33,599 nt of DNA from Desulfobacteraceae bacterium. Its GTDB lineage: Bacteria > Desulfobacterota > Desulfobacteria > Desulfobacterales > ETH-SRB1. The stretch is from assembly GCA_030593145.1 (NCBI GenBank), contig JAUVHU010000022.1, forward strand, positions 1-33,599, given 5' to 3'. Shown piece by piece: positions 1 through 33,599 of this stretch; position 1 is the first letter of the stretch, and every line of letters begins with the position of its first letter. The position numbers and the translations under genes were made by a program. A model generated the notes under the pieces. It had not been told where the DNA came from, did not search any database, and saw only the letters and a program-made list of their open reading frames with translations.

Positions 1-20
1 CTTATACATCTTGCTTGTCC

Positions 21-99
21 TTTTGCTTGTTTTCTGTGTTCCGTCAAGGCTTACATAACTCGTTATGCGCGCCTTAACGCGCCTTGAAAACAAACAAAA
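21..99. repeat. Palindromic intergenic element (E5)
   Basis: An imperfect palindrome. The outer arms are TTTTGCTTGTTTTC (21-34) and GAAAACAAACAAAA (86-99), which match inverted at 13 of 14 positions. A perfect inner hairpin CATAAC-TC-GTTATG lies at 54-67, flanked by AAGGC/GCCTT. Its design (outer arms, central hairpin, no ORF) is like the other palindromes in the window. It lies about 107 bp upstream of the FapA-CheX gene. The remaining 100-206 holds only the gene's leader, with a weak hairpin at 132-152. Confidence 0.55.
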
Positions 100-206
100 T
101 TACGGCGCAATCTGTACAACTTATTTATACTTGCCTCCTAAGAGGAATGGCAGGTGTTTAGATTACACTATTTGGTCCTTTTTATTAGCAATATTTAAAA
201 GGTATT

Positions 207-2132
207 ATGGTAGAAGATCAATCAAAATTCGAGCTGCGTATTACCGATGACGACATGGCGGTTATGCTCTACTGTACTATATCAGAGGCTAATTCCAATG
301 AGATTGTGGCCAGTATCAAGCAAGAGCTCGAAGCTGCCGGCATAACTTCCGTTCCACGTGAGGAAGAACTGGAAACACTCCTGCGCTGCGCAATAAAAAG
401 CGGTGCTACTCGTATAAGTGAAATGCCTGTCGTTGAAGGCAGACCATCGGTTCCACCGATTGACGGGACTATCAAATGGGCCGGCGATTTTTTCGATGAA
501 GGGTCCATGGTCGATGAAAAATCGGCAAATGGAGACCATATGCTCCAGACGGTACGATCGATAGTCGAAAAGGACCAGCTTCTGGCATGCGTCACACTCT
601 CAAAGGAAGGTCAGGAGGGCTGTGATGTATTTGGAAAACCGATTGCGGTGCGTCAACCAAAATCTGCTGAGATACACACAGGGTCGGATATCAAAGTCCA
701 GAAAGAAAATGATAGGGTGAACTATTTCGCGACCGCAAGGGGTCGGATTAAGTGGGTTTCAGGGGTGCTTGTTGTTAACAGAGAAAAAACAATATCTGGG
801 AATGTGGGTACAGCAAGCCGCCACCTGAATTGTCCGGGACCGCTCGTGATTGAGGGAGATGTTCTGGCGGGCGCAAAAATCACCGCAGGTGATACTGTCG
901 AGATTAAAGGAGCCGTGGAGTCGGCAATTATTCGTGTGGGTGGAAATCTAATCGTAGGTAAGGGTATAGCCGGCGGTGAAGACCTAAGAATCAAGGTCGA
1001 GGGTGGTATCAAGACGACCTATATCCTGGGGGGGTACATTGAATCCCTGGGAGATATTGTGGTCAAGAATGAGATCATACAGTCCACGCTCAAGACACAA
1101 GGTGCGGTGGTCATTTCGGATGGGCGACTGGCTGGAGGGAGTGTAACCGCGCTTGGTGGTATTGTTGTGGGAGAGGCGGGTAATGATGAGTATGTAAATA
1201 CAGAACTTGTTGTTGCCGAGGACTATTTGCTTCCGGCTAAAATAGCAGCCAGGGAAGAGGAACTCGCGTCTTTTCAAGCAAAGGTGGAGCAAATACACAA
1301 GTTGTTAGATCCGATGATGATCGAACTTGCGCTACATGAACGTGAAGCTGCCGCAAAAAAGCTTTTAGAGGCTGAAGCCGCTGTTGAAAAAGTGAAAGCA
1401 GAAATACAAAAAATCAAAGCTGATTCTCACGTTCGCGCAAAGCCGCACATATTGATCAAGAGATTGCTATATCCTGGGACAACTTTATGTATCGCAGGCA
1501 ACAAGGGGCAGGCAAACAAGGCGACGGGGCCGCTGGAAGTCGTTCTGTCCGGCAAAAAGGTTGTGCTGAGGAAAGTGAAAGAGGTGTCTCGCGCGATCCC
1601 CAAGAAGCGGAATAATGAAAATAGTTGCGTTGCAAATAGTGAAATAGGGCAAAACCAGGAAATGAAGACAGGGCATATAAATCTTTTTATAGAAAGTGTC
1701 CAAAACCTGTTTTTATCCATGCTGGGTTGCAAGGCGAACCCCGGGAAGGCTGGGATCGCTGATGGTGTGGGAAATTCAGAGGGCATTACAGCCCTTATTG
1801 GTTTAAGCGGACCGATTCGAGGTAATGTTGCGCTCACTTTTCCAGAGAAAACGGTGCTTAATGTTATTAATCGTATGCTCGGTTCCAAGATGCGGGTCGT
1901 TGATGAACTTGTGACCGATAGTGTTGCGGAGCTGGTGAATATAGTTGCCGGCGGAGCTAAAAAAAAGTTGTCTTCAGCCGACGGTCCTCCGGTTGATCTG
2001 GGCCTTCCGACAGTGTTAAGTGGCAATGGCTATGTTGTTCAGTATCCTTCAAAGTCGATATGGTTTGAGGTCCCCTTTACAAGTGATCTGGGTTCGTTTA
2101 CACTCCAGGTTACTTTTGAATCGCAAAAGTGA
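207..2132 (+). CDS. FapA/DUF342-type protein fused to a CheX-like phosphatase domain
   Basis: A 641-aa protein with three parts. Residues about 1-340 resemble the DUF342/FapA family: an N-terminal domain, then a Gly/Val/Ile-rich stretch (about 190-330) typical of the polymer-like beta-helix. Residues about 345-405 are charged and Ala/Glu/Lys-rich, probably a coiled coil. Residues about 486-641 resemble CheX/CheC. The phosphatase signature ExxN with a following Gly is visible in AELVNIVAGG (E575, N578, G582), the residues that in CheX/CheC/FliY insert into the CheY active site. The ATG has an AAAGG ribosome site 5 nt upstream. A CheY-like receiver follows 153 bp downstream in the same direction, so the CheX part probably dephosphorylates that or another receiver. 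FapA proteins are linked to flagella and polar localisation in other bacteria; the role here is inferred. The domain fusion is the notable point. Confidence 0.82.
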   Translation: MVEDQSKFELRITDDDMAVMLYCTISEANSNEIVASIKQELEAAGITSVPREEELETLLRCAIKSGATRISEMPVVEGRPSVPPIDGTIKWAGDFFDEGSMVDEKSANGDHMLQTVRSIVEKDQLLACVTLSKEGQEGCDVFGKPIAVRQPKSAEIHTGSDIKVQKENDRVNYFATARGRIKWVSGVLVVNREKTISGNVGTASRHLNCPGPLVIEGDVLAGAKITAGDTVEIKGAVESAIIRVGGNLIVGKGIAGGEDLRIKVEGGIKTTYILGGYIESLGDIVVKNEIIQSTLKTQGAVVISDGRLAGGSVTALGGIVVGEAGNDEYVNTELVVAEDYLLPAKIAAREEELASFQAKVEQIHKLLDPMMIELALHEREAAAKKLLEAEAAVEKVKAEIQKIKADSHVRAKPHILIKRLLYPGTTLCIAGNKGQANKATGPLEVVLSGKKVVLRKVKEVSRAIPKKRNNENSCVANSEIGQNQEMKTGHINLFIESVQNLFLSMLGCKANPGKAGIADGVGNSEGITALIGLSGPIRGNVALTFPEKTVLNVINRMLGSKMRVVDELVTDSVAELVNIVAGGAKKKLSSADGPPVDLGLPTVLSGNGYVVQYPSKSIWFEVPFTSDLGSFTLQVTFESQK

Positions 2133-2285
2133 GCGTATTCCACGTCCACCTGAGGCTTGCCGAAGGCGAATGTGGTTAGCAAGCGAATCAAATAATGACA
2201 AATTTTCTTACAGTCGAAGCCCGCTGGGCAGGACTGTAGGGGGTTTCAACCTGGTAAAAACGAGTATTAAGAAAGGTGGTAATCC
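2133..2285 (+). other. Structured intergenic leader before the CheY-like gene
   Basis: This 153-bp gap holds two inverted repeats. One is GCTTGC (2155-2160) with GCAAGC (2179-2184). The other is a nested hairpin: TACAGTC (2209-2215) pairs with GACTGTA (2232-2238), enclosing GCCC-GCT-GGGC. No T run follows, so it is not a standard terminator. It could shape mRNA stability or relative translation of the two genes. The receiver gene has a GGTGG-like site just before its ATG. Confidence 0.4.
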
Positions 2286-2648
2286 ATGAAAGTTCTGGTA
2301 GCTGACGATTCAGCGTTAATGCGTCATGTCCTTGTCAAGACCCTGAATGAGGGTGGTGTACAAACTGTCGTGCAGGCCATGGACGGAGCAATGGCTGTAG
2401 AAAAAGTCGCGGAAGAGAATCCGGACTTGGTACTAATGGACTGGATCATGCCCAACATGAGCGGGCTTGAGGCTGTGAAAGAGATTCGCGCAAGCGGAAA
2501 CAATGTTCCTATCATTATGTGCACAACCGAAGGCGAGCGGAATCGCATTATCGACGCGATTAAAGCAGGTGCAAACGATTTCGTTGTCAAGCCGTTTGAA
2601 CCTGAGACCATAATGGCAAAGATTAAAGAAACCTTGGCAAAAGTTTGA
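2286..2648 (+). CDS. CheY-like single-domain response regulator
   Basis: A 120-aa protein that is only a receiver domain, with no output domain. Visible landmarks are the acidic pair D7/D8, the phosphoacceptor D52 in LVLMDWIMPNMSG, the switch Thr region T80/T81 (IIMCTTEG), the aromatic F99 and the conserved K102 of the KPF motif. This is the usual CheY length and layout. It follows the FapA-CheX fusion on the same strand, so it is a natural substrate for that phosphatase domain; that pairing is inferred. No histidine kinase is encoded in the window. A strong hairpin follows directly. Confidence 0.93.
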   Translation: MKVLVADDSALMRHVLVKTLNEGGVQTVVQAMDGAMAVEKVAEENPDLVLMDWIMPNMSGLEAVKEIRASGNNVPIIMCTTEGERNRIIDAIKAGANDFVVKPFEPETIMAKIKETLAKV

Positions 2649-2653
2649 AGTAC

Positions 2654-2683
2654 TTCTCAGTCCCGATTTATTGGGACTGAGAA
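2654..2683 (+). terminator. Probable terminator after the CheY-like gene
   Basis: A perfect 11-bp stem TTCTCAGTCCC / GGGACTGAGAA with an 8-nt loop starts 6 nt after the stop codon. The following sequence is only moderately T-rich (TGCGTTTGCTTT), so termination may be partial. Nothing else supportable was seen in 2684-2835 apart from a weak AGGG...CCCT hairpin with a T run near 2800. Confidence 0.7.
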
Positions 2684-2835
2684 TGCGTTTGCTTTCGCGG
2701 TTCAAAGTAGCCGGTTACAGAAATAGATCTTGCATATCCCATTTTCACCTATGTGAAGTAGCTTCTAAAACGAGAAGAGAGGGGAGTTTCAGTCTGCCCT
2801 GTTTTTTTATATTTTTCGTGGTTTGGAAAATCGCA

Positions 2836-2869
2836 ACAAAAAAGGGTCTGCAAAGCATTGCAGACCCTT
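2836..2869 (-). terminator. Intrinsic terminator of the tRNA-Gly/tRNA-Cys unit
   Basis: A 12-bp perfect stem (2842-2853 with 2858-2869; GGGTCTGC core) has a 4-nt loop. On the minus strand it is followed by TTTTTTGTTG, the classical hairpin-plus-U-tract form. It lies about 55 bp past the end of tRNA-Cys, so it ends that transcript. It could also stop leftover + strand transcription from the CheY-like gene. Confidence 0.85.
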
Positions 2870-2924
2870 ATATTGTTGTGTGAGTTTGATACTTAATGCC
2901 TATACCGGCAATAAATAATAAATA

Positions 2925-2999
2925 TGGAGGCGGCAATCAGATTCGAACTGATGAATAGCGGTTTTGCAGACCGCTGCCTTACCACTTGGCTATGCCGCC
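2925..2999 (-). tRNA. tRNA-Cys (GCA)
   Basis: On the minus strand the sequence folds as a tRNA. The acceptor stem is GGCGGCA/TGCCGCC, and the anticodon arm is GCGGT-CTGCAAA-ACCGC with anticodon GCA. The T loop is TTCGAAT. The discriminator is T and the CCA end is encoded (2925-2927). It is 18 bp downstream of tRNA-Gly, in the same transcript. Confidence 0.96.
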
Positions 3000-3017
3000 C
3001 AAAAAAATGGACAAAAA

Positions 3018-3092
3018 TGGAGCGGGAAACGGGATTTGAACCCGCGACTTCGACCTTGGCAAGGTCGCACTCTACCACTGAGTTATTCCCGC
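3018..3092 (-). tRNA. tRNA-Gly (GCC)
   Basis: On the minus strand the acceptor stem is GCGGGAA/TTCCCGC and the anticodon arm is CGACC-TTGCCAA-GGTCG, giving anticodon GCC. The T loop is TTTGAAT and the CCA end is encoded (3018-3020). It is the first gene of a two-tRNA unit with its own near-consensus promoter at 3117-3146. Confidence 0.96.
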
Positions 3093-3095
3093 TCA

Positions 3096-3110
3096 GAGAC
3101 CTTTGAAAAA
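3096..3110. repeat. Solo end of the E1 repeat (GAGACCTTTGAAAAA)
   Basis: These 15 bp are identical to the left end of the 142-bp palindrome at 5364-5505. They also match, on the opposite strand, the solo arm at 18047-18085. They lie between the tRNA promoter and the first base of tRNA-Gly, so they would be part of the transcribed leader. No second arm is visible here. Confidence 0.5.
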
Positions 3111-3116
3111 ATTATA

Positions 3117-3146
3117 ATTCTAAAATATATATTCTGATTCTGTCAA
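3117..3146 (-). promoter_or_regulatory. Sigma-70-type promoter of the tRNA unit
   Basis: On the minus strand a perfect -35 TTGACA (3141-3146) and an 18-bp spacer precede a -10 TAGAAT (3117-3122), with TATAAT directly after it as an alternative. Transcription would start about 15-20 nt before tRNA-Gly. It lies in the gap after pgsA, so the tRNAs need not depend on the upstream operon. Confidence 0.75.
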
Positions 3147-3159
3147 TATAAAAATCAGA

Positions 3160-3726
3160 TTAAATCTTAAGAAGTTTTTTGAACTTTATAAAATAATCCA
3201 CACCAGACCATATTGTCAAAACAAGAGCTCCCCACAAAAATACGGTTCCGATTCCATGAAAATTGATGCCGAAATATGGATAATGAAATAATAAAGGTAT
3301 TATGGCTGCAATCTGAAACCCTGTTTTGTATTTTCCAAGGGTTGAAGAGGCAATTTTATTTCTATTTTCAACAACAAAATTACGCAGACCTGTAACAGCA
3401 AGCTCTCTGCCTATTATGATGCAAATCATCCATGCAGGCACCCAGCCATGAGAAGCCAGCATAATAAAAGTAGAAGAAACTAACAGCTTGTCGGCAACCG
3501 GATCCATGATTATTCCGAAATCGGATACAAGTCCCCGGCGTCTCGCAAGATAGCCATCCAGATAATCGGTAATTGCGGCAGCGCTGAACAGCAGGGCAGC
3601 AATAAATGTGCAAAACCTGTTTGGAAACATCAACAACAGGACAATGCCTGGTATTGCCGCTATGCGGTATAGAGTCAACATGTTTGGATGACCCAACAAA
3701 TTTTTTATTTTGTCTTTAGTGAACAT
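3160..3726 (-). CDS. pgsA: CDP-diacylglycerol-glycerol-3-phosphate 3-phosphatidyltransferase
   Basis: A 188-aa integral membrane protein that makes phosphatidylglycerol phosphate from CDP-diacylglycerol and glycerol-3-phosphate, the committed step to phosphatidylglycerol and cardiolipin. The CDP-alcohol phosphotransferase signature is complete: DYLDGYLARRRGLVSDFG followed by IIMDPVAD, matching Dx2DGx2ARx8Gx3Dx3D. Several hydrophobic helices follow (ITAAL-type segments, then IAAIIPLLF and FLWGALVLTIW). Length is normal for PgsA. The gene lies 181 bp downstream of the aldolase gene, with an inverted phrase repeat between them, and may be the last protein gene of the arg-dap-folK run. A CDP-alcohol transferase of other specificity is less likely given length and N terminus. 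Confidence 0.93.
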   Translation of the reverse strand: MFTKDKIKNLLGHPNMLTLYRIAAIPGIVLLLMFPNRFCTFIAALLFSAAAITDYLDGYLARRRGLVSDFGIIMDPVADKLLVSSTFIMLASHGWVPAWMICIIIGRELAVTGLRNFVVENRNKIASSTLGKYKTGFQIAAIIPLLFHYPYFGINFHGIGTVFLWGALVLTIWSGVDYFIKFKKLLKI

Positions 3727-3745
3727 TATATTTAATTCTAAAATG

Positions 3746-3893
3746 AGCGATTAGCCATTAGCTTTTAGGCTATTAGTCAAACTATATCAAGATGTTATTA
3801 AATAATAACATTTACCCAATGGGTGAAGATCGAATCGCTGGTAACTACCCAAAATAATAAAAGCTAACCGCTAATTGCTAAGAGCTAATCGCT
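3746..3893. repeat. Inverted heptamer repeat element (NNTTAGC phrase)
   Basis: The left arm on the + strand reads GATTAGC, CATTAGC, TTTTAGG in consecutive 7-nt units (3749-3769). The right arm read on the - strand gives GATTAGC, TCTTAGC, AATTAGC, GGTTAGC, TTTTATT (3890 down to 3856). The ends AGCGATTAGC and GCTAATCGCT are perfectly inverted. The spacer (about 80 bp) holds a small hairpin (TGTTATTAAATAATAACA) and no ORF. The element fills the pgsA-aldolase gap. Confidence 0.75.
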
Positions 3894-3907
3894 TAACGTA
3901 GTTTATA

Positions 3908-4552
3908 TTATTTCTTTGTCTTTTCCCAGTCGGCAAGAAATGCTTTCAGGCCTTTATCGGTCATAGGATGAGCAGCAAATTTTGCAAGCACATTAAAGGG
4001 TATGGTGGCGATGTCCGCGCCGATCAAGGCTGCATCAAGGACATGAAGCGGGTGGCGTACGCTTGCCACAATGATTTCTGTGTCAAATGCATAATTGCTG
4101 TAAATTTCAACAATTTGTTCAATAAGAAGCATACCTTCACTGGCCAGGTCATCAAGACGGCCGATAAACGGGCTAACATATGTAGCTCCGGCTTTAGCCG
4201 CCATAAGAGCCTGAAGGGGTGAAAATACAAGGGTTACATTTGTTTTGATTCCTTCGCTCGAAAGTTTGTGGGTTGCCTTTATCCCGTCAATCGTCATGGG
4301 TATCTTTACGACAATATTATCATTGATAGTTGCCAGATGACGCGCCTCTTTGACCATGCCTTCGGTATCAAGACTGATAACTTCGGCGCTTATGGGGCCA
4401 TCAACTATTTCACAAATTTCTTTGATTATTTCTTCAAAATCACGCCCTTCTTTTGCAATAAGGCTGGGATTAGTTGTAACGCCGTCAACCATTCCCATGT
4501 TGTGGGCTTCCTTTATTTCGTCAATATTAGCTGTGTCTATGAAAAATTTCAT
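3908..4552 (-). CDS. fsa: Transaldolase / fructose-6-phosphate aldolase family protein
   Basis: A 214-aa protein, the size of the small transaldolase type 3/FSA subfamily rather than the roughly 315-aa classical TalB. Family features are [16 protein letters not shown] at the N terminus, [13 protein letters not shown], the Schiff-base lysine K83 in NIVVKIPMT, and [32 protein letters not shown]. It should catalyse aldol transfer or cleavage on fructose-6-phosphate or sedoheptulose-7-phosphate. Sequence alone does not separate the two activities, so the symbol is tentative. The ATG has a strong GGAGG site 7 nt upstream. It lies 47 bp below the PP0621-like gene. Confidence 0.9.
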
Positions 4553-4599
4553 CTATCAATATCCTCCTGGAAAACTTTTTTATTATATTCAAAAATCGC

Positions 4600-4863
4600 T
4601 CAATTTAGATCCGAACGTGATGCAATAAATTTGTCCCTGCATTCTGTGCTGCAAAAAAACAGATCACTTCCATCAACTTTCAGATGCACACCATTTCTCT
4701 TTGGGAAATATACATTGCAATAAGGATCCTTAACCATCTCATCGTCAATCTCATTGGCAGCTTTGCCTGAAACAGGTCTTTGTGATGGCTGACCTGGAAG
4801 CATCCAGGACTTCAGCACCCTGTAACCCAAATATATAACTGCTAATAATATTAATAATCGCAT
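4600..4863 (-). CDS. Small membrane-anchored PP0621-like protein with Cys motif
   Basis: An 87-aa protein. Residues about 2-20 form one hydrophobic N-terminal helix, followed by a short Pro/Gln/Ser linker. The C-terminal part reads MVKDPYCNVYFPKRNG, then LFFCSTECRDKF. The arrangement of one Cys (DPYC) and a later CxxxC is like YHS/TRASH-type metal-binding modules and the PP0621 family; metal binding is inferred. Its ATG lies inside the 3' end of folK (13-bp overlap), so the two are probably translationally coupled. Function unknown. Confidence 0.8.
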   Translation of the reverse strand: MRLLILLAVIYLGYRVLKSWMLPGQPSQRPVSGKAANEIDDEMVKDPYCNVYFPKRNGVHLKVDGSDLFFCSTECRDKFIASRSDLN

Positions 4864-5360
4864 TTATATTGAATCAGCCTTTGCCCTTTATCGTCAAGGT
4901 TATCTAATAAAGATTGCATATCCATTTTTAAAACAGGATGCACAATCGTTGGATCTATATCACAAAAAGGTTTTAATACAAAGCGTCTTTTGTGCATCTT
5001 TGGATGTGGGATTATAAGTTCAGATAAATTTATTATTATATCATCATACATAATTATATCAAGATCAAGAATCCTCGGCCCAAATCTTATTGAATCATTA
5101 ATTCTTCCCGCGTCTTGTTGGATTGACTTAAGCCTGCTTAAAAGCTGAAAAGGATCAAGTATGGTTTCAATCTTTACAACAGCGTTAACAAACCAATCCT
5201 GGTCTTTGTAGTCAACCGGCTCAGTTATATAAAATGGTGATTTATCCTTTAAGGTTGATATTCCGGATTCGGTCAGAGCAGTTATGCCGTTTTGACAGTT
5301 CTCAAGTCTGTTTCCTATGTTGGAACCTGCGGAAATATATGCAATGTGCTGGTTAGTCAC
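4851..5360 (-). CDS. folK: 2-amino-4-hydroxy-6-hydroxymethyldihydropteridine diphosphokinase
   Basis: A 169-aa enzyme that transfers pyrophosphate from ATP to 6-hydroxymethyl-7,8-dihydropterin in folate synthesis. HPPK motifs are present in order: AYISAGSNIGNR near the N terminus, DWFVNAVVKIET, the signature FGPRILDLDIIMYDD (about residues 90-106), and LIIPHPKMHKRRFVL. Length is typical. The start is GTG at 5358-5360. Its best ribosome site, AAAGG, lies inside the terminal repeat of palindrome E1, 7 nt upstream. FolB and FolP are not in the window. It overlaps the next gene by 13 bp. Confidence 0.95.
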   Translation of the reverse strand: MTNQHIAYISAGSNIGNRLENCQNGITALTESGISTLKDKSPFYITEPVDYKDQDWFVNAVVKIETILDPFQLLSRLKSIQQDAGRINDSIRFGPRILDLDIIMYDDIIINLSELIIPHPKMHKRRFVLKPFCDIDPTIVHPVLKMDMQSLLDNLDDKGQRLIQYKCDY

Positions 5361-5363
5361 CTT

Positions 5364-5505
5364 GAGACCTTTGAAAAATGCTCAATTTTGTTCGAGTACA
5401 AGGAAGGCGAAAATTTCAACCACAGGAATATATTGAATATTTCGAGGATTAAAATTTGAGCCTGACACAGTAATCGGGCAAAAGGGGGTGTTTTGCAAAG
5501 GTCTC
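5364..5505. repeat. 142-bp palindromic element E1
   Basis: The terminal inverted repeats are GAGACCTTTG (5364-5373) and CAAAGGTCTC (5496-5505), with A-rich sequence just inside both. At the centre, AATAT-ATTGA-ATATT (5427-5441) is flanked by CACAGG and TTCGAGGATT. The element exactly fills the folK-dapL gap: 3 bp separate it from the dapL stop and 3 bp from the folK start. It contains no ORF. The same left end occurs at 3096-3110, and a 39-bp arm (36 of 39 identical) at 18047-18085. Confidence 0.8.
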
Positions 5506-5508
5506 ATT

Positions 5509-6678
5509 TTAAAAACCAATGGAACTAATCCTTTCAATAACCTCTTTCAGCCTTTCCTTCCCAACTGTTAAAGCCATTCTTACATAACCCTCACCTGCCG
5601 CACCAAATCCATTGCCGGGTGTTACTACAATACCTCCCTTTGTTAACAGGTGGGTAGCAAATTCTGAGGAAGTATATCCTGCCGGTGTTTCAATCCAGAC
5701 ATAAAATGTTGCCTTTGGCTTTTCAAATGAAAGCCCAAGTCCGGCAAGTCCTTCAGCAAGGATATCGAGACGCTCAGCATATTCTTTGTTCATGGCTTTT
5801 ACGCATGCTTGATCTCCTTCAAGAGCTGTTATTCCCGCAATCTGTATTGCCTGAAAAGCTCCGGAATCGATATTGCTTTTTACCTGGCCAAGGGCCTGAA
5901 TAACTTCTGCCCTGCCAACCGCAAATCCTATACGCCAGCCTGTCATATTATATGTTTTTGAAAGGGAATGGAACTCTATTCCAACTGTCTTTGCGTCCTT
6001 GGTTTCAAGAAAACTTATTGGGCTGTATCCATCAAAAGCCATCTCTGTATAAGCTGCGTCATGGCAGATAATAATATTGTGCAATTTTGCAAACGAGACT
6101 ACTTCCTGAAAAAAACCTTTGGTTGCAACGGCTGATGTCGGATTATTGGGATAGTTAATAAACATCATTTTTGCCTTGTTGGCTATTTCATCAGGTATGG
6201 CGCCAAGATCCGGCAGGAAATTATTTTCCTTCAACAGGTTCATAAAATATGTCTCACCGCCGGCAAATTTTACACCAATATCATAGACCGGATATCCCGG
6301 ACTTGATACAAGCGCCACATCACCTGGATTGATAAAGGCAAGTGGGATATGAGCTATCCCTTCCTTGGAGCCTATCAGGGTTACAACCTCATTTGAGGAA
6401 TCAAGATCAACATTAAATCTGCGTTTGTACCACCGGGCCACAGCACCATTAAAATCATCCATTCCCGAATATGAAGGATATTTATGATTTGCAGGATCTG
6501 ATGCAGCCTGTTTTAATGCGTCAATTATATGCTGCGGTGTAGGCATGTCAGGATCGCCCACTCCAAGGTCAATAATATCAACGCCCTGCTTTTCAACCTC
6601 TTCCTTCTGCCTGTCTATTTCCTTGAACAGGTAAGGCGGCAGGTTCTTTAATCGGTCGGATTTTTCAATTTTGATCAT
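5509..6678 (-). CDS. dapL: LL-diaminopimelate aminotransferase
   Basis: A 389-aa PLP enzyme of aminotransferase class I/II. It makes LL-diaminopimelate directly from tetrahydrodipicolinate and glutamate, bypassing the DapD/ArgD-DapC/DapE acyl route. Diagnostic stretches are [15 protein letters not shown] near residue 40, NYPNNPTSA (175-183), D207 in CHDAAY, the PLP lysine K241 in [12 protein letters not shown], and the phosphate-binding R249. It overlaps dapF by 4 bp (ATGA), as expected for consecutive pathway steps. Its stop is 3 bp from repeat E1. A general aspartate aminotransferase is the alternative, but the N-terminal motifs and the dapF-lysA context favour DapL. Confidence 0.95.
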
Positions 6679-7508
6679 AAACTATACTCCCAGGCATCTT
6701 CACAAAGCTTGCCCTTGTAGATGATTCGAGCATCCCCTTCAAGATAAACATCAGAACATTTGCCATTGTTTTCTTTATAATAAACATAAAGACTTTCCTT
6801 GCTCTTTGTAATTACCCTTACAGGTGATTTTGCCCCGAATTTGAATGCAGTAACAATAGCGGCAGCCACAGCGCCTGTGCCGCAGGCTAAGGTTTCATCT
6901 TCGACTCCACGTTCATAGGTGCGGATGGAAATTGTGTTATCTTTATTTTGACATATGAAATTTACATTTGTTCCTGCAGGAGCAAATGTGTCGTGAAAAC
7001 GGATTTCCCTGCCAAGCTTAACAACATCAACATTGTTTAAGCTGTCCATAACTATAACCACATGGGGAACACCTGTATTTATGCTGCTTATTTTTAAAGC
7101 GCCATTTTCCAGATCAAGCAAATAATCTGTCTTAAGCTCAGCCGGCTCCGGTATATTGATTTTTACCATGTCATTTGAAACTTCTGCTGAAATAATTCCC
7201 GCATCTGTTTCAAAGGACATCTTTGAGCCGGCAATTCTGTTTAAATATGCAAAACGTGCAGCACACCTTGCGCCGTTTCCGCACATTTCGGCAGTATTTC
7301 CATCGGCATTAAAAAACCGCCACCTGAAATCAACAGAATCAGACTCTTCAATAAGTATAAACCCGTCAGCGCCCACCGACATTTTTCTGCGGCAGACCTT
7401 GGCGATAAAATTATGCAAATCATTTTCGTTAACAACTTTATTTCTATTATCAATAATAATAAAGTCGTTACCGCTTCCGCTCATTTTGTAGAAAGTAATT
7501 TCTTTCAT
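6675..7508 (-). CDS. dapF: Diaminopimelate epimerase
   Basis: A 277-aa enzyme that interconverts LL- and meso-diaminopimelate by a two-base, cofactor-free mechanism. Both catalytic cysteines are visible: C76 in [12 protein letters not shown] and C209 in [12 protein letters not shown]. The N terminus [15 protein letters not shown] is typical. Length is normal. The stop codon overlaps the dapL start (ATGA). The upstream gap to lysA (7509-7655) contains an inverted CACGAA-type repeat. Confidence 0.97.
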
Positions 7509-7565
7509 TAATATATATAGTCACAAATTGTGTTTTTAAATCAGTTGAAATTGCAAAAAATCAAA

Positions 7566-7633
7566 CCACGAAGATCACGAAAAAGCACTAAGGTTGAAGT
7601 TGAAGAACGATTTTCTCTTCGTGTTCTTCGTGG
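7566..7633. repeat. Inverted CACGAAGA-type repeat between lysA and dapF
   Basis: The arms CCACGAAGATCACGAA (7566-7581) and TTCGTGTTCTTCGTGG (7618-7633) are inverted, matching at 15 of 16 positions across a 36-nt spacer. The right arm and its flank (7618-7643) recur at 26610-26635 with one mismatch in 26 bp. No T run directly follows on the minus strand, so a terminator role is not supported. Confidence 0.7.
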
Positions 7634-7655
7634 TGAAAAAACAGGCTCTTTTGCT

Positions 7656-8909
7656 TTATAGAAACGGCGGTATTGACTCGCCTGCAACAAGATCTTCGTA
7701 TCTTTGCCGTGCCCTTATAACATAAAACAGGTCGTCCTTTACCATTACTTCGGGTACTCGCAGCCTGGAACAGTAATTGGATGACATGGTAAATGCGTAT
7801 GCTCCAGCGCTCATAACCGCAAGAAAATCTCCGTTTTTGACATCGGTAATTTTACGGTCAAGAGCCAGGAAATCACCTGTTTCGCAAATCGGCCCTACGA
7901 TGTCTGCAATTATTGATCTGTTTTCAGATTTAACAATCGGTTTTATATTATGAAAAGCTTTATACAATGCCGGACGCATCAGATCGTTCATGCCTGCATC
8001 AACGATAACAAACTCTTTTGCATCGTCCGATTTTTTATAAATAACCTTGGTAACCAGTATTCCAGCATTCCCGACAATAACCCTGCCTGGTTCCAGTATC
8101 AGTTTAATCTGCATTCCTTTAAGCAGCTTAATTATGGACCTGGCATATTCACTTGGTTGAGGAGGTGATTCATCGTGATAAGTTATTCCCAGCCCTCCAC
8201 CCATGTCAAGATATCTGATTTCTATGCCGAGGTCTTTTAATTCATATATCAGTGTCTTGATGCTCTTGAGAGCATCCTCAAAGGGCCCGGTTTCGGTAAT
8301 CTGCGATCCGATATGGCAGTCAATGCCGATTATTTTTATGTTTTTTAGACTGTTTGCAATTTTGTATGCTTCAATTGCTGTCTTGTAATTCACACCAAAT
8401 TTATTTTTTTTAAGGCCGGTTGAAATATATGGATGGGTTTTAGGATCAACGTCGGGATTTACCCTAATAGCTACAGGCGCTTTTAAGTCCTGCTTGCCAG
8501 CTCTCTCGTTTATAAGCTCAAGCTCCTCAAAAGACTCGACATTGAACATCAATATCTTTTTATAAAGGGCGTAATCGATCTCATCAACCTGTTTTCCAAC
8601 ACCTGAATAAACAATTTTGTCAGGCGAAATCCCGGCCTTTAATCCCCGGAAAAGCTCTCCTCGTGAAACAATATCAAGGCCGCCTCCAAGGTTTGCGAAC
8701 AGTTTCAACACAGCCGGATTTGTATTTGCCTTTGCGGAGAAACATATCAGCCTTTCAATGCCGTCAAAGGCATCATTAAAGGCACAGAAATGGCGTTTTA
8801 AAGTAGCATGGCTGTATAAATAAAGAGGGGTGCCTACCTTTTCAGCAATAACTCTAATTGGAACATCTTCACAATACATCTCATTGTCGCGGTATAAGAA
8901 ATGATTCAT
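7656..8909 (-). CDS. lysA: Diaminopimelate decarboxylase
   Basis: A 417-aa PLP enzyme (alanine racemase/ornithine decarboxylase fold type III) that decarboxylates meso-diaminopimelate to lysine. Evidence: the PLP lysine K60 in LICFSAKANTNPAVL, the substrate and PLP stretches GIDCHIGSQITETGPF and DMGGGLGITY, EPGRVIVGNAGIL, and the second-subunit GPICETGDFLA motif with the catalytic Cys. Length is normal. The order lipoprotein-lysA-dapF matches the lppL-lysA-dapF arrangement of pseudomonads. The ribosome site is weak (GAGAA). No lysine riboswitch was recognised in the 88-bp upstream gap, which holds heptamer repeats. Confidence 0.97.
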   Translation of the reverse strand: MNHFLYRDNEMYCEDVPIRVIAEKVGTPLYLYSHATLKRHFCAFNDAFDGIERLICFSAKANTNPAVLKLFANLGGGLDIVSRGELFRGLKAGISPDKIVYSGVGKQVDEIDYALYKKILMFNVESFEELELINERAGKQDLKAPVAIRVNPDVDPKTHPYISTGLKKNKFGVNYKTAIEAYKIANSLKNIKIIGIDCHIGSQITETGPFEDALKSIKTLIYELKDLGIEIRYLDMGGGLGITYHDESPPQPSEYARSIIKLLKGMQIKLILEPGRVIVGNAGILVTKVIYKKSDDAKEFVIVDAGMNDLMRPALYKAFHNIKPIVKSENRSIIADIVGPICETGDFLALDRKITDVKNGDFLAVMSAGAYAFTMSSNYCSRLRVPEVMVKDDLFYVIRARQRYEDLVAGESIPPFL

Positions 8910-8920
8910 ATAATTGTTTC

Positions 8921-8985
8921 TCGTTACTCGTTGCTGTTTAATCTTCTAATCTTCTGACTTCTGGTCTCTGACATCTGACCTCTGT
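8921..8985. repeat. Tandem heptamer repeats (TCGTTRC and NNTCTGA phrases)
   Basis: Two units TCGTTAC, TCGTTGC (8921-8934) are followed by five units in perfect 7-nt register: CTTCTGA, CTTCTGG, TCTCTGA, CATCTGA, CCTCTGT (8951-8985). They fill the gap between lysA and the lipoprotein gene. No inverted partner is seen in this gap. Confidence 0.75.
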
Positions 8986-8997
8986 TTCTTTTGCTCG

Positions 8998-9423
8998 TTA
9001 GTGGTCAAATTCTATGTAATTGGAGTCTTTTCCAGAAGCCCCTGTGTTTGTATAAACGGTGACCTTATAAATATACCTGTAGCCCTTTGCCAGGGTTTCC
9101 TTGTAGGTTATTTTTTTACTTACATCTTTTTTTTCGATAGGAATATCGGCAATTCGCTTAAAAAGCACAGGGCATTTTTTGCAGTCAGATTCTGAAATCA
9201 TTTTTTTCGATCTATATACAACAAAGCCATCCAGGTTTGACACAATTCTTTTGTTTGCTTCCGGAACGGTCCATGTCAGCCTGAGTACGTCACCCTCTAT
9301 GCTTGAATTTAAATCATTAACTGTTGGTGGTGGTTTCTGTCCGGGCGGCACAGGCAAAGCTTTTCTGCCGCATCCGCACAAAAGAATTATTATAGCAATC
9401 AGAATTGAAAATTTAAGTTTCAA
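8998..9423 (-). CDS. LptM/LppL-position lipoprotein with a fibronectin type III-like domain
   Basis: About 141 aa from the chosen TTG start (9421-9423). That start is preceded by a strong AAGGAGG site, 12 nt away, and gives a clean signal peptide ending in lipobox ILLCGC. A longer reading to 9480 lies inside argH and has no ribosome site. After the lipidated Cys comes GRKALPVPP, resembling the CG-KGPLYxP start of LptM/YifL/LppL. The rest, from LRLTWTVPEANK to GYRYIYKVTVYTNTGASGKDSNYIEF, looks like one fibronectin type III beta-sandwich, with a CKKC pair in the middle. It sits between argH and lysA, where LppL sits in pseudomonads. The product is probably anchored in the outer membrane; a role in LptD maturation is only suggested by position. 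Confidence 0.75.
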   Translation of the reverse strand: MKLKFSILIAIIILLCGCGRKALPVPPGQKPPPTVNDLNSSIEGDVLRLTWTVPEANKRIVSNLDGFVVYRSKKMISESDCKKCPVLFKRIADIPIEKKDVSKKITYKETLAKGYRYIYKVTVYTNTGASGKDSNYIEFDH

Positions 9424-10792
9424 GACTTTTCTTTGCCTCCTTAATGGCTGCCATGACATTTTCTCTGGCGGTTCCGCCAAAAGATTTTCTTCTGTTGATC
9501 ATCTGCTCTGTTTTTAAAATATTAAAAACATCCTTTTTTAAAAGGGATGAAAAGGTTTTTAACTCTTTTAAAGTAAGTTCATGAAGCTCTTTATTATTAT
9601 TTTGAGCGAAGTTTACAGCCTTGCCGACACAATCATGAGCCTGTCGAAATGGCATGCCCTTGGTTACAAGATAATCCGCCATATCTGTTGCGTTTAAAAA
9701 TCCTTTGCTTGTAGCCATTTGCATTGCTTCTTTGTTTATTTTTAGTTTCGGAATCATTGCCGTACAAATTGTTATGCATGCCGTTAATATGTCGACTGTA
9801 TCAAAAAGCGGCCTTTTATCTTCCTGCATGTCGCGGTTATATGCAAGGGGCAATGATTTCATGATGGATAAAAGAGCTATTAAGTTTCCAAAAACTATAC
9901 CGGTTTTTCCGCGGATCAGTTCAGGCACATCAGGGTTTTTCTTTTGGGGCATAATACTGCTTCCTGTGGCAAAAGAATCAGGAAGTTCAATAAAACCGAA
10001 TTCAGATGATGACCATAATATTAATTCTTCTGACATGCGGCTGAAATGCACCATGCATATACTTGCCGTTGATAAAAATTCTATGATAAAATCTCTGTCA
10101 GACACCGAATCTATGCTGTTTCTTGATACCTCCGGAAAGTCAAGAAGCTTTGCGGTGTAAGCCCTGTCAATAGGGTAGGTGGTGCCGGCAAGGGCTGCGC
10201 TTCCAAGCGGCATTACGTTTATCCGTTTCAGACAGCCTTTAAACCTTTCTGAATCACGCAAAAACATCTCATAATATGCCATCATGTGATGAGCCAAAAG
10301 GACCGGTTGAGCTCTCTGAAGATGGGTATATCCGGGTAAAATTGTATCTATATGGTTTTCGGCAAATACAAGGAGAACTTTTTTCAGTTTTGCGAGGCTG
10401 TCTATGATATTTAAAGTTTCATCCTTTAGATACATACGGGTATCAAGCGCAACCTGGTCGTTACGGCTCCTTGCGGTATGCAGTTTCTGGGCAACCTTTC
10501 CAACTTCCTGAAGAAGCCTGGATTCAATATGCATGTGGATATCTTCCAGCCCGTCATCAAAGTGGAATTTCCCCCTCTCCAGTTCTCTTTTAATTGTGCC
10601 AAGGCCCTGAATCAAAGAGGAAGCTTCCTCCTCTGTAATAATTGACTGCTTGGCAAGCATTCTGCAGTGGGCGATGCTGCCTTCAATATCATAAGAATAA
10701 AGCCTCTTGTCGATATTGATTGAAGATGTAAAGGACTCAACAACTCTATCTGTCTTCTCGGAAAATCTCCCACCCCACGGCTTTTCAGACAT
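9413..10792 (-). CDS. argH: Argininosuccinate lyase
   Basis: A 459-aa enzyme of the fumarase/aspartase superfamily that splits argininosuccinate into arginine and fumarate, the last step of arginine synthesis. The N terminus KPWGGRFSEKTDRVVE, the HTARSRNDQVA stretch, and the superfamily signature GSSIMPQKKNPDV (about residues 276-288), which carries the catalytic serine, are all present. Length is normal. It lies 16 bp after argG. Its 3' end overlaps the lipoprotein start by 11 bp and carries that gene's ribosome site. Confidence 0.98.
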   Translation of the reverse strand: MSEKPWGGRFSEKTDRVVESFTSSINIDKRLYSYDIEGSIAHCRMLAKQSIITEEEASSLIQGLGTIKRELERGKFHFDDGLEDIHMHIESRLLQEVGKVAQKLHTARSRNDQVALDTRMYLKDETLNIIDSLAKLKKVLLVFAENHIDTILPGYTHLQRAQPVLLAHHMMAYYEMFLRDSERFKGCLKRINVMPLGSAALAGTTYPIDRAYTAKLLDFPEVSRNSIDSVSDRDFIIEFLSTASICMVHFSRMSEELILWSSSEFGFIELPDSFATGSSIMPQKKNPDVPELIRGKTGIVFGNLIALLSIMKSLPLAYNRDMQEDKRPLFDTVDILTACITICTAMIPKLKINKEAMQMATSKGFLNATDMADYLVTKGMPFRQAHDCVGKAVNFAQNNNKELHELTLKELKTFSSLLKKDVFNILKTEQMINRRKSFGGTARENVMAAIKEAKKSLET

Positions 10793-10808
10793 ATATAACC
10801 TCTTAGTA

Positions 10809-12008
10809 CTATTTCATCATTTTCTGAAGGCGTAATCTCAGTGCATTCAGTCGTATAAAGCCTTCAGCATCTTTCTGTTTGTACACACTGTCATCTTCAA
10901 ATGTGGCAAAGGCTTCACTATAAATCGATTCATCGGATTTTCGTCCCAGAACACAGCAGTTTCCCTTGTAAAGCTCCATGCGGACAACACCTGAAACATT
11001 TATCTGCGTATTATTGATCATATCTTGCAGGAGCTTCATCTCGGGTGAAAACCAGAAACCATTATAGATAATTTCAGAATACTTCGGTATAAGCGAATCC
11101 CGAAAGTGCATTACCTCCCTGTCCATGGTAATCGATTCGATAGCCATATGCGCAAGTCTCAGTATAGTCCCGCCGGGTGTTTCATATACACCGCGGGATT
11201 TCATTCCGACAAAACGGTTTTCGACAATATCCAGCCTGCCTATGCCGTGACGCCCGCCAAGTCTGTTTAGTTCCTTGAGGAGATTCGCAGGGGACAGTTG
11301 TTTATCATTGATTGCAACAGGATCTCCCTGTTTGAAAGTTATTTCTATTGTTTCCGGCTCTTCCGGTGCATCCTTTGGCGAAACAGTCAGTATAAACATA
11401 TCTCCGGGAGGTTCTTCCCACGGATCTTCAAGCACGCCGCCTTCATAACTGATATGTAGCAGATTCCTGTCACTACTGTATGGTTTTGCGGGAGTTGTAG
11501 GGACAGGTATACCGTGCTTTTCAGCAAACTCCATCAGGGATGTGCGAGAATTAAGGTCCCATTCACGCCACGGAGCGATGATCTTTATATCAGGATTCAG
11601 CGCAAGGTAGCTTAGTTCAAACCTTACCTGGTCATTCCCTTTTCCTGTAGCTCCATGGCTTACAGCATCAGCCCCTTCAATTTGCGCGATCTCAACCTGG
11701 CGTTTCGCTATAAGGGGACGCGCAAGAGATGTTCCCAACAGATATTGTCCTTCATAGACTGCGTTTGCGCGAAAAGCCGGAAAAACATAATCCTTTACAA
11801 AGGTTTCCTTCAGATCATCTATATAAACCGCTTTTGCGCCGGTTTTTAACGCTTTTTCTTCCAGATGATCCAGCTCTTCTTCCTGGCCTAAATCAGCAGA
11901 AAACGCGATAACCTCACAATGATATGTCTCGATGAGCCATTTTAAAATTACAGATGTATCGAGTCCGCCGGAATAGGCTAAAACCACTTTTTTTATATTA
12001 TCGTGCAC
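10809..12008 (-). CDS. argG: Argininosuccinate synthase
   Basis: A 399-aa enzyme that joins citrulline and aspartate with ATP cleavage. The N-type ATP pyrophosphatase P-loop [13 protein letters not shown] is at residues 10-22. [15 protein letters not shown] and EGGVLEDPW are typical of ArgG. The start is GTG (12006-12008) with AGGAG 6 nt upstream. A near-consensus promoter lies at 12061-12089, so argG probably heads its own transcript for argG-argH-lipoprotein-lysA-dapF-dapL, downstream of the RHS insert. Confidence 0.98.
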
Positions 12009-12060
12009 GAAAATCTCCTATTATTGTAAATGGCAGGTTCAAACAAACCAATTATTACCC

Positions 12061-12089
12061 ATTATACTCTCATTTCGGTCCCGCATCAA
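12061..12089 (-). promoter_or_regulatory. Predicted sigma-70 promoter for argG
   Basis: On the minus strand TTGATG (12084-12089) is separated by 17 bp from a perfect TATAAT (12061-12066). The predicted start is about 45-50 nt before the argG GTG. No clear ArgR box was recognised. This promoter would free argG from read-through of the RHS locus. Confidence 0.65.
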
Positions 12090-12310
12090 GTGCAGAGTAA
12101 ACTTCAGCCGGACACGTAGTGAAGCGTTAGCGCTATCCAGTAAATTCAATGCGTTCTGGATGCCGTTGTTTTGTTATCTTTCTTTAAGTCATTAACACAG
12201 TTAATGACTTCATCTGTAGAAACATTATTTCTTTTGAGATGTTTTAAATAATGTTCCAAGATCTTGTTTCCGTCCTAAACTTAAACTAAAATGTTCTAAT
12301 AGTTTTTATA
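12090..12310. other. Non-coding gap with a perfect hairpin, between the RHS locus and argG
   Basis: The gap contains a perfect 11-bp stem AAGTCATTAAC / GTTAATGACTT with a 3-nt loop (12186-12210). No T run follows on either strand. A 42-codon minus-strand open frame (stop-to-stop, ending near 12143) spans it but has no ATG or ribosome site, so it may be a decayed gene piece. Nothing else supportable was seen. Confidence 0.4.
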
Positions 12311-13120
12311 TTATTGTACACACTCCCATTCCTTGTAATCAAGAGATAGCGTGCAGAAACAATATCCTGGATCAATTTCTGTACAACCTGTTACACCACA
12401 GCACCATTCGGAACACTGAACATAAGGAGTTCCACCATGGGTAGTATAGGCACAAAACTCTGGCCCAAGACAAGTAATACATCCGATACAGTTCCCATGT
12501 GGACTTTCATTATCACAAGAGTCAGAACAATCCAACGTGGCACAACTACAACCAGCAATAAGTAATACCTTATTCTCCTGTAAATATTTTCCCTGAGTTT
12601 TAGTCATTACAAGAATACCTGAGTTCTCATTAAAAGAATGAGTATCTGGAGTGCCAGACAATATACAACCACTCTGCGCTGTACCCCACTGCCCTGTGGT
12701 ACATCTTACATATCCTGTAGCGACAGTTCCATCACAACCAGTAACGGTAATTGTTGTACTTCCACAAGCTGTGTTATCTGCGTTAAGAGTATTTGTAAAT
12801 CCTGTAGTCTTTGCATTGTCTAAGGTAAATCCTATTCCAGATACACTCCAGGTAAAAGGAGCATTGTTTCCTATAACCGAAATAGTGGCACTATCGTTTC
12901 GATCTACTGTTTCAGCAGAATTTTCTGTATCATATTCTATGTCAGAATCCGCTGTAGATAACCAACCGGCAGGATAGCTGTGATTACCTGTAATAATCGG
13001 AGTACCTTTGCTATGCCCCAAATCGTCGCAGTCCCCTGCTATTGAACGACCGTTTAGATGCAGGCAAAATACAATCAACAGAACAACTATACCGATTTTC
13101 AATATATTTGTTTTTGGCAT
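12311..13120 (-). CDS. Secreted cysteine-rich protein of the RHS locus
   Basis: A 269-aa protein with a clear N-terminal signal peptide (hydrophobic IGIVVLLIVFCLHL, then SIAGD). The middle, about residues 75-150, looks like a bacterial Ig-like beta domain (APFTWSVSGIGF, STTITVTGCDGT, GYVRCTTGQW). The C-terminal 100 residues are very rich in Cys: the mature protein has 20, arranged in CxC, CC and CxxC pairs such as CIGCITC and SEWCC. That suggests disulfide bonding outside the cytoplasm or metal binding. The ATG has GAGGAA 6 nt upstream. It is 112 bp downstream of the 120-aa gene in the same orientation. Family not recognised. Confidence 0.75.
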   Translation of the reverse strand: MPKTNILKIGIVVLLIVFCLHLNGRSIAGDCDDLGHSKGTPIITGNHSYPAGWLSTADSDIEYDTENSAETVDRNDSATISVIGNNAPFTWSVSGIGFTLDNAKTTGFTNTLNADNTACGSTTITVTGCDGTVATGYVRCTTGQWGTAQSGCILSGTPDTHSFNENSGILVMTKTQGKYLQENKVLLIAGCSCATLDCSDSCDNESPHGNCIGCITCLGPEFCAYTTHGGTPYVQCSEWCCGVTGCTEIDPGYCFCTLSLDYKEWECVQ

Positions 13121-13232
13121 TGTATTTCCTCTTCTGAATTTAGAGTTCTTAGATCATTCATTAGGATATAGTCAATCTTTAACCAGCTTTTGAAATAAAT
13201 GTTCCATCAATGTTTGATGCGTGCCCAATTTT

Positions 13233-13595
13233 CTACCTGTTTTTCAATTCAGGATGTCGTTCATAAAAACCTGATAACTCTTCTAACGGTGCTTGACAGT
13301 CGGGACATTTCAAGTCTTCGCAGTCTTTCTTGTAAAAAGGCTTTATACATTTTGGGCACATCAATACTTTTTTTTCATCTCTCGATGTTTTTTCGGTCTC
13401 AATAGCCTTTTTCCGGAAAGAGGACCAAATAAAAAAAGCCCCTAAAATAATGAGCCCTCCCCCGAATGGCCATCTAACATCTGTAAAATCAAACTGGTAA
13501 CGTAATCCCGTATGATAAATAATTGGATTTATTAATATGCCTAATCCAAACAACCCTATTAAGACTCCTAATATAATATAACTTATTCTTCTCAT
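13233..13595 (-). CDS. Small membrane protein with C-terminal zinc ribbon
   Basis: A 120-aa protein with two predicted membrane helices: residues about 4-26 (ISYIILGVLIGLFGLGILI) and about 45-60 (GGGLIILGAFFIWSSF). A charged stretch and a CPKC...CPDC zinc-ribbon-like motif follow (about 80-102). Its ATG is 2 bp after the stop of the RHS gene, and the ribosome site GAGGAA lies in the last RHS codons, so the two are translationally coupled. In RHS toxin systems that position is usually taken by the immunity gene. An immunity role is therefore possible, but no immunity family is recognised. Confidence 0.75.
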   Translation of the reverse strand: MRRISYIILGVLIGLFGLGILINPIIYHTGLRYQFDFTDVRWPFGGGLIILGAFFIWSSFRKKAIETEKTSRDEKKVLMCPKCIKPFYKKDCEDLKCPDCQAPLEELSGFYERHPELKNR

Positions 13596-13597
13596 AG

Positions 13598-16500
13598 CTA
13601 TTCCTCACATGGTGTTGCGTTCTGGGTTGATGAAAAATAACTATTATATGTATCGAAAACCCATCTCGCGAAACTGCCAGCATATCCTCCCAATCCTTTT
13701 GGGGACCCGGTTTGTGGAAACCAGCCATATGTAAAATCAACGATTACTCCAGAATAAGGTGCTGTACTAAGGGCAATTGATGTGGCTGTTGGGTAAGCAG
13801 ACATAGCAGCAGCTCCTAATAGGGGTACTATTTCGCTCACAGCTGCAATTCCAATCGCCACTTTGGCAAGAGGAGGGCCGTGTAAAGCTATATCAGAGGT
13901 TGCCTTGGCCGCTTCACCAACTGCATATGCACCCCCTTTAGTTCCCTCAACAAATGCTTTTCGAACACCAGGAAGAATATCAGAAAATTCTAATCCCAAA
14001 GGATCAATCAAATTAACCGGATTATTTTGAACATAGCTAAACAGGTTGATTCCACCGATTAGCCCTATCGGATCCGGTCTGAGATACCTCCCAGTTCTTG
14101 GATCATAGTAACGGTGGTAATTGTAGTGCAACCCAGTCTCACTATCAAAGTACTGGCCCGGCAACCTGAAATTATTCACCACGCTGGAGTTTGGATTTAC
14201 CTCTGCCTCACCAAAGGGTTTATAGATGCCTTCCCAGACAACCGTGTTGTTTGCATTGGTCAGCATTTGTGGGGTGCCAAGCTGATCATTAAGATAAAAA
14301 AATATTTCACCACTTGCAACATCTACCATGGCAAGGTGGCCCTTACCCTTGTACAGGTATTCTTTGGTGAAATTGCCGCTTTGATCACTTTCGGCTATTA
14401 TGTTTCCGTTAAAATCATAAAGAAAAACCGTTGTAACGCCGCCCGCATTCTTGATTACCCTCTGTCCGAGTCCATTATAGATGTATTCTCCTAAAATGTC
14501 ACCATTTTCTTCAACCATGATCAGCCTGTTGTTCTGGTTGTAGGTGAATATCTTGTCTTCTATGTTTGTAATATTACCATTGGCATCATGTGTATAACTG
14601 ATCGTGTCGGCGCCGGTGACGGTATCAAGTATATTCGTATAGGCAACATAAGCATAATTGCTGGTAACACTGCTTTCAACCTTTGTGAGCCGGTTGCCAA
14701 CATCATCATAGGTGTAGTCAATAGTTCCATAGGGTCCTTCAGCATGATTGAGTCTGTTGAAGGCATCATAGGTAAAAGTTCGATTATACCACGGTGTGTT
14801 GGGTGCGTTTACGGATGCCAAATTACCGTTGTTATCATAGGTATATGTTCTCTCCATAGCAGCGTCGGGGTTGACGATTGTCAGACGACCGGATTCATCA
14901 TGCACGTTGTTCACCGTATCGCCTGTTCCGGTATTCATTGCTTTGGCAATACCAAAGGGACGATAGGTTGTGTTCTCCATTAAAGTTGTGGTATAGTTGT
15001 TATAGGTTGTGGAGACACTATCTACACTGCATGCGCAGCTTATCCTGGTATAGTCTATGGTCCTGCCGGTGGGGTATATAACGGAGCTTATCCTGCTTCC
15101 CGGCGTAAACAATTGCGATAGGGTATATGCAATGCTATTGATGGCGCTGGTTTTTTCTACAAGCCTGCCCCTGTTGTCATAACCAAAAGTCATGCTGCCC
15201 GACGGATCATTTATGCCGGTGCGGCGGCCAATACCGTTTGTGCCGGCATCATAGGTATAGGTGATGTCCTGTGTGGAATCAGGAAAATTAACATTGGTAA
15301 GCCGGTTCAATAAGTCATAATCGTAATCAACCGTGATTCCTTTTGCATCGGTTTTGTTCGCCAAATTGCCTGCCGCATCGTACACATACGTAGTCGCACC
15401 CGTATCCGGTGAGGTAGTTGCAACCACTCTACCCATGTCATCATATACATACGTGGTTGTGTGCGCTTCCGCATCGGCCGCTGTTTTGAGGTTTCCATGG
15501 GCGTCATAGGTGTATGCGGTAACGACACTCCCTGGTTGCGTGATCGTGATTAGACGGTTCAAAAGATCATAGCTGTAGCCGATTGTATGGCCGTTTGGGT
15601 CGGTAACGGAGTTTACGTTTCCTTCGTTGTCATATCCATACTGGATAAAGGTGTCATCCGGATTAATTTCTTTAAACAGCTTGCCGGGCATGCTATGCGC
15701 CGGATCCTGATAGGAGTATCGTTTCCATCTGGAACGAATGTTTGTCGGATCATAGTAGCTCTTTTCAATTATGTTACCCTGGGCATCATAATCGTAGGCG
15801 ATAGAGTTGCTTTTATGGTCAAAACGCTTTGACAGCCTGCAGTAAACAGGATCATATTCAAAGGTGCTGGTGACCCCGTCTTCATCGGTCCTTGATTCGG
15901 GAACTCCCGCTGTATTGTAATTAACACTGCTTGTGCTTAAATCAGTATTATTGGTAATCAGCGTAACCCTTCCCTTAGCATCATATGTGAAGCTTTTGGA
16001 TTGCCCGTTCACGTCAGTAATAGTGCCAAACTGCCCGGCAGCATCGTAATTTGAGAAACTGGCGCTTCCTATCAAGGGCCTGGTGATGGAAAGAAGATCT
16101 CCGCTTGCCGGATCATAGGTAAAAGTGGTTGTATCGCCATTGCCGGTCAGGGGGCCGTCTATGGAAAGTACTTGGCCTTTGTTGTTATAGGTGAAGGTAG
16201 TTACGTAATCATACGGTACTACAACCCCTGAGATGTCTTTTGTAAACCCTTTCTCGATGATTTGTGAAACCAGAGCTGTTGGGTCTTCATTGGGGATAGC
16301 ATCATAGTCATTATCATAGTCCCAGATGGTTTCTTTAGTGCTGCTGCCGATAACGCTGGCCTCTGTTCTTGTCAATGGCGCATTCCTATCCGGGTGATAT
16401 ATATAGTGTATCGCCCTTTCTTCAAGAGCGCCAAAGGCAAGTTTGATTGTGCCAGGATTTCCTCTGTTATCATAATTGAGGTACTGGTGGATCGTATTGC

Positions 16501-17887
16501 CGGCTGTTTCCACTTCAATGAGGTTCATCTGAGCGTCGTATTCCCAGCGAACTACATTGCTGTCGCTATACGGCGCGCCCGCGGGTCCCTGCATGGCCGT
16601 TACCCTTTTGCGGCTGTTTATCTCGCCGATAGTATAGGTGCGGACTGTGCCGTAGGCGTCGGTCACCTCCACCTGTGTATCGCTTATATACTGGACGCTG
16701 ACACCCTTTCCCTGGACGCTGAAATTCCCTGCGGTCTTGTCCTGTGTCTCGTAAGTCCATGTGTTGATCACATGGCCTGATTTGTCACTCTTCTCGGTGA
16801 GATTGTGCACATCGTTAAGATCAGCATACGTGTAACCAAACCCGGAACCGTCTGCATAGGTCACTGAGGTCAGGTTCTGGTTAGCGTCATATTCATACGT
16901 TACCCAGATCCCGGAAGGAACTCCGGCAGTCATTGGCCCGGATATGGACTCCAGCAGGCCTTTCAAATTGTAATTGAAGGTCAGCACGCGGTTGCTGGTC
17001 GTATCAATGACCGTTTCAAGCCTATCCTGGGCATCGTAGGCCAGCGCCAGACGGTTGCCATTTGCATCATCAAGCCAGAGGAGCCGTCCTGTGGATGAAA
17101 AACCGTATTTGCTTCCATCAAGACGATACCAAACATATCCCCCGGACTCGGCTTTAACCTGACTGGGTTCGTTGAATGCGCCTTGATACATGCCGTAGGT
17201 CTCTTCGGTAAAATATATGGCCCGGCCGGACTGGTTCAGTATCCTAAGATATGTTTGTCCGGACATTTCATAGGCGGGATCAAGAACGACCGAATAGGTG
17301 TGGGTCCAGCCAAATCCTGAGGAACCGCTGGTGTCAGATTGGCTGTTGTATGCGGCCTGAAAGGAGAGTCCAAGGCGGTTGGGAGATGAAAACTGGAGGT
17401 CTAATCGTGATTCCACACTGTTGCCGTTCAGGATACAAATCGATTCACCCACAACACCGCCCCCGTCCTGCTGGTTATTCGGAGAAAATCCGTAATCTGT
17501 GTCCATTACGACATCTTTCGTAACTTTAATGGTCAGATAACTTCCAGGCTTGCCTCGCAGTTCTATTGAAAGAGAGTTGTTCTCGGACAGATTAACGGGG
17601 GTCTTTAAGTGATAAATCTTTTGGTTAAAATCATTCGGACCGAATATTTGCTCTCCATTAACAAGCACCTTTGCACTGCTTATCCGATATTTGCCATCTT
17701 CGTCACCGTTCTCAATAATGAGCGTGCCCTCTCCCGGCACGTCGCGAAATGTATCTGTATAGATATCCGGCGAACCCTGAGTCCGGACGTACTGATTCGG
17801 GCCAAAGAGAGTCACCTCGACCGCAAAAGAGGTGCCAACAAATATGCTCAGGAGTAAACACAATATGAGCAGTACGGCCTTTTTCAT
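13598..17887 (-). CDS. Secreted RHS/YD-repeat protein with variable C-terminal tail
   Basis: A 1429-aa protein. Residues 1-22 are a Sec signal peptide (KKAVLLILCLLLSIFVGTSFA). Residues about 23-125 form a beta-rich N-terminal domain, and about 145-250 resemble DUF6531 (SPNRLGLSFQAAYNS, GFGWTHTYSV). Dozens of YD repeats follow (YDAQGN, YTYDAHGNL, YVYDDMGRV) up to the RHS core end HRYYDPRTGRYLRPDPIGL...NPVNLIDPLG near residue 1299. The last 130 residues are a different, Ala/Gly-rich tail with a hydrophobic centre and no enzyme family I recognise. This is the layout of polymorphic toxins and cell-surface RHS proteins; toxicity is inferred. A signal peptide favours Sec export over type VI secretion. 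The gene sits between argF and argG. Confidence 0.88.
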   Translation of the reverse strand: MKKAVLLILCLLLSIFVGTSFAVEVTLFGPNQYVRTQGSPDIYTDTFRDVPGEGTLIIENGDEDGKYRISSAKVLVNGEQIFGPNDFNQKIYHLKTPVNLSENNSLSIELRGKPGSYLTIKVTKDVVMDTDYGFSPNNQQDGGGVVGESICILNGNSVESRLDLQFSSPNRLGLSFQAAYNSQSDTSGSSGFGWTHTYSVVLDPAYEMSGQTYLRILNQSGRAIYFTEETYGMYQGAFNEPSQVKAESGGYVWYRLDGSKYGFSSTGRLLWLDDANGNRLALAYDAQDRLETVIDTTSNRVLTFNYNLKGLLESISGPMTAGVPSGIWVTYEYDANQNLTSVTYADGSGFGYTYADLNDVHNLTEKSDKSGHVINTWTYETQDKTAGNFSVQGKGVSVQYISDTQVEVTDAYGTVRTYTIGEINSRKRVTAMQGPAGAPYSDSNVVRWEYDAQMNLIEVETAGNTIHQYLNYDNRGNPGTIKLAFGALEERAIHYIYHPDRNAPLTRTEASVIGSSTKETIWDYDNDYDAIPNEDPTALVSQIIEKGFTKDISGVVVPYDYVTTFTYNNKGQVLSIDGPLTGNGDTTTFTYDPASGDLLSITRPLIGSASFSNYDAAGQFGTITDVNGQSKSFTYDAKGRVTLITNNTDLSTSSVNYNTAGVPESRTDEDGVTSTFEYDPVYCRLSKRFDHKSNSIAYDYDAQGNIIEKSYYDPTNIRSRWKRYSYQDPAHSMPGKLFKEINPDDTFIQYGYDNEGNVNSVTDPNGHTIGYSYDLLNRLITITQPGSVVTAYTYDAHGNLKTAADAEAHTTTYVYDDMGRVVATTSPDTGATTYVYDAAGNLANKTDAKGITVDYDYDLLNRLTNVNFPDSTQDITYTYDAGTNGIGRRTGINDPSGSMTFGYDNRGRLVEKTSAINSIAYTLSQLFTPGSRISSVIYPTGRTIDYTRISCACSVDSVSTTYNNYTTTLMENTTYRPFGIAKAMNTGTGDTVNNVHDESGRLTIVNPDAAMERTYTYDNNGNLASVNAPNTPWYNRTFTYDAFNRLNHAEGPYGTIDYTYDDVGNRLTKVESSVTSNYAYVAYTNILDTVTGADTISYTHDANGNITNIEDKIFTYNQNNRLIMVEENGDILGEYIYNGLGQRVIKNAGGVTTVFLYDFNGNIIAESDQSGNFTKEYLYKGKGHLAMVDVASGEIFFYLNDQLGTPQMLTNANNTVVWEGIYKPFGEAEVNPNSSVVNNFRLPGQYFDSETGLHYNYHRYYDPRTGRYLRPDPIGLIGGINLFSYVQNNPVNLIDPLGLEFSDILPGVRKAFVEGTKGGAYAVGEAAKATSDIALHGPPLAKVAIGIAAVSEIVPLLGAAAMSAYPTATSIALSTAPYSGVIVDFTYGWFPQTGSPKGLGGYAGSFARWVFDTYNSYFSSTQNATPCEE

Positions 17888-18046
17888 GGGTTATCCTCTT
17901 TAATTGTTGATGAACCAAACCGGCGGGCACATTCCCCGTCCCGTCGCCGCGGGACTGCAAGTAAGCTTCAATGCGTAAAAATAGAATCTATTACGTTGTA
18001 TGTAACTCGTTGTTTTTCTTGCGACTAAACAATGGGTGGAACGTAT

Positions 18047-18085
18047 CTTGGACTTGAACAAAATTGAACATTTTTCAAAGGTCTC
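18047..18085 (-). repeat. Solo arm of the E1 repeat
   Basis: Read on the minus strand, 36 of 39 bases match the left arm of E1 (5364-5402), starting at GAGACCTTTGAAAAATG. The second arm and the palindromic centre are missing. It lies about 33 bp past the argF stop, at the boundary of the RHS locus. The rest of 17888-18046 holds a GC-rich hairpin GTCCCG-TCGCCG-CGGGAC (17938-17955) and no gene. Confidence 0.65.
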
Positions 18086-18117
18086 ATAATGAGGTTTTAA
18101 ATTTCTGATGAAAATAT

Positions 18118-19032
18118 TCACCGGCTTATCAGTGTTTTAAGCACAGCTTTATGCATATGAAGTTTATTTTCAGCCTGGTCCCAAACAACTGAATGCTTTC
18201 CTTCCAGAACTTCTTCGCTAATTTCTTCACCCCTGTGAGCCGGAAGACAATGCATTACAATAACATCTTTTGCGGCTACTTCTAATAATTTTTTATCTAC
18301 CTGAAAAGACTTGAAAGCCTGTTTTCTTACGATATGCTCATTTTCTTGTCCCATGCTGGCCCATACATCGGTATAAATCACATCGGCATCTTTTGCCGCT
18401 TCAAGAGTATCTGAAGTTATAACTATCTTACCGCTTCCTTTATCGCGCGCTTTTTCAATAATCTTTTGATCAGGGAAAAATCCTTCAGGACAGGCTAATG
18501 TCAGGTTTAGTCCAAGGACAAACGCGGCATTGATCCAGGAATGAGATACATTATTACCGTCTCCAACCCATGTTATCTTAATGCCTTCATAGCCGCCTTT
18601 GTGCTCTATCACAGTTAAAAGATCACTTAGAATCTGGCAAGGATGGTATGTATCTGTCAGGGCATTTATAACCGGAATAGTGGTAAATTTTGAAAACTCT
18701 TCCAGCAGTTTCTGGGAATAGGTCCTGATGGCGAGGCAGTCCACGTATTTTGAAAGCACCCTGGCTGTGTCTCTAACCGGTTCATCTCTGGCAATCTGGG
18801 TATCCTTGGCGCTTATGAATATCGGCGTTCCGCCAAGCTGAATCATTGCGGTTTCAAAGGAAATACGCGTGCGTGTCGACTGCTTATCGAAAAGCAAACC
18901 AAGAGTTTTCCCTGCAAGAGGCATGTCCGCAATCTGGTTTTTATGCTTTTTCTTAAGTTCAAGAGCCAGCTCAAAGAGCATCTCAAAGTCTTTTTTTGAA
19001 AGGTCTAAAAGTGTCAGTATATCTTTTTTCAA
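18118..19032 (-). CDS. argF: Ornithine carbamoyltransferase
   Basis: A 304-aa enzyme that forms citrulline from ornithine and carbamoyl phosphate. The carbamoyl-phosphate motif STRTR is at residues 52-56, and the ornithine-binding catalytic stretch HCLPAHRGEE is near residue 262. DTYHPCQILSDLLT and the GDGNNVSHSW segment are also typical of OTCase. The start is TTG (19030-19032) with GGAG 6 nt upstream. The gene follows argD after the 165-bp E4 element. Confidence 0.97.
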   Translation of the reverse strand: MKKDILTLLDLSKKDFEMLFELALELKKKHKNQIADMPLAGKTLGLLFDKQSTRTRISFETAMIQLGGTPIFISAKDTQIARDEPVRDTARVLSKYVDCLAIRTYSQKLLEEFSKFTTIPVINALTDTYHPCQILSDLLTVIEHKGGYEGIKITWVGDGNNVSHSWINAAFVLGLNLTLACPEGFFPDQKIIEKARDKGSGKIVITSDTLEAAKDADVIYTDVWASMGQENEHIVRKQAFKSFQVDKKLLEVAAKDVIVMHCLPAHRGEEISEEVLEGKHSVVWDQAENKLHMHKAVLKTLISR

Positions 19033-19102
19033 AATAACTCCATTTATTATTGTTTGTTAGCCACAGACACACACGGACAAACTGGAAAAATTACAACTAA
19101 AG

Positions 19103-19267
19103 TTAATGGTCTCATAAAAAGTCACGAATCTAACTTCAGATGGCTAAGTAAAAAGTTTCATATACAAGGCGTAGTAATTTTTCAGGATCGAAAGCATACA
19201 TATAGTATGTTGAGAGTCTGAAAAATTACTGCAACGCAGTAGATGGGACTTTTTACGACGCCATCAA
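19103..19267. repeat. 165-bp palindromic element E4, overlapping the end of argD
   Basis: The terminal arms TTAATGGTCTCATAAAAAGTC (left, split as TTAATGG at 19103 and ATAAAAAGTC) and the inverted GACTTTTTACGACGCCATCAA (right; GACTTTTTAC then GACGCCATCAA) match at 17 of 21 positions. Inside are perfect inverted repeats AGTAATTTTTCAG / CTGAAAAATTACT (19173-19185, 19218-19230), CATAC-ATATA-GTATG (19195-19209), and ACTGC-AAC-GCAGT (19228-19240). The right end encodes the last three residues and stop of argD. A 19-bp solo copy is at the end of coaBC (29266-29284). Confidence 0.8.
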
Positions 19268-20440
19268 TATTTCATCCAGGCAAGTTATAAGGGAATCAAT
19301 CTCATCTTTGCTGATAATCAGAGGAGGAATAAAGCGTAAAATGTTTTCCTGAATGCAGTTTATTAAAAACCCTTTTTCCATGCATTTTGTAACGACAGGT
19401 CCCCCGTCTGTTTTTAGCTTTATACCAAGCAACAAACCTAATCCCCGAACATCCTGAATGCATTCATGCCTGTTTTTCAGCCAGTAAAGTTTCTCCATAA
19501 AATAGGCGCTAATCTTTTTGCAATGGTCTATTATCTTTTCTTCGAAGAGCGTTTTGACGACTTCAAGTGAAGCCGCGGTAATAATGGGTGTGCCTCCAAA
19601 TGTTGATGCATGTGCGCCTGGTCCGAAGGCTTTTGCAACATGTTCTTTAGCCAGCATTGCTCCTATGGGTAAACCATTGGCAAGGGCTTTGGCAAGGGTC
19701 ATAATATCCGGTTCAATCCCGAAATGCTCATAAGCAAAAAGTGCACCCGTACGTCCCATCCCTGTCTGTATTTCATCAAAAATCAGGAGAACTCCTGCGT
19801 CATTACAAACCTGCCTTACAGTTTTCAAATATTCGGGATCAGGACAACGAATTCCTCCCTCGCCCTGGATCGGCTCAATTAAAACAGCGCATGTTGAAGC
19901 TCCAATTTTATTTTGCAGGGCTTTGATATTATTGAATTCTACAAAATCAAATCCTTCAAGCAACGGCTCAAAACCATGCCTGATTTTATCCTGACCGGTA
20001 GCGGAAAGGGTGGCCATTGTGCGTCCATGAAAAGATTTTTCCATGGCGATTATTTTGTTGCGCGAAAAATCACCATTATCATTATGATACTTTCTCGCTA
20101 ATTTAATTGCAGCCTCATTTGCTTCGGCTCCGCTGTTGCAGAAAAAAACCCTGTCCGCAAAGCTGTTTTCAATTAGCCACGATGCAAGTTCAACCTGTGG
20201 AATTGTATAATACAGGTTGGAAACATGCAAAAGCGTATCTGCTTGACTTGAAAGCGCTTTTGTAACCTTTGGATGTGAATGGCCGAGATTGCATACCGCA
20301 ATTCCGGCGACAAAATCGGTATAAGAATGTCCATCGTTATCCCATAGAGTACATCCTTTTCCCCTTGTGATTACAATGGGAAACCTTTTGTATGTCTTTG
20401 CTATAACTTTGTCTGCTTTATCTATAATATCAGCCGTCAT
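19253..20440 (-). CDS. argD: Acetylornithine aminotransferase
   Basis: A 395-aa class III PLP aminotransferase that converts N-acetylglutamate semialdehyde to N-acetylornithine. Evidence: [17 protein letters not shown] (101-117), the SFHGRT motif, [11 protein letters not shown] (222-232), and the PLP lysine K251 in [17 protein letters not shown]. Length is normal. It overlaps argB by 4 bp (ATGA). The last residues (MAS) and the stop codon lie inside the right arm of repeat E4, so the original C terminus may have been replaced. Class III relatives with other substrates exist, but the argB-argF context supports ArgD. Confidence 0.97.
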
Positions 20441-21312
20441 ATTGTGACTTCCGTTCCAATGCCCTTGCGGGTAAAAAGCTCAAGCAATACGGAATGACGC
20501 TTGCAGCCGTTTATTATATGAACCTTTTCAATACCGTTTTTAAGAGCATCAACGGCGCATTCGATTTTTGGAATCATTCCCCCTGAAATTACTTTTTCTT
20601 CTATCATTTTATCGATATGCCCTGAGCTGATTGATGATATTACGGAACCTGAAGAATCCAGGACACCGTCAACATCTGTGAGTAATATAAGACGCTTTGC
20701 GTTAAGTGCTATAGCGATCTTGCCGGCTACCAGATCTGCATTTATATTGTATGTTTCGCCGTACTTACCCACGCCCACAGGGGCAACAATGGGAATAAAA
20801 TCCTGTTCGGTCAGTGTATTTATAATATCAGGGTTGATATGTTCAACCTGACCCACAAGCCCCGGATCTATTATCTCTGGTGGTTTATCAGCCTCTTCCT
20901 GGAACATGATATGGAGCTTTTTGGCCAGAATAAGTTCTCCGTCCTTACCACTTAAGCCAACAGCTTTCCCTCCCTGCTGATTGATTTGAGCTACAATCGC
21001 CTTGTTGACTTTGCCTCCGAGTACCATCTCCACTACATCCATGGTATGCTCATCTGTAAGACGCATTCCTCTTACAAATTTGGGACGAATTCCCATCTGA
21101 TCGAGGACAGAATTGATTTGAGGGCCGCCGCCATGCACTACTACCGGATTCAGCCCAATAAATTTCAACAAAGTAATGTCTCTGGCAAAATCCTCCTTTA
21201 ACTGCTCGTCAACCATTGCATGTCCGCCATATTTAATTACAATGGTCATGCCGTAAAAACGGCGAATATAAGGAAGGGCTTCTATGAGTATATCTGCAAC
21301 ATTTGGAGTCAT
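20437..21312 (-). CDS. argB: Acetylglutamate kinase
   Basis: A 291-aa amino-acid kinase that phosphorylates N-acetylglutamate. The N-terminal VIKYGGHAM carries the ATP-phosphate lysine, and [18 protein letters not shown], the glycine-rich substrate loop, lies near residue 60. The conserved [21 protein letters not shown] and [14 protein letters not shown] segments follow. The extended N terminus ([18 protein letters not shown]) resembles the arginine-sensitive hexameric form, so feedback inhibition by arginine is possible. It is coupled to argD by a 4-bp overlap and lies 74 bp after hslU. Confidence 0.97.
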
Positions 21313-21386
21313 TTTATTTGCCTTAATGGGTTGCTTCGTTTTTCACCGGAATGACAAAATTGTTATTTTTATTACGGGCTGTTCTG

Positions 21387-22760
21387 TTAAAGGATATACC
21401 TGCTAAAATCCTCATCGTCTTTGATATCTTTTAATTTATCATCAACATACTTTCCGTCGATCACAATCTTTTTTTCTTTCATGTCAGGGGCATCAAAGAG
21501 TATATCTTCAAGCAGATATTCCATAAGTGTATGGAGTCTTCTTGCTCCGATATTTTCAGTCAGATTGTTGACATCTTCCGCAATCTCAGCGATTTTTTCC
21601 ACTGCATCATTTTCAAAAATCACATCAATACCTTCTGTTCTTAAAAGCGCTAAATATTGAAGGAGCAATGCATTTTTCGGTTCAGTAAGTATCCTGACAA
21701 ACTCGTTCTTTCCAAGAGAGTCGAGTTCTACACGAATCGGAAACCTGCCCTGGAGTTCCGGTATCAAATCTGACGGCTTAACAGTATGAAAAGCGCCGGA
21801 AGCCATAAAAAGAATATGGTCTGTTTTCACCGGGCCGTATTTGGTTGTAACAGTGCACCCTTCTACTATAGGGAGAAGATCCCGCTGCACCCCTTCTCTG
21901 GAGACATCAGGACCGTGGCTGCCGTTTTTACTTACAATTTTGTCTATCTCATCAAGAAAAATTATTCCTGTCTGTTCAACCTTTTCAATCGCCTGGTTTA
22001 CGACCTCTTCCATATCCACAAGATTCTGAGCTTCTTCCTGAGCCAAAACTTTCATGGCTTCAGGAACTTTAAGCTTTCTTCTCTTTGAGCTTTTGGGCAT
22101 TATACTGCCTAACATATCCTTAAAGTTAATGCCCATTTCCTCTATGCCCATGTTGGAAAAAATTTCCACAACAGGCATCGCCTGTTGCTCGACATCAAGG
22201 TCAACATATCTATTGTTAAGCTTTCCTTCTCGAAGCATATCGCGAAGCTTTTCCCTTGTAGATGATGATTCATCAGTATCTTGTGTTATAAGCCCCAAAG
22301 TTGTTTCTTTTGAATCATCAGCGGTTTTTGTTCGCTGCATTCTTGGTTTTGGAAGTAAAAGGTCAAGCATTCTTTCTTCGGCTATCTGCTGCGCCTTTTC
22401 TTCTACAGCTTCCTGCGCCCTTGTTTTTATCATGTTTACGGTAAGTTCAACCAGGTCCCTTACCATCGATTCAACATCCCTGCCCATATATCCGACTTCG
22501 GTAAACTTGGATGCCTCAACCTTGGCAAACGGAGAATCGGTAAGTCTGGAAAGTCTCCTTGCGATCTCGGTTTTTCCCACTCCTGTGGGGCCGATAAGAA
22601 TAATGTTTTTCGGCGCGATTTCGTCACGCAGTTCTTCAGGAACCTGTTGCCTTCGCCATCTATTTCTCAAAGCAACAGCCACTGAACGCTTTGCTTTGTG
22701 CTGGCCAATAATATATTTATCAAGCTCACATACTGTTTCTGATGGTTTTAAATTACTCAT
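21387..22760 (-). CDS. hslU: ATP-dependent protease ATPase subunit HslU
   Basis: A 457-aa AAA+ unfoldase of the HslUV (ClpYQ) protease. Evidence: the [21 protein letters not shown]-terminal segment, Walker A GPTGVGKT (57-64), the central I-domain (about 110-245, charged and more variable), Walker [24 protein letters not shown], and a C-terminal hexamer-ring domain ending in DFSRYIL, which docks into HslV. Length is normal. The ATG has AAGGA 5 nt upstream. Its peptidase partner is the next gene upstream, 174 bp away, separated by an octamer repeat element. Confidence 0.98.
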
Positions 22761-22840
22761 ATTTCCTTTTTTAGTTATTGGTTATGGTTATAATTTATGG
22801 GTTGCGGGTTAAAGTAATTATTTGTTTTATCAATCCTCTT

Positions 22841-22937
22841 GAATTGAGGAATTCAGAAATTGGGGAATTCAGGAATTGAAGGTATCCTATTGATTTTAAT
22901 TCCTCAATCCCCTAATCCCTTAATCTCTCAATTCCTA
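22841..22937. repeat. Inverted octamer repeat element between hslV and hslU
   Basis: The left arm has five 8-nt units: GAATTGAG, GAATTCAG, AAATTGGG, GAATTCAG, GAATTGAA (22841-22880). The spacer starts GGTATCCTATTGATTTT. The right arm has AATTCCTC, AATCCCCT, AATCCCTT, AATCTCTC, AATTCCTA (22898-22937). The last unit contains the hslV stop codon. A second copy lies at 23547-23635. Confidence 0.8.
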
Positions 22938-23465
22938 CAATTCTTCTATCGTTAAATAGTCGTTTGTAAACACACATATAGAGCCCGCTATTTTCATTGC
23001 TTCTACTACAATGCTTTTTGCATCCATATCCGTATGCCTGATCAAGGCTGTAGCCGCGGATTGTGCTCCGACACCGCCTGATCCAATGCCCATAATATTT
23101 TCGTCAGGCTCAATCACGTCACCGTTTCCTGAAATAAGAAACATTCTGGATTCATCGACAGCGATCATAATTGCTTCAAGGCGTCTCAAATACTTATCGG
23201 TTCGCCAGTCCCTCGCTAATTCAACGGCACTGCGAGTCAGGTTTCCATTGTAACGTTCCAGCTTTGCCTCAAGACGTTCAGAAAGATTAAGGGCATCCGC
23301 AGTGGCGCCGGCAAATCCTACAATAATCTTGTTATTGTAAATCCTTCTAACTTTTTTAGCATGATGTTTTATTATAGTATTATTTAATGTAACCTGACCA
23401 TCACCGGCAACCGCCAGCTTACCATTATGTCTTAAAGCAAGGATTGTTGTTCCATGAAATTTCAT
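22935..23465 (-). CDS. hslV: ATP-dependent protease peptidase subunit HslV
   Basis: A 176-aa proteasome-beta-like threonine peptidase. The N terminus MKFHGTTILALRHNGKLAVAGDGQVTL implies processing after G5 to expose catalytic T6; VRRIYNNKIIVGFAGATADAL is also diagnostic. It should form the double hexamer capped by HslU. The order xerC-hslV-hslU is the same as in Bacillus (codV-clpQ-clpY). Both flanking gaps hold copies of one inverted octamer repeat, and the stop codon is inside the nearer copy. Confidence 0.97.
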   Translation of the reverse strand: MKFHGTTILALRHNGKLAVAGDGQVTLNNTIIKHHAKKVRRIYNNKIIVGFAGATADALNLSERLEAKLERYNGNLTRSAVELARDWRTDKYLRRLEAIMIAVDESRMFLISGNGDVIEPDENIMGIGSGGVGAQSAATALIRHTDMDAKSIVVEAMKIAGSICVFTNDYLTIEEL

Positions 23466-23546
23466 ATTATACCTATTTTAGGATAAGGATTAAGGTGTTA
23501 AAACTCCCTAAGCAGCGCCTCTGACACCTGATCCCTAATTCCTCTT

Positions 23547-23635
23547 GAATTTAGGGATTTAGGAATTGGGGAATTCAGGAATTAAAGGTATTCTATTGAT
23601 TTTAATCCCTTAATCCCTTAATTCCTCAATTTTGA
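23547..23635. repeat. Inverted octamer repeat element between xerC and hslV
   Basis: The left arm is GAATTTAG, GGATTTAG, GAATTGGG, GAATTCAG, GAATTAAA (23547-23586). The spacer begins GGTATTCTATTGATTTT. The right arm is AATCCCTT, AATCCCTT, AATTCCTC, AATTTTGA (23604-23635). Spacer and unit design match the copy at 22841-22937. CTCTGAC/ACCTGAT/CCCTAAT units just before it (about 23520-23540) echo the phrases at 8951 and 28226. It ends 3 bp from the xerC stop. Confidence 0.8.
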
Positions 23636-23638
23636 TTA

Positions 23639-24568
23639 TCACCGCCTTGGATGAGCCTGGTCATATATCTCCATAAGTCTGTCAATAGTTACATGTGTAT
23701 ATTTCTGGGTAGTAGAAAGGCTTTTGTGGCCCAACAGCTCTTGTACCACCCTTAAATCCGCCCCTGCATCAAGCATATGGGTTGCAAATGTGTGACGAAG
23801 CGCATGCGGTGAAACAGGCGTTAGAAGACCGCATTCTTTTACAACCTTATTTAGAATGCGAGCTATAGATCTTGTTGTAAGACGGCCATTGTTTTTGTTT
23901 AAAAAGAGCGGTCCATTTTTATCAATTTTGATGTTTTTCTCTTTCTGAAGCCTTTCCCTGTAGGCCTTTATGGCATCTATTGCTTTTTTTCCGACAGGCA
24001 CAATACGTTCTTTGCTTCCTTTTCCAAAAACATGGATCACATGGTTTGTGAAATCCACGTCAAATGTATTCATGCCGGCAAGTTCCGACACACGCAGCCC
24101 GCTGGAATAAAGAACCTCAAAAATGGCGCGGTTTCTTAACCCGGGCAGGGTGTTTGTTTTTATGGAATCCAGCAGTCTGAACATGTCGTCAACCGTAAGA
24201 TAAGCAGGAATAGTTTTGCTTTGCTTTGGTGTCAGAATTGTATCTGTCGGGTTGTCTTTGATAACTCCGTGTTTGACAAGGTATCTGAAAAAAGAACGCA
24301 GAGAAGAAAGCTTACGAGCGATTGTTGCCTTTCTGTTCCTTTTGTGCAGAAAACCAAGATATCCTCTTATCATCATACCATCTACTTTATCCGCCATGAT
24401 CTTATCAATATTTTTTCTTTTGCCTGTCAATCCGGTTTCGGCAATAAAGCATAAAAATTCTTCAAGATCATGCAAGTAGGCACGGCAAGTGTTTTCAGAG
24501 TACCCTTTTTCAGAAGAAAGGGATTCAATAAAGGTTTTGATCCGGTTGTTTAAATGCGATGAAATCAT
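23639..24568 (-). CDS. xerC: Tyrosine recombinase XerC
   Basis: A 309-aa site-specific recombinase that acts with XerD at dif to resolve chromosome dimers. The N-terminal SAM-like core-binding domain spans about 5-105. All catalytic residues are present: R159 (SSGLRVSELAG), K183, H255 and R258 (HALRHTFATHML), H281 (LLGHKS), nucleophile Y290. Length is typical of XerC/XerD. The ATG overlaps the stop of the HAD gene (TAATG), which implies coupling. No second recombinase, phage gene or att site is nearby, so a housekeeping role fits better than an integrase. Confidence 0.93.
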   Translation of the reverse strand: MISSHLNNRIKTFIESLSSEKGYSENTCRAYLHDLEEFLCFIAETGLTGKRKNIDKIMADKVDGMMIRGYLGFLHKRNRKATIARKLSSLRSFFRYLVKHGVIKDNPTDTILTPKQSKTIPAYLTVDDMFRLLDSIKTNTLPGLRNRAIFEVLYSSGLRVSELAGMNTFDVDFTNHVIHVFGKGSKERIVPVGKKAIDAIKAYRERLQKEKNIKIDKNGPLFLNKNNGRLTTRSIARILNKVVKECGLLTPVSPHALRHTFATHMLDAGADLRVVQELLGHKSLSTTQKYTHVTIDRLMEIYDQAHPRR

Positions 24569-25137
24569 TAAAATTCAATCAGCGATTCAAGCTCTTTCCA
24601 GGTTCCAACCTCTACAAAAGGATGTTTTTCTCTGTTCCAGGGTTGTTTGAAAAGAACAGGCGTTACGCCCGCCTCCTTAAGGGAAAAACATGTTTCCAGC
24701 CTGTCTTCCACAAAATATGAAATATTCCTGCTCAAAAGCACATCTGCCTTGCGCTTAAAAGAGCCTGTTGTGATAATCTCTATTGAATCCGGCTCAAGCT
24801 GCAGAACATTTAATGCCCAGTCATGGATTGTGCCCAAATACGGCCTTGCGGTTACAAAAAGAAGCGGGCCCTGTTTTCTCCACAGCCTGTTTAAAACCGC
24901 AGGAGCGCCATCTATTGGATTCAATGGCGCTGAATGTCTTCCATCAATTATCCTGGAAAGAATTGCTTCTATAATTTCTTTGTCGATATCGAGACATTCC
25001 TCAACCATATAACAGGTGATGTCTTCAGGCATAATCCCTGTAATGTCATATTCCTCTCGCGCTATATCGAAGAATAATGTCATGGTGTCAGCCAATACAC
25101 CATCAATATCAAAAGCCACAGAAGCCGGATCAATCAT
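24568..25137 (-). CDS. HAD-superfamily hydrolase, 5'-nucleotidase-like
   Basis: About 189 aa from ATG at 25135-25137, which has AGGA 6 nt upstream. A longer TTG reading to 25164 lies inside repeat E2 and is not preferred. HAD motif I is VAFDIDGVLADTM near the N terminus, motif II LLFVTARP, motif III around K in SFKRKADVL, and motif IV YFVEDRLETC. Overall it resembles the deoxyribonucleotidase-like NT5C group, so the substrate may be a small phosphorylated metabolite; the exact substrate is unknown. Coupled to xerC by a 1-bp overlap. Confidence 0.85.
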   Translation of the reverse strand: MIDPASVAFDIDGVLADTMTLFFDIAREEYDITGIMPEDITCYMVEECLDIDKEIIEAILSRIIDGRHSAPLNPIDGAPAVLNRLWRKQGPLLFVTARPYLGTIHDWALNVLQLEPDSIEIITTGSFKRKADVLLSRNISYFVEDRLETCFSLKEAGVTPVLFKQPWNREKHPFVEVGTWKELESLIEF

Positions 25138-25151
25138 AAATATTCCTGTTA

Positions 25152-25309
25152 AGGGTTCGCACAAAAATAAGTTCGCAATTTTAAGTGTTGAGGCGCCCGT
25201 CTGACAAGGCGCGAAAGCGCAGGAATATCAGGATATTCCGAGCTTTCGTAACGCAGCCAGGCGGGATGCATCGGCGCTTAAAATGTGAAGTTATTTTTGT
25301 ACGAGCCCT
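25152..25309. repeat. 158-bp palindromic element E2
   Basis: The terminal arms begin AGGGTTCGCACAAAAATAAG (from 25152) and, on the other strand, AGGGCTCGTACAAAAATAAC (from 25309), matching at 17 of 20 positions and continuing to a shared TTTTAAG. The centre is GGAATATC-AG-GATATTCC (25222-25239), flanked by GCGAAAGC and GCTTTCGT. The right end overlaps the stop codon of the Rho_N gene by two bases. The left end is about 15 bp from the HAD start. No ORF inside. Confidence 0.85.
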
Positions 25310-25634
25310 AAGCTGCCTTACGCGTCTTTTTTTTCAGCCTTGAAATGCTGCGTCGATAAATACTTGCTGTTTTTTTATCTTTTGTCTTAAGCGCAGTCTC
25401 TCGCTTTTCCTTCAATTCTTTGATTTTTTTCTTTATTTCTCTAACCGAGGAATCGGCTTTTTTGACGGTTTCATCTTCTATTCCCTTGGCTTTTTTGATA
25501 TTGCTGAGCAACTCAGCCTTGTTCATTCCGTGGGCGCCTGTAATTTCCGGAATTTCCTTGGCTATTTCTTTCAGTTCTTTGACCGTCATTTTATCGAGGG
25601 GTTTTTCCTTGGTTTCCTTTTCCTTAGTTCCCAT
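25308..25634 (-). CDS. Rho N-terminal domain-containing protein
   Basis: About 108 aa from ATG at 25632-25634, with AAGGAG 12 nt upstream. The TTG reading to 25661 lacks a ribosome site. The first third (KMTVKELKEIAKEIPEITG, then AHGMNKAELLSNIKK) matches the SAP-like Rho_N domain. The rest is highly charged and helical (EIKKKIKELKEKRE), probably a coiled coil, ending KKKTRKAA. The protein is very Lys-rich and lacks a Rho motor. Nucleic-acid binding is expected; the role is unknown. Its stop codon TAG overlaps the end of element E2. Confidence 0.8.
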   Translation of the reverse strand: MGTKEKETKEKPLDKMTVKELKEIAKEIPEITGAHGMNKAELLSNIKKAKGIEDETVKKADSSVREIKKKIKELKEKRETALKTKDKKTASIYRRSISRLKKKTRKAA

Positions 25635-25743
25635 ATCCGGTAAATCTCCTTTTATCTGCAAGTTTTAAGTGTAATTTTAATTTATTTCCCAAAAACCTTA
25701 ACTATTACAATTCATTTGAATTATGTCAACAGGCGAAGCCTTT

Positions 25744-26502
25744 TTATGTTTCTTTTTTATTATCAAGAAGCTTTAAAAATGGTTTGAAAAGATCAATCGG
25801 AAACGGAAAAATTGTTGTTGTATTCTGCTCCGCCGACATCTCGCGCATTGTCTGGAGATACCTGAGTTGCAGGGCCGTGGGGTGCCCTTCAATTATCTTC
25901 GATGCTTCGGCCAGCTTGGCAGCGGCCTGGAATTCGCCCTCCGCATTAATAACCTTGGCACGGCGTTCTCTCTCCGCTTCAGCCTGTTTTGCCATCGACC
26001 TTTGCATTTCCTGGGGCAGATCAATATGTTTTAGCTCAACTGTAGCAACTTTCAGACCCCATGGATCTGTGTGTGTATCAAGTATTTCCTGGAGATCAGC
26101 ATTTATTTTTTCCCTTGCCGACAACAGTTGATCCAGTTCGACCTGCCCGCATACACTTCTCAGGGTAGTTTGCGCGAGTTGGGACATGGCATAGTGGTAT
26201 TGCTCCACTTCGACAATGGCTTTTACCGGATCAATTACCCTGAAATATATCACAGCATTTACCTTTACCGAAACATTGTCTCTTGTGATAACATCCTGGG
26301 GATCAACATCCATGGCAACAAGACGCAAGCTAACCTTTACCATTTTATCTACAACCGGAATAAGGATGATCAGTCCCGGCCCCTTTGCCTTTATAACACG
26401 TCCAAGCCTGAATATTACACCACGTTCATATTCGTTTAATATCCGTATGGCTGTGGACAGGAAAAAGGCGACAAGTAAAACTATAGCAATTACTGTAAAC
26501 AT
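25744..26502 (-). CDS. Slipin (SPFH/band 7, stomatin-like protein)
   Basis: A 252-aa membrane protein. One N-terminal hydrophobic hairpin or helix ([16 protein letters not shown], 3-19) is followed by [32 protein letters not shown], the SPFH domain (about 20-190), and an Ala/Glu-rich helical segment ([23 protein letters not shown]). This is the slipin/YbbK pattern. An excellent AGGAGG precedes the ATG. The upstream gene encodes an NfeD protein with a ClpP-like protease, the known slipin-NfeD partnership. The two are separated by 302 bp holding palindrome E3 and a CACGAA-type half repeat. Confidence 0.93.
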
Positions 26503-26609
26503 TATATCCTCCTTTTATTGCATGGAATATTATACTTTGCGTTGCTCTAAACTGACGTCTTTGAAAAGGTCGGGATTATAGAGAATATGACCGCTCCATG
26601 TATAATTTC

Positions 26610-26635
26610 TTCGTGCTCTTCGTGGTGAAAAAACA
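26610..26635. repeat. Half copy of the CACGAAGA-type repeat
   Basis: These 26 bp (beginning TTCGTGCTCTTCGTGGTG) match 7618-7643 with one difference. No inverted partner is found near it. The remaining 26503-26609 part of this 302-bp gap shows no gene. Confidence 0.65.
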
Positions 26636-26654
26636 TAGTATATTTATCCAGTTT

Positions 26655-26797
26655 TTGTCCATTCACAAGTGGTAGATTTTGGTTCCTGGCAAGGATCGAG
26701 CGTTTTTGCAACCGCAGGCATAGTGCGACTATTCCGAGGATTGCAAAAAAGCGAGAACGCCGCCAGGGGCCGAAAGATGCCATTTGTGGATGGACAA
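26655..26797. repeat. 143-bp palindromic element E3
   Basis: An imperfect palindrome along its whole length. The ends TTGTCCATTCACAA and TTGTGGATGGACAA are inverted. The arms continue through TTCCTGGC and CGTTTTTGCAA to a central ATAGT-GCG-ACTAT (26720-26732), flanked by CGCAGG and TTCCGAGGATT. The central flanks match those of E1 and partly E2, although the arms differ. It ends 7 bp from the NfeD stop codon. Confidence 0.8.
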
Positions 26798-26804
26798 TAG
26801 TTTG

Positions 26805-28094
26805 CTATTTGTCAACCGGCTCAACATCAAGAACAAGATTAACCACCTTAACAACTCTCACCTTTACGCCTTTTTGTATCTGATTTTTTGAAGTCGCATT
26901 CCACAATTCACCGTGAACAAACACCTTGCCTTCAGGCATAATATCTTCTTTTACCACACCGATTTCTCCAGCAAGACCCTTGATTCCTGTTCTCGGCTTT
27001 GATGTCTGCGCTTTAAATACCAAACTTGCGACAAAAACAAAAAAAGCTGAAACAATAATAACCGTAGGCAAAAATACGCTCCATGACACTTGCAGCTCAG
27101 GATCGCTGCTTTTAAACAACATAAGTGAACCTAAAAACAGACAGACAACCCCGGCTATGCTGAGAAGACCATAGCTTGTGATCTTCATTTCCATAATAAA
27201 AAATATGAACGCGAGAATTATCAGGAGTATGCCCGCGTAATTGATGGAAAGAGTCTGAAAGGAAAAAAATGCTAAAACTAACGAAATCGCCCCTATTACT
27301 CCCGGAAAAATTGCGCCAGGATTAGAAAGTTCAAAATATATTCCTGCAAGACCTATCATCATAAGGATATAAGCTATATTGGGATCGCTTATTGTCTTTA
27401 AGATTTTTGTCCGAATAGTTTCTTTCAGTATCGTCTTTTTAGGGTTGTCAAGGTTAAGTACACCTTTCTCTTCTACCTTACGACCATTAATCTGTTTGAT
27501 CAGGTCATCAATATCTGACGCAATTACATCGATAATATTTTTTTCCAGGGCTTCCGTTTCAGTCACAGATACACTTTCACGAATGGCCTTTTCAACCCAT
27601 TGTACGTTTCTTCCACGTTTGCTCGCGACACTCTTTGCATGAGCCACCATGTCGTTAACCACTTTTTCAGACATGGTTTTATCTATCTTTTGTCCTCCCG
27701 CCATTACGGGATGGGCGGCTCCGATATTTGTGCCCGGAGCCATTGCGGCAATATCAGCAGCCATGGTTATCATTACGCCCGCAGAAGCAGCCCTTGCTCC
27801 GCCTGGAGACACATAGACCACCACCGGAATTTTGCTTGCGAGTATATCCATCACAATATTCCGCATGGATTCAGCAAGCCCGCCGGGTGTATCAAGGGTT
27901 ATAATGATACAGGCAACATTGTCGTCAGATGCCTTTGAGATTCCCTGTTTAATAAAATCAACCATGCCAGGGCTTATCGCGCCTGATGCTTTGATTATAT
28001 AGATTTCATTATCGTCCGCCAGACAATTGTCAGGGCACAACAGGGAAACAAATAACAGGGCGATTATTATAAGAAATTTGTAATGTTTTAGCAT
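26805..28094 (-). CDS. NfeD-family membrane serine protease (ClpP class)
   Basis: A 429-aa protein. After a signal peptide (KFLIIIALLFVSLLC) comes a ClpP-like serine protease domain (about 30-200) with GG of DTPGGL, nucleophile S104 in ARAASAGVMI, and a candidate general-base Lys near 139 in KIDKTMSEKV. Several membrane helices follow (about 240-350: IAYILMMIGLAGIYF, LLIILAFIFFIME, and others), then a soluble OB-fold NfeD domain (GLAGEIGVVKEDIMPEGKVFVHGELW). This is the long NfeD1b form that pairs with slipin in the PH1510-PH1511 type operon, where it cleaves the slipin C terminus. The partner is the next gene downstream. Confidence 0.93.
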   Translation of the reverse strand: MLKHYKFLIIIALLFVSLLCPDNCLADDNEIYIIKASGAISPGMVDFIKQGISKASDDNVACIIITLDTPGGLAESMRNIVMDILASKIPVVVYVSPGGARAASAGVMITMAADIAAMAPGTNIGAAHPVMAGGQKIDKTMSEKVVNDMVAHAKSVASKRGRNVQWVEKAIRESVSVTETEALEKNIIDVIASDIDDLIKQINGRKVEEKGVLNLDNPKKTILKETIRTKILKTISDPNIAYILMMIGLAGIYFELSNPGAIFPGVIGAISLVLAFFSFQTLSINYAGILLIILAFIFFIMEMKITSYGLLSIAGVVCLFLGSLMLFKSSDPELQVSWSVFLPTVIIVSAFFVFVASLVFKAQTSKPRTGIKGLAGEIGVVKEDIMPEGKVFVHGELWNATSKNQIQKGVKVRVVKVVNLVLDVEPVDK

Positions 28095-28115
28095 TTTGCG
28101 GTAAACCTTATTTGG

Positions 28116-28268
28116 GGTTTAAGGTTCAGGGTTCAAAGGTTCAAGATTCAGGGTTCACGGTTCAAGGGTTCAAAGGTTCAAGGTTCAAAATTCGACGTTG
28201 GACGTTCGATGTTCATCCCTTTTTTCTTCTAACCTTCTGACCCCTGATCCCTAACCCCCGACCCCCGG
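28116..28268. repeat. Tandem heptamer repeats of three phrases (GGTTCAA, GTTCGAC, CCCTAAC)
   Basis: Units GGTTTAA, GGTTCAG, GGTTCAAA, GGTTCAA, GATTCAG, GGTTCAC, GGTTCAAG, GGTTCAAA, GGTTCAA, GGTTCAA run without a break (28116-28188), all 7 or 8 nt. They continue as AATTCGA, CGTTGGA, CGTTCGA, TGTTCAT (28189-28216). After a T run come CTTCTAAC, CTTCTGAC, CCCTGAT, CCCTAAC, CCCCGAC (28226-28262). The array fills the NfeD-UDG gap and ends just before the UDG stop. Confidence 0.85.
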
Positions 28269-28958
28269 TTAATATTCCTTCATCAATTTCTTCATGTCTT
28301 CCCAGACATCCCGTTTTTTATCAGGACTACGAAGAAGATATGCCGGATGATATGTGGGAATAAGTTTTATCCCCATAAAATCATAAAAACGTCCCCTTAA
28401 CTTTGAAATAGGTTTTTTTGTTTCAAGAAGTGTTTGTGAGGCAAAAGTTCCGAGAGTACATATAAAGTCCGGCTTTATTACAGCAAGCTGGCGCTTTAAA
28501 AAAGGAAAACATTTGTTTATTTCATCCGGTTCAGGATTTCTGTTTCCAGGAGGACGGCATTTAAGAATATTGCAGATGTAAACCTGTTCTCTTGTAAGTT
28601 TTATCGCCTGGATTATCTTTGTTAGAAGCTTACCGGCAGCTCCGACAAACGGCTCACCGCTTGCATCTTCATCAAAACCCGGCCCCTCGCCGACAAATAC
28701 AAGTCTTGCTCTGGGATCACCTTTGCCAAAGACAATATTTTTGCGGGTGTTTGAAAGTTTACAGCGCCGGCAATCGCCAAGATCGCTTTGTATTGTTTCC
28801 AGTGTTTCCTTTGAAAACAATTCTTTTTTGCCCCATTTATTAACGGTATCGAGGCTTTTCTTTGAGCATTCAAAACCGCTGCAACCTGTTTCAGCCAGAA
28901 ATTGAAGGGTTCTCTTTGCCTCTTCGAATACAACAGTATGGTTTTGGCAATTGGTCAT
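28269..28958 (-). CDS. Family 4 (iron-sulfur) uracil-DNA glycosylase
   Basis: A 229-aa enzyme that removes uracil from DNA as the first step of base-excision repair. Four [4Fe-4S] ligand cysteines are visible: C63 and C66 (CRRC), C134 (ILKCRPPGNR) and C150 (INKCFPFL). The spacings fit the family. The active-site motif A is GEGPGFDED (about 90-98), and motif B is HPAYLLR (204-210). The first 55 residues form an N-terminal extension common in bacterial family 4 enzymes, with two extra Cys. The alternative annotation 'phage SPO1 polymerase-related protein' refers to the same fold. The ribosome site is weak. Confidence 0.93.
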   Translation of the reverse strand: MTNCQNHTVVFEEAKRTLQFLAETGCSGFECSKKSLDTVNKWGKKELFSKETLETIQSDLGDCRRCKLSNTRKNIVFGKGDPRARLVFVGEGPGFDEDASGEPFVGAAGKLLTKIIQAIKLTREQVYICNILKCRPPGNRNPEPDEINKCFPFLKRQLAVIKPDFICTLGTFASQTLLETKKPISKLRGRFYDFMGIKLIPTYHPAYLLRSPDKKRDVWEDMKKLMKEY

Positions 28959-28980
28959 AATTAATTCATTCGTAAAAAGC

Positions 28981-29020
28981 TAAGTTATGCCGTTTGCGGC
29001 ACTGTAACCAAAATAACTTA
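28981..29020. repeat. Nested inverted repeat upstream of the uracil-DNA glycosylase gene
   Basis: TAAGTTAT (28981-28988) is inverted with ATAACTTA (29013-29020). Inside is a perfect TGCCG-TTTG-CGGCA hairpin (28988-29001). It is 23 bp upstream of the UDG start on the minus strand, so it would lie in the leader if transcribed from upstream. Confidence 0.5.
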
Positions 29021-29033
29021 TCAATCATATTTT

Positions 29034-29158
29034 GAACATCGAACATCGAACATCCAACGTTGAACATCGAATAATGAAATCGCTTCGCTCCGCCGGTTTA
29101 TAAATTGATAGAATACCTTATTCAAAATTCGATGTTGGACGTTCGATGTTCGATGTTT
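29034..29158. repeat. Inverted heptamer repeat element (GAACATC phrase)
   Basis: The left arm has units GAACATC, GAACATC, GAACATC, CAACGTT, GAACATC, GAATAAT (29034-29075). The right arm has GATGTTG, GACGTTC, GATGTTC, GATGTTT (29131-29158), the inverse of the left. The spacer contains GGTTTATAAATTGATAGAAT then ACCTT; on the minus strand it starts AAGGTATTCTAT, as in the hslV-flanking octamer elements. The two exact units GTGTTAA, GTGTTAA at 29203-29216 lie just beyond it. Confidence 0.8.
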
Positions 29159-29265
29159 ATCTTTTTAGTTATTTGAGAGTCAAAAACTACTTTTTTCGAA
29201 ACGTGTTAAGTGTTAAGGGCTTGATAAAACAAATAATTGCTTTAATCTATCACCTGATGAATTCA

Positions 29266-29284
29266 ACTTTTTACGACGCCATCA
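29266..29284. repeat. Solo end of the E4 repeat at the coaBC terminus
   Basis: The 19 bp ACTTTTTACGACGCCATCA are identical to 19248-19266, the right end of element E4. They encode the last residues (MAS) and stop codon of coaBC, exactly as they do for argD. No left arm is seen nearby. Confidence 0.8.
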
Positions 29285-30473
29285 GTTCAACGATTCGATC
29301 TAAAAGTATATGTGCCAGAGCATCTTTCTCCATTTTGGGAAGAGACTCTTTTGATCCGTTTTTATAAAATAGTGTCACCTTGTTTGTATCTGTTCCAAAG
29401 CCTGAAGACGGACGGCCAATAATATTTCCGGCAATAATATCAAGATTTTTTTCCGCCAGTTTTTTTCTCGCGTTTTTTTCAAGGTTTTCAGTTTCTGCGG
29501 CAAAGCCCACAAGGGTCCGGTTTTCTTTTTTTCTGCCCAGCTTCTTTAAAATGTCCTGGTTTTTTTGCAGCGCTAAAACCATTTCATCTTTTCCCTTTTT
29601 CATCTTCCGTTTCGAAGAAGTGACAGGTCTGTAGTCAGAAACAGCCGCTGCTTTTATTATAATGTCAGAACGTTTCATGTGTTTAAACACGGCAGACGCC
29701 ATTTCCTCTGCTGTTCGAACATGTATCATATTTACATTAAGAGGGTCCGGAAGATTTACAGGCCCTGTAATCAGAACAACCGCGCCCCCTCTGTGCTCCG
29801 CGGCCCTTGCAATGCTGTAGCCCATCTTTCCCGAAGATGGATTGCTTATAAACCTCACAGGATCGATAAGTTCCCTGGTTGGTCCCGCAGTTACAAGGAG
29901 CCTTTTACCTTTTAAATCTTTTGGCATAAGAGAGCTTAAAACCCTGTCCAATATATCTGTTGGTTCAGGAAGACGGCCGGGGCCTGCAGTGCCGCAAGCC
30001 AGTTTGCCTGTTTCCGGCTCCATAATAAAATAACCGTCAGTCCTGAGTCTCTCAAGATTTCTCCGGACAGCTTTGTTTTCATACATATGGGTATTCATGG
30101 ATGGACAAAAGATCACGGGAGATGTTACGGCAAGCATGAAGGTACTCAACATGTCGTCAGCTATGCCGTTGGCAAGCTTGCCTGTAATATTTGCTGTTGC
30201 GGGAGCAATTACCACCGCATCCGCTTCTCTTGCCCAGTCAATATGCCTGATTGGAGCACAATCATTTTTTTCAAAAATATCGGTACATACCGGCTGGCCT
30301 GACAATGCTTCAAAGGTAAGCTGCCCAACAAATTTCCGGGCGTTTGAGGTCATTATTACCCTGACATTTGCTCCATGCTTTTTCAGCAGTCTTAATAATT
30401 CCACGCTCTTATATGCTGCTATACCTCCGCATACACCAAGAACGATATTTTTATTTTTTATACGGTTTTGCAT
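29271..30473 (-). CDS. coaBC: Bifunctional CoaBC (phosphopantothenoylcysteine synthase/decarboxylase)
   Basis: A 400-aa enzyme for two coenzyme A steps. The N-terminal CoaC flavoprotein domain (about 1-180) shows GGIAAYKSVELLR, the catalytic His in IRHIDWAREAD, PATANITGKLANGIADD, the PSMNTHMY clamp, and the catalytic Cys of LACGTAGPGRLPEP. The C-terminal CoaB ligase domain (about 185-400) has VTAGPTRELIDPVRFISNPSSGKMGYSIA, IKAAAVSDYRP and VGFAAETENLE. Length is normal. The last three residues and stop codon come from a solo repeat end identical to the one at argD. The start is ATG at 30471-30473. Confidence 0.97.
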   Translation of the reverse strand: MQNRIKNKNIVLGVCGGIAAYKSVELLRLLKKHGANVRVIMTSNARKFVGQLTFEALSGQPVCTDIFEKNDCAPIRHIDWAREADAVVIAPATANITGKLANGIADDMLSTFMLAVTSPVIFCPSMNTHMYENKAVRRNLERLRTDGYFIMEPETGKLACGTAGPGRLPEPTDILDRVLSSLMPKDLKGKRLLVTAGPTRELIDPVRFISNPSSGKMGYSIARAAEHRGGAVVLITGPVNLPDPLNVNMIHVRTAEEMASAVFKHMKRSDIIIKAAAVSDYRPVTSSKRKMKKGKDEMVLALQKNQDILKKLGRKKENRTLVGFAAETENLEKNARKKLAEKNLDIIAGNIIGRPSSGFGTDTNKVTLFYKNGSKESLPKMEKDALAHILLDRIVELMAS

Positions 30474-30486
30474 AATAATTATGGTA

Positions 30487-30562
30487 AACGTTCACGGAAC
30501 GTTGTTTCATCTCTCTCAAATTTCTAATTTCCAATTTCTAATTTCAAGTTTCAAGCCGTGAA
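30487..30562. repeat. Heptamer repeat array (AATTTCN) with flanking inverted repeats
   Basis: Five units in strict 7-nt register: AATTTCT, AATTTCC, AATTTCT, AATTTCA, AGTTTCA (30519-30553). They are flanked by a perfect AACGTTC-ACG-GAACGTT hairpin (30487-30503) and by TTCACGG (30491-30497) inverted with CCGTGAA (30556-30562). They fill the lipoprotein-coaBC gap. Confidence 0.75.
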
Positions 30563-30578
30563 TGGCTGCTAATTACGA

Positions 30579-31064
30579 TTACCTTAACAGTCCTGATTCA
30601 GGTTCATTTATCGTTGGCGCAACCCATATCTCAACATATGTTTTGAATTCTTTTTCAGTGATATTAATAATACACCACCTGTTTTCTTTCTGAAATACCA
30701 TGATTGTTCGTGGGGACTTAAATGAGCTGATAGTCCTCCAGTTGTCTTTGGCCATGTTGTTTTCAAAAAAAGCAATAAGTGAGCTTACTTCAACCCTGCC
30801 GCTTAATGTCAGAACGCCTGCTGAAAAACCTGGAGTTTTATATACAAAGGATGACTTTTTGTTGATTTTTAATTCGTGCGGGATAAGTACATCCCCAAAG
30901 TCATAATATAATGGAGAAGGGCCTTTGTCTTTCTGAGTCATTGTTTGGGGCGTTGGATCGCCTTTTTTTGATTTAGTGCCTGCACATCCGGTAGTTAAGA
31001 GGAAAAAAGCAGCCGTAATGCACAAGCAAACCAAAATTTTTTTTCTCCGCCTTATTGTTGTCAT
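30579..31064 (-). CDS. Predicted lipoprotein of unknown function
   Basis: A 161-aa protein. The N terminus RRRKKILVCLCITAAFFLLTTGCAG is a lipoprotein signal peptide with lipobox TTGC. A short polar linker (KGDPTPQTMTQKDKG) precedes a mixed alpha/beta domain: YYDFGDVLIPHELKI, FSAGVLTLSGRVEVSSLIAFFENNMAKDNWR, then MVFQKENRWCIINITEKE and VEIWVAP. The pattern suggests a small surface-anchored domain. I recall similar proteins in related deltaproteobacteria but no named function. An AGGAGG site precedes the ATG. The gene lies 28 bp after the TPR gene, so it may belong to the murJ-ftsB unit. Confidence 0.85.
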   Translation of the reverse strand: MTTIRRRKKILVCLCITAAFFLLTTGCAGTKSKKGDPTPQTMTQKDKGPSPLYYDFGDVLIPHELKINKKSSFVYKTPGFSAGVLTLSGRVEVSSLIAFFENNMAKDNWRTISSFKSPRTIMVFQKENRWCIINITEKEFKTYVEIWVAPTINEPESGLLR

Positions 31065-31091
31065 GATTTTACCTCCTGTGTAGTTATATGT

Positions 31092-31358
31092 TTATAATGT
31101 GCCTTTGATTTTTTTGAGCTTTTGCAAGTTGTTATATTTTACAGTAAGATCGATCCACTCGCCAAACAGCAAGGCAAGTTTGTCCGGAGCTTTTTCAGAA
31201 AGTTTTATTTCAACTTCTGCAAGCGCTTCAAAAAGGTCATGCCTTTCAGGATCTTGCTTTAAAAGGTATCTATAGATTTCCGCTGCTTTTTCAAAATAAC
31301 CCTGATCAGCATAAACTTTTGCCATGGTTTTTGTATAAAAACCAGGATTATTTGTCAT
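31092..31358 (-). CDS. Small tetratricopeptide-repeat-like protein
   Basis: About 88 aa from the chosen ATG at 31356-31358. An ATG at 31365-31367 would add three residues but has no room for a ribosome site. The sequence FYTKTMAKVYADQGYFEKAAEIYRYLLKQDPERHDLFEALAEVEIKL fits about one and a half TPR helix pairs, and the C terminus is charged and helical. TPR units usually mediate protein contacts. It overlaps the ftsB-like gene by 11 bp, which suggests coupled translation and a possible role near the divisome or cell wall; that link is only inferred. Confidence 0.75.
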   Translation of the reverse strand: MTNNPGFYTKTMAKVYADQGYFEKAAEIYRYLLKQDPERHDLFEALAEVEIKLSEKAPDKLALLFGEWIDLTVKYNNLQKLKKIKGTL

Positions 31359-31668
31359 TATTTCCATCCTGATTTTTTTGAGCCGGATTTCTCTTGAGAT
31401 TGATTATTATCTCTTTTTCACCAATCATTCCCAATTCCTTTCTTACCACATTTTCAACATATTTAGGGTCATTTTTCAATCTGTCTATTTCACGGGACAG
31501 GAAAAGGTTTTCCTGTGTAAGACTTGCGTTTTTTTCAATCAACCCGTTCACCTCTTTTTTTAACCGGCTGTAATCAACGAGTCCGTGGTCGCTAAATATA
31601 ATAACCATGCCCAGGCAAAACAGAGAAATTATTATTAGAGATAATATGACATTTTGTTTTATGGTCAC
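31348..31668 (-). CDS. ftsB: Septum formation initiator family protein (FtsB/DivIC-like)
   Basis: A 106-aa single-pass protein. One N-terminal membrane helix (VILSLIIISLFCLGMVIIF, about 7-26) precedes a periplasmic coiled coil (SRLKKEVNGLIEKNASLTQENLFLSREIDRLKND), followed by the family's PKYVENVVRKELGMIGEKEIII. FtsB joins FtsL and FtsQ in the divisome. Length is normal. It starts with GTG overlapping the murJ stop (GTGA), and its end overlaps the TPR gene. No ftsL or ftsQ is nearby. The symbol is by similarity only; DivIC-type proteins look alike. Confidence 0.88.
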   Translation of the reverse strand: MTIKQNVILSLIIISLFCLGMVIIFSDHGLVDYSRLKKEVNGLIEKNASLTQENLFLSREIDRLKNDPKYVENVVRKELGMIGEKEIIINLKRNPAQKNQDGNNDK

Positions 31669-33233
31669 TTCTTATGTATTCCTTTCATAACTACAGCCTG
31701 AACTCTTTCCAGCTCAGGGCTTTTAATTAAAAAGGAAAAAGATACATACAGGACAATACCGATTACGATACTTACCATAATTCCGAAGAAAAGACCGGAA
31801 AAAGATCCATTTTCTGACGGAATAATTAACAAAGCAACACCCGATACAATCACTCCCATTATTGCGGAACATAAGACGGTTTTGCAAGCAGATTTCATAA
31901 TGTTTTTCATTCCGAGGTGACCAAGCTTTGTTTTTAATGCCCGTATAAGAAGTCCAAGGTTCAGCATTGAAGCGAGCGAAGTGGAAAGGGCAAGACCGCC
32001 GTGCGCGAGGGGTCCCATAAGAATGATCCCCAGCAGTATATTGGCGCTGATTGATATTACGGCGATTTTTACAGGGGTTTTTGTGTCCTGCAGGGCATAA
32101 AATGTAGAGACAACTATTCTCACACCTGAAAAAGCCCATAAACCTATACCATAATATAAAAGCGCGGATGCGGTCAAACGTACGGTTTCAGCATCAAATG
32201 CCCCTCTTTTAAATAAAAGGGCAACAATGGGTTCTCTTAAAATAATAAGACCTGCCATAGCGGGAACTGTAATAAAAAGAACCAGTTTCATTGCATGCCC
32301 AAAAGTATCCCTGACCCCTTCAAAATCATTTATTGCCGCCTGTCTCGACAGGCTTGGTAAAACAGCGGTTGCAATGGCTATGGCAAAGATACCGAGAGGA
32401 AACTGCACAAGCCTGTCAGCATAATATAGATATGAAATACTTCCTTGAGGCAGCAAAGAAGCAAGAAGGGTTCCGACCAGGATATTAATCTGATAGACCG
32501 CTGCTCCGAATATAGTGGGAAGCATCAATATACCTATTTTTTTCAGCCCGGGATGATAAATTTTAGTTTTTTGCCAGAAATAGAATCCTTTTTTTATTAG
32601 AAACGGCACCTGAAGCGCGAGTTGGAGAATACCTCCTATTAAAACACCTATAGCCAGGCCTGTCACAGGATCAGCCATATACGGCGAAATAAGAAAAATA
32701 GAGCCTATCATTGCAAGATTCAACAGGACAGGGGCAAAGGCAGGCGCCGCAAAATGCCCAAGAACATTAAGAATGCCCATGCAAAGGGCCACAAGGCAGA
32801 TAAAGAAAATATAAGGAAATATTATTCGTGTCAGGGTAATTGTTAATGAAAGCTTTTCTGGCGAGTCGATAAATCCCGGCGCTATGATACGCACGATGAG
32901 CGGCGCAAGCAATATGCCGGCAATGGCTACAAAAACAAGCAAAACAGAAAGAAACCTTATTGCAGACCTTGCCAGGCTGAAAGCCTCTGCTTTTCCTTTG
33001 CTTGCAAGATATTCGGTAAATACCGGAATAAATGCAATGCTTAATGACCCTTCAGCAAAAAGCCTTCTTAAGAGGTTTGGGATTCTAAAAGCCACAAAAA
33101 AGGCGTCTGCGGCAAGCCCTGCTCCGAAAAACCAGGCAATAACAACATCTCTGATAAAGCCAAAAATACGGCTAATTAAAGTCGCTGCGCCAACAACTCC
33201 AGCAGCTTTTGTAACGCGGACATTTTCAGACAT
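31665..33233 (-). CDS. murJ: Lipid II flippase MurJ
   Basis: About 522 aa from ATG at 33231-33233, with AGGGGG about 12 nt upstream; the TTG at 33261-33263 is less likely because it overlaps the previous gene's stop. It is a polytopic membrane protein of the MOP/MVF family with about 14 hydrophobic helices. The N terminus GAATLISRIFGFIRDVVIAWFFGAGLAADAFFVAFRIPNLLRRLFAEGSLS is the MurJ signature, with the conserved Arg residues and later FPLGIFAIAIATAVLPSLSRQAA. It moves lipid II across the inner membrane for peptidoglycan synthesis. Coupled to the ftsB-like gene by a 4-bp overlap. Confidence 0.96.
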   Translation of the reverse strand: MSENVRVTKAAGVVGAATLISRIFGFIRDVVIAWFFGAGLAADAFFVAFRIPNLLRRLFAEGSLSIAFIPVFTEYLASKGKAEAFSLARSAIRFLSVLLVFVAIAGILLAPLIVRIIAPGFIDSPEKLSLTITLTRIIFPYIFFICLVALCMGILNVLGHFAAPAFAPVLLNLAMIGSIFLISPYMADPVTGLAIGVLIGGILQLALQVPFLIKKGFYFWQKTKIYHPGLKKIGILMLPTIFGAAVYQINILVGTLLASLLPQGSISYLYYADRLVQFPLGIFAIAIATAVLPSLSRQAAINDFEGVRDTFGHAMKLVLFITVPAMAGLIILREPIVALLFKRGAFDAETVRLTASALLYYGIGLWAFSGVRIVVSTFYALQDTKTPVKIAVISISANILLGIILMGPLAHGGLALSTSLASMLNLGLLIRALKTKLGHLGMKNIMKSACKTVLCSAIMGVIVSGVALLIIPSENGSFSGLFFGIMVSIVIGIVLYVSFSFLIKSPELERVQAVVMKGIHKK

Positions 33234-33259
33234 AAAGGTATCCGTCCCCCTTTGTCGGT

Positions 33260-33599
33260 TCAAGTTTTATACCCGGACACAAACCGTTCGATGACGTCAT
33301 CAAGTCTTGATAACAGATAATACGGAATGGAATAGAGGTAGTATTTTTTTCCTGATGGAAGCTGTATCTGATCAATGCTGATTTTGCCGGAATAGACACG
33401 AATGGCATATGGATGATGACTGTTTTCCATGAACAGATTTAAAGATTTTAGTTTGCCACTCTTCCCGCTCTTCACTTCAATCGGGATAATCATATCTTTA
33501 AAGGGATAAAGAAAATCCGTTTCGGCAGCCCCTTTTTCCCGTATCCAGAACCGAAGTGATGGTGGCCGGAATGCCTGTGCAACGATTTCCTGGGCCACG
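33260..33599 (-). CDS. DUF4143-domain ATPase, C-terminal part (cut by window end)
   Basis: Only the last 112 codons are in the window, and the frame runs out through the edge. The visible part resembles the DUF4143 C-terminal domain, a PD-(D/E)XK-like fold common after an N-terminal AAA ATPase domain: RFWIREKGAAETDFLYPF, then the IPIEVKSGKSGKLKSL lysine motif, HPYAIRVYSG and YYLYSIPYYLLSRLD. Such proteins are common, often laterally moved, and of unclear function; some sit near toxin-antitoxin genes. The stop codon lies 27 bp before the murJ ATG. Confidence 0.8.
   Translation of the reverse strand, partial: VAQEIVAQAFRPPSLRFWIREKGAAETDFLYPFKDMIIPIEVKSGKSGKLKSLNLFMENSHHPYAIRVYSGKISIDQIQLPSGKKYYLYSIPYYLLSRLDDVIERFVSGYKT

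Follow-up and report, generated by a model that had tools for sequence, protein, structure and literature searches.

Two adjacent genes at the left end of the DNA analysed here, one encoding a FapA–CheX fusion and the other a lone CheY-like receiver, raise the question of whether a scaffold protein brings a phosphatase to its own receiver. The window under study is a stretch of 33,599 nucleotides from a Desulfobacteraceae bacterium (contig JAUVHU010000022.1). Although FapA (DUF342) occurs widely, little is understood of what it does at the molecular level. In Vibrio, where it is reported to have a role in flagellum assembly, HubP brings FapA to the cell pole and FapA binds EIIA-Glc (PMC6877527, PMC12918733); another report lists fapA among flagellar superoperon genes (PMC11607428).

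Results

A single frame joins FapA and CheX domains

An earlier note on this DNA had placed a FapA–CheX fusion with intact ExxN phosphatase residues, followed by a lone receiver with an intact D52, at 207-2648. The coordinates proved right and the domains scored above their Pfam cut-offs (Table 1). The first gene is a single frame made up of FapA_N, a FapA solenoid with a coiled coil, a disordered linker and CheX; both FapA_N and FapA score high enough to assign the N-terminal part to the FapA family. Because the window starts at base 1 of its contig (C61), the assembly holds no upstream sequence.

Table 1. Features of the FapA–CheX–receiver unit and its right flank (window coordinates).
Feature	Position	Strand	Basis or remark
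Leader	140..206	+	Bases 140-201 97% identical to L044
Ribosome-binding site AAAAGG ahead of FapA start	within 140..206	+	
FapA–CheX fusion, 641 aa	207..2132	+	Pfam matches; equivalent fusion in L044 946-2874
FapA_N domain, residues 8-182	228..752	+	Pfam 65.8 bits, cut-off 27
FapA beta-solenoid domain, residues 195-451	789..1559	+	Pfam 129.4 bits, cut-off 31
Coiled coil, residues 342-410		+	AlphaFold2 model
Disordered linker, residues 459-486, holding the junction with the 2-nt difference from G005	1581..1664	+	Model, alignment
CheX domain, internal CheX-type start Met M486, no ribosome-binding site ahead	1662..2132	+	
CheX Pfam match, residues 527-625		+	70.9 bits, cut-off 27
ExxN phosphatase motif E575-L-V-N578	1929..1940	+	Kept in L044, G005, G530
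Spacer with stem-loop and ribosome-binding site GAAAGGTGG ahead of receiver	2133..2285	+	
Stand-alone CheY-like receiver, 120 aa, D7 D8 D52 T80 K102	2286..2648	+	Response_reg
tRNA-Cys	2925..2999	-	Collinearity with congener G001 stops at its 3' end

E575 and N578 are intact as claimed and align with the corresponding residues of the solved CheX-like proteins 3iic and 3h2d. The nearest solved relatives of the C-terminal tail are CheX proteins, and its AlphaFold2 model superposes (VIA-align) on Thermotoga maritima CheX (1squ) with a Z-score of 20.4 and an rmsd of 2.0 over 152 residues, and on the CheX of the Borrelia CheX–CheY–BeF3 complex (3hzh) with a Z-score of 19.6. A failed fold prediction had been named as grounds for abandoning the earlier reading; the fold held, with Z about 20 to solved CheX, and as predicted it is robust. 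By Pfam score, ExxN pair and fold, the tail is a member of the CheX family. Against the NF041094 equivalog (CheX of Thermotogales) it scored 63.8 bits, below the 280 required, and judged by sequence it is not an ortholog of that group.

The AlphaFold2 model of the whole fusion, made from 21 rows, had a mean pLDDT of 79.1 and a pTM of 0.52. Values were mostly 80-90 in the CheX domain and under 50 in the linker, and the FapA part was modelled as a solenoid whose coiled coil spans residues 342-410. With so low a pTM, the placement of FapA with respect to CheX cannot be read from the model. The model weakly suggests a polymer-like FapA part. A bactofilin match to FapA appeared in L044 alone and below threshold (22.4 bits, cut-off 27.9), and a bactofilin-like FapA was rejected. 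A sequence search at E 0.01 led to no solved FapA structure, and the structure matches for the solenoid part were left unused because they were beta-helical proteins of other kinds.

The receiver follows after a gap of 153 nt. It matches Response_reg with 112.8 bits. D52 is present as the earlier note stated, and so are D7/D8, T80 and K102. With this residue set, a score above the cut-off and no output domain, it is a stand-alone receiver of the CheY type, although it gave only 89.8 and 101.6 bits against the chemotaxis CheY equivalogs NF007901 and NF041367 (cut-offs 189 and 200). The stem-loop in the spacer is only mildly stable (z -1.95), and Rfam gave nothing above threshold near the unit except the two tRNAs.

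The window CheX resembles the CheX family (PF13690; T. maritima 1squ/1xko, Borrelia CheX in 3hzh) in its fold, its ExxN motif and its neighbouring receiver gene, but members of that family stand alone, whereas here CheX is the C-terminus of a FapA protein and lies outside a CheA operon. A CheX-type phosphatase is likewise fused to another signalling protein in the CheA–CheC/CheX fusions of Leptospirae, as given in the part of PMC10542144 that concerns them, although the partner there is a kinase rather than FapA. The FapA part shares FapA_N, solenoid and coiled coil with FapA/DUF342 (PF03961 and PF20250; Vibrio vulnificus FapA, Borrelia bb0267), from which the window protein differs in its extra CheX domain and in having no flagellar genes beside it. 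A separate 505-aa protein at L042 (1635-3149, genome G009) combines a FliM/FliN C-terminal domain with two CheX stretches, so that a domain of phosphatase type is joined to one of the flagellar switch.

The combination is rare and occurs fused or split

A scan of genome contigs found a second in-frame fusion, of 642 aa, on L044 (JAFDAS010000201.1, 3467 bp), where the contig end cuts the receiver. Since this second MAG contig carries the same fusion, the window frame is not a one-genome error, and a frameshift artefact was ruled out. Among 57 relatives (58 genomes including the window's own) the unit was present in G005 alone, a different genus of the same family. G005 differs from the window by 2 nt at the junction, which splits the frame: FapA terminates there, and CheX begins at a separate ATG some 50 nt downstream of that stop. 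The fused state is therefore found in two of the three units, and the split copy indicates that fusion is not essential. The window groups with L044 in the CheX tree (support 94/78) and with G005 in the receiver tree (97/89).

As to the fusion's distribution, which the earlier note had proposed to examine, L044 was the one other fused copy found; among the matches listed for 297 genomes of the phylum and 389 of the order, FapA–CheX was absent beyond the window, L044 and G005. CheX frames longer than 500 aa among the phylum matches listed came from the window and G231, and the 633-aa frame of G231 was rejected as a second fusion, being a GC-rich read-through over CheW inside which CheX starts. 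Read by eye, the FapA matches listed for the same 297 genomes lay within 15 kb of a listed CheX nowhere but in the window. The only other close CheX in the 389 order genomes, with the top three candidates per genome scored, was that of G530. Of 242 order genomes, 4 had a receiver at E ≤ 1e-34 (those of the window, G005, G473 and G530), as did one of the 297 phylum genomes, the window's own. FapA proteins outside the unit were at most about 32% identical to the window FapA among the matches listed. Plasmids and phages yielded no relative covering 80% of the fusion, and viral contigs no match by pattern.

No paper on a FapA–CheX fusion was found in the literature searched, nor one that joins 'FapA domain' with 'response regulator'. 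None of the DUF342 papers concerned FapA–CheX by title, and a match for DUF342 with chemotaxis turned out to concern DUF3426. PMC8789113 treats both proteins, which are unrelated to one another in the part that covers them. FapA–CheX is a new combination of parts that were already known.

The neighbourhoods favour horizontal spread

The unit sits in three different neighbourhoods: upstream of the G005 copy are formate dehydrogenase and Wood-Ljungdahl genes, msrA adjoins the L044 copy, and in the window the unit is followed by tRNA-Cys, tRNA-Gly and pgsA. The congener G001 is 92-96% identical over most of window 2922-6000, and the unit is absent at its site; it is likewise missing from the tRNA site of G005, G008 and G003. 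L044 and G005 have a further 168 nt in common upstream of the unit (89%). Between window and G005, dS was 0.24 for FapA, 0.18 for CheX and 0.15 for the receiver, compared with 0.46-1.19 for six che-cluster genes. The GC content of the three units (0.479, 0.486 and 0.484) exceeds that of their surroundings (0.416, 0.443 and 0.382), although GC alone proves nothing because some 2450-nt stretches of the window reach 0.487. Taken together, the three neighbourhoods, the GC excess over the hosts, the lower dS and the absence from G001 make the unit look transferred, and these comparisons favour horizontal spread of FapA, CheX and receiver as a unit.

Integration at tRNA-Cys is no more than suggested: the stretch of about 270 nt that separates the unit from the tRNA had no match among the sequences tested, and the window lacks the left end. 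No integrase or transposase was recognised in the unit or at its edges among the ORFs of L036, L044 and the left end of the window, whose left flank is missing, and the unit does not qualify as a classical mobile element. A cross-phylum transfer, as the 'Myxococcota' label of L044 might imply, was discarded: behind that label stands the NCBI placeholder 'Deltaproteobacteria bacterium', and at the DNA level 88% of the msrA flank is identical to G031, from another family of the window's order. An interspersed repeat of about 125 nt, 87% identical between copies, occurs at window 5382-5506, between folK and an aminotransferase gene, and at L044 2974-3098, inside the CheX-receiver spacer; a 40-nt inverted piece recurs at window 18047-18086.

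CheX and the receiver share ancestry and gene order

In G530 the nearest other relatives of the unit's CheX and receiver are neighbours: a CheX that stands alone (61% identical), with a receiver (77%) directly after it. In trees of 32 CheX and 40 receiver rows, window, L044, G005 and G530 formed one CheX clade (support 98/96), and the same four with G473 one receiver clade (96/89); both branch separately from the CheX and CheY that these genomes encode in their che clusters. Just ahead of the G530 CheX is a 23-codon frame, MNEDQSDFDLRITDD..., whose first part resembles the unit's FapA start. This remnant (15 codons) is identical at 33 of 39 nt, with a match score of 59 compared with at most 30 in 448 control stretches, and its TGA overlaps the CheX ATG (ATGA), CheX having no ribosome-binding site of its own. 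With adjacent CheX and receiver relatives and a FapA remnant ahead of them, G530 points to FapA–CheX–CheY as an old unit. The simplest reading of these sequences is that the order FapA–CheX–receiver was present in a common ancestor with G530, and that the FapA body was later deleted there.

More generally, 27 of 35 CheX ORFs in the fetched loci, a non-random sample with duplicate loci left out, lay no more than 400 nt from a receiver ORF of the same strand. G473 has a receiver 78% identical to that of the window behind hisD, with no CheX detected in 12 kb around it, so the pairing is not absolute. The proposal in the earlier note of a local phosphatase–receiver module is partly supported: it is strengthened as to the pairing, by shared lineage and by gene order in G530, but not as to its exclusivity. 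No closer phosphatase, which would have counted against that proposal, appeared for the window receiver, and a dedicated CheX–receiver pairing is supported by the genomic context.

The unit is weakly constrained

Omega values for FapA (0.47-0.57), CheX (0.48-0.64) and receiver (0.24-0.46) compare with 0.145-0.198 for che-cluster genes. The high omega, the split copy in G005 and the loss from L044 CheX of 10 residues, including a conserved strand, indicate weak constraint, and by these measures the unit is accessory. Decay is consequently a serious rival: the unit might be a transferred passenger, its fusion born or broken by frameshift, little used and without a fixed role. The high omega in FapA and CheX, the frame-splitting indel in G005, the deletion in L044, the loss of the FapA body in G530 and the receiver left alone in G473 would all fit such a course. 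We nevertheless regard it as somewhat unlikely, given that the FapA and CheX indels among the three copies are, by eye, multiples of three apart from the junction, that dN is significantly below dS for FapA in all three pairs and for the receiver in the one pair tested (for CheX in one of three), and that ExxN is retained in all four CheX (window, L044, G005 and G530).

FapA is linked to CheY-type signalling elsewhere in the order

No kinase or flagellar gene had been seen near the unit. Read by eye, the other ORFs of the window likewise included no recognised flagellar or chemotaxis gene, and FapA is not encoded with flagellar genes here; elsewhere in the draft assembly, however, FliG lies on C70, and the genome has two CheA kinases, on C70 and C23. 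The C70 che cluster, named from ORF reading and CheX matches, comprises CheA, CheB, CheR, CheD, CheW, an MCP, two CheY, CheX and a CheC/X-like protein. The unit's FapA is the only one found in the genome. Among the remaining window genes, 13598-17887 encodes a 1429-aa RHS/YD-repeat-like protein with, by eye, a secretion-type N-terminus, amid arginine biosynthesis genes, and clustered direct and inverted GTTGGACGTTCGATGTTC-type repeats surround a gene at 28269-28958 (28177-29157).

In genus g43 of the same order, FapA lies in a che operon: it follows CheY in G530 and G473, and in G558 it comes behind CheA and a CheC/X-like gene. These FapA proteins (L063, L071 and L072; about 611 aa, encoded behind CheA) have an N-terminal CxxC...CxxC stretch resembling a zinc ribbon. 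At L051 (988-3447, G634) and L059 (1105-3564, G649) an N-terminal receiver is fused to FapA (Response_reg 47.8 and 40.4 bits). Che operons and receiver–FapA fusions thus connect FapA with CheY-type signalling more than once. What these five loci have in common with the window is a link of FapA to a receiver or to CheA, CheC/X and CheY genes; the partner there is a receiver domain or an operon neighbour, whereas in the window it is a fused CheX.

One CheX enzyme can act on several CheY. The CheX part might accordingly act mainly on the chemotaxis CheY of C70, with the neighbouring receiver as a phosphate sink or adaptor; the C70 cluster holds CheA and an intact CheY, and no kinase is near the unit. 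This appears distinctly improbable, as C70 has its own CheX beside that CheY and the unit's CheX and receiver have common nearest relatives and a common gene order in G530.

The junction between FapA and CheX

Ribosome-binding sites precede FapA and the receiver in the window, L044 and G005, and none precedes the CheX Met. Variable sites in the linker number 4, 14 and 11 at codon positions 1, 2 and 3, which is not a coding-type pattern; a linker coding test gave p 0.03 in one pair and was set aside in view of these counts. That FapA and CheX are two separate genes, with the split state of G005 original and the fused frame of window and L044 incidental, would agree with the CheX-type start Met inside the frame, the FapA stop of G005 about 50 nt ahead of CheX, a double stop conserved in the shifted frame and the substitution pattern of the linker, but is very improbable in view of the two genomes that keep the fused frame open, the missing ribosome-binding site ahead of CheX in all three copies, and the G530 CheX, which has no such site either and whose overlap with the FapA remnant is ATGA.

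Discussion

The reading we tentatively prefer, with a probability of roughly 45%, is that of a two-gene unit, about 2.5 kb long and spread horizontally, consisting of a FapA-scaffolded CheX phosphatase and the receiver on which CheX acts. The first gene would provide a FapA scaffold with a flexibly tethered CheX, and the second a stand-alone receiver as the target of that CheX. The receiver may be phosphorylated by CheA (C70 or C23) or by another kinase, and CheX would take the phosphate off again. By positioning CheX at a flagellar or chemosensory site, the FapA part could let the pair act locally on motility signalling, as a phosphate drain or as a timer. Polar or polymer scaffolding by FapA is proposed by analogy with the Vibrio FapA literature. 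It is quite unlikely, to our mind, that FapA is a portable address tag, such that the unit parks CheX at the flagellar pole and dephosphorylates the receiver locally in any flagellated host.

The FapA–CheX fusion, the FapA of che operons and the receiver–FapA fusions, all within one order, tie FapA to CheY-type signalling. The unit may represent a phosphatase–receiver pair that moves as a horizontally transferred add-on. If the scaffold does position the phosphatase, this would be another route to a spatial phosphorylation gradient and, should the preferred reading be true, the cell could remove a motility signal at one chosen place.
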